Below are positions 1 to 64,000 of a stretch of 64,000 nucleotides of DNA, in pieces. The DNA is from Croceicoccus naphthovorans (GTDB lineage Bacteria; Pseudomonadota; Alphaproteobacteria; Sphingomonadales; Sphingomonadaceae), in NCBI RefSeq assembly GCF_001028705.1, contig NZ_CP011770.1, positions 3,227,501 to 3,291,500 of the forward strand. The letters are read 5' to 3'. Under the pieces are notes generated by a model. It saw only the letters and a list, made by a program, of their open reading frames with translations, was not told where the DNA came from and searched no databases. The position numbers were made by a program, and so were the translations under genes. How positions within the stretch are numbered: position 1 is the first letter of the stretch; each line of letters starts with the position of its first letter.

Positions 1-2
1 CG

Positions 3-278
3 CCGCTTTGCGAAAGCCTTGCGCAGCAGGTAGCCGGATCGATCACGCCTTCGCCCGCCACGCGCATGCCCGGACCGCGCGATACGCTGCCCGCGCCGCT
101 ATCGCGCCGGTTGCGCGCGATGACCCCCAAGGGGTTCGACGAGCTGGCCGACGATGGGCCGGAATTCACGCTGTTGATGGCGCGCAGGCTTTCGTCCGGC
201 AATGTCCAGTTGCTGGGCGAAGTGCCGTTCGATCCGGTGATGATGCGGCAGGCGGCGGACCGGCTTAGCCGGGGCTGA
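3..278 (+). CDS. C-terminal fragment of an unidentified protein
   Basis: The reading frame is already open at the left window edge and ends in TGA at 276-278, so only the last 91 codons are visible. An internal ATG at 66 is possible as a start, but the frame continues upstream of it without a stop, so I treat the gene as truncated by the window. The visible part has no signal peptide, membrane segment or motif I recognise; it ends in a mixed charged stretch (LLGEVPFDP..ADRLSRG). Codon third positions are GC-rich, as in neighbouring genes. The App1-like phosphatase starts 56 bases downstream on the same strand. I do not assign a function. Confidence 0.5.
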   Translation, partial: PLCESLAQQVAGSITPSPATRMPGPRDTLPAPLSRRLRAMTPKGFDELADDGPEFTLLMARRLSSGNVQLLGEVPFDPVMMRQAADRLSRG

Positions 279-334
279 CCTGTTCTGCCCGCGCGTTTGC
301 GGGCACCAAATCGCCACCGCCTCGTTCACCAGGC

Positions 335-1462
335 ATGCCCTTGTTCGGACACCCGCCCACCGTCTTCCCCTATTTCGGCCACCGCAGCGCCCATCGCCTG
401 ACCATCACCGCCCGCGCCCTGCGCGCCCGCGAACCGGCGTGGCACCACACCGGCGACCTCGCCAAGATGCGCGCGCTGTGGCAGCAATTCGCCTCTCGCG
501 AAGAGCCGCACCTGCCGGTTACGTTGGTGGTCGGCACACCCGATGGCGCGGAACAGCGGCACGAGGTTCGCGCCGATGACGAGGGCTATGCGCACTTTTC
601 CATCGATCTGAACGGGTGGGAACGCCCCGCCCACACCGCTTGGGAAACTGTCCGCTTCGAATGGATGAACCGCACCGGCCCGCAATCGACGGAAGGGTTC
701 GTCCTCGCTCCCGGCCATGCGACGCGGATGGGCGTGATTTCTGACATCGACGATACCGTAATCGAAACCGGCATCACCGGCGGCCCGCGGGCGTTGGTGC
801 GCAACTGGCGGCGGATGCTGGCGACGATGCCTGATGACCGGACCCCGGTGCCGGGCGCGGGTCAGCTTTACGGCAGACTGGCAGGAAGCGTGCTGGCCCA
901 GCCGGACAAGGAACCCGGCACCCGCCTGATCGCGCCGCACCGACCGTTCTTTTATGTCTCGTCCAGCCCGTGGAACCTTTTCGGCTATCTCGTGGCATTC
1001 ATGCGGTCGCGCTCGCTCCCGCTCGGCCCGCTGCACTTGCGCGATTGGGACTTCAACCGTGCAACCTTGGGCTCATCCGGCCACGGCGCGCATAAGCGGC
1101 TGGCGGCGGAGGGCATTCTGGCCACCTACCCCGATATGAAATTCGCCCTGATCGGAGACGATACGCAGGGCGATCTGGTCGCCTATTCGCACCTTGCCGC
1201 CGACTTTCCGGGGCGCATTGCGGCGATCTTCATCCGGCACGCGGGCGAACTGCACACGGCGGAGGAACTGGCCGCAATCACCCGGATCGAGGCGGCTGGC
1301 GTGCCGTTCTGGCATGGCGAGAGTTTCGAGGTTGGCACGGAATTCCTTGAGCAGATCGGCGTATCGCAGACCGGCGACACCGCCCAGATCGTCGACACGA
1401 TCGAGAAAGACGCCGACGCAAAACCCGAGAAAACGCTCAAGAAATCGGCCGCCAATGCTTGA
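335..1462 (+). CDS. App1-like phosphatase-domain protein (DUF2183)
   Basis: The 375-residue protein carries the motif SDIDDTVIETG around residues 136-146, the signature of the App1/DUF2183 family, whose DxDxT core is of the haloacid-dehalogenase phosphatase type; yeast App1 is a phosphatidate phosphatase. A second conserved block (residues 205-225, ending in FYVSSSPWNLF) and a C-terminal GDDTQGD stretch near residue 273 fit the same fold. The N-terminus (VFPYFGHRS) matches the beta domain that precedes the catalytic part in bacterial members. There is no signal peptide, so it is likely cytosolic. Family assignment is firm; the lipid substrate in bacteria is not established and is only inferred. 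The M48 protease gene follows after 70 bases. Confidence 0.85.
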   Translation: MPLFGHPPTVFPYFGHRSAHRLTITARALRAREPAWHHTGDLAKMRALWQQFASREEPHLPVTLVVGTPDGAEQRHEVRADDEGYAHFSIDLNGWERPAHTAWETVRFEWMNRTGPQSTEGFVLAPGHATRMGVISDIDDTVIETGITGGPRALVRNWRRMLATMPDDRTPVPGAGQLYGRLAGSVLAQPDKEPGTRLIAPHRPFFYVSSSPWNLFGYLVAFMRSRSLPLGPLHLRDWDFNRATLGSSGHGAHKRLAAEGILATYPDMKFALIGDDTQGDLVAYSHLAADFPGRIAAIFIRHAGELHTAEELAAITRIEAAGVPFWHGESFEVGTEFLEQIGVSQTGDTAQIVDTIEKDADAKPEKTLKKSAANA

Positions 1463-1532
1463 GCCGCGAACCGCACGCGCTTAATCCTATGTTCAGCGCC
1501 CACGGACCAGTCCTGAGGCGCAACAGGATCCG

Positions 1533-2903
1533 ATGCGCAACACATATATACGCCCACTGGCGCATGTCGCCTTTCTCCTCGCCCTGCTCCTGCTGGGCGC
1601 GCGGCCCGCGCTCGCGCAGTCCATCCTGCGCGATGCGGAGACCGAAGAGCTGTTGCAGGACATGGCCGCACCCATCGTAGCAGCGGCGGGGCTGGACCCG
1701 AAAAATGTCGACATCGTCCTGATCAACGACAATTCGGTGAACGCCTTCGTCGCGGGCGGGCAGGCGGTCTACGTTCATTCAGGTTTGATTGCTGAGGCGG
1801 ACACCGCCTTGCAGGTACAGGGCGTAATCGCGCACGAACTGGGCCACATCACCGGCGGCCACGTAATCGGCTTTTCCGACGGTGCGAAGAAGGCCACGAA
1901 TATCTCGATCCTCTCGCTGATCCTTGGCGCGGCGGCGGCAGCGGCTGGCGGCGGAGAGGCGGCGATGGGCGTGATCGCGGCGGGCCAGCAGGCGGCAATG
2001 GGCAGCTTCCTTGCCTTTACGCGCGGACAGGAATCGGCGGCGGACCTTGCCGGTGCGCAGTACCTTTCGGGCGCGGGCCTTTCGGGCAAGGGCAGCTTGG
2101 AGTTCTTCAAGAAACTGCAACAGCTGGAACACCGCGCCGGGTACTACGCAAAGGAGGAGGATACCTTCTATCGCACCCACCCGCTGTCGCGCGATCGTAT
2201 CGAGACGCTGCAGGCGGTCTATGAAAAAGACCCCGCCTGGCAAAAGCCCGAAGATCCTGTGCTTGAGGAACGCTTTCGCCGGGTGAAGGCCAAGCTCTAT
2301 GGCTATCAGGCAAAGCCCGAAGACACGCTGATCGCGTTTCCCGAAACCGACAATTCGATCCCCGCGCACTATGCCCGCGCCTATTCGCGCAACAAGGAAG
2401 CGCTGATCGGCAAGTCGGTGGCGGAAGCCGATGCGCTTTTGCTGGCAGAGCCGGACAACCCCTATTTCCTGGAGCTGAAGGGTCAGGTCTTGCTGGAATC
2501 GGGCCAGCCGGACGAAGCGCTACAGCCTTTGCGCCGCGCGGTTACGCTGTCGAACAACCAGCCGCTCATCGCCACGCTGTTCGGCCATGCGCTGCTGGCG
2601 ACAGAGGACGCCAACCACCATGAAGAGGCCGAGCGCGTGTTGCGCGCCGCCGTCGCACGCGACCGGTTCAACCCGACCGCGTGGTACATGCTGGGCCGCA
2701 TCTATGCCGATCGGGGTGATACGCCCCGCGCGCGGCTGGCCAGCGCCGAACAGCTGATGATGACCGGCAGGCCCGATGCCGCCTTGCAGAACGCCGCCGC
2801 GGCAGAGGCGTCGCTTCCGGCGGAAACCCCGGACTGGCTGCGGGCGCAGGATATCAAGCTGGAAGCGCGGGCAGAGATTGAACAGCGCAAGAAGCGCAAG
2901 TAG
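1533..2903 (+). CDS. periplasmic M48 metalloprotease with TPR domain (BepA/YfgC-like)
   Basis: The 456-residue protein starts with a signal peptide (ALLLLGARPALAQ, cleavage near residue 29). The zinc site is HELGH at residues 101-105 with the third ligand probably E167 in GQESAADLAG. A helical segment rich in Ala/Gly lies between them. The C-terminal 200 residues are helical and TPR-like (LKGQVLLESGQPDEALQPL). This order, M48 then TPR, is that of BepA/YfgC, which in E. coli assists or degrades stalled outer-membrane proteins such as LptD. It is followed by a DsbA-like gene 10 bases downstream and a second M48 gene, which suggests a shared role in envelope protein quality control. Function in this organism is inferred from family. 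Confidence 0.88.
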   Translation: MRNTYIRPLAHVAFLLALLLLGARPALAQSILRDAETEELLQDMAAPIVAAAGLDPKNVDIVLINDNSVNAFVAGGQAVYVHSGLIAEADTALQVQGVIAHELGHITGGHVIGFSDGAKKATNISILSLILGAAAAAAGGGEAAMGVIAAGQQAAMGSFLAFTRGQESAADLAGAQYLSGAGLSGKGSLEFFKKLQQLEHRAGYYAKEEDTFYRTHPLSRDRIETLQAVYEKDPAWQKPEDPVLEERFRRVKAKLYGYQAKPEDTLIAFPETDNSIPAHYARAYSRNKEALIGKSVAEADALLLAEPDNPYFLELKGQVLLESGQPDEALQPLRRAVTLSNNQPLIATLFGHALLATEDANHHEEAERVLRAAVARDRFNPTAWYMLGRIYADRGDTPRARLASAEQLMMTGRPDAALQNAAAAEASLPAETPDWLRAQDIKLEARAEIEQRKKRK

Positions 2904-2913
2904 GACGGTTGTC

Positions 2914-3702
2914 ATGACCCTTGCCCCAAAGCAATTCCGCCTTGCCGCCGTCGCCGTGGCCATCCTTGCCCTGCTGCTGGGCACCGTCTGGTATATGACC
3001 GCGAACGGCGCCGAACCGAAAAGCGATGCCGACGACGCGGTCGAAGCGGCCGGGTTCGACACCAAGGAGCGCGCCGCGATCGAGGCGCTGGTGCGCAGCT
3101 ACATTCTGGAGCACCCGGAAATCCTGCCCGAAGCCATCGAACGGCTGCGCGAAAAGGAATCGCTGGCGGCGATGGACGCGATCCGCGAAGACCTGTTCAC
3201 GCCCTATCCCGGCGCGGTGCTGGGCAATCCGCGCGGGGAAACCGTGCTGGTCGAATTCAGCGACTATGCCTGCGGATATTGCCGCCGTTCGGTCGAGGCG
3301 GTGGAGAAGCTGATCGCCGAAGATCCCGATCTGAAAGTCGTGATCCGCGAATTCCCGATCCTGTCGGACGACAGCGTCACCGCCGCGAAATGGGCACTCG
3401 CCGCCGCGCATCAGGGTAAGTACGAGGCATTCCATCACGCGATGTACGCCGCCGGACGCCCGACGCTGGCGAATATCGAAAAGGCTGCGAAGGCCGCCGG
3501 TCTGGATGTCGAAATGGCGCGCAAGGCTGCGGCCAGCCCCGCCATCGCCGCCGAAATCTCGGCCAACCGCGCTTTCGCCAACCAGCTGCAATTCGGCGGC
3601 ACACCCGCGTGGGTTACGGCCAGCGGCACGCTGGAAGGCGCGGTCGGCGAAGATGCCTTGCGCAAGGCGCTGAACGAACCGGGCAGCGCACAGGGCGGGT
3701 GA
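2914..3702 (+). CDS. DsbA-family thiol-disulfide oxidoreductase, membrane-anchored
   Basis: A 262-residue protein beginning at ATG 2914 with an N-terminal hydrophobic segment (residues 8-28, AAVAVAILALLLGTVWYM) that acts as signal or anchor. The thioredoxin-fold part starts near residue 100 with FSDYACGYCRRS, giving the redox pair C120-G-Y-C123; the cis-proline loop is FGGTPAW near residue 228. This layout is that of the DsbA/Com1 family with an alpha-helical N-terminal region (LEHPEILPEAIERL), common in alphaproteobacteria. It would oxidise or isomerise disulfides in the periplasm. Ten bases after the BepA-like gene and overlapping the next M48 gene by one base (TGATG), it forms a three-gene envelope operon. 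A dsbB lies elsewhere in the window at about 61 kb. Confidence 0.88.
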   Translation: MTLAPKQFRLAAVAVAILALLLGTVWYMTANGAEPKSDADDAVEAAGFDTKERAAIEALVRSYILEHPEILPEAIERLREKESLAAMDAIREDLFTPYPGAVLGNPRGETVLVEFSDYACGYCRRSVEAVEKLIAEDPDLKVVIREFPILSDDSVTAAKWALAAAHQGKYEAFHHAMYAAGRPTLANIEKAAKAAGLDVEMARKAAASPAIAAEISANRAFANQLQFGGTPAWVTASGTLEGAVGEDALRKALNEPGSAQGG

Positions 3703-4703
3703 TGCGCGCGCCCGGCGGCATTCTTGCTGCCCTATTAATACTTGCCGCGATCCCGGCACAGGCGGAACCCGTCCGTGCCGACAGCGACCAGCAACTCGAT
3801 CCGTTTCACGTCGTCGCCTTGCTCGACCGCCGGGTGCAGTCGATCGGCTGGCGATTGGCGCAGGCGAACGCCCGGTTTTGCAAGACCACGATGCAATCGA
3901 CCGGCCTGCTGGTGCAGGACCTGCAAAGCTGGAAAAGGCCCGACGCTGCGCGCACCGCTTTCGACGTCGACCCATCGGTACAGGTCATCGTCGGCGCGGT
4001 AGCGGAAGGGTCGCCGGCGGCGGACGCGGGGCTAACCACCGGCGAACCGATCTACACCATCGGCGATACCGTGCTGGATAGCGACTTGCCGCCCGCAGTC
4101 CCCGGCACCTTCGCGCGGCAGGTCCAGTTGCTCGACCGCGTCGATGGCTTGGCTAACCGCAACGGCTGGCTGGCCTTGGGAGTCGATAATGCAGAGGACG
4201 AACGCACGCTGCTGCGCATTCCCGCAAGGCCGGTCTGCGCCAGCCGCTTCGAGATCGTAACGGACGGAAAGCGTGCGCAGGCCGATGGCATCCGTGTGCT
4301 GGTCAGTGCGGAAATGGCGCTCGGGCTGGCTGACGACGATCAGCTTGCCTTCGTCATCGCGCACGAACTCGCCCACAACGCGCTGGGCCACCCGCAGATG
4401 CTGAAGCGCGAGGGCCGCAAGTGGGGCCGCGTGCGCCATACAGAGCGGGAGGCGGACCGGCTGGCAATCTGGCTGATGCGCAATGCCGAGTACGACGTGG
4501 GCGGCGCGCGGGCCTTTATGCTCGGCTGGGCGCGCAGCCACGATGTCGGTTTCCTGGATCCGACGCATGACGCTTGGGACGAGCGGCTGAACGGCGTGGA
4601 CGAGGAAATCGCTCTGGTCGCCGCAAGCCCGGCGCGTCCCGGCGAATATGACTGGTCCGTACGCTTCCCGCTGGACCGTGCCGTCGCCAAACCGGGTGGA
4701 TGA
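3702..4703 (+). CDS. periplasmic M48 metalloprotease with PDZ-like domain
   Basis: A 333-residue protein, start ATG 3702 sharing its A with the stop of the DsbA-like gene. Residues 1-22 form a signal peptide (LAALLILAAIPAQA). Residues about 85-150 look like a PDZ domain (GSPAADAGLTTGEPIYTIG), followed by the peptidase core with HELAH at 221-225 and a downstream glutamate in TEREADRLA (about residues 247-255) as third zinc ligand. The core is therefore intact. The combination PDZ plus M48 differs from the BepA-like protein two genes upstream, which carries TPRs instead. The two proteases flanking a thiol oxidoreductase suggest surveillance of envelope proteins; this is inference from context. 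Confidence 0.83.
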   Translation: MRAPGGILAALLILAAIPAQAEPVRADSDQQLDPFHVVALLDRRVQSIGWRLAQANARFCKTTMQSTGLLVQDLQSWKRPDAARTAFDVDPSVQVIVGAVAEGSPAADAGLTTGEPIYTIGDTVLDSDLPPAVPGTFARQVQLLDRVDGLANRNGWLALGVDNAEDERTLLRIPARPVCASRFEIVTDGKRAQADGIRVLVSAEMALGLADDDQLAFVIAHELAHNALGHPQMLKREGRKWGRVRHTEREADRLAIWLMRNAEYDVGGARAFMLGWARSHDVGFLDPTHDAWDERLNGVDEEIALVAASPARPGEYDWSVRFPLDRAVAKPGG

Positions 4704-4813
4704 GCGATGGGGCACGCCGCCAACCTTTCCTTATGGGTGCATTCCTGAAGGGTGCGTTCCGCCAAAAAGGCGGTGCGCTGTCGCGCGCGCGCGGAATCGG
4801 GTATCAGTCGGGC

Positions 4814-6040
4814 ATGTCGGTGCTTCCCGTCGCGCCTGTCCCGTTCTTCGCGGACAAGAACCGCGCCTTCTGGCGGTTGCAGCTGCTCGGTTGGGGCGGC
4901 GCGATGGTGCTGCGCGCGGTGTCCAGCCTGGCCAATGCCCAGCCGCTGACGTTCCTCGTACTGGTCGCCATCGCGACGCTGACCGGCTTTTCGCTCTCGC
5001 TGATCCTGTCGGTGCTCTATCGCCAGCTGATGAACCGCCGCGCCATCGTGACGTGGGGCGCGACCGCGATGGTGCTGGCGGCGGCAGTCGGCGTCTATGC
5101 CTTTATCGATTCGTGGGTGATCTCGCTCTATCGCCCGACTGCGGAGCCGGGGTTCGCGCAGCTGTTCCTTGGCGTGTTCTACCTCGATCTCACGCTGCTG
5201 GGCGCGTGGTCGGCGCTCTATTACGCAATCAACTTTTACTTGCAGGTGGAAGAGGCGAACGACCGGCTGCTGCTGCTGGAAAATCAGGCGACCAGCGCGC
5301 AACTTGCTATGCTGCGCTATCAGCTGAACCCGCACTTCCTGTTCAACACGCTCAATTCGATCAGCACGCTGGTCCTGCTGAAACAGACCGAACCGGCAAA
5401 CGCGATGCTGTCGCGGTTGTCGAGCTTTCTGCGCTATACCCTGATCAACCAGCCAACCGGACGCGTCACCATCGCGCAGGAAATCGATACGCTGAAACTC
5501 TACCTCGATATCGAGCGGATGCGGTTTGAAGAACGGCTGCGCACGCATTTCAGCATCGCGCCCGACGTGGCGAAGGCGCTGCTCCCCTCGCTTCTGCTGC
5601 AACCGCTGGTCGAAAACGCGATAAAGTACGCCGTCAGCACGCAAGAGGCCGGGGCAGAGATTACCGTCCGCGCCGAACGCATCGGCGACCGGCTGCGCAT
5701 TACCGTGTCGGACACCGGCCCCGGCATTCCGCATGGGACGAAAGCCAGCAAGCTGTTCGGTAAGGTTCACGGCGATGGCGCACGGTCGACCGGCGTCGGC
5801 CTCGTCAACATTCGCGAAAGACTGGCGCAGGCCTATGGCGAGAACCAGCATTTCGAAATCCGATCCCAACCGCAAGATGGGTTCGCGGTAATCATCGAGA
5901 TCCCCTTCGAAACCGATGAAGAAATCGAACCCGAACCCGTCCGGCAGTCCGGCGCAGGCCCGGTTTCCGCGATTCGTCAACGGCTTGCGCGCGTCGATTC
6001 CGCCCCTGAAACCTTGTCGCCCGCAACCCGTTCTACCTAG
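4814..6040 (+). CDS. LytS-family sensor histidine kinase
   Basis: About 408 residues from ATG 4814. The first 150 residues contain four hydrophobic segments (for example LTGFSLSLILSVLYR), so it is an integral membrane sensor with no obvious periplasmic ligand domain. The His_kinase (PF06580) block has LNPHFLFNTLNSI with phospho-acceptor H174, and the HATPase part shows N-box VENAIKYA and G-box DTGPGIPHG. A start at ATG 4700, overlapping the upstream stop as ATGA, is possible and would add 38 residues, but that stretch is arginine-rich and reads like non-coding DNA, so I prefer 4814. The LytTR response regulator follows 28 bases downstream. The signal sensed is unknown. Confidence 0.87.
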   Translation: MSVLPVAPVPFFADKNRAFWRLQLLGWGGAMVLRAVSSLANAQPLTFLVLVAIATLTGFSLSLILSVLYRQLMNRRAIVTWGATAMVLAAAVGVYAFIDSWVISLYRPTAEPGFAQLFLGVFYLDLTLLGAWSALYYAINFYLQVEEANDRLLLLENQATSAQLAMLRYQLNPHFLFNTLNSISTLVLLKQTEPANAMLSRLSSFLRYTLINQPTGRVTIAQEIDTLKLYLDIERMRFEERLRTHFSIAPDVAKALLPSLLLQPLVENAIKYAVSTQEAGAEITVRAERIGDRLRITVSDTGPGIPHGTKASKLFGKVHGDGARSTGVGLVNIRERLAQAYGENQHFEIRSQPQDGFAVIIEIPFETDEEIEPEPVRQSGAGPVSAIRQRLARVDSAPETLSPATRST

Positions 6041-6068
6041 GCAAACTCCAACAGGAATCCCCCCTTCC

Positions 6069-6866
6069 ATGACCATCCGTACCATCATCGTCGACGACGA
6101 AAAGCTCGCCATCCAGGGCCTTCAGGTTCGGCTGGAGCCGTTTGCCGACATAGAGGTCATCGCCACGTGCCAGAACGGGCGCGAAGCGATCCGCGCGATC
6201 AAGACCGAAAAGCCCGATCTGGTGTTCCTCGACATCCAGATGCCCGGTTTCGACGGGTTTTCCGTGGTCGGCGGGGTGATGGATGTCGATCCGCCGCTTT
6301 TCATCTTCGTCACCGCCTATTCCGAACATGCCTTGAAGGCGTTCGAGGCCAATGCCGTCGACTACCTGATGAAGCCGGTGGAGGAAGGCCGCCTTGCCGA
6401 TGCGATCGACCGCGCCCGCACACGCCTGTCCGAAAAGCGCGGGCTGGAAGAAGTGGAGAAGCTGAAGAACGTGCTGGCCGAAGTCGCGCCCGACGCGATG
6501 GACCAGATGCCCGATGACGATGGCCATGCCGACACCCGCTACGAAAAGATGCTGAACGTGAAGGATCGCGGCCAGATTTTCCGTGTCGACGTCGATTCCA
6601 TCGAACATATCGAGGCGGCGGGCGATTACATGGTGATCTCCACCGGCGACAACTCGCTGGTCCTGCGCGAAACAATGAAGGACCTTGAACGTCGCCTCGA
6701 CCCGCGTGCGTTTCAGCGGGTGCACCGCTCCACCATCGTGAACCTCAATCAGGTGCGTCAGGTAAAGCCGCATACCAACGGCGAATGCTTCCTTGTGCTG
6801 GACAGCGGGGCGGAAGTGAAAGTCAGCCGCAGTTATCGCGATGTTGTGGCCCGGTTCGTACACTGA
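6069..6866 (+). CDS. LytTR-family response regulator
   Basis: A 265-residue protein with an N-terminal receiver domain (IIVDDEKLAIQGL; phospho-acceptor D55 in VFLDIQMPG; switch residues in FVTAYSEHA and KPVEEGR) and a C-terminal LytTR DNA-binding domain (about residues 165-262, with RVHRSTIVNLNQV). It is the cognate partner of the LytS-type kinase just upstream. Start is ATG 6069, preceded by AGGA; an upstream in-frame extension to 5916 lies inside the kinase gene and has no conserved sequence. LytTR regulators bind direct repeats in promoter DNA; no target can be named from the sequence, although the AT-rich region 6898-6935 just downstream is a place to look. Confidence 0.9.
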   Translation: MTIRTIIVDDEKLAIQGLQVRLEPFADIEVIATCQNGREAIRAIKTEKPDLVFLDIQMPGFDGFSVVGGVMDVDPPLFIFVTAYSEHALKAFEANAVDYLMKPVEEGRLADAIDRARTRLSEKRGLEEVEKLKNVLAEVAPDAMDQMPDDDGHADTRYEKMLNVKDRGQIFRVDVDSIEHIEAAGDYMVISTGDNSLVLRETMKDLERRLDPRAFQRVHRSTIVNLNQVRQVKPHTNGECFLVLDSGAEVKVSRSYRDVVARFVH

Positions 6867-6897
6867 GATGCGGGGCCGATCCCGTATCTGAACAAAG

Positions 6898-6935
6898 GCT
6901 TGCGTTAACTAAATTAAATTTGTTGCAAGACTAAT
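6898..6935. promoter_or_regulatory. AT-rich imperfect palindrome upstream of the outer-membrane protein gene
   Basis: In otherwise GC-rich DNA this stretch is nearly all A/T in its centre. CTTGC at about 6899-6903 is matched by GCAAG at about 6924-6928, and the interior AACTAAATTAAATTTGTT is itself close to self-complementary. It sits about 15 bases upstream of a promoter candidate at 6944-6972. A binding site for a regulator, possibly the adjacent LytTR protein, is inferred only. Confidence 0.4.
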
Positions 6936-6943
6936 TCCATGTC

Positions 6944-6972
6944 TTGATTTCCATTTGGCGCGACCATAAGTC
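6944..6972 (+). promoter_or_regulatory. candidate promoter for the outer-membrane protein gene
   Basis: TTGATT (6944-6949) and TAAGTC (6967-6972) are separated by 17 bases. The predicted leader contains a hairpin built from GCC-AGCC and GGCT-GGC (about 6981-7001) and a Shine-Dalgarno GAGGAAA before ATG 7026. The -10 match is modest. Confidence 0.4.
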
Positions 6973-7025
6973 CGCGCCACGCCAAGCCTATTAGGGCTGG
7001 CGGGAGATAATGAGGAAATACTTAC

Positions 7026-7508
7026 ATGTTTAAAAAGACCGTTCTCGCGGTGGCGTTCGCCACGGCGGCCATCGTCGCGACTCCTGCTTCGGCGCAGGGT
7101 GCCCGCGTCGGCGTCGAACTGGGCGTTATCGATGATGACTTCCTCGGCACCGAAGAAGCCACCTATGGCCTGACCGCGGGTTACGACTTCGACATCGGCA
7201 ATCTCGCGATCGGCCCGGTCGTCGGTTACACTGGCCTGTTCGATGACGACGGCACCGACATTCGCGAACTGACCGCCGGCGCGCGCATTGGCGCGAAGCT
7301 GGGCACCGGTTCGATGGTCTATGGCACCGTCGCTTACGCCAACCTCGACGCCGATGGCGTTCCGGGCAGCGCCGACGGCACGCGCCTCGGCCTTGGCTTC
7401 GAACAGAACTTCGGCGGCCTCTATGGCATGGTCGAAACCCGTTACACCGACTATCAGTACGGTCTCGAGTTCTACCAGACCGTCGTCGGCCTCGGCGTGA
7501 AGTTCTGA
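7026..7508 (+). CDS. small outer-membrane beta-barrel protein
   Basis: The 160-residue precursor has a clear signal peptide (FATAAIVATPASAQ, cleavage after residue about 23). The mature part alternates polar and hydrophobic residues in short strands (VGVELGVIDDDF, LTAGYDF, YGTVAYANL, RLGLGFEQNFG) and ends VVGLGVKF, with a C-terminal phenylalanine as expected for recognition by the BAM machinery. The length suits an eight-stranded barrel of the opacity/OmpA-like porin type. Glycine and aspartate are abundant in the loops. It is monocistronic, with its own promoter candidate and a strong terminator at 7529-7565. Role (structural, adhesion or small-solute passage) cannot be told from sequence. 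Confidence 0.85.
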   Translation: MFKKTVLAVAFATAAIVATPASAQGARVGVELGVIDDDFLGTEEATYGLTAGYDFDIGNLAIGPVVGYTGLFDDDGTDIRELTAGARIGAKLGTGSMVYGTVAYANLDADGVPGSADGTRLGLGFEQNFGGLYGMVETRYTDYQYGLEFYQTVVGLGVKF

Positions 7509-7528
7509 TCCAGACGATCTTAATGAAC

Positions 7529-7565
7529 GGGGGCGGCTCGCAATGCGCGGGCCGCCCCTTTTTCG
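7529..7565 (+). terminator. Rho-independent terminator after the outer-membrane protein gene
   Basis: GGGCGGC (7531-7537) pairs with GCCGCCC (7551-7557), with a loop of 13 bases, followed by a run of five T. It lies 22 bases after the stop codon of the barrel protein. Confidence 0.85.
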
Positions 7566-7613
7566 TATGGTCCGCTCTTGAGTTCAGTCGGCGTCCGCGC
7601 CACTTGCCTAGGC

Positions 7614-8471
7614 ATGACATTTTCCCTTCCCGGATTCGACCTTGCCACCTTTGTCCGCGCGACGCTGGACGAAGATCTTGGCATCGGCCTGCAAGGCGGC
7701 GGCCATGACGTGACGAGCGAGAGCGTGATCCCGGCAGAGGCGCGCTTTTCGGGCGTAATGGACAGCCGCGATGCGATCACCGTCGCAGGCCTGCCGATTG
7801 CGGCTGCGTTCTTCCGCGAACTGGACCCGACTTGTCAGATCGAGGTGCTGGTCAACGAAGGCGCGAAAGTCACCCCCGGCACCGACCTGATGCGCCTGTC
7901 GGGCAACGCCCGCGCCCTGCTGACGGCGGAGCGCAGCGCGCTGAACACGGTGCAGCACTTGTCGGGCATCGCGACGATGACCGCGACCTATGTGGCGGCG
8001 ATGAATGGCCACGCCACGCTGCTCGATACGCGCAAGACGATCCCCGGCCTGCGCCATCTCGAAAAATACGCCACCCGCATGGGCGGTGCGCAGAACCACC
8101 GCATGGGCCTGTGGGATGCGGCGATGATCAAGGACAACCACGTCGCGGTGGCCGGTTCGGTCGGCGAAGCCGTGGCCCGCGCGGTTCGCGCCGGGGTGAA
8201 GGCGATCATCTGCGAAGTGGACCGGATCGACCAGATCGAACCCGCCCTGTCCGCCGGGGCCACGCATCTGCTGCTCGACAATATGAACCCCGACCTGTTG
8301 CGACAGGGCGTGGCGCTGGTCGCAGGGCGCGTTCCGTGCGAGGCTTCGGGCGGGGTCAATCTCGACACTATCGGGCCGATCGCGGCGACCGGGGTCGATT
8401 ACGTTTCGGTCGGTCGCCTGACGCAAAGCGCGCCCGCCGCCGACATCGGGTTGGACTTCCAGCCGCTCTAG
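7614..8471 (+). CDS. nadC: nicotinate-nucleotide pyrophosphorylase (quinolinate phosphoribosyltransferase)
   Basis: NadC converts quinolinate and PRPP to nicotinate mononucleotide, CO2 and pyrophosphate in de novo NAD synthesis. The 285-residue protein shows the family blocks LSGIATMTATYV, LDTRKTIPGLRHLEKYA and GAQNHRMGLWDAAMIKDNH, the last containing conserved substrate- and phosphate-binding residues, and the C-terminal EASGGVNLDTI and GVDYVSVGRLT. ATG 7614 gives the usual length; a TTG at 7578 would add 12 residues without family support. No nadA or nadB is visible here, so this gene stands apart from the rest of its pathway. Its stop overlaps that of tadA on the other strand. Confidence 0.95.
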   Translation: MTFSLPGFDLATFVRATLDEDLGIGLQGGGHDVTSESVIPAEARFSGVMDSRDAITVAGLPIAAAFFRELDPTCQIEVLVNEGAKVTPGTDLMRLSGNARALLTAERSALNTVQHLSGIATMTATYVAAMNGHATLLDTRKTIPGLRHLEKYATRMGGAQNHRMGLWDAAMIKDNHVAVAGSVGEAVARAVRAGVKAIICEVDRIDQIEPALSAGATHLLLDNMNPDLLRQGVALVAGRVPCEASGGVNLDTIGPIAATGVDYVSVGRLTQSAPAADIGLDFQPL

Positions 8472-8935
8472 CGTCGCTCCGCGAAGAACCCGCGCAGCAG
8501 GTCGGCCGCTTCCGTCTCGCCCAGCCCTGAATAGACCTCTGGACGGTGCAGACAGGTCGGTTGGTCAAACGTGCGGCAGCCATGTTCGACCGCGCCGCCC
8601 TTGGGATCGCTGGCCCCGTAATAGACTCGCGCGATCCGCGCGTGGGCGATGGCCCCGGCGCACATAGGGCAGGGTTCCAGCGTGACATAGAGGTCGCAAC
8701 CGGTCAGCCGCTCATCGCCCAGCGCCTCTGCCGCGCGGCGAATCGCCAGCATCTCGGCATGGGCGGTCGGATCGTTCAGCGTGCGGGGGGCGTTGTGGGC
8801 GCTGGCGATCACCGCCCCGTCTTTCACCACTACCGCGCCCACCGGCACTTCACCTGCGGCGGCGGCCTGTCGCGCCATCTCCAGCGCGGCCTGCATCGGT
8901 GGCGCAAGCGGCCAGCGGGGCTTGGTTTCGTTCAT
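8468..8935 (-). CDS. tadA: tRNA-specific adenosine deaminase
   Basis: TadA deaminates A34 of tRNA-Arg(ACG) to inosine. The 155-residue protein has the zinc-deaminase signature HAE at residues 59-61 (H59 ligand, E61 proton shuttle) and PCPMC with C89 and C92. Start ATG 8935 gives the family length; a longer reading to 8974 adds a basic, unconserved stretch. The gene converges with nadC, and the two stop codons share the palindrome CTAG at 8468-8471. Zinc ligands and catalytic glutamate are all present, so the enzyme should be active. Confidence 0.94.
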   Translation of the reverse strand: MNETKPRWPLAPPMQAALEMARQAAAAGEVPVGAVVVKDGAVIASAHNAPRTLNDPTAHAEMLAIRRAAEALGDERLTGCDLYVTLEPCPMCAGAIAHARIARVYYGASDPKGGAVEHGCRTFDQPTCLHRPEVYSGLGETEAADLLRGFFAERR

Positions 8936-9012
8936 GATCCTGCGCGACTTGCCCGAATCGCGCGAATGCGGCAATGGGTGCCGACGAACCGGAACGGTTG
9001 GGCCCCGATCGC

Positions 9013-9041
9013 TTGACGGGATGGGCCCTTGCCGCTATGCG
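9013..9041 (+). promoter_or_regulatory. candidate rpmB promoter
   Basis: TTGACG (9013-9018) and TATGCG (9036-9041) are 17 bases apart. Transcription would start near 9048, about 44 bases before the rpmB start codon. This is one of the better matches to a housekeeping promoter in the window. Confidence 0.55.
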
Positions 9042-9091
9042 CGCGCCTTTCCGTCACAACCGACGAATTTTTGCGAAGCGAGTTTATAGCC

Positions 9092-9379
9092 ATGTCGCGT
9101 ATCTGCGAACTGACCGGCAAGGGCCGCCAGGTCGGCCACAATGTGAGCCACGCCAACAACAAGACGAAGCGCGTGTTCCTGCCGAACCTCCAGAACGTCA
9201 CGCTGTTGAGCGAGAAGCTGGACAAGAGCTTCAAGTTCCGCGTTTCGACGCAGGGCCTGCGTTCGGTCGAACACAACGGCGGTCTCGACAACTGGCTGCT
9301 GAAGACCAACGACACCAAGCTGTCGACCCGCGCGCTCAAGGTAAAGCGCGAACTGAAGAAGGTCGCCGCCGCGGCCTGA
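9092..9379 (+). CDS. rpmB: 50S ribosomal protein L28
   Basis: The 95-residue basic protein starts [20 protein letters not shown], which is diagnostic of bacterial L28, and ends in a lysine/arginine-rich helix ([15 protein letters not shown]). ATG 9092 is chosen because L28 always begins at this point; the frame extends 21 codons upstream without conservation. It is transcribed alone, from a promoter candidate at 9013-9041 to the terminator at 9420-9453, without rpmG beside it. Confidence 0.97.
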
Positions 9380-9419
9380 TTCGCCCCGCCCGGTTACGGG
9401 CAGGGATTGGGAAGAAACA

Positions 9420-9453
9420 GGCGCCCGCGAGTCTATCGCAGGGCGCCTTTTCC
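9420..9453 (+). terminator. rpmB terminator overlapping the end of the convergent gene
   Basis: GGCGCCC (9420-9426) and GGGCGCC (9441-9447) form a 7-base-pair stem followed by TTTT. The right arm and part of the loop lie inside the last codons of the convergent phytase-like gene, whose stop is at 9433-9435. On the minus strand the same hairpin is followed by a T-containing stretch, so it may work in both directions. Confidence 0.7.
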
Positions 9454-10416
9454 TATGTGCAGTTTCAGCAACAGCGTCTTTTGCAGGACTTGCGCTTCGT
9501 TGTTGTCGGATACGACCCACGCCGTCACGCCGCCATCGGCACTCTGTTGAATGGCAAGCCCCTCAAAATTGTCGGATAGCCCGGATCCGCCGAAATGGCC
9601 GATCCGCCGCGCCTCGACCCGACCGGCGGGGCGTAGCTTTGCGGTGTCCAGCAGGTAAAGCGCCGATTCGAAACCGAACGGCAAGCGAAAGCGTCGGCCC
9701 AGGATCAGCAGCCGACCATCGGCCAAGGGCGCGGCATCGACCGGGCGCATGCCTTCTGCCATGCTGAGGTGGAACAGAAACGGTTCCGCCCCGTCGGCCG
9801 GATCGCCCGCGAAGACCAGCCCGGGCAGGGTCCGGTCGCGCCCGCGTTCATACCCCTCGCCCAGAACCAGCATCCGGCCATCGGGAAGCCGCGCCATCGC
9901 CTCTGGCCCGCGCAGGGCGGTCCATTTCTGCATTTCCAGAGGTTTGGCCCGATCCACCAGCCGACCATCGGGGCCGAGCCGAACGATCACATTCTGATTT
10001 TCCATCGCGTACCAAAGCCCGCCATCGTCGCGCAGGACGATCGCCTCTGCATCGACACGGTTGCCGGTGCCATCGGCGCGCCGGTCGAGTGGCCACATCG
10101 TTCCGGCCCGACCGTGACCCGGCATTGGCCAGCGCACGCCCAGCCCGCGATCGGTGGCGCCGACGAAGTTGCCCTGCGGGTCTATGGCCAGCGCGGACAG
10201 CGAATGGAAATCCGGCCGGTCGCCGCGCAATTCCCATGCGCCGTCCAGCGTAATACCGCCGGACGAGACGAAGCCCGCCTGCGCGACCGGAACCGCATCG
10301 ACATATACCGCAGATCCGAAACCGGTAAGTTCGGGATCGACGCGCGGCGGCCAGAGGAGGATCGCGGCAACCGCCAGCGCAAGCAGCAGGCTTGGCAAAA
10401 GGCGGTGCCGGATCAT
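9433..10416 (-). CDS. phytase-like esterase family protein, secreted or membrane-anchored
   Basis: The 327-residue protein has an N-terminal hydrophobic segment (LPSLLLALAVAAILLWPP) serving as signal or anchor. The remainder reads as repeated beta blades of the esterase-like phytase family (PF13449): FHSLSALAIDPQGNFVGATD, DAEAIVLRDDGGLWYAMEN, GPEAMARLPDGRMLVLGEGY and NFEGLAIQQ. These DxEgi/alxxDG repeats fit a beta-propeller. Substrate specificity is not predictable; the family name is based on distant similarity to phytase. Fourteen bases separate its start from the stop of the upstream LytM lipoprotein gene, suggesting co-transcription. Confidence 0.8.
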   Translation of the reverse strand: MIRHRLLPSLLLALAVAAILLWPPRVDPELTGFGSAVYVDAVPVAQAGFVSSGGITLDGAWELRGDRPDFHSLSALAIDPQGNFVGATDRGLGVRWPMPGHGRAGTMWPLDRRADGTGNRVDAEAIVLRDDGGLWYAMENQNVIVRLGPDGRLVDRAKPLEMQKWTALRGPEAMARLPDGRMLVLGEGYERGRDRTLPGLVFAGDPADGAEPFLFHLSMAEGMRPVDAAPLADGRLLILGRRFRLPFGFESALYLLDTAKLRPAGRVEARRIGHFGGSGLSDNFEGLAIQQSADGGVTAWVVSDNNEAQVLQKTLLLKLHIGKGALR

Positions 10417-10429
10417 GCGCGGATGGCGC

Positions 10430-11353
10430 CTAGTTCATGGGGCCGGTGAACAACAGCGGATCGAGCCGGGCGTCGTTCCACTTCAGGCTCCAGTGCAGAT
10501 GCGGCCCGGTGGCGCGCCCGCTGGACCCGACAAGGCCGATGCGCTGGCCCTGCCTCACATGGTCGCCCACTTTCACAAATAGCTCCTGCGAATGGAGGAA
10601 CGCGCTGTTAAGGCCCATGCCGTGATCGATGATCAGCAACTTGCCCTCAAGGCTGAAGTCGTCGACGGCCAGTACAACCACCCCGTCGGCTGGCGCGACA
10701 TAGGGCGTGCCCGCACCGGGCGCGATGTCGATACCCGAATGATAGCTGCCCGGCTCGCCGCGATAGATACGTTGCGATCCGAACAGACCGGAGATGCGGC
10801 CTTTTACCGGCCAGATGAAATCCTCGCGCCAACCTTGCGCATCGGTCACTTGCGCGCGGGAGGCGTTGATCGCCTCCAGCTCTGGACGGCGGATCTTCAT
10901 GAACGCCTCTGTCGCGCCGCCGGTACGGCGGGCGGCGTTGATGTGTTCGATCCGCCAGTCACGGGGGCTGATCGTCAGCGGCTTGGTCAATTGCGTCCCG
11001 TCGCTGCGTTTGGCGACGAGTGTGGCGATAGGGCCGGAATCGCGGTCGAACGCGGCAAGGAACTGGCGATTGGCGTCGATCTTCACCGCCTCGCCATTCA
11101 GCGTCAGTGCGGTGGTGCCGACCGGCGCGGTGCCGCGCAGCCAGCCGCCCTGCGTCATCTCACCCGATAGCGTGAACGTGCCAGCCGGAAGCGCCGCCGG
11201 GGTCGGTGAGGGTGTCGGAACCGGTGCGGGCGCAGGCATCGTGCTGGCCGACGCGGACTGCGTCTCTGGTATCGAAGGCACGACGGTACAGGCCGCGAGG
11301 GCCGTGACAGTCAAAAGCGCGAGGGCGGTTTGGGTCGTTCGGTCAAAACTCAT
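10430..11353 (-). CDS. M23 (LytM-type) peptidoglycan endopeptidase lipoprotein
   Basis: A 307-residue protein from ATG 11353. LLTVTALAAC places a lipobox cysteine at residue 22, followed by a Pro/Ala/Ser-rich linker (APAPVPTPSPTPAALP), so it is probably a lipoprotein tethered to a membrane. The C-terminal M23 domain retains zinc ligands in YHSGIDIA and the HLHWS motif (GRATGPHLHWS), so it should cleave peptide cross-links, unlike the degenerate EnvC-type domain at the right end of the window. Its ATG overlaps the stop of the DUF2093 gene as ATGA, and the phytase-like gene follows closely. Confidence 0.88.
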   Translation of the reverse strand: MSFDRTTQTALALLTVTALAACTVVPSIPETQSASASTMPAPAPVPTPSPTPAALPAGTFTLSGEMTQGGWLRGTAPVGTTALTLNGEAVKIDANRQFLAAFDRDSGPIATLVAKRSDGTQLTKPLTISPRDWRIEHINAARRTGGATEAFMKIRRPELEAINASRAQVTDAQGWREDFIWPVKGRISGLFGSQRIYRGEPGSYHSGIDIAPGAGTPYVAPADGVVVLAVDDFSLEGKLLIIDHGMGLNSAFLHSQELFVKVGDHVRQGQRIGLVGSSGRATGPHLHWSLKWNDARLDPLLFTGPMN

Positions 11354-11550
11354 TGATCGCGCAAGAACCGCTCTGTGGCGATTTCGCACGTCGCATAGGC
11401 TTCCTGCCGCTCCACGCTCCAGTACCGCAGCATGTCGAGCTGAATCGGCACGCCCGATACCGCGCACAGAACATGGTCCCCGGCGGTCATCTGGCGAAAA
11501 CCGTTGGGTCCGTAGAGAAGGCGGGCGGGTCCGTTGGATTGCATGAGCAT
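11350..11550 (-). CDS. DUF2093 family protein
   Basis: A 66-residue protein with the family core DHVLCAVSGVPIQLDMLRYW followed by SVERQEAYA; these blocks identify the small DUF2093 family of alphaproteobacteria. There is no signal peptide. Two cysteines (one in VLCAV, one in ATCEI) are present but no clear metal motif. It overlaps the start of the M23 lipoprotein gene by four bases, so the two are translationally coupled; a regulatory or partner role is a guess. The xseA stop is 27 bases upstream of its start. Confidence 0.8.
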   Translation of the reverse strand: MLMQSNGPARLLYGPNGFRQMTAGDHVLCAVSGVPIQLDMLRYWSVERQEAYATCEIATERFLRDQ

Positions 11551-11576
11551 GGGTTTCAGATAGCGCGTGTTACCTG

Positions 11577-13067
11577 TCAGAACAATGACTGCTGCCCGCT
11601 GTCGTTCCCCTCTTGCGACGACTTGGGCGAGGAACGGCGACGCGGCTTGGGCGGCGTTGGAGGCGCAGCAGGGGCAGTGCCGGTGCTGACGTCGATCTCG
11701 CCGTCGCGGAAGCGCAGGTTAAGCCGGTCATGCATGGCGGCGGCGGCGCGGGTCGTCACGGCATGGCCGTCCGGGCCGGTGACCACGGCATAACCACGCT
11801 CCAGCGGGGCATAGGGGTTCAGCTGCGGCAATACACGGGCCAGCGATTGCAATGCGGCGCCAGCATCACGATGCCGCCGGATTACCAGCGCGCGCGCATC
11901 GGGCACGCGGGCCAGTTCGCGGCGATGCTGGTCGATATTGCGCTGAAGCAATGCGGGCCGCAGCCCGCCCCCGCTCTCGGCCAAGGCACGCCGCGCCTGT
12001 TCCGCCCGTCCGGCCAGTCCGCGCCGCAGCCGGTCGGTCAGGTCGTCCAGCCGCTGGCCCTGCGCCTCGACCAGCGCGGCGGGGTCGGGCAACCGCTCGC
12101 TCCACGCCAGCAATCGTTCGCGTGCCAGACCGACCGGGCGGATTACGCCCCGGCGTTGACGGGCGGCATATTCGTCAAGCAGGGCGCGCAGTTCCTGCCG
12201 CACCGGCACTGCGATCTCGGCGGCGGCGGTCGGCGTCGGCGCCCGCAAGTCGGCGGCAAAATCGCAAAGCGTGGTGTCAGTCTCGTGCCCCACGGCAGAG
12301 ATCGTCGGGATCGTGCTGGCCGCAACCGCCCGCACCACGACTTCCTCGTTGAATGCCCACAAATCCTCGATAGACCCGCCGCCGCGTGCCACGATCACCA
12401 GATCGGGCCGAGGCACCGCACCGCCCGCCGGCAACCGCGAAAACCCCTCGACCGCAGCGGCGATCTGCTCCGCCGCGCCCTGCCCTTGCACCATAACCGG
12501 CCAGACGAGAACATGGCTGGGAAAGCGATCGTTCAGCCGGTGCAGGATGTCGCGGATCACGGCCCCGGTCGGACTCGTCACGACGCCGATCGTGCGCGGC
12601 AGGAACGGCAACCGGCGCTTGCGTTCGGGGGCGAAAAGGCCCTCGGCCTCCAGCTTCGCCTTGATCCGCGCCAGCATGGCCAGCAGCGCGCCCTCGCCCG
12701 CGATTTCCATCGAATCGATGACGATCTGGTACTTCGAGCGTCCCGGATAAGTGGTCAGCTTGCCGGTCGCGATCACCTCGATCCCGTCCTCTGGCCGGAA
12801 CGCCAGTCGCCCGGCATTGCCGCGCCACATCACCCCGTCGATAACCGCGTTCTCGTCTTTCAGCGCGCAATAGAAGTGCCCCGAAGCCGCGCGTTTCACG
12901 CCCGAAAGCTCTCCGCGTACGCGCACGTGGCCAAAGCGATCTTCGACCGTTCGCTTCAGCTGCTGCGATATTTCGGACACGGAGAGGGGCGCGGCGTTGT
13001 CGCCCGGGCGCCCCTGCGCTAACAGCCGCCCGTCTTCGAATTCTGCACTTGAGGGGCCGTTAGCCAA
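11577..13067 (-). CDS. xseA: exodeoxyribonuclease VII large subunit
   Basis: XseA with XseB degrades single-stranded DNA. The 496-residue protein has the N-terminal OB-fold ([40 protein letters not shown]), the catalytic core ([54 protein letters not shown]) and a long helical coiled-coil tail before the terminal PLERGYAVV block. The start codon is TTG at 13067, supported by AAAGGA six bases upstream. That ribosome-binding site lies inside the first codons of purD on the other strand, so the divergent genes touch. XseB is not in the window. Confidence 0.93.
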
Positions 13068-14347
13068 TGAACATCCTTTTGATCGGGTCGGGCGGCCGCG
13101 AACATGCGCTGGCGTGGAAGCTGGCGCAATCGGAGCGTTGCAAAACGCTCTATGCCGCCCCGGGCAATCCGGGAATTGCGCAAGTGGCGGAAAATGTCAC
13201 GCTGGATGTGACCGATCACGACGCGGTGGCCGCGTTCTGCGACGACCGGGGCGTGAACCTGGTCGTCGTCGGGCCAGAGGCTCCGCTGGTCGATGGCCTT
13301 GCCGATTCGCTCCGCGCCAGGGGCGTGGCGGTGTTCGGCCCCAGCGCAGCCGCGGCGCAGTTGGAAGGGTCGAAAAGCTTTACCAAGGGCGTCTGCGACC
13401 GCGCGGGCATTCCCACCGCCGCCTATGCCCATGCCGACAATGCCGAAGCGGCGCTGACCGCTCTGACCGATTTCACGATCCCCGTGGTCATCAAGGCCGA
13501 CGGGCTGGCGGCAGGCAAGGGCGTGATCATCGCCGAAACCCGCGAGGAGGCGGAGGAAGCGATCCGCGACATATTCGGCGGGCGGTTCGGATCGGCAGGC
13601 GCAAGCGTCGTGATCGAGGAGTTCATGACCGGCGAAGAGGCCAGCTTTTTCGCCCTGACCGACGGCGCGACGATCGTGCCGTTCGGATCGGCGCAGGATC
13701 ACAAGCGCGTAGGCGATGGCGACACCGGCCCCAACACCGGCGGCATGGGTGCGTACAGCCCGGCCCCGGTGCTGACCCCTATGCTGCGGGGCGAGGTGCT
13801 GAAGAAGATCATCGCGCCGACCGTGCGCCAGATGGCAGAGGACGGGCATCCCTATCAGGGCGTGCTTTATGCCGGGCTGATGCTGACCGATGCCGGGCCG
13901 AAGCTGATCGAGTACAACTGCCGCTTCGGCGATCCGGAGTGTCAGGTGCTGATGATGCGGCTGGAAAGCGATCTGGCAGAGATCCTCTATGCCTGTGCGA
14001 CCAATGCACTGGGCAGCCTGAAGGCACCGCAATTCGCCGACGAAACCGCGCTGACGGTGGTGATGGCCGCGAATGGCTATCCCGGCACGCCCGAAAAAGG
14101 CGGCGCGATCCACGGGATCGACAAGGCCGAAGCAGGCGGGACCAAGGTTTTCCACGCCGGCACCGCCGAGGACGGAGGGACTTTGGTCGCCAGCGGGGGC
14201 CGCGTGCTGAACGTGACCGCGCTGGGCAAGACCGTGACCGAGGCGCAGGCGGCGGCTTACAAGGCAGTCGACGCGGTGGACTTCGCGTCGGGGTTCTGCC
14301 GCCGCGACATCGGCTGGCGCGAAGTGGAGCGCGAAGCGGCGGAGTAG
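13067..14347 (+). CDS. purD: phosphoribosylamine-glycine ligase (GAR synthetase)
   Basis: PurD joins phosphoribosylamine and glycine with ATP, the second step of purine synthesis. The 426-residue protein shows [19 protein letters not shown] at the N-terminus, the ATP-grasp lysine loop [14 protein letters not shown], the signature [17 protein letters not shown] and the magnesium-binding [11 protein letters not shown]. Length is typical. Start ATG 13067 shares its first base with the TTG start of divergent xseA, and GAGGGG about 10 bases upstream lies in xseA coding sequence. Promoters for both genes must therefore lie within each other's coding regions. Confidence 0.96.
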
Positions 14348-14364
14348 CGCTTTAGCCCGAATAC

Positions 14365-15375
14365 CTAACCAAGCCGTTTCGCGACCAGCACGGCCAGGTC
14401 CGCCTCTGGCCGCGCGCCATAGTGGCTGATGACTTCGGCGGCGGCGACCGCACCGATGGTCAGGCAGTCGGCCAGCGATTTGCCCTGAACATGGCCGTGC
14501 AGGAACCCGGCGGCAAAGCTGTCGCCTGCGCCGGTCGTGTCCACGACTTTGGCGACAGGCTCCGCCGGGACTTCGGCGCGTGTCTGGCCCGCAACGGCAA
14601 TCGCGCCCTTTTCGCTGCGCGTCACGACCAGCACCGGCAGTTTCGGCGCAATCATGGCGATGCCCGCCTCGATGTCCGCCGCGCCCGTCAGGCCCAGCAG
14701 TTCGCCTTCGTTGGCAAACAGAATGTCGATCTGTCCTTCATCGATCAGGCGGCGGAAATCGTCCCCGTGGCGGTCGAGCAGGAATGCGTCGGACAGCGTG
14801 AACGCCACTTGCCGCCCGGCATCGCGCGCGGCGCGGATCGCCCCCTGCATCGCGGCGCGCGGGTCGTCCGGATCCCAGAGATAGCCTTCGAGGTACAGCA
14901 CTTTCGCACTGGCGATCAGGTCCGTATCGATGGCGTTGGCCGGCAGGTGCTGCGACGCGCCAAGGAAGGTGTTCATCGTCCGCTGCCCGTCGGGCGTGAC
15001 AAGGATCAGGCACCGCGCCGTCGGCGGATCGCCTGCGCGCGGGGCGACTTCATAATGGATGCCCGCCGCGCGAATGTCGTGCGCGAAGACCGCGCCCAGC
15101 TGATCGTCGGCGACCTGCCCGATGAACGCCGACTTCGCGCCCAGCGCCGCCAGACCCGCGCATGTATTCGCCGCGCTGCCGCCCGAAATCTCTCGCCCCG
15201 GGGCCATGCGGCTGTAAAGTTCCTCGGCCCGTGCCGTGTCGATCAACGTCATGGCACCTTTGTCGATGCCCTCCGCCGCGATGAATGCGTCGTCGCATGG
15301 GGCCAGCACGTCGACGATGGCATTGCCGATGGCCAAAACATCAAAACGAGGCACGTCGAAACGGGTCTGGGTCAT
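14365..15375 (-). CDS. PfkB-family sugar/nucleoside kinase (adenosine kinase-like)
   Basis: A 336-residue protein from ATG 15375. N-terminal FDVLAIGNAIVDVLAPCDD, a first PfkB signature GGSAANTCAGLAALG and the second signature VDTTGAGDSFAAGFLHG, where the aspartate is the catalytic base, identify the ribokinase/PfkB superfamily. The N-terminal GNAIVDV and overall length resemble the alphaproteobacterial adenosine kinase group, which converts adenosine to AMP and would salvage purines. Substrate is inferred. The gene converges with purD, with 17 bases between stops. Confidence 0.85.
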   Translation of the reverse strand: MTQTRFDVPRFDVLAIGNAIVDVLAPCDDAFIAAEGIDKGAMTLIDTARAEELYSRMAPGREISGGSAANTCAGLAALGAKSAFIGQVADDQLGAVFAHDIRAAGIHYEVAPRAGDPPTARCLILVTPDGQRTMNTFLGASQHLPANAIDTDLIASAKVLYLEGYLWDPDDPRAAMQGAIRAARDAGRQVAFTLSDAFLLDRHGDDFRRLIDEGQIDILFANEGELLGLTGAADIEAGIAMIAPKLPVLVVTRSEKGAIAVAGQTRAEVPAEPVAKVVDTTGAGDSFAAGFLHGHVQGKSLADCLTIGAVAAAEVISHYGARPEADLAVLVAKRLG

Positions 15376-15479
15376 TCTGGGGATCGGTCCTTGAAAAATG
15401 CGCGAAACGGCGGATACCCAGCCGGTTAGGCGAGCCCTGCGTTGACAGCAAGGCCCGTCCCGCCGCAATCCTTGCGCCC

Positions 15480-16217
15480 ATGAACCGCACCCCCGCCCAT
15501 GATGTACGCGCCACGCTATCCATCCCGCAGGCCTTCGCCCTTGCCTTTGCGCAAGTCGGCGACCGGCGCGTCATCGGCCTGCTTATAAAATCGGTGCTGA
15601 TCAGCCTCGTGCTGGCCGCGCTGCTCGCCTTTGCGCTGGTCGTGGCGCTGGGCTGGACCTTTGGGGCATTCTATGGGTCGGACGTCGATACGCAGATCCC
15701 GTGGATCGGCACCGCGATGGTCGTCGTGCTGGGCGCGCTGGGGCTGGTCGCGGGGTGGCTGGCGTGGCGGATCGTCGCGATGGCGGTGATCCAGTTCTAC
15801 GCCGACGAGGTGGTCGCGATCGTCGAATCCGAACACTACCCCGCGCTGGCTGCCCGCGACCTGCCGCTGGGTGAGCAGACCGCGATGGCAATCAAGGGCG
15901 CGCTGCGGGCGCTGATCGTCAACCTGATCGCGCTGCCCTTTGCCTTGGCGCTGTTCTTCACCGCCATCGGACCCGCACTGGTTTTCGTCGTGGTCAACGC
16001 CTTTCTGCTTGGGCGCGAACTTCAGGAGATGGTCTGGGCGCGCCACCGGCATGACGGGGCCACCGCGCCGCTGGGGTTCGCCAGCCGCTTCCTGCTGGGC
16101 CTTGCCACCGTCGGGCTGCTGGCGGTGCCCTTCGTCAATTTCCTCGCCCCGTTCCTGAGTGCGGCTGCCGCAACGCATCTTGTTCACCGCGTCGCCATGC
16201 GGCAAACGCCACGGTGA
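15480..16217 (+). CDS. EI24-domain integral membrane protein (CysZ-related)
   Basis: A 245-residue protein with four to five strongly hydrophobic segments (for example LISLVLAALLAFALVVALGW, MVVVLGALGLVAGWLAW, FALALFFTAIGPALVFVVV). The PF07264 features are visible: the N-terminal amphipathic stretch IPQAFALAFAQV and the NAFLLGRELQEMVWARH motif after the third hydrophobic segment. CysZ in enterobacteria imports sulfate; the EI24 group in alphaproteobacteria has no proven substrate, so transport of sulfate is not claimed. Start ATG 15480. Its stop overlaps the start of the downstream lipoprotein gene. Confidence 0.82.
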   Translation: MNRTPAHDVRATLSIPQAFALAFAQVGDRRVIGLLIKSVLISLVLAALLAFALVVALGWTFGAFYGSDVDTQIPWIGTAMVVVLGALGLVAGWLAWRIVAMAVIQFYADEVVAIVESEHYPALAARDLPLGEQTAMAIKGALRALIVNLIALPFALALFFTAIGPALVFVVVNAFLLGRELQEMVWARHRHDGATAPLGFASRFLLGLATVGLLAVPFVNFLAPFLSAAAATHLVHRVAMRQTPR

Positions 16218-16642
16218 TGTTCATGCTTCGCCAGATTGCCGCCCTCGCTCTGATCCCGTTCGCCGCCGCCTGCGCCTCTTCCTCCGTGCCCTATTCGACG
16301 ACGCGGCCCGACACGGCAACCGCCGCGCCCCCGCCGCAGAACCCGCAAGTCACCCCGCAAACCAGTTTTCGCCCGGCACGCGTCATGCAGATGCCGGGGC
16401 TAGACGGCGTGATCGGCAGCGATGCGGGCGGACTTGTGCGACAATTCGGCACGCCCCGGCTCGATGTTTGGGAAGGCGACGCGCGCAAGTTGCAATTCGC
16501 GGGGCAAGCCTGCGTGCTCGACGTTTTCCTCTATCCTCCCGCCCCCGGACGCACCGAGCAGGCCACATGGGTAGAGGCGCGCCGCCAGACCGACGGGCGC
16601 GACGTGGACCGCGCCGCTTGCGTGTCGGCTTTGCGCCGGTAA
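16217..16642 (+). CDS. small lipoprotein of unknown function
   Basis: About 141 residues. The N-terminus (LRQIAALALIPFAAACASSS) has a lipobox cysteine, so it is probably membrane-anchored in the periplasm. It is followed by a Pro/Thr/Gln-rich linker and a compact domain beginning LDGVIGSDAGGLVRQFGTPR and ending in a cysteine-containing VSALRR. The phrase LxGVIGxxxxxLxxxFGxPxLDxxEGxxxxLQFxGxxCVLD reads like the conserved small-lipoprotein family found in sphingomonads, which lacks an assigned function. ATG at 16217 overlaps the stop of the EI24 gene; GTG 16214 and ATG 16223 are alternatives. Two conserved-looking cysteines could pair. Confidence 0.7.
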   Translation: MFMLRQIAALALIPFAAACASSSVPYSTTRPDTATAAPPPQNPQVTPQTSFRPARVMQMPGLDGVIGSDAGGLVRQFGTPRLDVWEGDARKLQFAGQACVLDVFLYPPAPGRTEQATWVEARRQTDGRDVDRAACVSALRR

Positions 16643-16703
16643 CCGGGTCTTAAGCAAGTTTCGCTAACCCCTTTCGCGACGAACAGGGGTTTGAACCGCG
16701 CTT

Positions 16704-17645
16704 ATGACCATGCATTTCGCCGATATCGCCCGGCAGGCCGCCACCGACCGCCGTGTCTCATCCGAAGAGCTGCTATCGCTGCGCCGCGCAGGCTGGGCGA
16801 ACGGCACGATCACGCCCGAAGAGGCGGAGACGATTTTCGCGCTGAACGACGCGCTGGACGATCGCAGCGCCGAATGGGTCGACTTCTTCGTCGAGGCTAT
16901 CGGCGAGTATGTGCTCAACACGATGCAGCCCGCCGGCTACGTCACCGAAGAGCAGGGCAAGTGGCTGATCGACCGGCTGAACGCCAGCGGGAAGGTCGAA
17001 TCGATGGCCGAAATGGAACTGGTCGTACGACTGGTCGAACGCGCCTCGAACGTGCCCGAACGCCTGAAGGTCTATGTGATCGCCACGCTGGAGCATGAAG
17101 TCCTGTCCGGCACCGGCCCCACCCGCCACGGCGGCGACCTGTCCGACACGCATGTATCAGAGGCGGAGTGCCGCATCCTGCGCCGCGCCCTGTTCGCACC
17201 CGGGTCGGACCGCCCCGGCGCGATCAGCCGCCGTGAGGCGGAAATGCTCTATCGCATCAAGGACGCCTGCCTCGAATCCGAAAACGCGCCCGAATGGAAG
17301 CGCCTGTTCGTGCAGGCGGTAGGCAACCACCTGCAAGGCTATGCCTCTGCCAGTGCCCAGATCAGCCGTGAACGCGCCGCAGAGCTGGAGGCGTTCATGG
17401 CCGATGCCAGTTCCAACGTCGGCCGTTTCCTCGGCCGCATGGCGAAAACCAGCCCGAATCGGTTCGGCAAGGTTTTCGGCAAGAAGGGCACCGATGCGCC
17501 GACGCGCGAACAGCTCGTCGCCGCGGACCACGCGGTCACGGCAAGCGAGAAGAAGTGGCTGGATATCCAGATGTCGGGCAACGGCATGGTCGATGAGTAT
17601 GACCAGGCGTTGCTGCGGTTTCTGGAAGGCGGCGAAGCTCCCTAA
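16704..17645 (+). CDS. uncharacterised protein with internally repeated helical module
   Basis: A 313-residue soluble, acidic protein with no signal peptide. Two stretches align with each other: residues about 14-70 (RRVSSEELLSLRRAGWANG ... AEWVDFFVEAIGEYVL) and about 147-214 (THVSEAECRILRRALFA ... PEWKRLFVQAVGNHLQ). A third, shorter copy closes the protein (HAVTASEKKWLDIQM ... LLRFLE). The repeat pattern is V-[ST]-x-x-E ... LRRA ... I-[TS]-x-x-E-A-E-x-[IL]-[FY]-x-[IL]-[NK]-D-A, then W-x-x-[FL]-F-V-[EQ]-A-[IV]. I do not recognise the family. It stands alone between the EI24-lipoprotein pair and the Fe-S operon. Confidence 0.75.
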   Translation: MTMHFADIARQAATDRRVSSEELLSLRRAGWANGTITPEEAETIFALNDALDDRSAEWVDFFVEAIGEYVLNTMQPAGYVTEEQGKWLIDRLNASGKVESMAEMELVVRLVERASNVPERLKVYVIATLEHEVLSGTGPTRHGGDLSDTHVSEAECRILRRALFAPGSDRPGAISRREAEMLYRIKDACLESENAPEWKRLFVQAVGNHLQGYASASAQISRERAAELEAFMADASSNVGRFLGRMAKTSPNRFGKVFGKKGTDAPTREQLVAADHAVTASEKKWLDIQMSGNGMVDEYDQALLRFLEGGEAP

Positions 17646-17660
17646 TCAATCCCGCTATCC

Positions 17661-17760
17661 GGCCCATGCGGGCCTGCGAACGGCACGCCCGCGCGCTTCC
17701 GGTGCTCACGTACTGAAGTACGCTGCGCTTCGGCCTACGCGGTCGCACCATTCTCGGCTC
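17661..17760. repeat. palindrome-rich extragenic element
   Basis: This stretch between convergent genes holds GGCCCATGCGGGCC (a hairpin at 17661-17674), CGTACTGAAGTACG (17709-17722) and a series of GC-rich words (GCGCTTCCGGTGCTCACG, CTGCGCTTCGGCC). It has no open reading frame of note. The look is that of a dispersed REP-like element, but no second copy is present in this window, so its repetitive nature is inference. Confidence 0.35.
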
Positions 17761-17794
17761 CACCCGCCCCGAATATCGGGACAGATTATCGTGA

Positions 17795-18154
17795 TCAGAC
17801 GGTAAAGGATTCTCCGCAGCCACAGCTTCCGGTCGCATTCGGATTCTCGAACACGAATCCCGCCTGAAAGTCGTCTTCCTTCCAGTCCATCACGCTGCCG
17901 ATCAGGTAGAGCACGCTGGCGCCGTCGATGAAGAACAGGCCGCCCGGCGTCTCGATCCGTTCGTCGAAGCCGTTCGCCTCGTTCACGTAATCGACCGAGT
18001 AGGCGAGGCCGGAACAGCCGCGGCGGGGCGTCGACAGCTTTACGCCGATCGCGCCTTCGGGGGCCTTCTCCATCAGGTCGGCAATGCGCTTTTCCGCACT
18101 GGGCGTCAGCGTCACGGCTGCCTTGGGGGCGGGTCTGGTCTTGGTTTCGGTCAT
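17795..18154 (-). CDS. A-type Fe-S carrier protein (SufA/IscA/ErpA family)
   Basis: A 119-residue protein. After a short unstructured N-terminus it has the HesB-like domain (VTLTPSAEKRIADLMEK, GVKLSTPRRGCSGLAY, GLFFIDGASVLYLIGS) and the C-terminal ATGSCGCGESF. The three conserved cysteines, one in RRGCSG and two in SCGCG, bind and transfer iron-sulfur clusters. It is the last gene of the suf operon and overlaps the GNAT gene by four bases (ATGA). As the only A-type protein in the operon it is probably SufA in function, but the family members are hard to separate by sequence. Confidence 0.92.
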   Translation of the reverse strand: MTETKTRPAPKAAVTLTPSAEKRIADLMEKAPEGAIGVKLSTPRRGCSGLAYSVDYVNEANGFDERIETPGGLFFIDGASVLYLIGSVMDWKEDDFQAGFVFENPNATGSCGCGESFTV

Positions 18155-18666
18155 AATGCCTTCTCCCAGAATTGGGCACTGCCCTTGGCCGGATCAAGGG
18201 CAAAGCCTGCAAATCCTTCCGAAGCATAGAGCGCGCGGGCGCGTTCGTTGCCGGACAGAACCTCCAGCGTAACCTTGCATGCACCGCGCTTTTTCGCCTC
18301 GGCATCGACGGCGCGCAGCAGAGCACGGCCCACGCCGCGATCGCGCTGCCCGGGGCGGACGGACAGGTCGTGAATGTTCACCAGCGGCGCGCAGGCGAAC
18401 GTTGAAAATCCGGTGAAACAGTTGGCCAGGCCCACCGCCATGCCATCCTCGCCACGCGCGATCAGGCTGAACGCGCCCGGATGCGCAGCCAGCGCCGTCG
18501 GAAGCTCATTCCGCGCCTTGTCCGACAACGGCGCACCGCCACCCATCGGATCGCGGGCATAAACGTCGAGCAGGTCGATCAGCGCCGCCGCGTCCTGCGG
18601 GTCGGAGTAATCGGCCAGCGTGACTGTCAGGGCCAAGGAGACAGAAGGCGCGGCGGTTTCGCTCAC
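18151..18666 (-). CDS. GNAT-family N-acetyltransferase
   Basis: A 171-residue protein from GTG 18666, chosen because GTGA overlaps the stop of the upstream sufT-like gene. Acetyl-CoA-binding motif A is visible in VNIHDLSVRPGQRDRGVGRAL, followed by LLRAVDAEAKKRGACKVTLE and the ERARALYASEGF block typical of GNAT C-termini. Substrate unknown. Its place inside the suf operon suggests, but does not show, a link to Fe-S assembly or to stress under which the operon is induced. Similar GNAT genes beside sufA-like genes may be a lineage habit. Confidence 0.85.
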   Translation of the reverse strand: MSETAAPSVSLALTVTLADYSDPQDAAALIDLLDVYARDPMGGGAPLSDKARNELPTALAAHPGAFSLIARGEDGMAVGLANCFTGFSTFACAPLVNIHDLSVRPGQRDRGVGRALLRAVDAEAKKRGACKVTLEVLSGNERARALYASEGFAGFALDPAKGSAQFWEKAL

Positions 18667-19151
18667 AGCATTCCCAGTTCGAGCTTTGCCTCGTCGCTCA
18701 TCTTCTGCGGGTCCCACGGCGGATCCCAGACAAGGTTCACTTCGGCATCGCCCACGCCCGGCACCGCGCCGACGCGCAGTTCGACTTCGCCCGGCATCGA
18801 TTCGGCCACCGGGCAATGCGGCGTCGTCAGCGTCATCGTGACGTTCGCGTGGCCACCCTCTGAAATCTCGACTCCGTAGATCAGGCCCAGGTCGTAGATG
18901 TTCACCGGGATTTCCGGGTCGTAGATTTCCTTGAGCGCGGCGATCACGCTCTCGTACAGATCGCCGCCCGGTTCATTCCCGGAAACGCCGGCAGGCTTTT
19001 CTTTCAGGAAACCTTCCAGATAGTCCTTCTTGCGCCCCAGCTTTTCGCTCGCCGTCTCTTCGACAGCCTCGTCGACGCGGGCGCGGCGCGGGGTTGCCAC
19101 GTCGGATACTTCTTCGCTGGTCGGCGGGGTATGGGTGTTGTCTTCGCTCAT
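18663..19151 (-). CDS. sufT: SUF-associated MIP18-family protein (SufT-like)
   Basis: A 162-residue protein with an acidic, disordered N-terminal 60 residues and a MIP18 (DUF59) domain: ESVIAALKEIYDPEIPVNIY, LGLIYGVEIS, VTMTLTTPHCPVAESMP and VNLVWDPPWDPQKMSDEAK. The cysteine in TPHCPVA and the WDPPW motif are family hallmarks. SufT-type proteins help mature Fe-S proteins; the precise step is not established. The extended N-terminus is longer than the minimal domain. It overlaps sufS upstream and the GNAT gene downstream by four bases each. Confidence 0.9.
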   Translation of the reverse strand: MSEDNTHTPPTSEEVSDVATPRRARVDEAVEETASEKLGRKKDYLEGFLKEKPAGVSGNEPGGDLYESVIAALKEIYDPEIPVNIYDLGLIYGVEISEGGHANVTMTLTTPHCPVAESMPGEVELRVGAVPGVGDAEVNLVWDPPWDPQKMSDEAKLELGML

Positions 19152-20374
19152 CCGAAGATCCTTTTCGTGCGTTCGATGCCGCGGATCAGCGCGGCGATGT
19201 CGTCTTCGTCGGAATAGAGCCCGAAACTGGCGCGGGCGGTGGCGGGAACGCCAAGGTGGTCCATTAACGGCTGGGCGCAGTGATGCCCTGCGCGGATGGC
19301 GACGTTCTCTTCGTCGAGGATCGTGCCGAGGTCGTGCGGATGGATGTCGCCCAACTGGAAACTGACGATCCCGGCTGCGTCATCCGGGCCGAACAGCCGC
19401 AACGAGTTGATCTTTGCCAGTTCGGCACGGGCGGTGCGGGTCAGCGTGTCTTCATGCGCGGCGATCGCCTCGATCCCGATAGCATCGACGTAATCGACGG
19501 CGGCGGCGAAGGCGATCGCCTCGGCAATCGCGGGCGTGCCGGCTTCGAAGCGCTGCGGTGCATCGGCCCATGTGGTCTTTTCGAAGGTCACGCGGTCGAT
19601 CATCGACCCGCCGCCCTGATACGGCGGCATGGCACCCAGGATGTCCTTCCTTGCCCACAGCGCGCCGATGCCGGTGGGGCCGTAAAGCTTGTGCGCGGAG
19701 AATACGTAGAAGTCGCAGCCCATCGCCTTGACGTCGACCGGCAGGCGCGGAACCGCCTGACACCCGTCGACCAGCAGTTTCGCGCCGACCGAATGGGCCA
19801 TCTCCGCCGTCGCGGCGACGTCGAGCCGCGAACCCAGCACGTTGGAGACATGCGCCAGCGCGACCAGTTTCGTTCGTTCGTCAATGACTTGCCGCGCAGC
19901 ATCGAGGTCTATGCGGCCATCATCGGTCAACGGGCAGACATCGATTTCGATTCCCACCCGTTCGCGCAACAATTGCCAAGGGACGATGTTCGAATGATGC
20001 TCCAGCACCGACAGGAGGACCCGGTCGCCGGCCTGCAGATTTGCTTCACCCCATGTTGCGGCAACAAGGTTGATCGCTTCTGTCGCGCCGCGGGTAAAAA
20101 CCAGCTCATCCTCGGCCCCGCCGACAAAACCGGCGACCCGGCGACGCGCGGCTTCATAGCCCAGCGTCATTTCGGCAGAGCGCGAATACACTCCGCGATG
20201 CACCGTCGCATAATCGCGCCCCAGCGCTGCGGTCATCGCATCGACCACCGCCTGCGGCTTTTGCGCGGTGGCGGCGGTGTCGAGGTAATGCCAGGGGCTG
20301 CCATCGGCATTCACCATGCCGGGGAAGTCGGCCCTGATTTCTTTCACTGGGCGGCTGATCGTCTGCGTGCTCAC
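19148..20374 (-). CDS. sufS: cysteine desulfurase SufS
   Basis: SufS is a PLP enzyme that removes sulfur from cysteine for cluster assembly. The 408-residue protein shows WHYLDTAATAQKPQAVVD, the PLP-lysine motif FSAHKLYGPTGIGALW and the catalytic cysteine in RAGHHCAQPLMDHLG, with the group II (SufS/CsdA) spacing. Length is normal. Translation starts at GTG 20374, overlapping the sufD stop by GTGA. No sufE is adjacent; a SufE or SufU partner must lie elsewhere, or the downstream accessory genes contribute. Confidence 0.96.
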   Translation of the reverse strand: MSTQTISRPVKEIRADFPGMVNADGSPWHYLDTAATAQKPQAVVDAMTAALGRDYATVHRGVYSRSAEMTLGYEAARRRVAGFVGGAEDELVFTRGATEAINLVAATWGEANLQAGDRVLLSVLEHHSNIVPWQLLRERVGIEIDVCPLTDDGRIDLDAARQVIDERTKLVALAHVSNVLGSRLDVAATAEMAHSVGAKLLVDGCQAVPRLPVDVKAMGCDFYVFSAHKLYGPTGIGALWARKDILGAMPPYQGGGSMIDRVTFEKTTWADAPQRFEAGTPAIAEAIAFAAAVDYVDAIGIEAIAAHEDTLTRTARAELAKINSLRLFGPDDAAGIVSFQLGDIHPHDLGTILDEENVAIRAGHHCAQPLMDHLGVPATARASFGLYSDEDDIAALIRGIERTKRIFG

Positions 20375-21123
20375 AGCTGCGCCCCTTCCAGAACGGACAG
20401 CGCGCGGTCCAGCAGCCCTTCGCCTTCTTCACCCGCGTTCTCGAAAGCGTCGGCGATGAAGGCTTGCACCTGCAACTTGCGCGCGATTTCGGGCGGAATG
20501 CCGCGTGCGGCCATGTAGAACCCGGCGGTCTGGTCCAGCGCGCCGATGGCGGCGCCGTGGGCGCACTTTACATCGTCGGCAAAGATTTCCAGTTCCGGCT
20601 TGGTATTCGCGGATGCGCCCTTTTCAAGCAGGATCGCGCGGAAGTTCTGCGCCGCGTCGGTCTTCTGCGCGTCGCGCACCACTTCGATCCGGCCAAGGAA
20701 ATTGCCCGTCGCCTTGCCCCAATGCACCGCGCGGACGACCTGGTTGCTGGTCGCCTCGGGTTCGGCATGGATGCAGCGGGTCACGAATTCGCGGACATGC
20801 TCGCCGCCGCCGATGGTCACGCCGCCGAATTCGAAGTGCGCACCGCGTTTCAGCGTCACTTCAACCTCCAGCCGGGTATAGGCGTCGGCGCTGGCGATGG
20901 CGAAAATCTCGCCCCGCGCACCTTCTTCCAGCGTCATGCGAACGCGGTGGATGCCGGGGTGCGCGTTATCGAGGATGAAGTCCTTGCGCTGCACTACGCC
21001 GGGCGCAACGGTAACTTCGTGCCAGACATCAAGGTCGGGCACGGTCAGCGCGTCCAGCGCCGCCGTTTCGGCGTAGCGCCAGTCTTCGTCACGGTTTGTG
21101 GGAAGGGTCGCCAGATCGGTCAC
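20371..21123 (-). CDS. sufD: Fe-S assembly scaffold component SufD, short form
   Basis: A 250-residue SufB/SufD-family protein, shorter than the roughly 420-residue E. coli SufD; it lacks much of the N-terminal helical region and keeps the beta-helix core (LEVTLKRGAHFEFGGVTIGG, VRAVHWGKATGNFLGRIEVV) and the C-terminal helices (IPPEIARKLQVQAFIADAF). The conserved DDVKCAHGAAIGALD holds the cysteine/histidine pair considered important at the SufB-SufD interface. Short SufD proteins are normal in sphingomonads as far as I know. Start GTG 21123, overlapping the sufC stop (GTGA). It forms the SufBC2D scaffold with the neighbours. Confidence 0.92.
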   Translation of the reverse strand: MTDLATLPTNRDEDWRYAETAALDALTVPDLDVWHEVTVAPGVVQRKDFILDNAHPGIHRVRMTLEEGARGEIFAIASADAYTRLEVEVTLKRGAHFEFGGVTIGGGEHVREFVTRCIHAEPEATSNQVVRAVHWGKATGNFLGRIEVVRDAQKTDAAQNFRAILLEKGASANTKPELEIFADDVKCAHGAAIGALDQTAGFYMAARGIPPEIARKLQVQAFIADAFENAGEEGEGLLDRALSVLEGAQL

Positions 21124-21860
21124 ACGACTTCCTCGTAACCCTCGCGCTCAAGCTCGTGCGCCAGTTCCGGCCCGCCGGTCTTCACGATCTTGCCCTTGGC
21201 AAGGATGTGCACGAAGTCGGGCTTCACGTAATCGAGCAGCCGCTGATAGTGCGTGATCAGCAGCACGCCCTTGCCGGGCGCGCGCATAATGGAATTGATC
21301 CCCTCGCCCACCACGCGCAGCGCGTCGATGTCGAGGCCGCTGTCCGTTTCGTCCAGCACGGCGAATTTCGGATCGAGGATGCCCATCTGCACCATCTCGT
21401 TCCGCTTCTTCTCACCGCCCGAAAATCCGACGTTCACCGGGCGTTTCAGCATGTCCATATCCATGCGTAGCAGGGCGGCCTTTTCCTTCGCCAGCTTCAG
21501 GAACTCGCCGCCGGTCAGCGCCTCTTCGCCGCGATGCTTGCGCTGGGCATTGGCCGCCTCGCGCAGGAACTGAACGTTGGAGACGCCGGGAATCTCGACC
21601 GGGTACTGGAAGCCCAGGAACAGCCCGGCAGCGGCGCGTTCGTGCGGGTCGAGCGCCAGCAGGTCGATACCGTCGAAGGTGACCGAACCACCGGTAATCT
21701 CGTACCCCGGACGGCCGCCCAGCGTATAGGCCAGCGTCGACTTGCCCGCGCCGTTGGGGCCCATGATCGCGTGGACCTCGCCCGCGTTCACGGTGAGGTT
21801 CAATCCGTTGAGGATCGTCTTGCCGCCGACTTCGGCGGTCAGGTTCTCGATTTTCAGCAT
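21120..21860 (-). CDS. sufC: Fe-S assembly ATPase SufC
   Basis: A 246-residue ABC ATPase that powers conformational change in the SufBC2D scaffold. It has Walker A GPNGAGKST, Q-loop FLGFQYPVEIPG, signature FSGGEKKRNEMVQ and Walker B FAVLDETDSGLDIDALRVV, all intact. The YPVEIPGVSNVQFLR segment after the Q-loop is typical for SufC rather than transport ATPases. Translation starts at ATG 21860, sharing one base with the stop of the DUF559 gene upstream (TAATG). It has no membrane partner, as expected. Confidence 0.97.
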   Translation of the reverse strand: MLKIENLTAEVGGKTILNGLNLTVNAGEVHAIMGPNGAGKSTLAYTLGGRPGYEITGGSVTFDGIDLLALDPHERAAAGLFLGFQYPVEIPGVSNVQFLREAANAQRKHRGEEALTGGEFLKLAKEKAALLRMDMDMLKRPVNVGFSGGEKKRNEMVQMGILDPKFAVLDETDSGLDIDALRVVGEGINSIMRAPGKGVLLITHYQRLLDYVKPDFVHILAKGKIVKTGGPELAHELEREGYEEVV

Positions 21861-22390
21861 TACTGGTCTCTATTCTCGCGGAACGTGCGCGGCTTATATC
21901 CCTGCCCGCTGCTCTTCTTCTGGTCGAAGTGCTTGCGGCGCGCTTCCTGTTTGTCGCCGATGCGCAGGCGCATGCCGGCGGTGATGCGCTTCAGCACGTC
22001 GTCCATGTTTTCAAGGATATCGCTGGCCTTGATGCGCATCACGCGGATGCCGACGGCCTCAAGGCTCTTGTCGCGGCGGGTGGCGAGCGCGGGGTCTTCG
22101 CCCTCTTCGTCGATGTCGATCGCCATGCCGAGGCTGTGGCAGTTGAAGTCGACGATGGCGCTGCCGACGACGGCGTGGCGGGTGAACTTGTGGCGCCCCA
22201 TGTCGGCAGCGGCGAACTTCTCGGCCAGCGCCTTGTGCGCCGGGGTCGAATGTCTCCGCATCTCGCGCGCACGATCATGCAACGCGTCAAGTCGCGATTC
22301 GGAGATTTCCCAGCCGCGACCCTTCTTCTTGATCGCAGGCGCGGCGTCTTCCGATGCGGGACGCAGGGTGAGGGGTTTGCGGTCGGTCAT
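21860..22390 (-). CDS. DUF559 (endonuclease-fold) protein within the suf operon
   Basis: A 176-residue protein from ATG 22390. The DUF559 core is recognisable: LHDRAREMRRHSTPAHKALA, KFTRHAVVGSAIVDFNC, LGMAIDIDEEGEDPALATR, RDKSLEAVGIRVMRI and the closing VLKRITAG. The VDFxC ... DxD/E pattern corresponds to the Vsr/very-short-patch-repair-like nuclease fold; acidic residues that would bind metal appear present. The C-terminus is basic (RRKHFDQKKSSGQG). Its job inside a Fe-S assembly operon is unknown. Four-base and one-base overlaps tie it to the flanking genes, so its placement is not a loose insertion. Confidence 0.85.
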   Translation of the reverse strand: MTDRKPLTLRPASEDAAPAIKKKGRGWEISESRLDALHDRAREMRRHSTPAHKALAEKFAAADMGRHKFTRHAVVGSAIVDFNCHSLGMAIDIDEEGEDPALATRRDKSLEAVGIRVMRIKASDILENMDDVLKRITAGMRLRIGDKQEARRKHFDQKKSSGQGYKPRTFRENRDQ

Positions 22391-22865
22391 TGAAAGATCG
22401 CTTCGTAAAAGGCTTTTGAAGTTGTGCTTAGCTTTTCTGCCAATCCATCCTCTCCGGCCCGAGCATCGAGGAAAGCCCATCGTTCTTCCCTACGGAAATT
22501 GTTTTGCACGAATTTTCGGCGGGCTTCGTCTCCATAAACAGCCCGCTCAACGAGAAGATTATCAAGCGCAGCATCGCCGATGTCGCGCGTCCGACTACAT
22601 TCTGACGCCGCTTTCATCATCGCATCGACGGCCTTCTTCCCCTCTGAGGTTCCGAAACCCTCATTTCCCACGAGACTTTGGTAATAGCATTCAAAGTACG
22701 GTCGATAATATGCACGGGCTTCCTCGCGGTCGGGTCCAGCCACTCGCGAAAGTGGCTTCGGCGAATAATCGAAAATGCAGTTGCCCTTGTCGTCGCGTTC
22801 ACACGTTATCGTGACGATAGGCGGCGCACCTGCGAGCATGGCCAAGGACAGGATCGCAGTTCCAA

Positions 22866-22869
<4 letters not shown>
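22387..22869 (-). CDS. putative periplasmic protein within the suf operon
   Basis: A 160-residue protein with a short signal peptide ([16 protein letters not shown]). The mature part holds five or so cysteines ([35 protein letters not shown]) and ends in a helical region ([13 protein letters not shown]). I do not recognise a family. GC content is visibly lower than in the flanking suf genes, so it may be a later arrival. It starts at GTG 22869, overlapping the sufB stop, and overlaps the DUF559 start by ATGA, so it is a true operon member. A periplasmic product from a cytosolic Fe-S operon is unexpected. Confidence 0.7.
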
Positions 22870-24352
<1,483 letters not shown>

Positions 24353-24356
<4 letters not shown>

Positions 24357-24796
24357 GCGGTAATTCCTTCGGACACCTGCGCCACAGGCTCCGCCTGAGA
24401 ATGCGCAAGGTCGACCAGTGTGATGCCGGACAGCGCGCCGCGAATGGCGCGGTTCACCTGCGGCCAGTGCGCTCGCGCGCCGCAGCGCAGTTCGATGGCG
24501 CAATCGCCATCCTCTTCGCAGCACTGGGTCAGCGCGATGGGCCCTTCGATGGCTTCGACAATGTCTGCCACCGTGATCGCCGCCGCCGGACGCGCAAGGC
24601 GAAAACCCCCGCCCGCGCCGCGTACCGAACGCAGCAGACCCGCCGCGCCCAGCTTGCTGACCAGTTTCTGCACCGTGGGCAGCGGCAGCCCGGTTTCCTC
24701 GGCGATTTCGGACGCGTTGGTGCGATCCCCGCCGCAATGAAGGGCGGCGGCGCGCATTGCCACGACGGCATAGTCGGCCATGCTCGAAAGCCGCAT
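24353..24796 (-). CDS. iscR: Rrf2/IscR-type regulator of the suf operon
   Basis: A 147-residue regulator from ATG 24796 ([14 protein letters not shown]). It has a winged-helix domain ([20 protein letters not shown]) and the wing [16 protein letters not shown]. The cluster-binding loop [15 protein letters not shown] gives Cys-X5-Cys-X5-Cys, the same spacing as in E. coli IscR, so a [2Fe-2S] sensor is likely. A GTG at 24868 would lengthen the protein by 24 residues but would place a perfect palindrome (24830-24849) inside the gene, so I prefer 24796. It is the first gene of the operon and likely autoregulates it. Confidence 0.9.
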
Positions 24797-24829
24797 CGAA
24801 AACCCAAGCTCCTGTGGTGCCCGTGGACC

Positions 24830-24849
24830 CGATCCGCTTAATCGGATCG
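24830..24849. promoter_or_regulatory. perfect inverted repeat upstream of the suf regulator (operator candidate)
   Basis: CGATCCG (24830-24836) and CGGATCG (24843-24849) form a perfect 7-base inverted repeat with a 6-base spacer, CTTAAT. It lies 34 bases upstream of the regulator's start codon, where an autoregulatory operator would be expected. Binding by the Rrf2 protein is inferred from position. Confidence 0.5.
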
Positions 24850-24868
24850 ATCCGGTCTGGTTTGTCAC

Positions 24869-25038
24869 CTAGTGGTGGGAACCGGCGGATTCAATGAAAA
24901 CCAGCCTGTTGCGAGTCGTTAGCATTTGTGCCCACTTCGGATCGATGGATATTTCCACCGCGCGGGCTTGATCCCGCACATCGAAGGTGCAAAGAATCAT
25001 TTCGCGAACCGCAAAAGTGGTCGCGCTACCGAGTTCAG
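24869..25038 (-). other. leader DNA between the small ORF and the suf regulator, no assured gene
   Basis: A minus-strand frame (24869-25000, 43 codons, MILCTFDVRDQ...) ends here but has no Shine-Dalgarno sequence. The stretch contains TGCGGGATCAAGCCCGCG (about 24963-24980 read on the minus strand), a hairpin of GCGGG/CCCGC. Both readings may be fortuitous. The region would be transcribed if the upstream structured leader is the start of the suf mRNA. Confidence 0.3.
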
Positions 25039-25146
25039 TTAGAAAATAAACGAGTACTGGCGTGGCCAGCGGCGAGTGTGCTGACACACACTCTCCCATC
25101 GACCAAAGCGCCAGCGGCGATAAGCACGTACGAATACGCGTTTCAT
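25039..25146 (-). CDS. 35-residue arginine/tryptophan-rich small protein
   Basis: ATG at 25146 is preceded by AAAGGAGGTGACG, a near-perfect complement of the 16S rRNA tail with a 5-base spacer, the strongest ribosome-binding site I see in the window. The frame ends in TAA at 25039-25041. The product begins MKRVFVRAYRRWRFGRW and has 10 arginines, 4 tryptophans and one cysteine; it has no hydrophobic segment apart from the final YSFIF. It is out of frame with the longer unconvincing minus-strand frame 24869-25378. It could be a nucleic-acid-binding or regulatory peptide, or a leader peptide for suf. I know of no named family for it. Confidence 0.55.
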   Translation of the reverse strand: MKRVFVRAYRRWRFGRWESVCQHTRRWPRQYSFIF

Positions 25147-25243
25147 CGTCACCTCCTTTGTCCAAGCTGGCAGAGACCAGCACCTCCGAGGAGCCTCGTG
25201 CCCCTCGCCTCAAAAGAGACCGAGGATCGGAGGTCGGACAAAG
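25147..25243 (-). ncRNA. structured 5' leader (three-way junction) preceding the small ORF
   Basis: Read on the minus strand, four helices form from perfect complements. P1: CTTTGTCC (25243-25236) with GGACAAAG (25163-25156). P2: ACCTCCGA (25234-25227) with TCGGAGGT (25189-25182). Inside P2, CCTCG (25225-25221) pairs with CGAGG (25207-25203), capped by a TTTT loop. P3: GCTGG (25181-25177) with CCAGC (25170-25166). P1 ends directly at the Shine-Dalgarno sequence. The word GGAGGT occurs both in P2 and in the Shine-Dalgarno, so the ACCTCC strand could pair with either. That is the architecture of a translational switch; no known riboswitch class is recognised. Confidence 0.55.
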
Positions 25244-25376
25244 TGGTAGCGCGACCGTTAAGCATGATTCCCAAGTGAACCGCTTGTGTCTACCGGACTC
25301 GGTTTGTTCTATGCGGCTTATCAACAGCCTGGTGCCGCATCGACAGGGCGAAACGCCTCTGCCATAGGCGCTCGCC

Positions 25377-26432
25377 ATGGTCTATTCGCTGCTGCGTCCG
25401 CTGGTGTTTCGTTTCGATGCCGAAAGGGCGCATGGCGCGTCATTGGCGGCGCTGAAGGCCCTGCCCAGCTCTCTGATGGCCAGCCCGCCCCGGCCCGATC
25501 CGGCGCTGGCGATGACGGTGGCGGGGATCGCGTTTCCCAATCCGGTCGGCATGGCGGCGGGCTTCGACAAGAACGGCGAAGTGCCCGACGCGCTGCTGCG
25601 CTGCGGATTCGGGTTTGCCGAACTGGGCAGCGTGACGCCGCGCCCGCAGGAAGGCAATCCGAAGCCGCGCCTGTTCCGACTGGCCGAGGATCACGCGGTC
25701 ATCAACCGGATGGGCTTCAACAACGAAGGCGCGGCGGCGGTAGAGGCGCGGATGAAGGCGCGCGCCGGGCGATCGGGAATCGTCGGGATCAACATCGGCG
25801 CTAACAAGGACAGCGAAGATCGCGTCGCCGACTATGCCGAAATGACGCGGATCATGGCGCCCTATGCCAGCTATCTGGCGGTGAATATCAGCAGCCCGAA
25901 CACCCCCGGACTGCGCGCCCTGCAGGACGAATCGGCTCTGACCGGATTGCTCGATGCGGTGCTGGCCGCGCGGGGTGCAGCCAATGGAATCGAAGGGGCC
26001 CCGCCGGTATTCCTGAAAGTCGCGCCCGATCTGGAGCCTGCCGATATCGACGCCATCGCGCGGATCGCAATCGACAAGCAATTGGGCGCGCTGATGGTGT
26101 CGAACACCACGATCAGCCGACCTGCGCTGGCATCGAAGCATCGCGACGAGGGCGGCGGGCTGTCGGGCGCGCCGATCAAAGCCCTTGCGCTGCAACGCTT
26201 GCGCGATTTCCGGCGGGCCACGGGCGGACAGATTCCGCTGATCGGCATCGGCGGCATCGCCACTGCGGAGGACGCGTGGGAACGGATCTGCGCCGGGGCC
26301 AGCCTGGTCCAGCTTTACAGCGCGATGGTCTACGAAGGACCGGGCATCGCGGCAAAGGTCGTGCGCGGCTTGCCAAAGCTGATGGCGCGTGACGGGTTTT
26401 CCTCGATTGCAGAGGCGGTTGGCAGCGAATAG
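25377..26432 (+). CDS. pyrD: quinone-dependent dihydroorotate dehydrogenase
   Basis: PyrD oxidises dihydroorotate to orotate in pyrimidine synthesis and passes electrons to ubiquinone. The 351-residue class 2 enzyme has the N-terminal amphipathic helix that docks to the membrane (SLLRPLVFRFDAERAHG), FPNPVGMAAGFDKNGEV, the catalytic-serine loop VNISSPNTPGLRAL and FMN phosphate-binding LIGIGGIATAEDAWERICAG. Start ATG 25377. It is divergent from the structured leader and suf operon; the promoter must lie in 25244-25376, which has no strong consensus. The GGT gene follows after 10 bases. Confidence 0.95.
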   Translation: MVYSLLRPLVFRFDAERAHGASLAALKALPSSLMASPPRPDPALAMTVAGIAFPNPVGMAAGFDKNGEVPDALLRCGFGFAELGSVTPRPQEGNPKPRLFRLAEDHAVINRMGFNNEGAAAVEARMKARAGRSGIVGINIGANKDSEDRVADYAEMTRIMAPYASYLAVNISSPNTPGLRALQDESALTGLLDAVLAARGAANGIEGAPPVFLKVAPDLEPADIDAIARIAIDKQLGALMVSNTTISRPALASKHRDEGGGLSGAPIKALALQRLRDFRRATGGQIPLIGIGGIATAEDAWERICAGASLVQLYSAMVYEGPGIAAKVVRGLPKLMARDGFSSIAEAVGSE

Positions 26433-26442
26433 GCTGCGCGCC

Positions 26443-28200
26443 ATGTTGACCCGATTTCTTGCCGCCCTTGCCGCGCCGCTCCTGCTCGGCGCGTGTGCCA
26501 CCGTCCAGACAACGCCCGATCATCCGACAACCGGGATGGTCAGCGCCGCCGATCCCCGCGCGGCAGAGGCAGGCGTGGCGATGCTGCGCGCGGGCGGCAA
26601 TGCGACCGATGCGGCGCTGGCGACGATGATCGCGCTGACCGTGGTAGAGCCGCAGTCGAGCGGCATCGGCGGCGGCGGCTTTCTCGTGCTCGATCCGGAT
26701 GGCGATGGTGATCCGACGACATACGACGGGCGCGAAACGGCCCCGGCAGCGGCAACTGAGCAATGGTTCCTCGACAACGACGGCAAGCCGTTGCCCTTCC
26801 GCACGGCGGTGGAAAGCGGGCTGAGCGTCGGCGTCCCTGGCAGCATTGCTCTAGCAGCGAAAGCGCACGGCGAACACGGCGCACTGCCTTGGGCCAAGTT
26901 GTTCGAACCGGCGATTGCACTGGCCCGCGACGGGTTCGACGTGACGCCCCGCCTGCGCGCTTCGCTGGGCGAATGGCGTTCCGTCGGCGCGATGACGCCC
27001 GCTGCGCGCACGATGTTCTATGGCCCGAATGGAGAGCCGGTTCCGGTCGGCACCCGCGTTTACAATCCGGCGCTGGCGACGTTTCTCGACCGCGTGGCAG
27101 AGGCCGGGCCGGACGCATTCTACCACGGCGATAACGCGAGCAAGATCGCCAACGCCGTGAACGCCGCGATGCCCGCCAATGCCAAGCGCGCCGGGTATAG
27201 CGTGCAAAGCGATGGTAGCCCGGTTCCCGCAATCAAGCTGCCCGACGGCAAGATGATGCTCACCGACATCACCGCCTATGAAGCCAAGGAACGCCCGAGC
27301 CCCTGCGGCACCTATCGCGCCTATCTGATCTGCGGCATGGGCCCGCCTTCGTCCGGCGCGACCACCGTTTTCGCGATCCTGAAACAGCTCGAATCGCAGG
27401 ACATGGCCGCGTATGGCCCGACCGATCCGGTTGCATGGCACCTGATCGCCGAATCGATGCGCCTTGCCTATGCCGACCGGGGCAAGTGGCTGGGCGACAG
27501 CGATTTCGTTGATGTGCCGCTGCCCGGCATGATGGACGGCGGCTATCTGACCCAGCGCGGCAAGGCGATCCGTGCCGACCGCACCATCGCCAATGCAGAA
27601 CCCGGTCTGCCGCCCGGCGCAATGGCCATCATGGGCATGGGCGCGCCGCAACCCGAAAAAGGCACCTCGCACTTCGTGGCGGTGGATGGGCAGGGCGGGG
27701 TGGCCAGCTATACCTCCACCATCGAAAGCGCGTTCGGTTCAGGCCTGATGGTCAACGGCTATTACCTCAATAACGAGCTGACCGATTTCAACTTCGAACC
27801 CGGCACCGCGAACAGCGTTCAAGGCGGAAAACGCCCGCGTTCGTCGATGTCGCCGACCATCGTCTATGGCCCCAACGGCACGTTCAGGCTCGCCATCGGC
27901 GCCGCCGGGGGCGCGACGATCATCGCTCAAGTGGCCAAGGCGCTGATTGGCGTGATCGACTGGAACCTGACCGCGCAGCAGGCGATAGACCTGCCAGTAA
28001 TCTTCGCGCCCGGCGGCGATACCGTGTGGGTGGAGGAGGACACCGCGCTGGTCGCGATGATCCCCGCCTTGCAGGCGCTGGGCCATGCCGACATTCGTCC
28101 CCGCCGCCCCGGTTTCAAGGCGAATGCCATAGAACTTGTCGATGGCCAATGGCGCGGCGCGGCGGACAGCCGCAGCGAGGGCGTGGCGGTCGCGCAATAA
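26443..28200 (+). CDS. ggt: gamma-glutamyltransferase, lipoprotein-type
   Basis: GGT cleaves the gamma-glutamyl bond of glutathione and related compounds in the periplasm. The 585-residue precursor, start ATG 26443, has a lipobox (APLLLGAC) so it is probably lipidated. The N-terminal domain shows GGNATDAALATMIALTVVEP and QSSGIGGGGFLV. The autoprocessing and catalytic threonine is T408 in KGTSHFVAV, giving the expected large and small subunits; the small subunit has PRSSMSPTIV and GAAGGATI. All key residues appear intact. It follows pyrD closely and may be co-transcribed. Confidence 0.93.
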   Translation: MLTRFLAALAAPLLLGACATVQTTPDHPTTGMVSAADPRAAEAGVAMLRAGGNATDAALATMIALTVVEPQSSGIGGGGFLVLDPDGDGDPTTYDGRETAPAAATEQWFLDNDGKPLPFRTAVESGLSVGVPGSIALAAKAHGEHGALPWAKLFEPAIALARDGFDVTPRLRASLGEWRSVGAMTPAARTMFYGPNGEPVPVGTRVYNPALATFLDRVAEAGPDAFYHGDNASKIANAVNAAMPANAKRAGYSVQSDGSPVPAIKLPDGKMMLTDITAYEAKERPSPCGTYRAYLICGMGPPSSGATTVFAILKQLESQDMAAYGPTDPVAWHLIAESMRLAYADRGKWLGDSDFVDVPLPGMMDGGYLTQRGKAIRADRTIANAEPGLPPGAMAIMGMGAPQPEKGTSHFVAVDGQGGVASYTSTIESAFGSGLMVNGYYLNNELTDFNFEPGTANSVQGGKRPRSSMSPTIVYGPNGTFRLAIGAAGGATIIAQVAKALIGVIDWNLTAQQAIDLPVIFAPGGDTVWVEEDTALVAMIPALQALGHADIRPRRPGFKANAIELVDGQWRGAADSRSEGVAVAQ

Positions 28201-28287
28201 GCGGCGCGACGCTGCTTGCCGAGGCGGGACCGGCGGCCTAGAAACGCATTCGCATAAGACATTCGAGGACATCTGAGAGAGCGCCCC

Positions 28288-30141
28288 ATGGCGAAACCCG
28301 CTTCCAGCGGATCACATCGCGGTCCGTCCGGGGCCACTATCGAACAGATGGACGAGGCGCGAAACCTCGTCTCGCTGTTCCTCGACCGCGCGGCCACGCT
28401 GGGCGACGCGCCGTTCCTCTACGTCCGCGCCGATGGCGCATGGCAACCGCTCAGCTGGGCCGAAGTCGCACGCCGCGTCGTCCTTCTGGCCGAAGGGCTG
28501 CGCGCGATGGGGCTGGAACGCGGCGACCGGGTCGTGCTGGTCAGCGAGAACCGCCCCGAATGGTGCATTTCCGACCTTGCCATCATGGCGGCAGGCCTTG
28601 TCACCGTGCCCGCCTACACCACCAACACCACGCACGATCACCTGCACGTTCTGGAAAACAGCGGCGCGCGGGCGGTCATCGTATCCGGGCCAAAGCTGGC
28701 AAAAACGCTGATCCCCGCCGTGTTGGGCAGCCCGGCTGTCGAACACGTGATCAGTTTCGAACCGATGGACCAGCAACAGGTCGGCCAGTTCCGCATCCAC
28801 CGGCTGGACGAATTGCTGACCGGCGATGCTGGGGCCGCCGAAACCGCGGTGCGCGAACGCATGGCGGCGGTCAGCCGCGAAGACCTTGCCTGCATCATCT
28901 ACACCAGCGGCACCGGCGGGTCCCCGCGCGGCGTGCGCCAGCACCACGGCGCGATCCTGATGAACTGCGCGGGCGCGGCGCGGGTGATTGCAGAGGATTT
29001 CGGCTGGGACTGCGAGAGTTTCCTCTCGTTCCTGCCGCTGTCGCATTCGTACGAACATACCGGCGGGCAATTCCTGCCGATCTGCCTTGGCGCGACGATC
29101 CATTATGCAGAGGGGCTGGACAAGCTGGCCGGCAATATCGAGGACGTGCGCCCCAGCGTCATGATCGTCGTCCCCCGCCTGTTCGAGGTGTTGCGCATGC
29201 GCATTCTTAAGCAGCTGGCGAAACAGGGCCGGGCCGCGCAAATCTTGGTCGACCGCGCCATCGCGCTGGCCGAACGTGCGTCCGAAGGCAAACCGCGCCC
29301 GATCATCGATGCGTTGGAAGATCGGCTGCTGGACCGCGTGCTGCGCCCCAAGGTGCGGGCGAAGTTCGGCGGGCGGATCAAGGCGCTGGTTTCGGGCGGC
29401 GCGCCGCTGAACCCGGAAATCGGCTATTTCTTCACCGGCCTCGGCATGCCGTTGCTGCAAGGGTACGGCCAGACGGAGAGCGGGCCGATCATCTCTGTCG
29501 CGCGGCCCGCTGCTGGCCTGAAAATGGATGCCGTCGGCCCGCCGATCCACGGGGCGGAAGTGCGGATTGCCGACGATGGCGAAATCCTCGCGCGCGGTGA
29601 AATGGTGATGCACGGTTATTGGCAGAACCCGGTCGAAACCGCGAAGGCGTTGCAGGACGGCTGGCTGCACACCGGCGACATCGGCCATATCGACGAACGC
29701 GGGCGGATCATGATCACCGACCGCAAGAAAGACATGATCGTCAACGACAAGGGCGACAATATCTCGCCCCAGCGGGTCGAGGGCATGCTGACTTTGCAGC
29801 CCGAAATTGCGCAGGCGATGATTGCGGGCGACCGCAAGCCCTATATGGTCGCGCTGATCGTGCCCGATGCCGAGTGGACGAAGGAATGGGCGCGCGAAAA
29901 CGGCCAGACCGGCGACTGGCTGGCGCTGCGCGACAACGCCGACTTCCGCGCCGCATTGCGCGCCGCGATCGACCGGGTGAACAAGGACCTGTCGGTAATC
30001 GAACGAGTGCGGCAATACGCCTTGCCGGACGAGATTTTCAGCATCGAGAACGAGGAAATGACCCCCTCGCTCAAGATCCGCCGCCACAAGATTCGCGGCC
30101 GCTATGGCGACCGGCTGGAGGCGATGTACAAAGGCGGGTGA
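28288..30141 (+). CDS. long-chain fatty-acid-CoA ligase (AMP-forming)
   Basis: A 617-residue adenylate-forming enzyme. Motifs: the P-loop CIIYTSGTGGSPRGVRQ near residue 203, LPLSHSYEHTGGQFLP, GGAPLNPEIGYFFTGLGMPL, LLQGYGQTESGPIIS, TGDIGHIDERGRIMITDRKK and the C-terminal lysine region MTPSLKIRRHKIRGRY. Architecture and length match bacterial FadD15-like long-chain acyl-CoA synthetases that activate fatty acids for beta-oxidation or phospholipid synthesis. There is no transmembrane segment. Note the P-loop reads TSGTGGSPRG where many have TSGTTGxPKG; the loop lysine is replaced by arginine. Eighty-seven bases separate it from ggt. Confidence 0.9.
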   Translation: MAKPASSGSHRGPSGATIEQMDEARNLVSLFLDRAATLGDAPFLYVRADGAWQPLSWAEVARRVVLLAEGLRAMGLERGDRVVLVSENRPEWCISDLAIMAAGLVTVPAYTTNTTHDHLHVLENSGARAVIVSGPKLAKTLIPAVLGSPAVEHVISFEPMDQQQVGQFRIHRLDELLTGDAGAAETAVRERMAAVSREDLACIIYTSGTGGSPRGVRQHHGAILMNCAGAARVIAEDFGWDCESFLSFLPLSHSYEHTGGQFLPICLGATIHYAEGLDKLAGNIEDVRPSVMIVVPRLFEVLRMRILKQLAKQGRAAQILVDRAIALAERASEGKPRPIIDALEDRLLDRVLRPKVRAKFGGRIKALVSGGAPLNPEIGYFFTGLGMPLLQGYGQTESGPIISVARPAAGLKMDAVGPPIHGAEVRIADDGEILARGEMVMHGYWQNPVETAKALQDGWLHTGDIGHIDERGRIMITDRKKDMIVNDKGDNISPQRVEGMLTLQPEIAQAMIAGDRKPYMVALIVPDAEWTKEWARENGQTGDWLALRDNADFRAALRAAIDRVNKDLSVIERVRQYALPDEIFSIENEEMTPSLKIRRHKIRGRYGDRLEAMYKGG

Positions 30142-30244
30142 AACGGCGGGTTTCAGCCGCGCCCGGACTTGTGCGCTATGACCGGGATGGGGTGGAAAAC
30201 TGACTGTCCGGTATCGGTGGGGGTGCTTGCGTTAGTCGAGCGGT

Positions 30245-30760
30245 TCAACGCATATCCGAGGACATGGTTCGACATTTTTCCAATGCGGACTCTCCAAATA
30301 GCCTGAACGACGCTGAATCGTCATCGGAAATTTCAACAATTTGCCAATTCCGAAACTCCCCGCTTCGAACCATCAAAAACTCAGCCGCTTCAGTGGCAAT
30401 GGGATCGAATTTGCATACATCGTCTTTGCCATAACCGGTGATTGTCCACACCCACGCCACGGGAATGTCTGCATCTCCAACGGATAAACGCCCAGTCGAA
30501 TACATTTGCTGGCTTGGAATCATGGCGGTCAGGTATTCTACGTCGCAATTTCGATCCGGACTCACCAGACCAGAAACGCGCCGCACCTCTATGTTTCGGC
30601 AAATTCTGGGCCATACATACCGAGCCCACTTGCGATGCTCGTCGGCCACCATTCCCTCCTTAGGGTATGGCGGGCTCTCAACGCCAACACTCGGTGGAAA
30701 AACATGAAAACCTGGGAACCGATCGGCGTCGGTAATTGCCGTGCGAACTGACGGCGCTGA
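30245..30760 (-). pseudogene. 3' fragment of a lipoprotein gene split by an IS element
   Basis: An open frame runs from inside the right end of the insertion element to TGA at 30245. It can be read as a 135-residue protein from ATG 30652, but the frame stays open upstream with protein-like sequence (SVRTAITDADRFPGFHVF, then PPSVGVESPPYPKEG) as far as about 30760, where the element's terminal hairpin begins. The fragment has four cysteines (ICRN, NCDVE, VCKFD, EKCRT), no membrane segment, and lower GC than its neighbours. Its missing start is proposed to be the lipoprotein signal at 31343-31428 on the other side of the element. I recognise no family. Joining is inference; the boundary is accurate to about 15 bases. 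Confidence 0.6.
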
Positions 30761-30787
30761 ATAACTGACCGGCCGAGGCCGGTAGGA

Positions 30788-31207
30788 TCATGCGGAGGGG
30801 CTGAAGCCATCCTTGTGGGTATGACGGTCCAGATAACGCATGATGATGTCATCGGTGATGTTGCCGGACGTGGTTGAAAAGTAACCGCGTTGCCAGAAGC
30901 GTTGGCCCCAGTAGCGTTTGCGGATATGTTCGAACTCCTGCTGGATCTTGCGCGACGAGCGCCCCTTGGCCCGGCGCACGAAGTCGCTGACCGAGACGTG
31001 CGGCGGGATTTCTACGAACATGTGCACGTGATCCTTCGACAGCACGCCGTTCACGATGGTCACGCCCATTTCATCGCAGACCTGCCGGATGATTTCGCGA
31101 ACCCTGAGCCGCACATCGCCGATCAGCACCTTGTACCGGTACTTCGGCGCCCAGACGAGATGATAGCGATGATGGAATGTCGTGTGACAACCGGAGCGAT
31201 ACGCCAT
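30788..31207 (-). CDS. tnpA: IS200/IS605-family transposase
   Basis: A 139-residue Y1 HUH transposase, start ATG 31207 (MAYRSGCHTTFHHRYHLVW). The HUH metal-binding motif is DHVHMFVEIPP, and the catalytic tyrosine is in FWQRGYFSTTSGNITDD. YHLVWAPKYRYKVL and RRAKGRSSRKIQQEF are family blocks. All catalytic residues are present and the length is full, so the element may be active. The start codon is the outer edge of one arm of a perfect palindrome, consistent with the translational repression known for IS200. An ORF start at 31240 would run through this palindrome and is unlikely. Confidence 0.93.
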   Translation of the reverse strand: MAYRSGCHTTFHHRYHLVWAPKYRYKVLIGDVRLRVREIIRQVCDEMGVTIVNGVLSKDHVHMFVEIPPHVSVSDFVRRAKGRSSRKIQQEFEHIRKRYWGQRFWQRGYFSTTSGNITDDIIMRYLDRHTHKDGFSPSA

Positions 31208-31280
31208 AGCCTGTAACCTCGGGAAAAGCGGAAGCTTCACGCCTTCGGCGGTTTCCGCTTTTCCCGAGGTTACAGGCTAT
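31206..31280. promoter_or_regulatory. 28-bp perfect palindrome covering the transposase start
   Basis: Positions 31206-31233 are the exact reverse complement of 31253-31280, with a 19-base spacer that itself contains a small CGCC/GGCG hairpin. In mRNA read on the minus strand this folds over the tnpA start region; in IS200 a comparable structure stops outside transcription and hides the ribosome-binding site. Same function is inferred here. Confidence 0.75.
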
Positions 31281-31342
31281 CACGCGAGTCTATGGCTGAA
31301 GCCACTATCCGACTGAAGTCGGAGGGGTTGCTCCTCAAACGG

Positions 31343-31428
31343 GACTCTAAATTTGAGCTATCAGGGCCAACCGGTGTATCGCAGCCGCTCACCAAAAGCA
31401 GCAAGATAGAAGCGCCAAGCAAACGCAT
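31343..31428 (-). pseudogene. 5' fragment of the IS-interrupted lipoprotein gene
   Basis: ATG 31428 opens a minus-strand frame that encodes MRLLGASILLLLVSGCD, a textbook lipoprotein signal with lipobox LVSGC (cysteine 16), then TPVGPDSSNLESR. The frame then passes into the left end of the insertion element and stops at 31270. A complete lipoprotein signal with nothing after it, and a signal-less protein on the other side of the element in the same orientation, indicate a single gene of about 200 codons broken by the insertion. No strong Shine-Dalgarno sequence is seen. Confidence 0.6.
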
Positions 31429-31510
31429 ATTGCGATAGTGTCATGCTTATCGAACGTCCGCAACGGGGTCGTAAGCCGTCAGTCAGCTTCCCGGAAAATA
31501 AGACCCAAAC

Positions 31511-32032
31511 TTAAACACCAAACCCGTTCTGGAACTGCTCCAGCTCGATGCTCAGCAGGGTGTACGCCGCGTCGAGGATTTCCTCGAACGCCTCGGCCTC
31601 GATCTTGTCGGCGACCCATTGGTCCACTTTCAGCGAATCGCCCTCGCCGATCATCGAATCGAACCTTGCGTGCCAGCGTTCGCGGTTCTGCATCAGCGCG
31701 GTGACCACGCCGCCGACCACGAAGGGCCTGCGCGCGCCCAGTTTCGACCATGCGTCGATGGCTTTTACCGTGTTGCTGCGCTTGCCCGCGTCGCGGTCTT
31801 CCGTCGTCATCCCGGCCTCTGCCAGATCGCGCAGGATGCCCAGCTGTTCGTGGGGAGGAAGCGTCAGGTCGACCGGATGGCCAGCCGCTTCGGCAACCAT
31901 CAGCGTCTCTGCGATGATCTCGTCCCCGCGGGCATAGAGGTTCATGCAGCGGCCACGCCAGCTGCAGATTTCATCCCAATGGGGTCCGTTGCCGCCGGTT
32001 TCGGGTACCGGCGTTCCCGTAATTGCGCTCAA
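31511..32032 (-). CDS. hypothetical protein
   Basis: A 173-residue soluble protein without signal peptide. The N-terminal half includes WDEICSWRGRCMNLYARGDE, and the middle has LTLPPHEQLGILRDLAEAGM; the C-terminus is helical and acidic (KIEAEAFEEILDAAYTLLSI). I do not recognise a family. Composition and codon use match the chromosomal neighbours. It overlaps the upstream hypothetical gene by ATGA (32029-32032), so the two are coupled, and it lies 82 bases before the broken lipoprotein gene, which may have been the third member of the operon. Confidence 0.7.
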   Translation of the reverse strand: MSAITGTPVPETGGNGPHWDEICSWRGRCMNLYARGDEIIAETLMVAEAAGHPVDLTLPPHEQLGILRDLAEAGMTTEDRDAGKRSNTVKAIDAWSKLGARRPFVVGGVVTALMQNRERWHARFDSMIGEGDSLKVDQWVADKIEAEAFEEILDAAYTLLSIELEQFQNGFGV

Positions 32033-32565
32033 TGGATCTCCGCCGACTGGTCTTCGATCCAGTCAGGATAGAAGCCAGGACGGCGCTTTGACCAGCCCGG
32101 AGCGCATGCCGCGGCCTCGCTGATCGAGTGAAGCAGCACCTTGCGCCGTTCTGGCACAATCTGGGGGAGCGCCGATGCGGCGCAGAACGCGGCGGGCAGC
32201 CAGGGGCGCGCTTCCGGCCCCAGCAGGCGTTCGTATAGAAAGCGATAGGCCGCGAATCCGTGCAGGCACCCTTCGGCAAGATCGACAGCCGTCACCGCAA
32301 TCAGCCGCCCCATAAAGTCCTGCATCCGGTCACCCGAACGCATCGCGGGCAGATGCGCGCGCAGCGAGCGCAGTTCCTGATAGGCAAGATGCTGGCGGCG
32401 GATAGAGGCTGCTTCGTCGCTATTGCGCGCCCAGCGGTCATAGGGGTCGGCGCGGCTGAGACCGATGTCGAGCGCGCGGCGGATATAACGCTGCTCTGCC
32501 GGGTCGAACTCGGCAAATTCGCGCAATTCCGCGATAGCCAGAGATGCCGTGTCGAGCTGCGCCAT
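32029..32565 (-). CDS. hypothetical protein
   Basis: A 178-residue protein with a helical, charged N-terminal half (IAELREFAEFDPAEQRYIRR) and a slightly hydrophobic middle (VTAVDLAEGCLHGFAAYRFL), but no clear membrane segment or signal. It ends PGWSKRRPGFYPDWIEDQSA. No family recognised. An AGGAGGAAAGGCGGA run about 10 bases upstream of ATG 32565 provides a good ribosome-binding site. The leader holds a hairpin at 32593-32618. It is coupled to the downstream hypothetical gene by ATGA. Confidence 0.7.
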   Translation of the reverse strand: MAQLDTASLAIAELREFAEFDPAEQRYIRRALDIGLSRADPYDRWARNSDEAASIRRQHLAYQELRSLRAHLPAMRSGDRMQDFMGRLIAVTAVDLAEGCLHGFAAYRFLYERLLGPEARPWLPAAFCAASALPQIVPERRKVLLHSISEAAACAPGWSKRRPGFYPDWIEDQSAEIH

Positions 32566-32592
32566 CGTTTGTTCCGCCTTTCCTCCTGTGGC

Positions 32593-32618
32593 CCGGCGAC
32601 GTGAGGGGACATCGCCGG
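32593..32618 (-). promoter_or_regulatory. leader hairpin upstream of a hypothetical gene pair
   Basis: CCGGCGA (32593-32599) and TCGCCGG (32612-32618) are perfect complements with a 12-base loop. There is no T-tract on the minus strand, so it is more likely a leader structure or operator of the gene starting at 32565 than a terminator. Confidence 0.3.
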
Positions 32619-32684
32619 TCGGGTCAGAATGGCTGAAACGGGGTTAGCATCAGGTAAACGCCGGATGCGATTTCGATGCTTTTT

Positions 32685-33356
32685 TCAGGGTGCGAGGTTC
32701 GCGGCGACCGCGAAGGCGGCCAGTTCCTCGGTCGCGTCGCGATAGCCCTGCGGCGGGCCGTTCGCGGCGATTTGCGCGACATATTGCGCGAATTCGCGGG
32801 CAAAGTCGGGGTAGCGACCGCAGCGGCGGGCAAGCGCATCGCGCGCCTCTGCATCAAGACCATGGGCCAATGCGAACCGCAGCAACCATGTTTCGTTGGT
32901 CGGAACGTCCCCCATCGTTGCGAGTGCCGCTTCGGGATCGTCCAGCGTGTCGAACCACGGCAGGACGGTTTGGAGGACCCTCGCGGCAAAGGTTTCGGCC
33001 ACGAAGGGCCGGTCGTCCGGGTTCACGACATCGAAGTCGCGTCCGTTCAGCCCCTCGGCAAAATGCAATTGTGTTGACCCGACCACGCCCGCAAACGGCC
33101 CTTCGGAATGCAGCGCCGGTTCCGTCTGCACCATGGTCCAGCGTTTCGCCGCAGCCGAATGCGTCATGGCGCTCAGCCGGAACCGCACAACCTCGCCCGC
33201 GCGATTGCCGCGGTCCGCCTGTGCGTGCAGTTCCTCGGTCATGTCGCCGCGCTTGCGGGCCAATTTGTGGCCAGAGCGGACCGCGAACCCGCAATCGGCA
33301 AGCCGGTCGGCGATGTGCCGAAGCGTATCGTCGATCGCCTCGCGCGGGGTCTCCAC
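32685..33356 (-). CDS. hypothetical protein downstream of thiSG
   Basis: About 223 residues from GTG 33356, five bases after the thiSG stop; a longer open frame to 33734 lies inside thiSG and is low-complexity shadow. The N-terminal half reads like a compact domain (IADRLADCGFAVRSGHKLAR, KRGDMTEELHAQAD, RFRLSAMTHSAAAKRWTM), the C-terminal half is helical (NETWLLRFALAHGLDAEARD). No signal peptide. I do not recognise a family, although the opening resembles DUF4304-type domains in outline. Its tight spacing suggests co-expression with thiamine thiazole synthesis. Confidence 0.65.
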   Translation of the reverse strand: METPREAIDDTLRHIADRLADCGFAVRSGHKLARKRGDMTEELHAQADRGNRAGEVVRFRLSAMTHSAAAKRWTMVQTEPALHSEGPFAGVVGSTQLHFAEGLNGRDFDVVNPDDRPFVAETFAARVLQTVLPWFDTLDDPEAALATMGDVPTNETWLLRFALAHGLDAEARDALARRCGRYPDFAREFAQYVAQIAANGPPQGYRDATEELAAFAVAANLAP

Positions 33357-33361
33357 GCCGG

Positions 33362-34360
33362 TTAGATCAGGCCGGCCAGCGGGCTCGACGGGTCGGCGTA
33401 TTTGCGCGTCGCCATACGCCCTGCGCGATAGGCGGCGCGGCCCGCCTCTACCGACAACCGCATCGCGCGGGCCATCAGGATCGGGTCCTTCGCTTCGGCA
33501 ATGGCGGTGTTCATCAGCACGCCATCGCAGCCCAGCTCCATCGCGACTGCCGCATCGCTGGCGGTGCCGACGCCCGCGTCGACCAGCACGGGCACACTCG
33601 CGCCCTCTACGATCAGGCGGATCGTCACGCGGTTCTGGATGCCCAGCCCCGATCCGATCGGCGCGCCAAGCGGCATGATCGCCACCGCGCCCGCTTCTTC
33701 CAGTTGCTTGGCCGCGATGGGATCGTCGGCGCAATAAACCATCGGCTTGAAGCCTTCCTTGGCCAGCACTTCGGTCGCGCGCAGCGTTTCGCGCATGTCG
33801 GGATAAAGCGTCTTCGCCTCGCCCAGAACTTCCAGCTTTACGAGATCCCAGCCGCCAGCCTCTCGCGCCAGCCGCAGGGTGCGGATCGCGTCTTCTGCGG
33901 TGAAACAGCCCGCCGTGTTGGGCAGGTAGGTGATCTTTTTCGGGTCGATGAAATCGGTCAGCATCGGCGCTTTGGGATCGGAAATGTTCACCCGGCGCAC
34001 CGCGACCGTCACGATTTCCGCGCCGCTCGCCTCCAGCGCGGCGGCGTTCTGGGCAAAATCCTTGTACTTGCCAGTGCCGACGATCAGGCGCGAACGGAAC
34101 GTCTTGCCCGCCACCGTCCAGCTATCGTCCGTTACGCTGGCACCGTGTTCGCCGCCGCCGACGAAGTGTACGATTTCCAGCGAATCGCCCTGCGACAGGC
34201 CCACGCCTTCCAGCGAGGTACGCGGCACGATGTCGCCATTGCGCTCTACCGCGACTTTCGTCGGCTCCAGATCGAGCAGGCGGGCAAGGTCGGCAACGCT
34301 GCTGCCGGCGGGGATGCGGCGGGTTTCGCCGTTTACGACGATGGAAATCTGTTCGGCCAT
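33362..34360 (-). CDS. thiG: fused sulfur-carrier ThiS and thiazole synthase ThiG
   Basis: A 332-residue fusion. Residues 1-70 are ThiS ([20 protein letters not shown] ... [12 protein letters not shown]), a ubiquitin-like fold that normally ends in a free Gly-Gly carrying thiocarboxylate. Residues about 77-332 are Thi[16 protein letters not shown], the Schiff-base lysine region [16 protein letters not shown] and [26 protein letters not shown]. ThiG makes the thiazole ring of thiamine. In the fusion the ThiS di-glycine is internal, so either processing occurs or sulfur transfer works differently. Such fusions exist in other bacteria. I see no TPP riboswitch upstream. Confidence 0.92.
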
Positions 34361-34429
34361 GCGGCGGGACATAGTTGCTTTACGCGCCCGTGCAAGCGCG
34401 CAAACCCCGCGAAAGTCAGAACGCCAATA

Positions 34430-34804
34430 TCAGAAAGAATGCAGCCGCAGGTTCAGGATATGCGCGGTGGCGACGCAGATCACGCCCGCGATGGTCAGCC
34501 CCGCCTCTGCCACGCCGTGCGGCACGAACAGCGCGGTGGCCATCAGCGCCAGCCCGAACGAGCCCAGAAACAACGGCCCGACTTGCTTGTGCCGCATCGC
34601 GCCCAGCCCGATCGTCACCGCGCCGACGACGATCGCCAGACCCAGCCCGATCTCATGAATTTCAGGGGCCAGCAACCACTGCCCGCCAAGGCCCAGCAGG
34701 CCAACCAGCAGGATCGAGCCGACGCAATGCACGACGCACAGACCAGACAGGGCAATGCCCAGCCGGTCGAGTTTAATGCGCAAGGCTCCTGTCGGTCGCT
34801 CCAT
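34430..34804 (-). CDS. MerC-domain membrane protein
   Basis: A 124-residue protein with four hydrophobic segments (IALSGLCVVHCVGSILLVGL, EIGLGLAIVVGAVTIGLGA, GPLFLGSFGLALMATALFV, AEAGLTIAGVICVATAHIL). The first carries CVVHC (C23, C27), the metal-binding pair of the MerC family. MerC proteins move mercuric ions in mer operons, but chromosomal members without merA, as here, are often associated with other metals. A Zur-like palindrome lies 14 bases upstream of the start, which favours a role in zinc supply. No good Shine-Dalgarno sequence precedes ATG 34804. Confidence 0.82.
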   Translation of the reverse strand: MERPTGALRIKLDRLGIALSGLCVVHCVGSILLVGLLGLGGQWLLAPEIHEIGLGLAIVVGAVTIGLGAMRHKQVGPLFLGSFGLALMATALFVPHGVAEAGLTIAGVICVATAHILNLRLHSF

Positions 34805-34817
34805 ACGGGGCCGTGTA

Positions 34818-34832
34818 TGTTACACTGTATCA
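34818..34832. promoter_or_regulatory. Zur-like operator candidate between merC and ctaA
   Basis: TGTTACACTGTATCA is close to palindromic: with the next base on each side, ATGTTAC/GTATCAT match at 6 of 7 positions around ACT. It agrees with the TGTTATA-N-TATAACA type of Zur site I recall at 12 of 14 defined positions. It sits 14-28 bases upstream of the merC start codon. Zinc control is inference. Confidence 0.45.
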
Positions 34833-34913
34833 TTGCGCAAGGTGTTTCGAGCGTTCAGTCGCCTGCAGGCCCCTTGCACTTTGTCGCAAAGCGCCGCAGA
34901 TGCGGCTTCCGAG

Positions 34914-36020
34914 ATGAAGACAGCCTCCCTCTACGCCCCGGATTCCGTGCGATACGGATCGGAACGCCCCCTCGCCCTGTCGCGCTGGCTGATGATCGTC
35001 GCGGCGCTGGTTATTTTGATAGTCGCGGTCGGCGGGATCACCCGCCTGACCGAATCGGGCCTGTCGATTACCGAGTGGAAGCCGGTGACCGGCGCGCTGC
35101 CCCCGTTGAACGAAGCGCAGTGGCAGGCGGAGTTCGATGCCTATAAGCAGATCCCGGAATATATAGAGGTAAACGGACCGGCGGGCATGACGCTGGCCGA
35201 TTACAAGTTCATCTATTTCTGGGAATGGTTTCACCGCTTGCTGGGCCGCCTGATCGGCGTGGCATTCGCGCTGCCGCTGGCGTGGTTCTGGGTGCGGCGG
35301 GCTATCCCTGCGGGGTACAAGCCGCGACTGCTGGCCCTGCTGGCGCTGGGCGGATTGCAGGGGGCCTTCGGCTGGCTGATGGTCCGGTCGGGCACCGGGC
35401 CGGATGCGATCCCGGCGATGCGGACCGACGTTTCGCACTATTGGCTATCCGTCCACCTGATGACCGCGCTGTTCACGCTGGGCGGATTGGTGTGGACGGC
35501 GCTGGACTTGCGCAACTGGGCGCGCAGCGATCCGCATTCGCGGCTGACCGGCTTTTCGGTCGGCGTTCTGGTGATCCTTGCGATCCAGCTGCTTTACGGC
35601 GGGTGGATGGCGGGGCTGGACGCCGGATATGTCGCGGGCGGCGGATTCTGGAATTCGTGGCCGATGATGCAGGGCAGCTTCTTTCCCGATGGCATCGACT
35701 GGGCGCTTGGCGCGGTTCACGCGATGACGGCGGACCCGTTCCTCGTGCACTTCATCCACCGCTGGTGGGCATGGGTTGCGGTGGCGGCGCTGATCGTCAT
35801 GGCGCGGCACGTGCGGGCGAAGGACCGCCGCGCCTCGATCGCGATCCACGCCACGTTCGGCACGCAGATCCTGCTCGGCATCGCTACGGTCTGGACCGGC
35901 CTCGCCCTGTGGGTCGCAGTGGCACATCAGGTGGTCGGCGCACTGGTGCTGGTGGCAGCCGTGTGGGGCGCGCACTTGCTCGGCTATCGCGACCGGATGC
36001 CGGGAAGCGCATTGAAGTGA
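34914..36020 (+). CDS. ctaA: heme A synthase (Cox15/CtaA)
   Basis: CtaA oxidises the C8 methyl of heme O to the formyl of heme A for cytochrome oxidase. The 368-residue protein, start ATG 34914, has eight hydrophobic segments. Conserved features include GGITRLTESGLSITEWKPVT, the heme-ligand histidines in YFWEWFHRLLGRLIG and HFIHRWWAW, and the later WVAVAHQVVGALVLVA. The length and the NSWPMMQGSFFPD loop identify the alphaproteobacterial/mitochondrial Cox15 type (type 2) rather than the Bacillus form. It is divergent from merC, and cutA follows with a four-base overlap. Confidence 0.94.
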   Translation: MKTASLYAPDSVRYGSERPLALSRWLMIVAALVILIVAVGGITRLTESGLSITEWKPVTGALPPLNEAQWQAEFDAYKQIPEYIEVNGPAGMTLADYKFIYFWEWFHRLLGRLIGVAFALPLAWFWVRRAIPAGYKPRLLALLALGGLQGAFGWLMVRSGTGPDAIPAMRTDVSHYWLSVHLMTALFTLGGLVWTALDLRNWARSDPHSRLTGFSVGVLVILAIQLLYGGWMAGLDAGYVAGGGFWNSWPMMQGSFFPDGIDWALGAVHAMTADPFLVHFIHRWWAWVAVAALIVMARHVRAKDRRASIAIHATFGTQILLGIATVWTGLALWVAVAHQVVGALVLVAAVWGAHLLGYRDRMPGSALK

Positions 36021-36340
36021 GCGCGGCGGCACTGATCTGGGCCCCGTTCGAGGACGAGAACAGCGCCGCCAAGGTCGCCGATGCACTGCTCGACGAAGGT
36101 CTCATCGTCTGCTGCAACATGATCCCGATAAAGTCGCGCTACGTCTGGAAGGGTGAGCGCGGACAGGGCGACGAAGTCGGCGCGCTGTTCAAGACCCGGG
36201 CAGACCTGCTTCACAAGGCAGTGGCGCGGCTGGAAGAGCTGCACCCCTATGAAACCCCCGCGATCACCGGCTGGACCTGTCAGGCGGCGGGCGGCGAAAC
36301 GCTGGCCTGGCTGGCGGGGATCGGGCCGGCTTCGGACTAG
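36017..36340 (+). CDS. cutA: divalent-cation tolerance protein CutA
   Basis: A 107-residue protein with the CutA1 fold: WAPFEDENSAAKVADALLDE, GLIVCCNMIPIKSRYVWKGE, EVGALFKTRADLLHKAVARL and HPYETPAITGW. The cysteine in VCCNMIP and HPYETP are family hallmarks. CutA forms trimers and is linked to copper tolerance in E. coli, though the mechanism is unsettled. Translation begins at GTG 36017, overlapping the ctaA stop (GTGA), so synthesis is coupled to heme A synthase; a link through copper supply to cytochrome oxidase is conceivable but unproven. Confidence 0.92.
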   Translation: MSAAALIWAPFEDENSAAKVADALLDEGLIVCCNMIPIKSRYVWKGERGQGDEVGALFKTRADLLHKAVARLEELHPYETPAITGWTCQAAGGETLAWLAGIGPASD

Positions 36341-36389
36341 GCGCAACTGCACGGTATTATTTTACCGCGTCCGAAATGCCCGCATTTGC

Positions 36390-36418
36390 TTGACTTGTGC
36401 GCGCAGACCGGCAAAAGC
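36390..36418 (+). promoter_or_regulatory. candidate promoter for rplM-rpsI
   Basis: TTGACT (36390-36395) is a good -35 element, followed after 17 bases by AAAAGC (36413-36418), a poor -10. Position, about 60 bases before the rplM start, is right for a ribosomal-protein operon. Confidence 0.35.
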
Positions 36419-36475
36419 GCGCCCACTTCGCCCCGGATCATCCGCGGCGCTTCTCGCATCTAACGTAAGGAACTG

Positions 36476-36961
36476 ATGGCCATGAAGGCGCTCAGCACCC
36501 AGACCCGGTCGATCAAGCCGGCCGAGGTCGAAAAGAAATGGCACCTGATCGACGCCGAAGGGCTCGTCGTCGGTCGCCTGGCGGTGATCATCGCCAACCA
36601 CCTGCGCGGCAAGCACAAGCCGAGCTACACCCCGCACGTCGATTGCGGCGACCACGTCGTCGTCATCAACGCCGACAAGGTGAAGTTCACCGGCAACAAG
36701 ACGCAGGACAAGCGTTACTACAAGCACACCGGCTATGCCGGCGGCATCAAGGAAACCAGCCCGGCCAAGGTGCTGGAAGGCCGTTTCCCGGAACGCGTCC
36801 TTGAAAAGGCCGTGGAACGCATGGTTCCGCGCGGCCCGCTGGGTCGCCAGCAGATGAAGGCGCTTCACCTCTACGCCGGCACCGAACATCCGCACGACGG
36901 GCAGCAGCCCGAAGTGCTCGACGTTGCCGCCCGCAACCGCAAGAACAAGGTTGGTGCATGA
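36476..36961 (+). CDS. rplM: 50S ribosomal protein L13
   Basis: A 161-residue protein with family blocks [50 protein letters not shown] and [20 protein letters not shown]. Two ATGs are close: 36476 (spaced 5 bases from AAGGA) and 36482, from which many relatives begin (MKALSTQT). I list the first because of its spacing. The stop overlaps rpsI by four bases (ATGA). The C-terminal extension after HLYAG is slightly longer than in E. coli L13. The pair rplM-rpsI is conserved across bacteria. Confidence 0.97.
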
Positions 36962-37467
36962 TGGCCGACAACGAAGTCAAAGACCTGTCCGATCTGGCTG
37001 ACCTGACCGAAGGCACCGAGATCGAGAACACCGAAGCCAAGGCCCCGACCATGCCGCTGCGCGAACAGCAGCTGGACAAGCAGGGCCGCGCCTATGCAAC
37101 CGGCCGCCGCAAGGACGCCGTCGCCCGCGTGTGGATCAAGCCCGGTTCGGGCAAGGTCATCGTCAACGGCCGCGAACAGGAAGTCTATTTTGCGCGACCG
37201 ACGCTGCGCCTCGTCATCGATCAGCCTTTCGCGATCACCGATCGTCAGGGCCAGTACGATGTTGTCGCGACCGTCAAGGGCGGTGGCCTTTCGGGCCAGG
37301 CCGGTGCGGTAAAGCACGGCATTTCGCAGGCGCTTACCAAGTACGAGCCCGCGCTGCGCAGCACGGTCAAAGCCGCCGGCTTCCTGACCCGCGACAGCCG
37401 CGTCGTCGAGCGTAAGAAGTATGGGCGCGCGAAAGCCCGCCGCAGCTTCCAGTTCAGCAAGCGCTGA
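36958..37467 (+). CDS. rpsI: 30S ribosomal protein S9
   Basis: A 169-residue protein whose last 130 residues are S9: [50 protein letters not shown] and the terminal [17 protein letters not shown], whose C-terminal arginine reaches the P-site tRNA. The first 40 residues form an acidic extension ([18 protein letters not shown]), common in alphaproteobacterial S9. Two consecutive ATGs (36958, 36961) overlap the rplM stop. A strong terminator at 37505-37533 closes the operon. Confidence 0.97.
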
Positions 37468-37504
37468 TCTGCAAACACAAGTTTCGGTTCACCCGGAAAC
37501 AAGA

Positions 37505-37535
37505 AGGGCGGTCCCGATGGGGCCGCCCTTTTTCG
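37505..37535 (+). terminator. Rho-independent terminator of rplM-rpsI
   Basis: GGGCGG (37506-37511) pairs with CCGCCC (37523-37528), with further pairing inside the arms, followed by TTTTT. It starts about 40 bases after the rpsI stop. Confidence 0.88.
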
Positions 37536-37553
37536 TGCGCCCCTAAAAGGACC

Positions 37554-37599
37554 TGATCGCCACATTTTTGCGTATTTGGCAGAGCAAAATGCGCGATCA
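37554..37599. promoter_or_regulatory. long imperfect palindrome upstream of the duplicated-domain protein
   Basis: TGATCGC (37554-37560) is matched by GCGATCA (37593-37599), and inside these CATTTTTGC is matched by GCAAAATG, so the 46 bases fold into a hairpin with one small internal loop. It lies 21 bases before ATG 37621 and after the rpsI terminator. It could be a leader hairpin, thermosensor or operator; nothing in the sequence decides. Confidence 0.45.
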
Positions 37600-37620
37600 T
37601 TCGACTCGGGGAACAAGAAA

Positions 37621-38403
37621 ATGAGAAAGCCTGTAATTGCCGCATTGGCGACCGCTTCGATCCTGGCCGCCATGCCCGCCCACGCCGAAAAGGCGGATCG
37701 TCTCACCACCCTCAACGGCCTTTCTGCTGACGGTGCCGAGAGCGCGCTGCAGTCGCGCGGCTTCAAGTACATCACCAGCAACACCAATTCGATGGGCTAT
37801 ACTTACAGCTATTGGTGGGACGCGAGCGACAGGAACTGCGTTCAGGTCGAAGCCTATAGCGGCAGGGTCGAAACCATCCAGGACGCGTCCGACAGCGATT
37901 GCCACCACAGCGGCGGCGGGAATGCCGCGGCGGCGGCCGGCGTGGTCGCGGGGGCGGCGTTGCTGGGCGCACTGCTTTCGCACAAATCCCACCACCATGA
38001 CGACAACCAGCACGCGGCCCATGCCGAGCACGAGGCGCAGTACGAACGCGGCTATACCGACGGTCTGCACAACGCCGCCTATCACAACTACGAACGGTCG
38101 GACCACTACGCCAACGGGTACCAAGCGGGTATCGAGCAGCGGCAGGCCAATCTGTCGCACCATCATGGGCGCGGCGGCTATGCGGCGGTCGCCCAGTACC
38201 AGGACCTTCAGGGCGCCCGCGCCGCCGGCGGCATGGAGGAGCTGTCGCGCCGCGGCTTCCGCCAGGTCGACAATTTCACCTCGGGCAATGGCCGCTATTC
38301 GATCCAGTGGCGGCCCGAATCGCGCCAGTGCCTTCAGGTCATCGTCGCCGACGGCCGCCTGGAAGACCTGCGCGACATCGGCCAACATCCGAAGTGCCGG
38401 TAA
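37621..38403 (+). CDS. secreted protein with two copies of a cysteine-containing domain
   Basis: A 260-residue protein with a signal peptide ([16 protein letters not shown]). Residues about 24-95 ([20 protein letters not shown], then [28 protein letters not shown]) align with residues about 190-260 ([18 protein letters not shown], then [28 protein letters not shown]). Between them are a hydrophobic [18 protein letters not shown] stretch and a His/Gly/Tyr-rich linker ([16 protein letters not shown]). The start ATG 37621 follows a 46-base palindrome. Each copy has two cysteines that could pair. I do not recognise the domain; a surface or periplasmic role is inferred. Its stop overlaps the next gene (TAATG). 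Confidence 0.72.
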
Positions 38404-39095
38404 TGGGGGCCCTGGTCATGACGTCCGGACGCGGCGCTGCGGCGCTGTTCACGCTGGCGCTTCTGGGTTGCGGTTCGCAAGCGCCAGAAGATGCCACCCC
38501 GACAAGCGACGCCCTGCCTGCGGGAGAGGCTGACGGCTTCGCCTTTCCCGAAAGCGTCGCAGCATTCGGGGACGGCTATCCCGAAGCCGGCGACACCTGC
38601 CGACGCCTGGGCGAAAGCTCTGCTACCTCGCCCTACCTCGACGACAGCGCAGCGCTGGTCGGTTGCCCGACACAGGCGCAGGCCGAAGCGCTGGGCGGCA
38701 CGATCGTCGCCACCGTCGACGGGGTGGTGATGGTCTCCGTGCCCGAGGCGCGGACCGCGGCGGCAAGCGGCGACGCGCTCGTCCCCGGCACTGACTACAA
38801 CGCGACCACCGATATTCCCTGCGGCTTTGGCGGTGCAGCCCCGGCCCAGACCTGTTTCGCGGGGGTCAAGCGCCAGTGGGGCGATGACGGCACCACGCTG
38901 GTCGAAGTGAAGAAGCCGGATGGCCGCACCCGGGCGATATTCTTTACCGGTACCACCCCAACCGGGGCCGACAGCGCGCAATCCGACGGATCGGCGGGCT
39001 GGGATTTCAAGACCGTTCGGGACGGCGACCGGATGACGATCAGCTTCGGCCCCGAAACTTACGTCATTGTCGATGCGCTGGTCGAAGGGGGCTAG
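38403..39095 (+). CDS. lipoprotein of unknown function
   Basis: About 230 residues from ATG 38403, one base inside the stop of the upstream gene; ATG 38418 is an alternative. [14 protein letters not shown] provides a lipobox cysteine. A Pro/Thr/Ala linker precedes the folded part, which holds four more cysteines ([31 protein letters not shown]) and a beta-rich C-terminus ([20 protein letters not shown]). The sequence LIGCPTxxxAxALGGxIVxTVDGVxMVSVP reads like a conserved sphingomonad lipoprotein family, function unknown. It is coupled to the duplicated-domain protein, and both are exported. Confidence 0.75.
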
Positions 39096-39340
39096 CGCGC
39101 CCGTCGCCAGCGCCAGATTCCGAACAGGATCGCCAGGTTGATTGCCGGGGCCAGCACGGCCATCGTCGGCCCCGTCCAACCCGCCCGGTCGAACAACAGG
39201 TTCCAGGGAAGCCCCAGCGGGATCAGGAAAACGCCCGACAGCGGGTCTTTTTCCTGGCCGAACCAGCCGAACGTTCCGATCAGCAAAAGCGCAAGCGCGA
39301 ACAGGTAAAGGGCGGCAAATATTCCAACGAGCCACTTCAT
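39092..39340 (-). CDS. small integral membrane protein
   Basis: An 82-residue protein from ATG 39340 with two hydrophobic helices: [20 protein letters not shown] and [19 protein letters not shown]. Between them is a polar loop ([18 protein letters not shown]) containing a third, weaker hydrophobic stretch. The C-terminus is basic (WRWRRAR). No family recognised; small two-helix proteins of this kind are often annotated only as hypothetical. It converges with the lipoprotein gene, the two overlapping by four bases at their ends, and follows rlmE by 23 bases reading leftward. Confidence 0.7.
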
Positions 39341-39363
39341 CGCTCTTCCCCCTTCGTTTGCCG

Positions 39364-40026
39364 TCAGCCCCTGCCCTTGAAGCCTTGCGCGATGACGTAC
39401 CATTCGCTGCTGTCCTTGCGGCTGGCCGGCGGCTTGGCGTGTTTGACCACGGTAAAGTTGCGCTTCAAAATGTCCAGCAGCGCCTTGTCAGTGCCGCCCG
39501 CGAAGACCTTGGCCACGAAGGCCCCGCCGGGGGCGAGGGTCTGGACCGCGAAGTCGACCGCCGTTTCGACCAGCCCCATCGTGCGCAAGTGATCGGTCTG
39601 CTTGTGGCCCACGGTATTGGCCGCCATGTCGGAGAGGACGAGGTCGGGCGCCTGCCCCAGCGCATCTATCAGCGCATCAGGCGCGGCGTCGTCCATGAAG
39701 TCCATCTTGAAGATCGTCACGCCCGGCAACGGATCGACGTCGAGCAGGTCGATGCCCACGATTTTCGCCTGCGGGCGACGCTCGGCCACGACCTGGCTCC
39801 ATCCGCCCGGCGCGATTCCAAGGTCGACGACGGCCTGCGTGCCGCGCAACAGGCCGAACTTTTCATCCAGCTCCTTCAGCTTATAGGCGGCGCGGCTGCG
39901 ATAGCCGTCGGCCTTGGCCTGCGCGACATAGGGATCGTTCAGCTGGCGCGACAGCCAACGTGCCGAGCTCGCGGTCCGCTTCTTGTTAGCCTTCAGCTTT
40001 TGCCTGTCGTTGCCGGATCTGCTCAT
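39364..40026 (-). CDS. rlmE: 23S rRNA 2'-O-ribose methyltransferase RlmE (FtsJ)
   Basis: RlmE methylates U2552 in the A-loop of 23S rRNA. The 220-residue protein has the N-terminal [36 protein letters not shown] with the K of the catalytic tetrad, the SAM-binding [50 protein letters not shown] and [15 protein letters not shown], covering the K-D-K-E residues. Length is typical. It follows the Ppx/GppA gene by 9 bases and the two are probably co-transcribed. The N-terminal basic extension would help rRNA binding. Confidence 0.95.
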
Positions 40027-40035
40027 GGGGTCGCC

Positions 40036-41274
40036 TTACAGCGCGCGCTCGCGGCGAGCCAGCGCCCTGTTCGCATCGCCCAGCCGCGCGCCCGCCATCA
40101 GGCTGCGCAGGATTCCTTCGCGAATCCCGCGATCGGCCACGCCCAGCTTTTCGGCGGGCCAAAGGTCGAGGATGGTCTCAAGGATCGCGCAGCCCGCAAC
40201 GACCAGTTCGGCCCGGTCGCGCCCGATGCACGGCAGTTCCTGCCGCCCTGCGCGGTCAAGCGACGACAGGTCGCGCGCGATGTCACGCATCGCGGTGGCC
40301 GGAACGATCAGCCCGTCAACGGCGCGCCGATCATATTGCGGCAGGCCAAGGTGCAGGCTGGCCAGCGTCGTCACCGTGCCGCTGGTGCCCAGCAGGCGCG
40401 GCGGATCGCGCGCCGGCATGTCGCGGAAGGGATCGAGCCGTTCGGAGAAATCGGCAAAGGAATCGCGCACCGCACGGCGCATCCGGCGATACCGGTCCAG
40501 CCGCTGCACCCGGTCCAGCGAACCCGCGCCATCGGCAAAGCTCTCTGTCAGCGAAACCACACCCCACGGCACCGATTGCCAGTCGAGGATGCGGGGAACC
40601 GCGCCTTCTCCGGTCTCGATCAGCACCAGTTCGGTCGAACCGCCCCCGATGTCGAAGATCATCGCCGGACCTTCGCCCTGTTCCAGCAGGACATGGCAGC
40701 CCAGCACCGCCAGCCGCGCCTCTTCCTGCGCACTGATCACGTCGAGCGCGATGCCTGTTTCGGTCCGCACGCGTTCGATAAACGCCTCACCGTTGCTGGC
40801 ACGGCGGCAAGCCTCGGTCGCGACGGATCTTGCGAGGTGGACGTTGCGGCGGCGCAGCTTGTCGGCACAGACTTTCAGCGCTGCGACGGCACGGTCCATC
40901 GCCTCGTCCGACAATCGCCCGGTCTGCGCCAGCCCTTCGCCCAGCCGCACCACGCGGCTGAACGCATCGATGACGACGAAGTTCTCACCCGAAGGGCGGG
41001 CGATCAGCAGGCGGCAATTGTTGGTGCCAAGATCAATGGCGGCATAGGCCTGACGCGACTGGCCAAGATTGGGAGCAGGCCCGCCGGTGCGGATCGCGGG
41101 GGCAGGGCGCAGGTCTTCATCGCGCGCATTGCCGGGCCGTTTGCTCTTCGCCTTGTTGTCCGGCGCTGCCTTTACGGATGGCGGATCACTCTGCCCGTCC
41201 GACTGCGGATCTTGCGGCAAATCGTGCCTGCCTCGATCCTCTTCCTGCGTTGCCGGCGGGTCGAAATCCGCCAT
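40036..41274 (-). CDS. Ppx/GppA-family phosphatase with disordered N-terminus
   Basis: A 412-residue protein from ATG 41274. The first 80 residues are polar and probably disordered (QEEDRGRHDLPQDPQSDGQS), after which the Ppx/GppA fold begins: YAAIDLGTNNCRLLIARPSG, FSRVVRLGEGLAQTGRL, VISAQEEARLAVLGC and FDIGGGSTELVLIE. These phosphate-binding loops are those of the exopolyphosphatase / guanosine pentaphosphatase family, so it should act on polyphosphate or pppGpp. The C-terminal HD-type domain of long PPX enzymes is absent, so it is the short form. Which substrate it prefers cannot be told. Confidence 0.9.
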   Translation of the reverse strand: MADFDPPATQEEDRGRHDLPQDPQSDGQSDPPSVKAAPDNKAKSKRPGNARDEDLRPAPAIRTGGPAPNLGQSRQAYAAIDLGTNNCRLLIARPSGENFVVIDAFSRVVRLGEGLAQTGRLSDEAMDRAVAALKVCADKLRRRNVHLARSVATEACRRASNGEAFIERVRTETGIALDVISAQEEARLAVLGCHVLLEQGEGPAMIFDIGGGSTELVLIETGEGAVPRILDWQSVPWGVVSLTESFADGAGSLDRVQRLDRYRRMRRAVRDSFADFSERLDPFRDMPARDPPRLLGTSGTVTTLASLHLGLPQYDRRAVDGLIVPATAMRDIARDLSSLDRAGRQELPCIGRDRAELVVAGCAILETILDLWPAEKLGVADRGIREGILRSLMAGARLGDANRALARRERAL

Positions 41275-41412
41275 GCTCTCAACTATCCGAATTCGTATTT
41301 CCACATGAACCGCGATCGCGCCCGGGGGCGCCCATCACGGCGAACCTGCGGCCATGCTACGCGCAGGGGTGCGATGTGGCAAGTTTGCGGGATTTCCCGC
41401 GCCTAAGATGGC

Positions 41413-41441
41413 TTGACCTGCGCCGCTGCTGCGCATAGAGG
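41413..41441 (+). promoter_or_regulatory. candidate promoter for tRNA-Gln
   Basis: TTGACC (41413-41418) and TAGAGG (41436-41441) are 17 bases apart and end 36 bases before the mature tRNA. The -10 match is weak, but the position is suitable for a short precursor leader. Confidence 0.4.
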
Positions 41442-41477
41442 CACGGCCCGCAGCGCGCTTTATATGGCCGCCGCAGT

Positions 41478-41551
41478 TGCCCCGTCGTCTAATGGTAAGA
41501 CTACGGACTCTGACTCCGTCAATTGAGGTTCGAATCCTCACGGGGCATCCA
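41478..41551 (+). tRNA. tRNA-Gln (anticodon CUG)
   Basis: The 74-base sequence folds as a tRNA: acceptor stem TGCCCCG/CGGGGCA, a D arm with TAATGGTAAGA, anticodon stem CGGA/TCCG with loop CTCTGAC reading anticodon CTG, and a T arm GAGG-TTCGAAT-CCTC. The discriminator base is T and CCA is encoded. Glutamine identity fits both the anticodon and the weak first pair typical of tRNA-Gln. It is alone, with no other tRNA in the window. Confidence 0.97.
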
Positions 41552-41563
41552 GCTTCTACCCGA

Positions 41564-42328
41564 TCAGTTCAGCATCATCGGCCCGGCCTGCGCGCGCAGG
41601 CTGCGCAGGACCCGGCGCGAGATCTGGCGCTGTTTTTCGTTGTCCAGCGGGTGGTCTGGGTCGAACTTCGCCTTGTCGCTGTCGGCAAAGACATAGCGGG
41701 TGACGATGGCACGTTCGCTGGCGAGATCGCGCTCAATCGCGGTCAGATCGTCGGGGTGCAGCGTGCCGGGCATCGTCTCACGCTGACGCAAGCGGACCTT
41801 GGCCAGAGCGCGCTGGGCGCGGTCGCGCATTTTCGCCTCATAGGCATCGAGCATCGCTTCGAACGATTCCTCCGCGATCCGGTCGGCGGCACTCGCCTCG
41901 ACCCGGTCGGTCGCGGCGTCGTCCTCTACGTCGAACACAGTTCCGTCGCTGGCTGCCAGCGCATCGAGCGAGACGGTGCGCGCGCCGATCCGCTTGGCAC
42001 TGTCGCGCGAATCGAGGCGGACGCGGTGGCGCAGCGCCTGCAACTCGCACCGCAGCTGCCAGTTGACGAACGTGGTGAACCGTGCGCGGTCCGGATCATA
42101 GGCGTCGATGGCGCGGTGGACGCCGATGGCGCAGGCTTGTTCGGCATCTTCGGCCATGTCGACAAGGCCATAGGCGCGGGTGAAGTGGCGGACCCGCGGC
42201 GCGATCAGGCGCATGATCCGCGCGAAGATGCGGTCTTCCTCGCGTCGGGATCGCGCGTCACTAACTTTTATGCGCAGGGCGCGAATGGCGGCGATTTCGC
42301 GTTCCAGCGCGTCTGTCGTGGCGGACAC
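41564..42328 (-). CDS. atypical sigma-70-family protein, region 2 only
   Basis: A 254-residue protein starting at GTG 42328 with a good GGGAGG seven bases upstream. Residues 39-105 resemble sigma region 2: IMRLIAPRVRHFTRAYGLVD, MAEDAEQACAIGVHRAIDAY, DPDRARFTTFVNWQLRCELQ, which has the pattern of region 2.2-2.4 (core binding and -10 recognition). The rest is helical and charged, with no region 4 helix-turn-helix that I can see (it ends EKQRQISRRVLRSLRAQAG). It could be an alternative sigma factor with a divergent region 4, or a regulator that binds core polymerase. It lies beside tRNA-Gln on the opposite strand. Confidence 0.75.
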   Translation of the reverse strand: MSATTDALEREIAAIRALRIKVSDARSRREEDRIFARIMRLIAPRVRHFTRAYGLVDMAEDAEQACAIGVHRAIDAYDPDRARFTTFVNWQLRCELQALRHRVRLDSRDSAKRIGARTVSLDALAASDGTVFDVEDDAATDRVEASAADRIAEESFEAMLDAYEAKMRDRAQRALAKVRLRQRETMPGTLHPDDLTAIERDLASERAIVTRYVFADSDKAKFDPDHPLDNEKQRQISRRVLRSLRAQAGPMMLN

Positions 42329-42445
42329 GTTTCGGCCTCCCGGTCTGCACGCCGCGGGGCACTGCGGCGGACAAACAGGGTTAACGGGCGCGCTCTAACG
42401 CAGGGCGCAGGCAGGCTTAGGCAGAACTACGTAAGGGTCTGCGCG

Positions 42446-43675
42446 TTACAACAAGTGATCGATCGCGTGGATCGTCACGCCGACCAACCCGCCGACGAGT
42501 GTGCCGTTGATGCGGATGAACTGCAGGTCGCGGCCCACGGCGCCCTCCACCCGTTCGGTAATGGTCTGCGCGTCCCATCGCTTGACCGTTTCGGACACGA
42601 GCCGGACGATCTGGTCACCATAACGATTGGCCACACCCACCGCGCTGCGCCGGGCAAAACGGTTGATCTGGGCCTGTAGCCGCGGATCGCCGCGCACCGC
42701 TTCGCCCAGTTCGGCGATCATTCCGCCAAGCTGGCCGGACAAGACGCCCTGCGGATTGCGCGCAGCGTCGATCAGCCCGTGTCGCATGCGTTCCCACACG
42801 CCCTGCCACCAGGTGCCCAGCGCCTCGCTCTCCAGCATCTCGCGCTTGATGCCCTCGACCTTGGCGCGCATCGCAGGATCGTGAACGAGATCGCGGGCGA
42901 GCTTTTCCAGCCCTTCCTCGACCTTGGCCCGCACCGGATGGTCGGGGTTCACCAGCATCTCGGCCAGCAGGCGATAGAGCCCGTCGAGCACCGAATTCGC
43001 CAGCCGCTCGTCCAGACCCGTCCAGCGCAGCAGGGCATTGGCGCGCTGGTGGATCATGTCGCGCACCAGCGCCTCGTTCGCCTCCAGCGTCAGGCCCGCC
43101 CAGCGCACGGTGGCATCGATCAGCGGCAGATGGCGCCGGTCGGCAATCGCCGCCCCCAGCGCATTTCCCAAGAGCGGCGAGACCTCCAGCTTGTCCAACT
43201 GGTGCTTCAACCCACCGCGCACCTGTTCACCCAGCCGTTCGGGATCGAGCGATTCGAGAACTTCGGCGATCAGTTCCGCGACGCCCGCACGTACGCCGAT
43301 CTGGTCGCGCTTGGCCGGATCGGCGAGGAATTCGCCCAGCGCACGCGCCACGTTCATGCCGTGCAGCCGCCGCGCCACGACCTGCGGAGTCAGGAAATTG
43401 GCGCGCAGGAACCCGGCCATCGTATCGGCAATGCGATCCTTGTTGGTCGGTATGATCGCAGTGTGCGGGATCGGCAGGCCGAGCGGGCGGCGGAACAACG
43501 CGGTCACCGCGAACCAGTCGGCCAGCGCGCCGACCATCGCCGCCTCCGCAAATGCCATGACGTAGCCGACACCGGGATGCAGGCCGACATATTGGCGCGA
43601 TACCAGAAAGACTGCGGCCATGAGCAGGAGCAGCCCGGTCGCCACCCGGCGCATCGTCTTGGCGCGATCCGGCAC
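42446..43675 (-). CDS. DUF445-family membrane protein
   Basis: About 409 residues from GTG 43675, with TTG 43708 and ATG 43654 as alternatives; none has a good Shine-Dalgarno sequence. The N-terminal hydrophobic segment is TGLLLLMAAVFLVSRQYVG, then VMAFAEAAMVGALADWFAV and the diagnostic TALFRRPLGLPIPHTAIIP. The central part is helical, and the C-terminus (RINGTLVGGLVGVTIHAIDHLL) is hydrophobic, so both ends sit in the membrane. The family (YjiN-like) has no established biochemical role. It overlaps nothing downstream and begins 5-60 bases after the RND permease stop, so it may belong to that operon. Confidence 0.85.
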   Translation of the reverse strand: MPDRAKTMRRVATGLLLLMAAVFLVSRQYVGLHPGVGYVMAFAEAAMVGALADWFAVTALFRRPLGLPIPHTAIIPTNKDRIADTMAGFLRANFLTPQVVARRLHGMNVARALGEFLADPAKRDQIGVRAGVAELIAEVLESLDPERLGEQVRGGLKHQLDKLEVSPLLGNALGAAIADRRHLPLIDATVRWAGLTLEANEALVRDMIHQRANALLRWTGLDERLANSVLDGLYRLLAEMLVNPDHPVRAKVEEGLEKLARDLVHDPAMRAKVEGIKREMLESEALGTWWQGVWERMRHGLIDAARNPQGVLSGQLGGMIAELGEAVRGDPRLQAQINRFARRSAVGVANRYGDQIVRLVSETVKRWDAQTITERVEGAVGRDLQFIRINGTLVGGLVGVTIHAIDHLL

Positions 43676-43712
43676 GGGGCCGGATGCTATGGCGGCGATC
43701 CGCGCCAAGCCC

Positions 43713-46700
43713 TTATTCGGCCGGCAGGGCGCCACCCCGGTCGGTCTGCTCGTCACGCGGGCCATGTTCGTCGCCCGGGCGATAGGTCAGGAACATGTTG
43801 CGCAGCTTTGGCCCGATCCGTTTTTCGAAGCCATCGGCAATGCTGAACCCGGCGGGGACGATGACCAGTGTCAGGATCGTCGACAGAATGAGGCCGCCGA
43901 TCACCACCAGGCCCATCGGCTGACGCCAGGCGCCATCGCCGCTGAGCGACAGGGCGGTCGGCACCATGCCCGCCGCCATCGCGACGGTGGTCATCACGAT
44001 CGGCTGCGCACGTTTATGCCCGGCGTCGATGATCGCGACCTTTTTGTCGATACCTTTATCCATTTCCTCGATCGCGAAGTCGATCAGCAGGATCGAGTTC
44101 TTGGCGACAATGCCAAGCAGCATCAACACGCCGATGTAAACCGGCATGGAGAGTGACCCTAGTCCCTCGCTGAAAAAGCCGAGGAACCAGATCACCAGCA
44201 ATCCGCCCAGCGGCGCCAGCAGCAGCGAGGTCATGTTCACCAAGGGCGAGACGACGCGCTTGTAAAGCAGGACCAGCACCGCGAAGACCAGCAGGATGCC
44301 AGTGATCACCGCGATGATGAAGTTCTGGATCATCTCCGCCTGCCACTCATCCTCACCTACTGCAGGGCTGGACACGCCGGTCGGCTTGTTTGCCATCGTC
44401 GGCAGCTTGTTAATCTCTTCCATGACCGGGCCTTTGACCTGCCCTTCGGCAAGGTCGGCACCGATGATGATGCGGCGAGACTGATTGAACCGCTGAATCT
44501 GCGTTGGCCCCGCGCCAAAGCTGATTTCCGCCACCCGGCTGAGCGGAACCGATCCGCCGTTGGCGGTCGGCACTGGCAGATTTTCGATCACCGCAATGTC
44601 GCTGCGCGAGCTTTTGGACAAGACGACACGAATAGGGATCTGGCGGTCGGATAGCGAGAATTTCGCCGCGTTCTGGTCGATCTCTCCGATGGTGGCGATG
44701 CGGATCGCCTGGCTGAGCGCCGCCGTCGTCACGCCCAGTTGCGCGGCAAGGTCCGGGCGCGGGGTGATGATCAGTTCGGGGCGCTGCAGGTCGGCCTCGA
44801 TCCGGGGGGCGACCAGCGTGTTCAACCCGCGCATTTCGTTCACGATCTTGTTCGCGGTATCTTGCAGCAGGTCCGGGTCCGACCCGGCCAGCATCACGGT
44901 AATATCGCGGCCCGATCCGAACCCGCCCGATTGTGAGGCGAAACTGGCCCGCGCGTCGGAGATTGACTGAAGCTCTGGCGCAAGGCGACGTTCGAAGTCG
45001 ATGCTGGTGGTTTTGCGGTCTTCTTTCAGTGCGATATAGATATTGGCACTGCCCTCACGCACGTTTTGCAGCGCCCGCTCCACCTCTGGCTGGGCGTAGA
45101 GCAATTCGGAAATCTGGTCCGCTACGGCAACCGTCTGTTGCAGCGTGGTGCCCGGCACCATCTCGATCCGCACGCGGCTGGTGTCGCTGTCGATCGTGGG
45201 CTGGAACTGCTGCGGAATAGTCATGAACAGAACCATCGTGAGGAGTAGCGCCCCGATCCCTCCGCAAAACGCCCAGAAACGATGATCGTAAAGCCGCGCA
45301 TAGACCCGATGGCCGAAATTGCGCAGACTGGCGAATACCCCATCGCGACCGTTTTCGCGCCGGAACATGCCAACCAACAGGCGCAGGACGAAGCTGATCG
45401 CAAACAACGCCGCGCCCGCGATGGCGGCACCGGCAGCCGCCATGCCGACCGCAGATCCGGTTGCGATCAGGGCATCTGACGCGTTCTCTCCATAATCCGC
45501 TCCGGCCAAACCAAGGACGGTCATCGAGATAAATACAAATGCGGCAAGGATCAGAGCGGGCGCGAATATCTCTATCGCGCGCGCTGGCTGCGCTTTGCGC
45601 GCCTCCGCCTTGCGCTCGTCCAGCATGAAGGGCAGCACCTTCATATAAAGGTCCATCATCCGGCCCTCGCCATGTTCGGCATGGCCGTGGGAACGCAGGA
45701 AATAGGCTGCGATCATCGGCGTGATCATGCGCGCCACGGCAAGGCTGGTCAGCACGGCGGCGACGACCGTCAGGCCAAAATTCTTGAAGAACTGACCGGA
45801 AATGCCCGGCATAAGGCCGACCGGCAGGAACACCGCGACGATCGACATCGTGGTGGCGACGACGGCCAGACCGATTTCGTCCGCCGCGTCGATAGAGGCC
45901 TGATAGGCTGATTTGCCCATGCGCATATGGCGCACGATGTTCTCGATCTCGACGATGGCGTCATCGACCAGCACGCCCGCCACAAGGCTGAGCGCAAGCA
46001 GCGACAGCGTATTCAGCGAGAACCCCATCAGGTCCATGAAGAAGAACGTGGGTATCGCGGACAGCGGGATGGCGATGGCGCTGATGATCGTGGCGCGCCA
46101 GTCGCGCAGGAAAAAGAACACCACGATAATGGCCAGCAAGGCCCCTTCGACCAGCGCCTCTATGCTGCTCTTGTACTGGTCCTTGGTATATTCGGTCGAG
46201 GTGAAGAGCGGGAAGAACGAGATGCCCGGGTTCTCTTCCTTGATCTTCTCGATCTCGGCCATCGCATCGTCATAGACCGACACTTCCGACGCGCCCTTCG
46301 CGCGCTCGAGGCTGAAGGTCACGACCTGCCGCCCCTTCAACTTGGCGACGCGGGTCTGTTCGGAATAGCTGTCGGTCACCGTGGCGACATCGCGCAGGCG
46401 GATGATCCGCCCGCCCGACAGGTTGATCCGTGTTTCGCCCAGATCATAGGCATCGCGTGCATTGCCCAGCACGCGGACCGACTGGCGCGCATCGGCGATC
46501 TCGGACTGTCCGCCCGCCGCATCGACATTGACCTGCCGCAGCACGGCGTTGACCTGCGACGCCGTCACGCCCAGCGACTGCATCTTCGCCGGATCGAGCA
46601 CGACGCGAATCTCGCGGTCCACGCCGCCGCCACGGCTTACCGCGGCCATGCCTTCGATCGAGAGCAGGCGTTTCGACACCGTGTCGTCGACAAACCAGCT

Positions 46701-47168
46701 CAGCTGCTCCATCGTCATGTCGTCTGCAGAGATCGCGAAATAGGCGATTGGCTCACCCGCGATGTCGATTTTGGTTACCTGCGGTTCGAGGATACCGTCG
46801 GGCAGATCGCTGCGAATCTGGTCGACGGTATTGCGCACCTCATTCGTCGCGTCGTTCGGGTCGATCCCCAGTTCAAACTGGATGAAGGTGTCACTGGCCC
46901 CTTCTCTGGCGGTCGACTGGATCTGGTCGACGCCGTTGATCGAACGAACCGCCGCCTCGACCTTTTGCGTGATCTGGGTGTTGATCTCGCTCGGCGCGGC
47001 GCCGGGCTGTACGACGGTCACGTTAACGCCCGGAAAGTCGATGTCCGGGTTGTTGTTCACGTCCATCCGCGCGAACGACAGCATACCCGCCAGCAACAGC
47101 CCGACGAACAGGACGATGGGCACGATCGGGTTCTGAATCGACCACGCGGAAAGATTGCGAAGGTTCAT
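43713..47168 (-). CDS. RND-family multidrug efflux permease with an extra membrane insertion
   Basis: A 1151-residue inner-membrane antiporter of the HAE-1 (AcrB) kind. The N-terminal signature FARMDVNNNPDIDFPGVNV, proton-relay aspartates in GVLVDDAIVEIENI, and later YIGVLMLLGIVAKNSILLID and QPIVMTTVAMAAGMVPTAL are as expected. It is about 100 residues longer than AcrB. The excess lies at about residues 527-608 between TM6 and TM7 and contains two further hydrophobic segments (IFAPALILAAFVFISMTVLG and VGMAAAGAAIAGAALFAISF). It would pump hydrophobic or amphiphilic drugs with the adaptor encoded upstream; no outer-membrane TolC gene is adjacent. Translation is coupled to the adaptor by a four-base overlap. 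Confidence 0.93.
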   Translation of the reverse strand: MNLRNLSAWSIQNPIVPIVLFVGLLLAGMLSFARMDVNNNPDIDFPGVNVTVVQPGAAPSEINTQITQKVEAAVRSINGVDQIQSTAREGASDTFIQFELGIDPNDATNEVRNTVDQIRSDLPDGILEPQVTKIDIAGEPIAYFAISADDMTMEQLSWFVDDTVSKRLLSIEGMAAVSRGGGVDREIRVVLDPAKMQSLGVTASQVNAVLRQVNVDAAGGQSEIADARQSVRVLGNARDAYDLGETRINLSGGRIIRLRDVATVTDSYSEQTRVAKLKGRQVVTFSLERAKGASEVSVYDDAMAEIEKIKEENPGISFFPLFTSTEYTKDQYKSSIEALVEGALLAIIVVFFFLRDWRATIISAIAIPLSAIPTFFFMDLMGFSLNTLSLLALSLVAGVLVDDAIVEIENIVRHMRMGKSAYQASIDAADEIGLAVVATTMSIVAVFLPVGLMPGISGQFFKNFGLTVVAAVLTSLAVARMITPMIAAYFLRSHGHAEHGEGRMMDLYMKVLPFMLDERKAEARKAQPARAIEIFAPALILAAFVFISMTVLGLAGADYGENASDALIATGSAVGMAAAGAAIAGAALFAISFVLRLLVGMFRRENGRDGVFASLRNFGHRVYARLYDHRFWAFCGGIGALLLTMVLFMTIPQQFQPTIDSDTSRVRIEMVPGTTLQQTVAVADQISELLYAQPEVERALQNVREGSANIYIALKEDRKTTSIDFERRLAPELQSISDARASFASQSGGFGSGRDITVMLAGSDPDLLQDTANKIVNEMRGLNTLVAPRIEADLQRPELIITPRPDLAAQLGVTTAALSQAIRIATIGEIDQNAAKFSLSDRQIPIRVVLSKSSRSDIAVIENLPVPTANGGSVPLSRVAEISFGAGPTQIQRFNQSRRIIIGADLAEGQVKGPVMEEINKLPTMANKPTGVSSPAVGEDEWQAEMIQNFIIAVITGILLVFAVLVLLYKRVVSPLVNMTSLLLAPLGGLLVIWFLGFFSEGLGSLSMPVYIGVLMLLGIVAKNSILLIDFAIEEMDKGIDKKVAIIDAGHKRAQPIVMTTVAMAAGMVPTALSLSGDGAWRQPMGLVVIGGLILSTILTLVIVPAGFSIADGFEKRIGPKLRNMFLTYRPGDEHGPRDEQTDRGGALPAE

Positions 47169-48403
47169 CGTCTGCCGCCCTTATTGGCGCCCCCGCCCAG
47201 CGTATCCTTAACCATCTGCGGCTTGATCTTGTCGCCTTCGAACAGGAAGCCGCCCGCGCGCAGAACAACGCGTTCCTTGCCGGTCAGCCCATCGACGATG
47301 GTAATACCGCGGTCGGTGACCAGACCGGTGCGGATGGACCGTCGCTGGACGGTGTTGTCCTTGGTGACGATATAGACGAACGCGCCGTCATCATCGTTCT
47401 GGATCGCGGATTCGGGCAGCATCGGCGCAGTGACGCCGCCGCTGGACAGTCGCGCGGTGGCAAAGCCGCCGGGGCGCAGTGCGCGATCATAGGCCAGCGC
47501 GATCCGCGCCTCTCCCTGGCGTGAGGTTTCATCGATAGTCGGTGAAATCTGCCAGACTTGCCCGGTGAAAACCTTGCCCGAGCCCACCGGCGAAACTTCC
47601 GCAGTGGCCCCGACCGAAAGGCGAGAGAGGTCGCTTTCACCGACCAGCGCGGCAAGCTCCATCTCGCCCCCGCGGGCAAGCGTGAACAATGGGCCGGACC
47701 CACCCGAAACGACCTGCCCCATCTCGACATTGCGCGTCAGCACAAGGCCGCCCGCCGGGGCAACGATGTTGAGGCGCGCGTTGCGGGCATTCAGTTCGCG
47801 CAGCTGCGATTCGGCAACGCGTACGCGGGCAACGGCGGCATCACGCGTCGCGGTCAGGCGGTCCACGTCGGCCTTGGAGATAAAGCCGCGATCCACCAGT
47901 TGCAGCGCACGATCAAGGTTCGACTGCGCCAGTTGGGCATCGGCGCGGGCGACCTGTACTTGCGCGGCCTGCGCCGAGGCCTGCTGCGATTGCACCGAAC
48001 GGTCGATCACCGCCAGAACCTGGCCCTGGCTCACCCAGTCGCCCTCATCCACGCGGATGTCGACGATCTGCCCCCCCTCACCCACCGAACCGATGGGCAT
48101 CGGCTTGCGCGCGGCCAAGGTGCCGCTGGCGTTGATCTCGCTGACCACGCTGGAGCTTCCCGGCACGATCACGCTGACCGTGGGAACCTGCGTGGCCGCC
48201 GGATCGTCGGCAACGGCTTCGCCCGAACCGGTGAAGAACAGCACGATGGCAACGATGCCGACGATGGCGGCGGCAGCGATCAGGGCGATCTTGATCTGGC
48301 GGCGGCGGCGGTCTTCGGCCTCTTCCATCGCAAACTCGTCGATCACCACTTCACCTTCTGCAACGTCAGGTCGACGGGTTTCGGGAGAGGTTTCGTAATT
48401 CAT
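47165..48403 (-). CDS. RND efflux periplasmic adaptor (membrane fusion protein)
   Basis: A 412-residue protein from ATG 48403. Residues about 36-60 form a single membrane anchor (ALIAAAAIVGIVAIVLFFTG), unlike lipidated AcrA. The biotinyl-lipoyl halves are EGGQIVDIRVDEGDWVSQGQ and NIVAPAGGLVLTRNVEMGQ, separated by an alpha-hairpin (QVQVARADAQLAQSNLDRAL). The beta-barrel and membrane-proximal domains follow (QGEARIALAYDRALRPGGFA, TGLVTDRGITIVDGL). Its stop overlaps the permease start. The N-terminal cytosolic segment is acidic then basic. An 8-base palindrome 36-65 bases upstream is a probable operator. Confidence 0.93.
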   Translation of the reverse strand: MNYETSPETRRPDVAEGEVVIDEFAMEEAEDRRRRQIKIALIAAAAIVGIVAIVLFFTGSGEAVADDPAATQVPTVSVIVPGSSSVVSEINASGTLAARKPMPIGSVGEGGQIVDIRVDEGDWVSQGQVLAVIDRSVQSQQASAQAAQVQVARADAQLAQSNLDRALQLVDRGFISKADVDRLTATRDAAVARVRVAESQLRELNARNARLNIVAPAGGLVLTRNVEMGQVVSGGSGPLFTLARGGEMELAALVGESDLSRLSVGATAEVSPVGSGKVFTGQVWQISPTIDETSRQGEARIALAYDRALRPGGFATARLSSGGVTAPMLPESAIQNDDDGAFVYIVTKDNTVQRRSIRTGLVTDRGITIVDGLTGKERVVLRAGGFLFEGDKIKPQMVKDTLGGGANKGGRR

Positions 48404-48438
48404 CGGTGCCTGGCCCTGAGCCACTCCACAACGGTCGC

Positions 48439-48468
48439 CTTATGCGGACGCTGTATTACGCGCATAAG
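48439..48468. promoter_or_regulatory. inverted repeat upstream of the efflux operon (operator candidate)
   Basis: CTTATGCG (48439-48446) and CGCATAAG (48461-48468) are a perfect 8-base inverted repeat separated by 14 bases. Its place, 36-65 bases before the adaptor start codon, and its symmetry suit a dimeric repressor of the TetR or MarR type. No such regulator gene lies in the window. Confidence 0.55.
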
Positions 48469-48725
48469 TCACCTTGGGCAAGAGCCGTTGGTATCAAGCG
48501 CAATTAAACGAAAAGGCCCCGCATTTCAGGGCCTGTTGACACCAGTGCTAACAAGATTTTGCGCGGCGCACAATTGCCCCTCGTCGAACGACAACAGTCG
48601 CTCGTCGGTCGGGGCAGGGCGCGGGTGCCTATTTCGCCTGCTTTAAAAATATATGCTGCGCGAAATGGCGTACCGGCGCGGGAAAATGTCGATGAAAAAC
48701 AGAAGTTCGCGGGATGCGAAGGTGA
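48469..48725. other. intergenic region between efflux operon and sciP
   Basis: With the operator this makes about 320 bases without a gene. It contains the sciP terminator (48508-48534), a TGCCCC...GGGGCA inverted pair (about 48577-48616) enclosing a small GTCG/CGAC hairpin, and an AT-rich patch TTTAAAAATATAT near 48641-48653. No reading frame has a credible ribosome-binding site. The hairpins may form part of the sciP 3' untranslated region or a small RNA. Confidence 0.4.
48508..48534 (-). terminator. terminator downstream of sciP
   Basis: Read on the minus strand, AGGCCC and GGGCCT (48534-48529 and 48519-48514) form a 6-base-pair stem with a 9-base loop, followed by TTTTCG. It is 190 bases after the sciP stop and separates that gene from the efflux operon. 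Confidence 0.6.
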
Positions 48726-49025
48726 TCAGTACTTCATCTGCCGTTCGTAAAGATCGCGATAGTGCTGAATCCGCGTAACGCGCAGGCCCTTCATGCCCGA
48801 CCGTTCGACGGCACGTTGCCACGAAGCGAATTCCTCAAGCGTCAGGTCATAGCGTTTGCACGCATCATCGATCGTCAGCAGCCCGCCATTCACGGCCGCG
48901 ACCACTTCCGCCTTGCGGCGAACGACCCAGCGGCGTGTGCTCGCGGGGGGAAGATCGTCCAGCGTCAGCGGCTCGCCAAGCGGGCCGATGACCATTGCCG
49001 GTTTGATGTCCTGGTTCTCGATCAT
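48726..49025 (-). CDS. sciP: CtrA inhibitor SciP (DUF1153)
   Basis: A 99-residue protein matching Caulobacter SciP in the conserved core: IGPLGEPLTLDDLPPASTRR, WVVRRKAEVVAAVNGGLLTI, DDACKRYDLTLEEFASWQRA and GLRVTRIQHYRD. The helix-turn-helix lies at about residues 50-75. SciP binds DNA and CtrA to prevent CtrA-driven transcription in G1, linking cell-cycle stage to flagellar and division genes. In sphingomonads the CtrA network exists but is less well studied. It overlaps the upstream hypothetical gene by ATGA. Its terminator candidate is at 48508-48534. Confidence 0.93.
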   Translation of the reverse strand: MIENQDIKPAMVIGPLGEPLTLDDLPPASTRRWVVRRKAEVVAAVNGGLLTIDDACKRYDLTLEEFASWQRAVERSGMKGLRVTRIQHYRDLYERQMKY

Positions 49026-49510
49026 TCGGTCCTCGACACAATCCCTATGCTTGGCCCTTGGTTTGGCCCTATGCTTGGCGCTTCTTGCGGCCCTTCGGCT
49101 GCCGTGGCGGCAGGGCTGCCTGCGTGATCCCGAAGGACCTGCGCAGCCTTGCGTGACGGATTGTTAGCTTCAGAAGGCTTGATATTGGGTAAACGCCCCG
49201 AACCTTCGCCGCCGGTCAGGCCCAGATGGCGCAGATCTTCGGGCGCAAAACGGCGTTCGGGCATATCGCCCGACACCCCTGCCCCCGCCGCCAGCGCGAA
49301 CAGCGTTTCCGCCGCGCGTGGGTCGAAGCTGCCTTGTGCCATCGCCAGGGCAAGGCCATGCGGATCGAACGTTTCGCCAAGCGATGCGCGCAGATCGCGC
49401 TCTGCCTGAAGGCGGGCGAGCAGCCCGTCCCATTCCACCGGGCGCAGGCGCGCTTGATCCTGTGGCGTTGCCTCTGGATCGTTCGGCAGGTGGGGGACAT
49501 TTGCCAACAT
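49022..49510 (-). CDS. hypothetical protein coupled to sciP
   Basis: A 162-residue soluble protein with no signal peptide. The N-terminal half is structured in appearance (ARLRPVEWDGLLARLQAERD, LALAMAQGSFDPRAAETLFA), the C-terminal half low-complexity (APSIGPNQGPSIGIV). I do not recognise a family. It overlaps the sciP start by four bases, so its translation drives sciP; a role in cell-cycle or motility control is inference from this coupling. An AGGGATAACCCT palindrome-like word lies about 60 bases upstream of its start. Confidence 0.65.
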   Translation of the reverse strand: MLANVPHLPNDPEATPQDQARLRPVEWDGLLARLQAERDLRASLGETFDPHGLALAMAQGSFDPRAAETLFALAAGAGVSGDMPERRFAPEDLRHLGLTGGEGSGRLPNIKPSEANNPSRKAAQVLRDHAGSPAATAAEGPQEAPSIGPNQGPSIGIVSRTE

Positions 49511-49652
49511 GAACCAACCATGGCCCGCGCTTGGTCAAGAACCGGTAAACGCGGCTTTCACGTCTTGTTAGGGATAACCCTTAGGACTTCTACGTAGATC
49601 ATCCATGCCGCACGGGCTTTTGCCCCGCGCCGCCAACGTGTAGGGGCACGCC

Positions 49653-50846
49653 ATGCCCGACAGGCCCGCCATGACCGATTCCGCCATTACACCCACGCGT
49701 CCGACGGATGCGCCCGACCCGGCTGCGCTGTTTCAGCTGGAACAGCCGCTGTCCGCGCGCCGGATCGTCGTGGCGATGTCGGGCGGGGTCGATTCTTCGG
49801 TCGTCGCGGCGCTGGCTGCGCAGAGCGGGGCCGAAGTGATCGGCGTGACGCTGCAACTGTACGATCATGGTGAGGCGGTGAAGCGCAAGGGCGCGTGCTG
49901 CGCCGGCGATGATATTCGCGATGCGCGCGCCGTGGCGGACAAGCTGGGCATCGCGCACTACGTCTTCGATCACGAAAGCGCCTTTCGCGAAGACGTGATC
50001 GACCGCTTTGCCGACGAGTATATGGCCGGGCGCACGCCGGTGCCGTGCATCCGTTGCAACATGGGCGTAAAATTCACAGACCTGTTTCGCATGGCCCGCG
50101 AACTGGGCGCGGATTGCCTTGCCACCGGGCACTATGTACAGCGTGTGATCGGCGCGGCAGGCCCCGAACTGCACCGCGCGGCGGACCCTGCGCGCGACCA
50201 ATCGTACTTCCTTTACGGCACGACCGACGAACAGCTGGCTTTCCTGCGCTTCCCCTTGGGCGGCTTGCCCAAGCCTTATGTTCGCGAGATCGCGGCCGGC
50301 ATCGGGCTGGGCGTGGCGAGCAAGCCCGACAGTCAGGACATCTGCTTCGTGCCCGATGGCGACTACGCTTCGCTTGTCAAGAAATTGCGCCCCGCTGCCG
50401 CCAACGTGGGCGACATCGTCCATGCACAAAGCGGCGAAACGCTGGGGCGGCACAAGGGGATCATCCACTATACCGTCGGCCAGCGCCGGGGGCTGGAAAT
50501 CGGCGGACAGGCCGAACCGCTTTACGTCACCGGCATCGATGCGCAGCGGCAGGCTGTGCTGGTCGGGCCAAAGCGGATGCTGGCCGTGGGCGCGATGACA
50601 GTGGTGGAAACCAATCGGATCGGGCCCCTTCCCACGACCGGGCCTGATACGCAACTGACTGTAAAGGTTCGCTCTCTTGCGAAACCGGTGCCCTGCCGGA
50701 TAGGAGGACCGTTCGGCGATGACGCGGCAACCCGCATCGTCTTCGACAAACCCGAATACGGCGTCGCGCCGGGACAGGCGGCGGTGGTCTATGCGGGGGA
50801 AAGGGTCATCGGCGGCGGATGGATAGAGGGTACCGAAAAGGCCTGA
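49653..50846 (+). CDS. mnmA: tRNA-specific 2-thiouridylase MnmA
   Basis: MnmA thiolates U34 of tRNA-Lys, -Glu and -Gln using ATP and relayed sulfur. The 397-residue protein has the PP-loop [17 protein letters not shown], the catalytic-cysteine motif [14 protein letters not shown], the downstream cysteine in [12 protein letters not shown] and the C-terminal beta domain ([20 protein letters not shown]). Start ATG 49653 is used; ATG 49671 is an alternative, since the first 30 residues are unconserved. It fits the sulfur theme of the window (suf, thiSG), though not adjacent to them. Confidence 0.95.
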
Positions 50847-51886
50847 AGCTGGAGCCGGACCGCAAGAGCCGGACGACATGGCTTGGCCTGCTGATCGGGT
50901 CGTGGCTGTTCATCGCATTGCTGGCGTGGTTCGATCCGTTCGCGATCGGCCGGTATCGGTATGAGGAACCGGCCCCGCCGGAAGAGCCGATCACGCTGGT
51001 GACGCCGCCGCGCGGGGATGGCGTTGTTCGAGGTGTCACTCTGGCGAGCGACGGGCGCGGGCAGCGTTTCGTTTTTGGATCGATTGCCGAGGCGCCGACG
51101 CGATACGGCACAAGTGATCAGTTGATGCGCTCCAGCTTTGCGGGCGAAGGTGGCGGGCCGCAAAGCCTGACCGAAGCCATGGGCAGCGAAGCCAGCGCCT
51201 TTATCGGCAATGTCGGATCGGTGGTCCGCGTAATCGCGCTGGCGGTGCCGGGATACGATCGCTGGAATTCGCAGGACGAAGAAAGGGTCGTCACCGGCGG
51301 ACAGGAAGGTTCGATGATAAAGCCGGAGCCTCTGGCAGATCGGGTTATCCTGTCGAACGGGTGCCTAAGGCTTGGGGCTGCCGACGGGCCGCTGGTGATC
51401 CTTACCCCACGCGTCAACGCAATCTTCATCGACGACGCGGGATGGCTGACGGTGGGTGGGCTTGCCGGAATGCATAGTTTGCGCGTGGGCGAAACTGGCG
51501 TCGTGCGGGGCGATCCGGTGCAGCACAACGACCCGGCGCTCGAAGCGCTACGCCTTCAATGCGGGGGCGGCGCGGGGGTGTTCGTGACCGATATTCAGCG
51601 CCCGCCCGTCTGCGACATTACTGCTGCACAGGCCGAAGAGAACCGCTCGGTTATGACCGAGAACCAGCGGCAGATCGAAATGACCATGCGGGCCGGGCGC
51701 GAGGAGCAGATCGCCAATTGCATGGCCATGGGTGAAAGCCGCATCCGCTGCCAGAACACGATCCCGCCGATGCCGCCCGCACCGGGCATGAGCATGGAGG
51801 TTCCGCACCCCGGCCTCGGTCCGGGCAATATGTGCATTCCGCAGGAAGACCTGCCACTCGGCGCTTGGACGCCGCCCGCGTCCTAA
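50819..51886 (+). CDS. membrane-anchored protein of unknown function
   Basis: A 355-residue protein whose start (ATG 50819) overlaps mnmA by 28 bases. After a basic N-terminus, residues 22-40 form one membrane segment ([17 protein letters not shown]), with most of the protein probably periplasmic. The body is beta-rich, with [20 protein letters not shown] and [20 protein letters not shown] as notable parts; the C-terminal third has several cysteines ([36 protein letters not shown]). I recognise no family. Coding bias matches the neighbours. The long overlap with mnmA suggests coupled expression. Confidence 0.75.
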
Positions 51887-52230
51887 CCCTCGTAAGGCTC
51901 CAGCATACAGCCCCAGCCCTTGCGATAGGTCGCGGTCGTGCTGGCGATCAGCGGGACGCTGGCGGTTACCGTCTTTGCGCTCGCATCCTCGCTCAGTGAC
52001 ACCAGCGCCATCCCGTCAAGGAAGTCGCCCTCGCAAGAGGCCAGATCGCGTCCGCCGACATATTTGCACGAACAGGCGACTCGCGCGCCGAATGCCGTAC
52101 CCGCTTCGGCCTGACGGGTCAGCGGGGTCCAGCCCCATGCCAGCAGGACGGCCAGCAAAAGCACGGTGCCCATCGTCGCGCGTTTCCAGCGCGGGCGCGA
52201 TTGCGTTGGGGGCGGATTACTGGTGGGCAT
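51883..52230 (-). CDS. small membrane-anchored or secreted protein
   Basis: A 115-residue protein with a Pro-rich start, then one hydrophobic segment (TMGTVLLLAVLLAWGW) at residues 19-34 that serves as anchor or signal. The remainder has four cysteines (VACSCKYVGGRDLASCEGD, GWGCMLEP), two of them in the ACSCKYVGGR motif, and reads as a compact extracytoplasmic domain. I recognise no function. It converges with the upstream membrane protein gene, sharing four bases, and is divergent from the hydrolase gene. Sphingomonad genomes appear to hold similar proteins near beta-lactamase-family hydrolases, but I cannot confirm that here. Confidence 0.65.
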   Translation of the reverse strand: MPTSNPPPTQSRPRWKRATMGTVLLLAVLLAWGWTPLTRQAEAGTAFGARVACSCKYVGGRDLASCEGDFLDGMALVSLSEDASAKTVTASVPLIASTTATYRKGWGCMLEPYEG

Positions 52231-52280
52231 GGCGGTGGCTCGGCTTGCTAAGCGGGGTCGATGTGGTCGATCAGGCGCGG

Positions 52281-53417
52281 GTGAAACGTGCGATCCCCTT
52301 TATCCTTGCCGCCGCCATGCTGCCAGCACTCTCCGCTTGCGGTGTGGATGACGACGGCACGCCGCCGCCGCCCTCCGCCGAATCGCTGGCCGCCACGGCC
52401 AAGGGCGACACCGGCGCATCGCGCGAAGGGCTGGCCCGCGCCATCGATGGCGTCTTTGCGAACGAGGTGGGCGAGACGCGCGCGTTGCTGGTGATGCGCG
52501 ACGGCAAAGTGGTCGCGGAACGTTACGCCGAGGGATTCGGGCCGGAGACGCGGCATGTCGGCTGGTCGCTGACGAAGACGGTGACCGGGGTGCTGATCGG
52601 CATGCTGATCGCCGATGGCTCGCTCTCGCTCGACGAACCGGCCCCTTTGCCGCTGTGGCAACGCAGCGGCGACCCGCGTAGCGAAGTGACGATCCGCGAG
52701 TTGCTTCAAATGCGATCGGGCCTGCGCCATGCGGAAGGGGCCGATCCCTCGTACACCGCCGATACTGCGCGTATGCTGTTCCTCGACGGGCGCGACGACA
52801 TGGCCCATTATGCCGCGACGCAGCCGCTGGATGCAGATCCTGGCAGCGAATACGACTATTCCACCGCGACCAGCGTGATTTTGGCCGATGTCGCGACGCG
52901 CGCGCTCACCCCGTCCGACCGCCCAGAGGTGCGCCATGCCGCGATGGCTACCTATCTGCAAGAGCGGCTGTTCGAACCATTGGGCATGACCAGCGCCTAT
53001 CCCGAATTCGACGCATCGGGCACGCTGACCGGCGGCAGTATGATCCACGCCACCGCGCGCGATTGGGCCACCTTTGGGGAAATGCTGCGCAAGGGCGGCG
53101 TCACGCATAACGGGACGCGCGTCGTGCCGCGCAAGTGGATCGCGTTCATGTCGACGCCCAGCCCGACCGATCCGGCCTTTGGCGCGCATCTGTGGCTGAA
53201 CCGCGCGCGGCCAGAGGGGCGCGATCCGGTACTGTTCCCCGGCGACGCGCCGAAATCACTGATCGCGATGCTGGGCTTTCGCGGGCAATATGTCGTGGTG
53301 TCGCCCGAACAGGGTCTGACCGTCGTGCGGCTTGGCGTGTCGAGCGAGGAAGATCAGGTCCCCCTGCGCGCGGCGATGGGCGCGCTGGTCGCGAGTTTCC
53401 CGCTGGAACGTCAGTAG
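52281..53417 (+). CDS. serine hydrolase of the beta-lactamase (class C) family
   Basis: About 378 residues from GTG 52281. The N-terminal ILAAAMLPALSAC is a lipoprotein signal, so the enzyme is probably lipidated. The catalytic SxxK is in HVGWSLTKTVTGVLIG, and the YxN-like tyrosine is in GSEYDYSTATSVIL. RSGLRHAEGAD and FGAHLWLNRA are family blocks. Members include class C beta-lactamases, DD-peptidases and esterases, and this one is nearer the esterase/6-aminohexanoate-hydrolase type than true AmpC. Drug resistance is not implied. Tail-to-tail overlap of 7 bases with the PhzF-like gene. Confidence 0.82.
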   Translation: MKRAIPFILAAAMLPALSACGVDDDGTPPPPSAESLAATAKGDTGASREGLARAIDGVFANEVGETRALLVMRDGKVVAERYAEGFGPETRHVGWSLTKTVTGVLIGMLIADGSLSLDEPAPLPLWQRSGDPRSEVTIRELLQMRSGLRHAEGADPSYTADTARMLFLDGRDDMAHYAATQPLDADPGSEYDYSTATSVILADVATRALTPSDRPEVRHAAMATYLQERLFEPLGMTSAYPEFDASGTLTGGSMIHATARDWATFGEMLRKGGVTHNGTRVVPRKWIAFMSTPSPTDPAFGAHLWLNRARPEGRDPVLFPGDAPKSLIAMLGFRGQYVVVSPEQGLTVVRLGVSSEEDQVPLRAAMGALVASFPLERQ

Positions 53418-54205
53418 GAAAAGAAGCCCTCGACCACCGTCACGCATGGTCCGCCCAGCCAGACGACATCGCCGTCCAACCGGCATGACAAGTGCCCGCC
53501 CCGGTGCGAAGCCTGAAACGCGGTGAACGCGCTACGCGCCAGACGGTCGGCCCAGAACGGGGTCAGCGCGGCATGGGCAGAACCGGTCACGCTATCCTCG
53601 TCCACGCCAGCGCCCGGCACGAACACACGACTGACGATATCGGTATCCTCACCCGGAGCGGTACAAATGAACTGGTGATCGCCCAGCGTGGCCAGCGCCT
53701 TCATGTCGGGCTGAAGAGCCCGAACCTTTGCCGCGTTTTCAAAAAAGAACAGGTTGTACCCGTCGTCCGAACGGGCAATCGCCGCCGGCGCATCGCCCAG
53801 CGCGGCCACCGCTTGCGGGAATTCGCCATAGCGGGTCGGGATGGCGGGCAGCCCCAACGCATAGCAATCGTCGGTGCGCTTCACCGTCAGCACCCCGGCC
53901 TGCCGCGTCTGGAATCGCACGACATCGCCCCCGTCGCGGCTTAGCACCACATGACCTGCAGCCAACGTCGCGTGGCCGCAGAGGCGAATCTCGCAATCGG
54001 GCGTGAACCAGCGGAGATGCCAATCAGCCTCCGGCCCCTCGTGCGGGACAAGGAAGGCGGTCTCGGCGAAGTTGTTCTCGTTTCCGATGCGCGCCATCGT
54101 CGTATCGTCGGGAAAGCCGTGCTCGTAGATCATCACCGCCGCCTGATTCCCTTCGAATGCGTGGGCGGCAAAGGCATCGACGTGCCAATAGGGGATCACG
54201 AGCAT
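53411..54205 (-). CDS. PhzF-family isomerase-like protein
   Basis: A 264-residue protein with the PhzF double-hotdog-like fold: YWHVDAFAAHAFEGNQAAVM, the catalytic glutamate in GNENNFAETAFLVP, RWFTPDCEIRLCGHATLAAG and the second-domain GVDEDSVTGSAHAALTPFW. These residues are conserved among PhzF/YddE/trans-2,3-dihydro-3-hydroxyanthranilate isomerase relatives. No phenazine genes are present, so a phenazine role is unlikely; physiological substrates of the chromosomal members are unknown. Its start is 13 bases from the stop of the cation exporter gene. Confidence 0.85.
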   Translation of the reverse strand: MLVIPYWHVDAFAAHAFEGNQAAVMIYEHGFPDDTTMARIGNENNFAETAFLVPHEGPEADWHLRWFTPDCEIRLCGHATLAAGHVVLSRDGGDVVRFQTRQAGVLTVKRTDDCYALGLPAIPTRYGEFPQAVAALGDAPAAIARSDDGYNLFFFENAAKVRALQPDMKALATLGDHQFICTAPGEDTDIVSRVFVPGAGVDEDSVTGSAHAALTPFWADRLARSAFTAFQASHRGGHLSCRLDGDVVWLGGPCVTVVEGFFSY

Positions 54206-54217
54206 TGCAGCGGCCTT

Positions 54218-55204
54218 TCAGGCGGGCTTCTCTTCGGGAAAATCGGCATCGACCCCTTCGGACAGAAGGTCGACGGGTTTGGGCGCATCGGGTTCGATAT
54301 GCCCTTCGGGATCGGTGTGGATCAGGAATTCGGTATCGGGGAATCTCGCAAGCAACTTCGCCTCGATTGCGTCCATCACGTCGTGCGCTTCGGCCACGGT
54401 CATGTGCGGATCGACGGTGATGTGGAACTGCGCGAAATCGCGGTGCCCGGCGGTGCGGGTGCGCAAATCGTGCACACCGTGCAGGTCGGGATTGTCGCGG
54501 ATCGTGTCGAGCAGACGCTGCCGCTTCTCGACCGGCCATTCGCGGTCCATCAGGTTGTCGACAGCCTGCTGGCTCGCCTCCCAAGCATTCCATCCCAGCC
54601 AGAGCGCGATGATCAGGCCGAAGACCGGATCCGCACCGGTAATGCCCGCATACTGGTCCAGCACCAGTGCCGCGATCACGCCGAAATTCAGCAGGATATC
54701 CGACTTGTAGTGGACGTGGTCGGTCTGAATGGCGAGGCTGTTCGTCCGCTTGATCACATGCCGCTGCCACGCCAGCAGCAGCAGGGTCGCGCCCATCGCG
54801 ATGATCGACACGCCGATGCCCGTCTCCGCCGCCTCTGTCCGACCGCCACCGATCCACATATCTATAGAGCGCGCGGCAAGGCCCACGGCCGATATAGAGA
54901 TGAGAACGACCTGCACCAGCGCAGCCAGCGCCTCTGCCTTGCCGTGACCGAAGCGGTGATCGGCATCGGCAGGTTGTGCCGCGACCCAGACGCCGATCAG
55001 GGTGACGAGAGAGGCCACGAGGTCGAGCGCAGTGTCGGCAAGACTGCCCAGCATCGCAGTCGATCCGGTCTGTATCGTGGCAAAGATTTTCAGCGCAAGC
55101 AGCAGCAGCGCGACGCTCATGCTCGCCATCGCGGCGCTGCGGGTTAACAGCGCGCGTTCTTCCGCCGCGGTGCGGGCCGGTGCCGGTTCGCTCAGTGTCG
55201 CCAT
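54218..55204 (-). CDS. cation diffusion facilitator exporter (FieF-like)
   Basis: A 328-residue CDF antiporter exporting Zn, Fe or related divalent cations in exchange for protons. Six hydrophobic segments are visible. The transport site is in TM2 and TM5: SLADTALDLVASL and TDHVHYKSDILLN, giving the D/D ... H/D pattern; DHRFGHGKAEALAA is the family loop. The cytosolic C-terminal domain carries histidines (HDLRTRTAGHRDFAQFHITV). The C-terminal tail is acidic. With merC and its Zur-like operator, it is a second sign of metal handling in the window. Confidence 0.92.
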   Translation of the reverse strand: MATLSEPAPARTAAEERALLTRSAAMASMSVALLLLALKIFATIQTGSTAMLGSLADTALDLVASLVTLIGVWVAAQPADADHRFGHGKAEALAALVQVVLISISAVGLAARSIDMWIGGGRTEAAETGIGVSIIAMGATLLLLAWQRHVIKRTNSLAIQTDHVHYKSDILLNFGVIAALVLDQYAGITGADPVFGLIIALWLGWNAWEASQQAVDNLMDREWPVEKRQRLLDTIRDNPDLHGVHDLRTRTAGHRDFAQFHITVDPHMTVAEAHDVMDAIEAKLLARFPDTEFLIHTDPEGHIEPDAPKPVDLLSEGVDADFPEEKPA

Positions 55205-55208
55205 GCTA

Positions 55209-55850
55209 TCAGGGGTACAGCAGGGTGGATGCCCAGCCGCCGCTGCCGCGCGTAAAGCGGCGGCGTTCGTGCAGGCGGAAGGGCCGGTCGTGCCAGAACT
55301 CTATGGCCTGCGGCACAAGACGATACCCGCTCCAGTGCGAAGGGCGCGGCACGTCCTTGCCCTCGTAGGTGCGGCGCACGTTCTCGAACCGCTCGATGAA
55401 TTCGCGGCGGTCGCTCATCGGGGCGGACTGGTCGCTGGCGGCGGCGCCCAGCTGCGAATCGCGGGCGCGGCTGGCGAAATAGGAGTTGGCCATGTCGTCG
55501 CTTACCGGCTCCAGCGGGCCTTCGATGCGAATCTGACGGCGCAGGCTTTTCCAGTGGAACAGCAGCGCCGCCTGCGGGTTGGCGGCGATCTCGGAACCCT
55601 TGCGGCTAAGGGTGTTGGTATAGAACACAAATCCGCCACCGGAGCCGAGGTCTGCGCCATGCCCCTTCAGCAGGACCATGCGCACCGAAGGCGCGCCGCC
55701 CGGCGTTGCGGTGGCCAGCGCCATCGCGTTGGCGTCGTTCGGTTCGCTGTCCCGCGCCTCTGCAAACCAGTCGTCGAACAGGACGAAGGGGTCGCCGGTG
55801 GGAATCGCGTCTTCTGCCAGCAGTTCGGGTTCCACGTCGTGTGCTCTCAA
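55209..55850 (-). CDS. pdxH: pyridoxamine 5'-phosphate oxidase
   Basis: PdxH oxidises PNP or PMP to pyridoxal phosphate with FMN and oxygen; PLP is used by SufS in this window. The 213-residue protein has SVRMVLLKGHGADLGSGGG, FVFYTNTLSRKGSEIAANP, ALLFHWKSLRRQIRIEG and the C-terminal FWHDRPFRLHERRRF, all typical. Start TTG 55850 gives the family length; GTG 55835 is an alternative. Five bases separate its stop from the CDF exporter start. The PPOX fold and FMN-binding arginines are intact. Confidence 0.94.
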   Translation of the reverse strand: MRAHDVEPELLAEDAIPTGDPFVLFDDWFAEARDSEPNDANAMALATATPGGAPSVRMVLLKGHGADLGSGGGFVFYTNTLSRKGSEIAANPQAALLFHWKSLRRQIRIEGPLEPVSDDMANSYFASRARDSQLGAAASDQSAPMSDRREFIERFENVRRTYEGKDVPRPSHWSGYRLVPQAIEFWHDRPFRLHERRRFTRGSGGWASTLLYP

Positions 55851-55953
55851 GGGTCCAAAAATCAGGTGCTGCGCCCATGGCCAACATAGGCACGGTTGCG
55901 CCTTCGCGCAAAGGTCCGTTGCGCAAGGGCAAAAGGCACCCTAGCTAACGGTC

Positions 55954-56913
55954 ATGGCCGATCCCTATTCGATCCTGAACGTGCCGCGTGGCGCCAGCGA
56001 AAAGGACATCAAGTCCGCCTATCGCAAACTGGCGAAGGAACTGCACCCCGATCGCAACAAGGACAATCCCAAGGCGGCGGAACGCTTTTCCGACGTAACC
56101 AAGGCCTATGATCTGTTGTCCGACAAGGACAAGCGCGCTCAGTTCGACCGGGGCGAGATCGACCTTGACGGCAATCCGCAGATGCCATTCGGCATGGGTG
56201 GCGGTCGTCGCGGGCATCCCGGCGCCGGCCCGGGCGGTTTTGGCGGTGGCGGCTTCGGCGGGGGCGAGGAAGTCGACCTGTCGGACCTGTTCGGCGACCT
56301 GTTCGGCGGGGGCGCACGGCAACAGCGCGGTGGCGGCAATCCGTTCGGCGGCCAAGGCGGTTTTGGCGGTGGCGGCCCGCGTCGTCCCCCGCCCAAGGGC
56401 GCGAACGTGCAGTACCGGCTGGCCGTATCGCTGACCGATGTCGCCAACCTCGCGCCGCAGCGGATAACGCTGTCCGACGGCAAGACCATCGACCTGAAAC
56501 TGCCCAACGGGACCGAAGACGGCACGCAGATGCGCCTGTCCGGCAAAGGCGAACAGGGTCCCGGCGGTGCGGGCGATGCCATCGTGACGATTGTAGAGAA
56601 ACCACACAGCGTGTTCCGCCGCGATGGCGATGACGTCCGGCTCGACCTGCCGGTCACCCTGGACGAGGCGGTGAACGGCGCAAAAGTCAAAGTGCCGACC
56701 ACCAGCGGCGCAGTGATGCTGACGGTCGCGCCGGGCAGCTCGTCGGGTAAGGTCCTGCGCCTGAAAGGTAAGGGCTTTACCCGCAAGGACGGCAGCCGCG
56801 GCGATCAGCTTGTCACGCTGGAAATCGACTTGCCCGAAGCCGATGCCGACCTGAAGCAACGGCTGGAAGGCTGGACCGATTCGCGTGCCGTAAGGTCCAG
56901 GCTGGGGGTTTGA
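55954..56913 (+). CDS. DnaJ/CbpA-type co-chaperone
   Basis: A 319-residue J-domain protein. The J-domain has HPD at residues 31-33 within [12 protein letters not shown]. Residues about 75-150 form a Gly/Phe-rich linker ([20 protein letters not shown]), followed by the client-binding domains ([38 protein letters not shown]). There is no zinc finger, so it is the type B (CbpA/DnaJB) form rather than DnaJ itself. It stimulates an Hsp70. Divergent from pdxH, with the promoter in the 100-base gap. The YihY gene follows. Confidence 0.92.
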
Positions 56914-56968
56914 CCCTTGCCGCCATCCTCCGCCCTGCCCCGGTCCCCGCGATGACGGGGCCGGAAGG

Positions 56969-57910
56969 GTGGTAAGGAAACGGATCAAGCGGCAGTTCCA
57001 CCGGGTCAAATCCGAAGTCGGCCCGGGCACCCGCGCCTTCGAAATTGCCAAGCGCGTTGCCGCCGGCGCGTGGCAGGACGGGTTCATCCATGCGGGCAAC
57101 CTTGCCTATATGGCGATCCTGTCACTGTTCCCCTTTTTCATCGTCGCCGCCGGGGTATTCAGCCTTGTCGGCGATGCCGCCGACCGCACCGCCGCGATAA
57201 ACGCGATCCTGCTGGCCGTGCCCCGCGTCGTCGCCGAAGTGGTGGAGCCGGTGGCGAAGGACGTCGTCTCCGCCCGCACCGGCTGGCTGTTGTGGGCGGG
57301 CGCGCTGTTCGGTTTGTGGACGGTATCCAGCCTGATCGAGACGATCCGCGACATCCTGCACCGCGCCTATGGCACCAAGCCCTCGGTCAGTTTCCTGAAA
57401 TACAGGCTATTGTCAGTGGGGGTCATCATCGGTTCGATCGTGATCCTGATGATGTCGCTTTCCGCGCAGTTCTTCATCACCGCCACGCAGGAGGTGATCG
57501 ACGCGTGGTTCCCGCAGGCGCTGGGTATGGACAAGACGCTGCGACTAACGCGCATCATACCCGCGTTCGGGCTTTTCTTTTCGCTTTGGCTTCTGTTCGT
57601 CACGCTCACACCCAAGAAATTTCGCGGGCCCGAATATGCAAAATGGCCCGGCGCGCTGCTGGTCTCTGGGTGGTGGATCACCGTTACCGTCGCCCTGCCC
57701 TTCGTCTTGCGCAGCCTGTTCGCCTATGACCTGACCTATGGCAGCCTTGCCGGGGTGATGATCGCCCTTTTCTTTTTCTGGCTGGTCGGGCTAGGGCTCG
57801 TCGTCGGCGCCGAACTGAACGCGGCGCTGGCCAATGTTCCGCGCGACGATCTGCCGCTGGAGCATAAGGTTGATCCGGACGCGGCAGAACCCGCGCCGTT
57901 GCAGGAATGA
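56969..57910 (+). CDS. YihY/BrkB-family inner-membrane protein
   Basis: A 313-residue protein from GTG 56969. Six hydrophobic segments (LAYMAILSLFPFFIVAAGVF, TGWLLWAGALFGLWTVSSLI, LLSVGVIIGSIVILMMSL, FGLFFSLWLLFVTLTP, GWWITVTVALPFVLRSLF, VMIALFFFWLVGLGLVVGA) and the LSLFPF and LGLVVGAELNAAL motifs define the YihY family. The name 'virulence factor BrkB' is historical; older annotation as RNase BN is wrong. Function unknown. It lies between a co-chaperone and fabI, 10 bases before the latter. Confidence 0.9.
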   Translation: MVRKRIKRQFHRVKSEVGPGTRAFEIAKRVAAGAWQDGFIHAGNLAYMAILSLFPFFIVAAGVFSLVGDAADRTAAINAILLAVPRVVAEVVEPVAKDVVSARTGWLLWAGALFGLWTVSSLIETIRDILHRAYGTKPSVSFLKYRLLSVGVIIGSIVILMMSLSAQFFITATQEVIDAWFPQALGMDKTLRLTRIIPAFGLFFSLWLLFVTLTPKKFRGPEYAKWPGALLVSGWWITVTVALPFVLRSLFAYDLTYGSLAGVMIALFFFWLVGLGLVVGAELNAALANVPRDDLPLEHKVDPDAAEPAPLQE

Positions 57911-57920
57911 GTTTGCGACC

Positions 57921-58757
57921 ATGAATAGCGAAACCACCGAACAGGCAGTCCCCACCGGCACGCTGATGCAGGGCAAGCGCGGGCTGATCATGGGCCTTGC
58001 CAACGACAAGTCGCTGGCCTGGGGCATTGCCAAGGCGCTGGCGGCACAGGGGGCGGAACTGGCGTTTTCCTATCAGGGCGAAGCGCTCGCCAAACGCGTG
58101 AAACCGCTGGCGGAGAGCCTGGGCAGCGATTTCCTGCTGGAATGCGACGTTTCGGACATGGACGCGCTCGACACCGCGTTCGAAACGCTGGCCGCGCGTT
58201 GGCCCAAGATCGACTTCATCGTCCACGCCATCGGCTTTTCCGACAAGAACGAGCTGCGCGGGAAATATCTCGACACCAGCCTCGAAAATTTCCTGATGAC
58301 GATGAATATTTCCGCCTACAGCCTGGTCGCGGTGACAAAACGCGCGGCGGCGATGATGGATGCGGGCGGTTCGATCCTGACGCTGTCCTACTACGGCGCA
58401 GAGAAGGTAATTCCACACTACAACGTGATGGGCGTTGCAAAGGCGGCGCTGGAAACCAGCGTGCAGTACCTTGCCAACGATCTTGGCCCCGACGGAATCC
58501 GCGTCAACGCGATTTCTGCCGGCCCGATCAAGACGCTGGCCGCCAGCGGGATCGGCGATTTCCGTTACATCCTGAAGTGGAACGAGCTGAACAGCCCGAT
58601 GCGGCGCAATGTCACCATCGACGATGTCGGCGGCTCGGCGCTATACCTGTTGTCCGACCTCGCTTCGGGCGTGACGGGCGAAACGCACCATGTCGATTGC
58701 GGCTACAACGTCATCGGCATGAAGCAGGAAGACGCGCCCGACATCGCGCTGGCCTGA
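57921..58757 (+). CDS. fabI: enoyl-[acyl-carrier-protein] reductase (NADH)
   Basis: FabI reduces enoyl-ACP in the last step of each fatty-acid elongation cycle. The 278-residue protein has the NADH-binding LIMGLANDKSLAWGIAKALA, the catalytic YYGAEKVIPHYNVMGVAKAA with the Tyr-(Xaa)6-Tyr ... Lys arrangement, and substrate loop AGPIKTLAASGIGDF. A roughly 14-residue N-terminal extension precedes the fold. Start ATG 57921. FabI is the target of triclosan in other bacteria. The epimerase gene follows after 13 bases, probably in the same transcript. Confidence 0.95.
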   Translation: MNSETTEQAVPTGTLMQGKRGLIMGLANDKSLAWGIAKALAAQGAELAFSYQGEALAKRVKPLAESLGSDFLLECDVSDMDALDTAFETLAARWPKIDFIVHAIGFSDKNELRGKYLDTSLENFLMTMNISAYSLVAVTKRAAAMMDAGGSILTLSYYGAEKVIPHYNVMGVAKAALETSVQYLANDLGPDGIRVNAISAGPIKTLAASGIGDFRYILKWNELNSPMRRNVTIDDVGGSALYLLSDLASGVTGETHHVDCGYNVIGMKQEDAPDIALA

Positions 58758-58770
58758 CGGTCCCCGCCTT

Positions 58771-59769
58771 ATGACGACCCTGATTACCGGAGCCGCCGGA
58801 TTCATCGGAGCGGCCCTTGCCAAGGCGCTGTTGGCACGCGGCGAGACGGTAATCGGGATCGACAACCTGAACGATTACTACGACCCGGCGCTGAAACGCG
58901 CCCGGCTGGACGACGTTCGGGCGGCGGCAGGCAATCGCTTTGCCTTTGTCGAGCATGACTTTGCCGACATGGCGGGGCTGAATACCGCGCTGGCCGGGTA
59001 CGAATTCGACCGCATCGCGCATCTGGGGGCGCAGGCGGGCGTGCGGTACTCGATCGAGAATCCGCACGCCTATGCGCAATCGAACCTGGTCGGGCATCTG
59101 AACATGCTCGAACTGGCGCGGCACCGGGGCGTGGCGCACATGGTCTATGCCAGCTCGTCCTCCGTCTATGGCGGAAACGAAAAAGTGCCGTTCGGGGTCG
59201 ACGACCGGGTCGATCATCCCGTCTCGCTTTATGCCGCGACCAAGAAGGCGGACGAGTTGATGAGCGAGACCTACGCCCATCTCTATCGCCTTCCGCTGAC
59301 GGGGCTGCGGTTTTTCACCGTCTATGGCCCGTGGGGTCGGCCCGACATGATGATGTGGATCTTCACCGGCAAGATCCTGCGCGGTGAACCGATCCCTGTG
59401 TTCAATCACGGCGAGATGTACCGCGATTTCACGTGGATCGACGATATCGTGGCAGGCGTCGTTGCCTGTCTCGACCATCCGCCCGCGGACGATGGCGCGG
59501 TAAAGCCGGGTGGCAGCACCAAGCCGCACGCGATCTACAACATCGGTAACAACCGGTCGGAGCACCTGATGCGGGTGATCGGATTGCTGGAGGATGCCTG
59601 CGGGCGCAAGGCAGAGATACAGATGCTGCCTATGCAGGCGGGCGATGTGCCGCGCACCTTTGCCGACATAGATGCGATCAAACGCAACCTCGGCTATGCG
59701 CCGACGACGAGCGTGGACGAAGGCGTGCCGCGTTTCGTGGAATGGTTCCGGCAGTACAACCGGGTCTGA
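58771..59769 (+). CDS. NAD-dependent epimerase, UDP-glucuronate 4-epimerase type
   Basis: A 332-residue short-chain dehydrogenase/epimerase. The Rossmann motif is TLITGAAGFIGAALAKAL, followed by GIDNLNDYYDPALKRARL, the diagnostic NLNDYYDxxLKxxRL of UDP-glucuronate epimerases. The catalytic YxxxK is in HPVSLYAATKKADELM. Substrate-binding TVYGPWGRPDMMMWIFTGKI is also typical. It would interconvert UDP-glucuronate and UDP-galacturonate for lipopolysaccharide or capsule. No glycosyltransferase cluster is adjacent. Assignment to this specificity is by motif. Confidence 0.9.
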   Translation: MTTLITGAAGFIGAALAKALLARGETVIGIDNLNDYYDPALKRARLDDVRAAAGNRFAFVEHDFADMAGLNTALAGYEFDRIAHLGAQAGVRYSIENPHAYAQSNLVGHLNMLELARHRGVAHMVYASSSSVYGGNEKVPFGVDDRVDHPVSLYAATKKADELMSETYAHLYRLPLTGLRFFTVYGPWGRPDMMMWIFTGKILRGEPIPVFNHGEMYRDFTWIDDIVAGVVACLDHPPADDGAVKPGGSTKPHAIYNIGNNRSEHLMRVIGLLEDACGRKAEIQMLPMQAGDVPRTFADIDAIKRNLGYAPTTSVDEGVPRFVEWFRQYNRV

Positions 59770-59776
59770 CCGGCGT

Positions 59777-60337
59777 TTAGTCGGCGACGATCACCGGCAG
59801 GGGTTCCGCATCGGGGTCCTGACCGGCGGCTTCGGCAGCCTGACGGCGCGCTTCGTACTCGGCTTCCAGTGCCTCGACACGTTCCTGCTCAAGCCGCGAC
59901 GTCTCGTCGATTTCGGCAAGGCGGGCCTGCCGTGCTTCGGACACTAGGCGCCCCATTTCCACGTCGGAACTGTTGCGCTTTTCGTCGTAGGCCTGCTGAA
60001 TTTCCTTCACGCCGCAGCCGGTCTGGCCTTCCGGTCCGACGGTGTCGCACGATCCAACCCCGGTCGCACCGACTTCGCGGTTGGCGGTAACACGCTCGGC
60101 CCAGCTTTCGTTTTCCTTCGATTCGCTCTGGCGCAGGGCGCTGGGGATGCGGAACGGGTCTTCCTGCCGCACGCAAACGACAATCTCTTCCTCGGTGCTG
60201 GGCGGACAGGCCTGATCGCCATAGACGATAACCTGATTCACTTTCGGCTCCGAAGCATCCTGAGCGGCAGCGGGGGCAGTGGCAAAACCGAGGCCAGAGG
60301 CTAGTCCGAATGCGGCGATAATCGTCTTGACGGTCAT
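59777..60337 (-). CDS. secreted protein with acidic coiled-coil C-terminus
   Basis: A 186-residue protein from ATG 60337 with a signal peptide (FGLASGLGFATAPAAAQ). The mature part has two cysteine pairs (QACPPSTEEEIVVCVRQED, GSCDTVGPEGQTGCGVKEI) and a helical, Glu/Arg/Ala-rich C-terminus (EQERVEALEAEYEARRQAAE) likely to form a coiled coil. I recognise no function. ACPPSTEEEIVVCVRxEDxxRIPxxLR is a phrase I associate with a conserved sphingomonad periplasmic family. It converges with the epimerase gene, with 7 bases between stops. Confidence 0.7.
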   Translation of the reverse strand: MTVKTIIAAFGLASGLGFATAPAAAQDASEPKVNQVIVYGDQACPPSTEEEIVVCVRQEDPFRIPSALRQSESKENESWAERVTANREVGATGVGSCDTVGPEGQTGCGVKEIQQAYDEKRNSSDVEMGRLVSEARQARLAEIDETSRLEQERVEALEAEYEARRQAAEAAGQDPDAEPLPVIVAD

Positions 60338-60422
60338 GATCGCGCCTCCTTCGAGCGCTGGTCTGTTTCGTGCAATATAGGGCTGCTTGCCGCTGAATGA
60401 CAGGTGAAGCGGCATCGCGGCG

Positions 60423-60953
60423 TCAAATCCGCTTGGACAAGGAAATCGCGGCGCGGCAACCCAGCCGGATCGCGCCCGACAACAGGGCATAGGCCGGGGC
60501 CCGTTCTGCACCCGACGCCATCGCGGTGGCGTGATGTTCGCGTTCCTCGTCACGGAACTGGCTGACCATCGCAGACAGTTCGGGATCGTCTTGCCCCAGC
60601 TCTTCCAGTTGTTCGGAATAGTGCTTGTCGATCTCTGTCTCGATCGCGGCGGTACAGGCCATTGCTGCTTCCGGCCCGATCAGCGCGGTTGCCGCGCCCA
60701 GCATGAAACCGGCCCGATCCCACAACGGTTGCAGCAAAGTGGGCCGCACGCCGCGTTCGGCCATCAGGGCGTCGAACCGCTGGCGATGCTCCGCCTCTTG
60801 CAGGGCCATCGCAGCCACTTCCTCGGCCCCCGGCGCACGGTCGCCCATCACTGCCAATTGCCCGGCGTAGATGCGGGTCGCACCATATTCGCCCGCCTGA
60901 TCGACGCGAATCATCGAAGCAATGCGGTCATTCCGGTCCTTATCAGTCATCAT
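60423..60953 (-). CDS. coq7: demethoxyubiquinone hydroxylase COQ7
   Basis: COQ7 performs the penultimate hydroxylation in ubiquinone synthesis with a carboxylate-bridged di-iron centre. The 176-residue protein has DQAGEYGATRIYAGQLA, the iron ligands in ALQEAEHRQRFDALM, ETEIDKHYSEQLEEL and RDEEREHHATA, that is two E...ExxH sets. Start ATG 60953 (or 60950) overlaps the dsbB stop. The full di-iron ligand set is present. Alphaproteobacteria use COQ7 in place of UbiF; it also fits with quinone-using PyrD and DsbB in this window. Confidence 0.93.
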   Translation of the reverse strand: MMTDKDRNDRIASMIRVDQAGEYGATRIYAGQLAVMGDRAPGAEEVAAMALQEAEHRQRFDALMAERGVRPTLLQPLWDRAGFMLGAATALIGPEAAMACTAAIETEIDKHYSEQLEELGQDDPELSAMVSQFRDEEREHHATAMASGAERAPAYALLSGAIRLGCRAAISLSKRI

Positions 60954-61441
60954 GCTTTCCCAACGCGCGAACCGCCGGTCCGTGCCGAAAGCACCAGCAC
61001 CGCGATGCCGCTGGCGACGGAAATCAGGAAGTTCCAACCCGCCAGAGAGATACCGAACAGGCTCCATGCCACTTCATCGCAGCGCACCGTCGGCGCGTTC
61101 ATGATCGCTTCCAGAGGATCGACAGCGTCCGATGCGGCGACGGTGGTGCAGGCGGTCAGCCCTTCCCACCAGCCGTATTCGACGCCCGCGTGGAAAGCGC
61201 CGATCAGGCCCGACACGATGATCGCGATACCCGCCAGCCGTACCAATACGACCCGGCCCGGCCCCTTCACCGCATAGGCGATTAGCGCCAGCGCGATGGC
61301 GACGAAATGCGGATAGCGCTGCCACCAGCACATTTCACATGGATAGAGTCCAAAGCCGTATTGCGAGACATAGGCCCCGCCCAGCAGCGCAGCCGGTACG
61401 ATCAGCGCAATCAGGTGCGCGGTGGACAAACGGTTGGTCAT
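60950..61441 (-). CDS. dsbB: disulfide bond formation protein B
   Basis: A 163-residue four-helix membrane protein that reoxidises DsbA with ubiquinone. The first redox pair is C35-E-M-C38 in GLYPCEMCWWQRYPH, and the second pair is provided by LTACTTVAA and TVRCDEV. Hydrophobic segments are LIALIVPAALLGGAYVSQ, FVAIALALIAYAV, VRLAGIAIIVSGLIGAFHAG and AGWNFLISVASGIAVLVLSA. The partner may be the DsbA-like protein at 2.9-3.7 kb. It overlaps coq7, which makes the quinone it depends on. Confidence 0.92.
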   Translation of the reverse strand: MTNRLSTAHLIALIVPAALLGGAYVSQYGFGLYPCEMCWWQRYPHFVAIALALIAYAVKGPGRVVLVRLAGIAIIVSGLIGAFHAGVEYGWWEGLTACTTVAASDAVDPLEAIMNAPTVRCDEVAWSLFGISLAGWNFLISVASGIAVLVLSARTGGSRVGKA

Positions 61442-61457
61442 CGTCGTTACGCCGCGA

Positions 61458-62840
61458 TCAGGGCTTGCTCACCTTTCGCTCGCTGCTCGCCCGCGGATTC
61501 TGCGCCAGCCGCGTATTGCGCAGCGTGTCGATGGCATAGTGCATCTGGAAATCCTCGATGCCCCGCTTTTCCAGTTCCTCGGCGCTGATCTGAAAACGCG
61601 GATCGTCGACGAGGTCTTTCTCAAGCTCGCGGTCGTCCAGTTCCATCTCGTTGATCAGGTGCCCGCGCAAGTCACTTTCGCGCACCGCGCGTTCGGCCCG
61701 CGCCCGCGCATCGGGGTCGGACAGCTGCGGCACGGTAATATCCGGCTCGATCCCACCTTCCTGCACCGACCGGCCCGACGGCGTGTAATACCGCGCCGTC
61801 GTCAGCTTCAGCGCCGAATCGTTGGTTAGCGGGACCAGCGTCTGCACGCTGCCCTTACCAAAGCTGCGCTGCCCCATAATCAGCGCGCGGTGGTGGTCCT
61901 GCAACGCGCCCGCAACGATTTCGGAGGCGGAGGCACTGCCCGAATCGATCAGGACCACGATCGGAATGCCGCGCGCGATATCGCCCATGCGCGCGGTATA
62001 GCTCTCGTTATCGCGCGCGAAACGGCCGCGCTGCGATACGATCTGGCCCTTGTCGAGAAACAGGTCACTCATCGCCACCGCTTCGTCCAGCAAACCGCCG
62101 GGGTTCGACCGCATGTCGATGACCAGTCCTTGCGGCTGATGGCCCAGCTTTTGCGTGATCCCCGCCATAGCCTTTTCGACCTCGCGCCCGACGTTGGCGC
62201 TGAACGTGGACACGGTGATCACGCCGACGTTGCCGTTTAATTCCCATTCGACCGGGGTGAGTTCGATGATAGCGCGCTTGATGTCGACATCGAACGGCTC
62301 GTCGCGGCCGGCGCGGAAGATCGTCAGCTGGATCGGCGTGCCCGGCGCGCCGCGCATCTGCTCCACCGCCTCGTCCAGCGTGCCGCCATAGATCAGCTTG
62401 CCATCAAGGTGCGTGATGTAGTCGCCCGCCTTGATCCCGGCGAGGTCGGCGGGCGTGCCCTTGGTCGGCGCGATTACCTTGACCACGCCGTCTTCCATCG
62501 TGACCGACAGGCCAAGGCCGCCATAGCTGCCCTCTGTCTGCGTGCGCAGCGTGTCGAACGCAGTCGCATCGAGATAGCCCGAATGCGGGTCGAGGCTGCC
62601 CAGCATGCCGTCGATCGCGCCGCGGATCAGCTGGTCGTCATCCACCTGATCGACGTAGTTCGCCTTGATCCGCTGATAGATCATCATCAGCTTGCCGAAT
62701 TCCGGCGCGCCTTTCGCATCGACGGCGGCAAGGCCAGCGGTCGTCGCGGGCAACATCGACAACGCGGTAACAACCGCCGCCGTGCGCATGAAAAACCCAA
62801 AGCGGGATTTGCGGGATGCCGGTTGTGCAGCTGTGGCCAT
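61458..62840 (-). CDS. ctpA: S41 C-terminal processing peptidase (CtpA)
   Basis: A 460-residue periplasmic serine protease. The N-terminus has a signal (FFMRTAAVVTALSMLPATTA). A PDZ domain follows (GLGLSVTMEDGVVKVIAPTK, GIKAGDYITHLDGKLIYGGT), then the catalytic part with the serine in DSGSASASEIVAGALQDH and the general-base lysine in GQRSFGKGSVQTLVPL. Start ATG 62840. CtpA processes lipoproteins and peptidoglycan hydrolases or their regulators; the neighbouring EnvC-like protein is a plausible partner or substrate by context only. dsbB follows after 16 bases. Confidence 0.94.
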   Translation of the reverse strand: MATAAQPASRKSRFGFFMRTAAVVTALSMLPATTAGLAAVDAKGAPEFGKLMMIYQRIKANYVDQVDDDQLIRGAIDGMLGSLDPHSGYLDATAFDTLRTQTEGSYGGLGLSVTMEDGVVKVIAPTKGTPADLAGIKAGDYITHLDGKLIYGGTLDEAVEQMRGAPGTPIQLTIFRAGRDEPFDVDIKRAIIELTPVEWELNGNVGVITVSTFSANVGREVEKAMAGITQKLGHQPQGLVIDMRSNPGGLLDEAVAMSDLFLDKGQIVSQRGRFARDNESYTARMGDIARGIPIVVLIDSGSASASEIVAGALQDHHRALIMGQRSFGKGSVQTLVPLTNDSALKLTTARYYTPSGRSVQEGGIEPDITVPQLSDPDARARAERAVRESDLRGHLINEMELDDRELEKDLVDDPRFQISAEELEKRGIEDFQMHYAIDTLRNTRLAQNPRASSERKVSKP

Positions 62841-62953
62841 GTGCGGTTTTCTTTGTCCGTGCCTTTGGGCGGCGGCTTCGCACGCCCGGATTTGGTCGGG
62901 CATGATATAGAGCAGCCCGGGTTAACGCCAGATGGCAGCTTTTTCGCCCGATT

Positions 62954-64000
62954 CTAGGGCCGCAGCGGATGAATCGCGCGGCGTCCTTGGCGTAGTTCAT
63001 ACAGGATGCGCGGATCGGCGGTGGGCGCATTGCCCAAGGTTTCGCCGCGCCGCACTTCGCGCCCTATCTCCACACTCGCGCGGTCCAGACCGGCGATCAG
63101 GCTGGTGCGCCCGCCCGCATGGCGCAGGATGACAATGGTGCCATAGCCGCGAAACGGCCCGGCAAAGGCGACCTTGCCCGCCAGTGGCGCAACGACCGGC
63201 GCGCCGGGGGCGGGGGCAAGGGTGATGCCCTTCTGCCGCCCGCCCGCCGCATCACGCTCGCCAAAACCGGCGAGCACCGTGCCGGGAACCGGCAGGCGGG
63301 GCAGCGATTGGGCGCTGGTTTTTTGCGGGGTGGAGGCGGTGAGCAGGGTAGGGCTGGGCAATTCGGCCAGCGCGGCCAGCGTGCGGCGGCCCTCGCGTTC
63401 GCTGACGACAAGATCGCCGATCATCCGCGCCTCACCCCGCGCCAGCGTGGCCTCGCGCTGCGCCCTGTTGGCGGCATCGGCCAGCGATTGCGCCTCGCGC
63501 ATACCCTCTTCGCCCATCGCCAGCAGTTCTTCGCGCCGTTCGGCAAGGTCTCGACTGGCTCTCTCGCCATCGGCCCTGGCCTTGTCGGCAGCGGCGGCAA
63601 GCCGGCGCGACCGGTTCAGGTCGCCGCGCAGGTCCTCTGTCGCGCGGGCGATCTGCGGTTGCAGCCCCGCCACCATCGTCCGCATTCGCACGAAATCGCG
63701 GATGGAAGAGGGGCGCATGACGAGCAGCAGCATCGGCCGCCGCGCCAATCGTTGCAGCGCGGCCAGCATCCGGGTGAGGGGGGCACGCTTGATCGCCAGA
63801 TCGTCGCGCAGCACGGTCAGGCGGTTGTTGGCGGTTGCCGCGCGAATCTGCGCCGCCTCCAGCCGCGATTCGGCTTCGGCAATCTCTGCGGTCAGGGCAT
63901 TGGCGCGCGCTTCGGCCTTCAGCGCACGGTCCTGGATATAGCGGGATTGGTCGGCGAACTGCGCGGCCTGCCGCTCCGCCTCGGCACGTGCGGCCTCGAC
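62954..64000 (-). CDS. EnvC-like peptidoglycan hydrolase activator, degenerate LytM domain (5' end outside window)
   Basis: The frame is open to the right window edge, so the N-terminus is missing. The visible part begins with a long coiled coil (RAEAERQAAQFADQSRYIQD and so on, to about 63300), then a LytM domain (FGERDAAGGRQKGITLAPAP, GYGTIVILRHAGG, VRRGETLGNAP). The M23 zinc histidines are absent: the expected HxGxD position reads RQKGITL, and the expected HLH is YELRQG. Coiled coil plus inactive LytM is the design of EnvC, which activates amidases AmiA/AmiB at the septum. It is 113 bases upstream of ctpA on the same strand. Confidence 0.88.
   Translation of the reverse strand, partial: VEAARAEAERQAAQFADQSRYIQDRALKAEARANALTAEIAEAESRLEAAQIRAATANNRLTVLRDDLAIKRAPLTRMLAALQRLARRPMLLLVMRPSSIRDFVRMRTMVAGLQPQIARATEDLRGDLNRSRRLAAAADKARADGERASRDLAERREELLAMGEEGMREAQSLADAANRAQREATLARGEARMIGDLVVSEREGRRTLAALAELPSPTLLTASTPQKTSAQSLPRLPVPGTVLAGFGERDAAGGRQKGITLAPAPGAPVVAPLAGKVAFAGPFRGYGTIVILRHAGGRTSLIAGLDRASVEIGREVRRGETLGNAPTADPRILYELRQGRRAIHPLRP

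Follow-up and report, generated by a model that had tools for sequence, protein, structure and literature searches.

A short basic peptide gene within a predicted RNA clamp, inserted between pyrD and iscR of Croceicoccus naphthovorans, belongs to a mobile mini-gene family that may work like type I toxin–antitoxin modules

The Mini-Gene Lies Within an Insert Between pyrD and iscR

The window, i.e., the whole stretch of 64,000 nt from Croceicoccus naphthovorans that was analyzed here, contains between pyrD and iscR a small ORF on the minus strand, which is preceded by a structured leader. The following features were assigned at this locus, each given with the evidence on which it is based:

24935..25340 (approximate), no strand: insert of about 400 bp that is missing in two congeners, ends uncertain by about 20 bp
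25264..25292, minus: promoter-like site TAGACA (25292-25287), 17-nt spacer, AATCAT (25269-25264); promoter scan
25245..25256, minus: P0 left arm GGTCGCGCTACC, predicted 5′ end; pair probability 0.98-1.0
25236..25243, minus: P1 left arm CTTTGTCC; fold, covariation, and RNAalifold consensus
25227..25234, minus: P2 left arm ACCTCCGA; fold and covariation count, absent from the RNAalifold consensus
25194..25225, minus: inner hairpin, predicted with 12 pairs and a single bulge; fold only
25182..25189, minus: P2 right arm TCGGAGGT; fold and covariation count, absent from the RNAalifold consensus
25166..25181, minus: P3 hairpin GCTGG...CCAGC (25181-25177/25170-25166); fold and covariation, absent from the RNAalifold consensus
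25156..25163, minus: P1 right arm GGACAAAG, overlapping the Shine-Dalgarno sequence; fold, covariation, and RNAalifold consensus
25152..25159, minus: Shine-Dalgarno sequence (SD) AAAGGAGG, half within P1; sequence and predicted pairing
25039..25146, minus: 35-codon ORF MKRVFVRAYRRWRFGRWESVCQHTRRWPRQYSFIF plus stop; conservation, match to PHROG 21154, predicted beta hairpin
25019..25030, minus: P0 right arm GGTAGCGCGACC, 8 nt past the stop; pair probability 0.98-1.0
25000..25016, minus: weak terminator-like hairpin past P0; found in one scan, whereas a second scan reported no sense terminator here

Thirteen congeners were compared at this site. Two of them (L281 and L282) have pyrD beside iscR in the 1.2 kb examined and both lack the insert; the remaining 11 gave no match there past the pyrD start and the sequence just ahead of pyrD. 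Since L281 and L282 present the pyrD-iscR junction without the ~400 bp, the unit is probably an acquisition of this lineage and probably does not belong to the suf operon. The relatives of the window copy in its own group (type A) adjoin GTA, MBL-nuclease, and other genes. Thus, control of iscR/suf by the leader, as proposed in a preliminary description of this DNA, is unsupported.

The Leader Is Strongly Folded but Matches No Known Riboswitch

The leader proceeds from P1 via P2, the inner hairpin, and P3 to AAAGGAGGTGACG, which is followed by the ATG at 25146. All four helices of which the preliminary description had spoken were recovered in place on the minus strand, and the leader stretch folds far better than shuffled sequences (z-score -5.05, none of 200 shuffles as good). 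In the predicted fold, P1 takes up the first half of the SD (AAAG), and most of the ATG is likewise engaged in pairing (unpaired 0.09). Compensatory changes, counted in the six sequences of the window's subgroup, are evident for P1, where 5 of 8 pairs are changed on both sides and 89.6% of the cells are paired, while P2 (2 of 8 pairs, 75% of cells paired) and P3 (3 of 5 pairs, 70% of cells paired) are weaker. The unguided RNAalifold consensus of the same six sequences keeps P0 (see below) and P1, loses P2 and P3, and places instead a hairpin that overlaps the P2 right arm. A leader with conserved pairing is thereby confirmed as far as P1 is concerned, and to a lesser degree for P2 and P3. Among the type-A loci, the partner-swap signal of P1 is modest, 181 of 20,000 permutations being as good.

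The preliminary description had proposed an ON/OFF scheme, in which the strand ACCTCC pairs either within P2 or with the SD, with suf as a possible target; we considered it as a model of a metabolite-responsive leader. Indeed, P2 is part of the window fold and the motif GGAGGT is present twice in the leader. However, the alternative ACCTCC/SD pairing on which the switch depends has a predicted probability of about 0, its pairing with the SD copy is not kept in L011 or L100 (alignment by eye), and a conserved link to suf is missing. It had also been stated that no named riboswitch matches, and this agrees with our Rfam 15 search of the window, in which the sole match at gathering score was a distant tRNA and the best of the others had E-values of 3.1 and 4, so that no Rfam family was assigned to the leader. 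A ligand-sensing riboswitch is likewise unsupported: conservation is strongest in a clamp that joins the two ends of the RNA around the gene, and in other family members antisense signals take its place. Altogether, a metabolite-responsive suf leader is highly improbable. A tRNA gene is located at 41478-41548 (plus strand) of the window.

A Covarying Clamp Encloses Leader and ORF

The clamp is formed by the 12-bp helix P0, in which 25256-25245 pair with 25030-25019 on the minus strand, and which the preliminary description had overlooked. When P0 is included, the z-score of the fold drops to -6.99. The promoter-like site listed above is the only one within 24860-25400 (shuffles yield 0.2 on average), and the RNA start predicted from it, at about 25257, is the base that adjoins P0. 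A helix P0 of 12–18 bp occurs in 14 of 14 non-redundant type-A loci, the window included; this count leaves aside L106 and L094, which both have the sequence RRWP and are otherwise different, and with L106 counted it becomes 14 of 15. Neither of these two belongs to the 46 clamp loci described below.

Several lines of evidence demonstrate that P0 is conserved as a pairing. Within type A, the arms paired with their own partners yield a mean of -29.9 kcal/mol compared to -15.4 kcal/mol for mismatched partners, and none of 20,000 permutations reaches the mean of the own partners. RNAalifold finds P0 unguided in two alignments. In the window's subgroup (six sequences) 7 of 12 P0 pairs are changed on both sides with 100% of the cells paired, and 7 of 16 pairs are changed on both sides in the other subgroup (eight sequences, several of them GTA-linked). 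Taking P0, P1, P2, and P3 of the six sequences together, with the inner hairpin uncounted, 17 of 33 pairs are changed on both sides, whereas shuffles give 5.8 and none out of 500 as many. For the whole family, we used a gap-free test, in which the own partner was better than all 40 controls at 41 of 173 non-redundant loci (4.2 expected). In 34 of these 41 loci the left arm is located at -130 to -101, and likewise in 34 the right arm is located 5–29 nt past the stop. The gap-free test replaced a gapped duplex test that was weak (16 of 173 best-ranked, 5.6 expected), we think because long interrupted pairings swamp it. Thus, a 5′ end that pairs with the 3′ part around the ORF, as known from hok and aapA1, is seen here by covariation and by folding.

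Two further observations concern the strand on which P0 acts. When only Watson-Crick pairs were allowed in the helix seeds (51 loci), the pairs of other kinds comprised 27 G-U, 4 A-C, and 3 others, and this excess of G-U over A-C indicates selection on the sense RNA strand; a preliminary count (41 G-U, 9 A-C, 26 other) was biased, the loci having been picked with G-U allowed, and was replaced by the one given here. In addition, 13 of 46 clamp loci carry TTGAC at a distance of 31–40 nt ahead of the left arm, with at most 2 in any other 5-nt bin, compared to four scattered matches on the opposite strand; the window carries TAGAC at this site. These data bear on the idea that P0 is a DNA feature, namely the terminal inverted repeats of a small transposable unit, which might be moved, e.g., by nearby IS1595-type transposases. 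Such a transposase cluster is indeed present at 21 of 173 loci and the unit does move between sites. Nevertheless, the bias toward G-U and the fixed distance of TTGAC from P0 at 13 of 46 clamp loci speak against a DNA repeat, the ends of the window insert lie elsewhere than P0, and P0 occurs in only 7 of the 21 IS1595 loci. This explanation therefore appears very unlikely. The window insert itself does not show the traits of a transposable element with terminal repeats: the P0 arms do not lie at the insert ends and comparison with the two congeners revealed no clear target duplication.

With regard to translation, removal of the P0 right arm lowered the mean predicted SD accessibility from 0.35 to 0.28 (folding, 46 loci). 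Since the predicted accessibility falls slightly without the right arm, the clamp by itself would probably not hide the SD, and an activation by 3′ trimming in the manner of hok or AapA1 is not predicted. It may instead be that the clamp protects the mRNA or restricts translation to complete transcripts.

The ORF Encodes a Conserved Basic Peptide

The downstream ORF noted in the preliminary description proved to be a conserved gene with mostly third-position changes. Its product in the window has 35 residues and is rich in arginine and tryptophan. Within 24 core codons, the window copy and L009 are different at 1 first, 2 second, and 16 third positions. Among the 91 pairs of 14 loci the corresponding numbers are 423, 358, and 1055, and 765 of the differing codons are synonymous compared to 512 that are not. 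For most of the 14 loci some first and second codon positions are fixed, as pattern loci had been chosen by CGN codons; L009, L010, L011, L019, and L039 were chosen otherwise and leave the codon picture unchanged. Thus, the peptide is under coding selection, and a small ORF with conserved coding, as in type I systems, is present.

Searches of Pfam and NCBIfam gave no match to the window peptide, in line with the earlier statement that no named peptide family fits. For two relatives, a single match below threshold was obtained, to a zinc ribbon (E 0.095) and to Lsa23 (E 0.019), respectively. A search of the PDB by sequence returned a single irrelevant match (E 1.7), and no description of the peptide was found in open PubMed Central papers. 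The peptide does match PHROG 21154, with 5.7e-06 for the window copy and 1.9e-31 for one phage member; this entry comprises phage proteins that are listed without an annotated function or an RNA architecture. AlphaFold predicts for the window peptide a two-strand hairpin of residues 5–13 and 16–24, with a mean pLDDT of 74, a pTM of 0.36, and a pLDDT of 92 in residues 11–20. Across the family, the peptides comprise about 25–52 residues and are usually basic, with a mean net charge of +5.9 (range 0 to 11, 173 loci). Besides the residues that are fixed by the search pattern (see below), V-5 (158/173), V-3 (169/173), and P+19 (153/167) are nearly invariant. In L013, near 5640-5740, an in-frame 72-nt internal repeat within the peptide ORF gives rise to two copies of the hairpin motif.

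The Family Is Spread Over Proteobacteria, Their Phages, and Plasmids

Among 298 genomes of the host family, eight gave a match in a DNA search, including the window's own genome. Five others (L002–L006) carry the same peptide, and the other two are short matches with no convincing peptide copy in the DNA around them. With a wider peptide profile, a match at E 1e-4 was obtained in 20 of the 298 genomes, indicating a sporadic occurrence. The source genome harbors two more members. The first (L036, C2:168910-168993) has a clamp and a sense terminator; the second, which is chromosomal (L038, C1:1805500-1805574), has a sense terminator, by eye also an antisense terminator below the T-run cut of the scan, and an IS1595-like gene after the mini-gene.

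Beyond the host family, we searched with a DNA pattern for YxRxRxGxxExVxxHxR, which was found in at least 120 viral stretches and 102 genome stretches. After matches that lay inside long frames or lacked a usable start had been discarded, 203 loci were kept from the pattern, 224 with 21 early loci added, 213 with flanks, and 173 after removal of redundancy. The pattern matches are mostly from alpha-, beta-, and gammaproteobacteria, together with a few records from Bacteroidales, Acidobacteria, and Actinomycetota; among these few non-proteobacterial matches some are metagenome bins and some of them chance. The setting of the family is thus mainly proteobacteria with their phages and plasmids. 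Members were found between the cI and N genes of lambdoid immunity regions and on plasmids, namely those of Acinetobacter and plasmids of ~4 kb from E. coli, so that together with the window insert the mini-gene is repeatedly met on mobile DNA. DNA of the lambdoid-phage copy (at least 80% of a 371-nt query, counted as DNA matches) occurs in 232 of 5426 complete E. coli genomes and DNA of the plasmid copy in 9 of 5426. One match to the phage copy is located in the Sp5 prophage of E. coli O157 Sakai (L274, ECs_1184-ECs_5705), where the RefSeq record has no annotated gene. The motif YxRxRxGxxExVxxHxR was also seen inside frames that run on for about 50–250 residues (L134, L229, L249, L260, L263), and it is possibly a small domain of larger proteins.

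Clamp and Antisense Signals Substitute for One Another

Among the 173 non-redundant loci, 46 (including the window) have the clamp, 64 have an antisense promoter, 2 have both, and 31 have neither layout. The antisense signals stand out clearly from the background. Antisense -10 elements peak sharply at -85 to -45, where they were found in 64 of 173 loci compared to 9–21 in ten other intervals of equal width, and 61 of the 64 antisense promoters fall between -80 and -56; the promoter scan was tuned to E. coli-like promoters. Antisense terminators upstream of the start codon were detected in 81 of 173 loci (shuffles 23), with a peak 150–175 nt upstream, and in 77 when counted together with clamp and antisense promoter, and sense terminators past the stop in 74 of 173 (shuffles 16.5). 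The control strands are also above shuffles, with 30 (13.5) for sense terminators upstream and 17 (9.5) for antisense terminators downstream. An antisense terminator or promoter is present in 102 of 173 loci, and in 41 loci promoter and terminator combine to a complete antisense unit with a median length of 100 nt. The nearest upstream gene of these 41 units is oriented with the peptide gene in 24 cases and against it in 11, and is absent in 6. With the upstream gene on the peptide's strand in 24 of 41, the antisense promoter cannot generally serve a divergent gene. LexA boxes were no more frequent in the leaders (2 of 173) than in the control (4).

The clamp loci are poor in these signals. 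Only 2 of the 46 have an antisense promoter, 5 an antisense terminator, and 3 a sense terminator (Fisher 9e-9, 3e-8, and 2e-9, respectively, whereby the exact p-values are inflated by the non-independence of related loci). In 9 of 39 peptide clusters (3 of 9 when a looser cut is applied) both layouts are represented, and thus the split does not cleanly follow the peptide type. The window copy itself has no antisense terminator, and its best antisense promoter scored 4.2 against a cut of 5.5. Hence, an antisense RNA that pairs with the toxin mRNA, as is characteristic for type I systems, is not indicated by antisense signals at the window copy.

Arginine-rich peptides such as lambda N and BIV Tat bind RNA, and it could be that the family peptide, an arginine-rich predicted hairpin, binds the structured RNA from which it is made, the two acting as a ribonucleoprotein, autoregulatory, or antitermination element. 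The positive net charge, the predicted two-strand hairpin, and the strongly folded RNA around the ORF would fit such a role, and the conserved R, G, E, and H suggest a specific partner, several of these residues being fixed by the search pattern. On the other hand, 127 of 173 loci have no clamp and commonly show the antisense layout instead, so that there is no single RNA site shared by the family. We consider this possibility quite unlikely.

Neighboring Genes Differ Between Clades

The neighbors of the mini-gene vary from clade to clade. L009 is flanked by a clpA-like gene (named by eye) on one side and by an MBL-fold gene on the other, and in L010 the MBL gene is found on the same side as in L009. 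In several sphingomonads (L060, L070, L073, L143, L012/L013) the gene is located inside a GTA cluster on the strand opposite to the portal (by eye) and terminase genes. At 23 of 173 loci, the neighbor belongs to a cluster whose representative contains XRE and M78 domains and scores as RmrA of RosmerTA. Further recurrent neighbors are small XRE proteins (16 of 173 loci), AAA_13 ATPases scoring as PDC-S06 (13 of 173), and a cluster that was taken by eye as DUF5343-like (13 of 173), of which the tested member L022 has no Pfam match; L155, from a smaller cluster, does match DUF5343. One neighbor cluster of 15 loci was disregarded, as it proved to be an upstream extension of the peptide frame itself. 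L200 has as neighbors a DUF5343-like gene (by eye) and an IS1595-like transposase gene.

When 100 proximal ORFs were compared with 100 distal ORFs (100 of 106 eligible loci), AAA_13/PDC-S06 was found in 9 of the proximal ORFs and is absent from the families listed for the distal ones. Among the families listed, which are the first 25 of 30 and 28 (PADLOC) and of 49 and 73 (Pfam), the same applies to the PrrC model (7 versus none) and IS1595 (5 versus none), whereas capP was found in 4 versus 1. From this recurrence it might be assumed that the peptide regulates or triggers the adjacent defense or immunity genes (XRE/M78 peptidase pairs, PrrC-like AAA_13 ATPases, DUF5343-like genes), whereby the RNA control would keep it off until phage infection or induction. 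However, none of the clusters exceeds 23 of 173 loci, the window lacks such a neighbor, and the neighbors are mutually unrelated. One peptide family acting on many unrelated systems is a less simple assumption than an independent module that gathers in the same islands. A role as regulator or trigger of defense genes is therefore unlikely.

Proposed Function and Comparison With Known Systems

Taken together, the window copy belongs to a large family of mobile mini-genes, whose members are predicted to encode a short, usually basic peptide on an RNA-controlled mRNA. In the class of the window, transcription presumably begins at the P0 left arm, and the 5′ end and the stretch past the stop would pair as a clamp (12–18 bp in the window's group) around leader and ORF. 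Since P1 partly covers the SD, little peptide would be made unless the RNA is remodeled. In the other class, an antisense RNA of about 100 nt, starting within the leader, would take the place of the clamp. The peptide is most likely an effector that is harmful or costly if over-made, and the unit would then act like a type I toxin–antitoxin system. We thus favor, with a probability of roughly one half and judging from sequence and folding models, a self-contained unit whose effector peptide is under RNA control and which works like a type I toxin–antitoxin or exclusion module of mobile DNA. Because the toxicity is predicted and the window copy lacks antisense signals, we liken the unit to a type I module and do not file it in this class. 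It is possible, and here put forward only tentatively, that the family constitutes a mobile RNA–peptide module of a new kind, in which cationic hairpin peptides, distributed over phages and plasmids of proteobacteria and over loci rich in defense genes, stand under two interchangeable RNA locks (clamp or short antisense RNA) and serve as infection- or loss-sensing effectors outside the known toxin classes.

If the favored reading holds, the RNA-controlled modules known from mobile DNA would gain a widespread peptide family. Similar peptides under two RNA controls also provide a natural experiment, which leads directly to the question what each control serves. Moreover, since the mini-gene recurs next to PrrC-like and RosmerTA-like genes, a role in phage conflict can be tested.

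With respect to known systems, ptaRNA1/XCV2162 (RF01811) is a mobile, plasmid-borne antisense RNA of a 5′ leader, which also occurs in Xanthomonas and on plasmids. The antisense class described here is alike in having an antisense RNA of the 5′ leader and a mobile setting. As a candidate, ptaRNA1 was rejected, as RF01811 has no match at the Rfam gathering score in the window or in 18 relatives; at this score, the 18 relatives (of 173) gave tRNAs only. The candidate symR, which reached 15.5 bits on the plus strand of the window against a gathering score of 61, was rejected as well. PHROG phrog_21154 shares the peptide match with the family and differs in being described as a phage protein cluster without an RNA architecture.

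The hok mRNA of hok/Sok also contains a long-distance interaction between its 5′ and 3′ parts. In Helicobacter pylori aapA1 (aapA1/IsoA1), a 5′–3′ interaction silences the mRNA (PMC8167048). The mini-gene has in common with both systems a short ORF, a strongly folded mRNA, a 5′ end that pairs with the 3′ part, and a mobile or accessory setting. There are three differences. By charge and hairpin prediction, the peptide is basic and hairpin-like and not a hydrophobic membrane peptide as most type I toxins are, a trait that is typical but not obligatory for this type. Clamp and antisense signals substitute for one another instead of acting jointly. Finally, in the folding models the SD does not become more accessible when the 3′ arm is taken away. 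As regards the non-membrane type I systems SymE/SymR and RalR/RalA, both toxins are larger proteins than the peptide described here. These two toxins are described as nucleases and not as membrane peptides, and the antisense RNA SymR over the symE 5′ UTR silences symE (PMC8167048). An antisense RNA over the 5′ UTR of a toxin gene resembles the antisense class of the present family.
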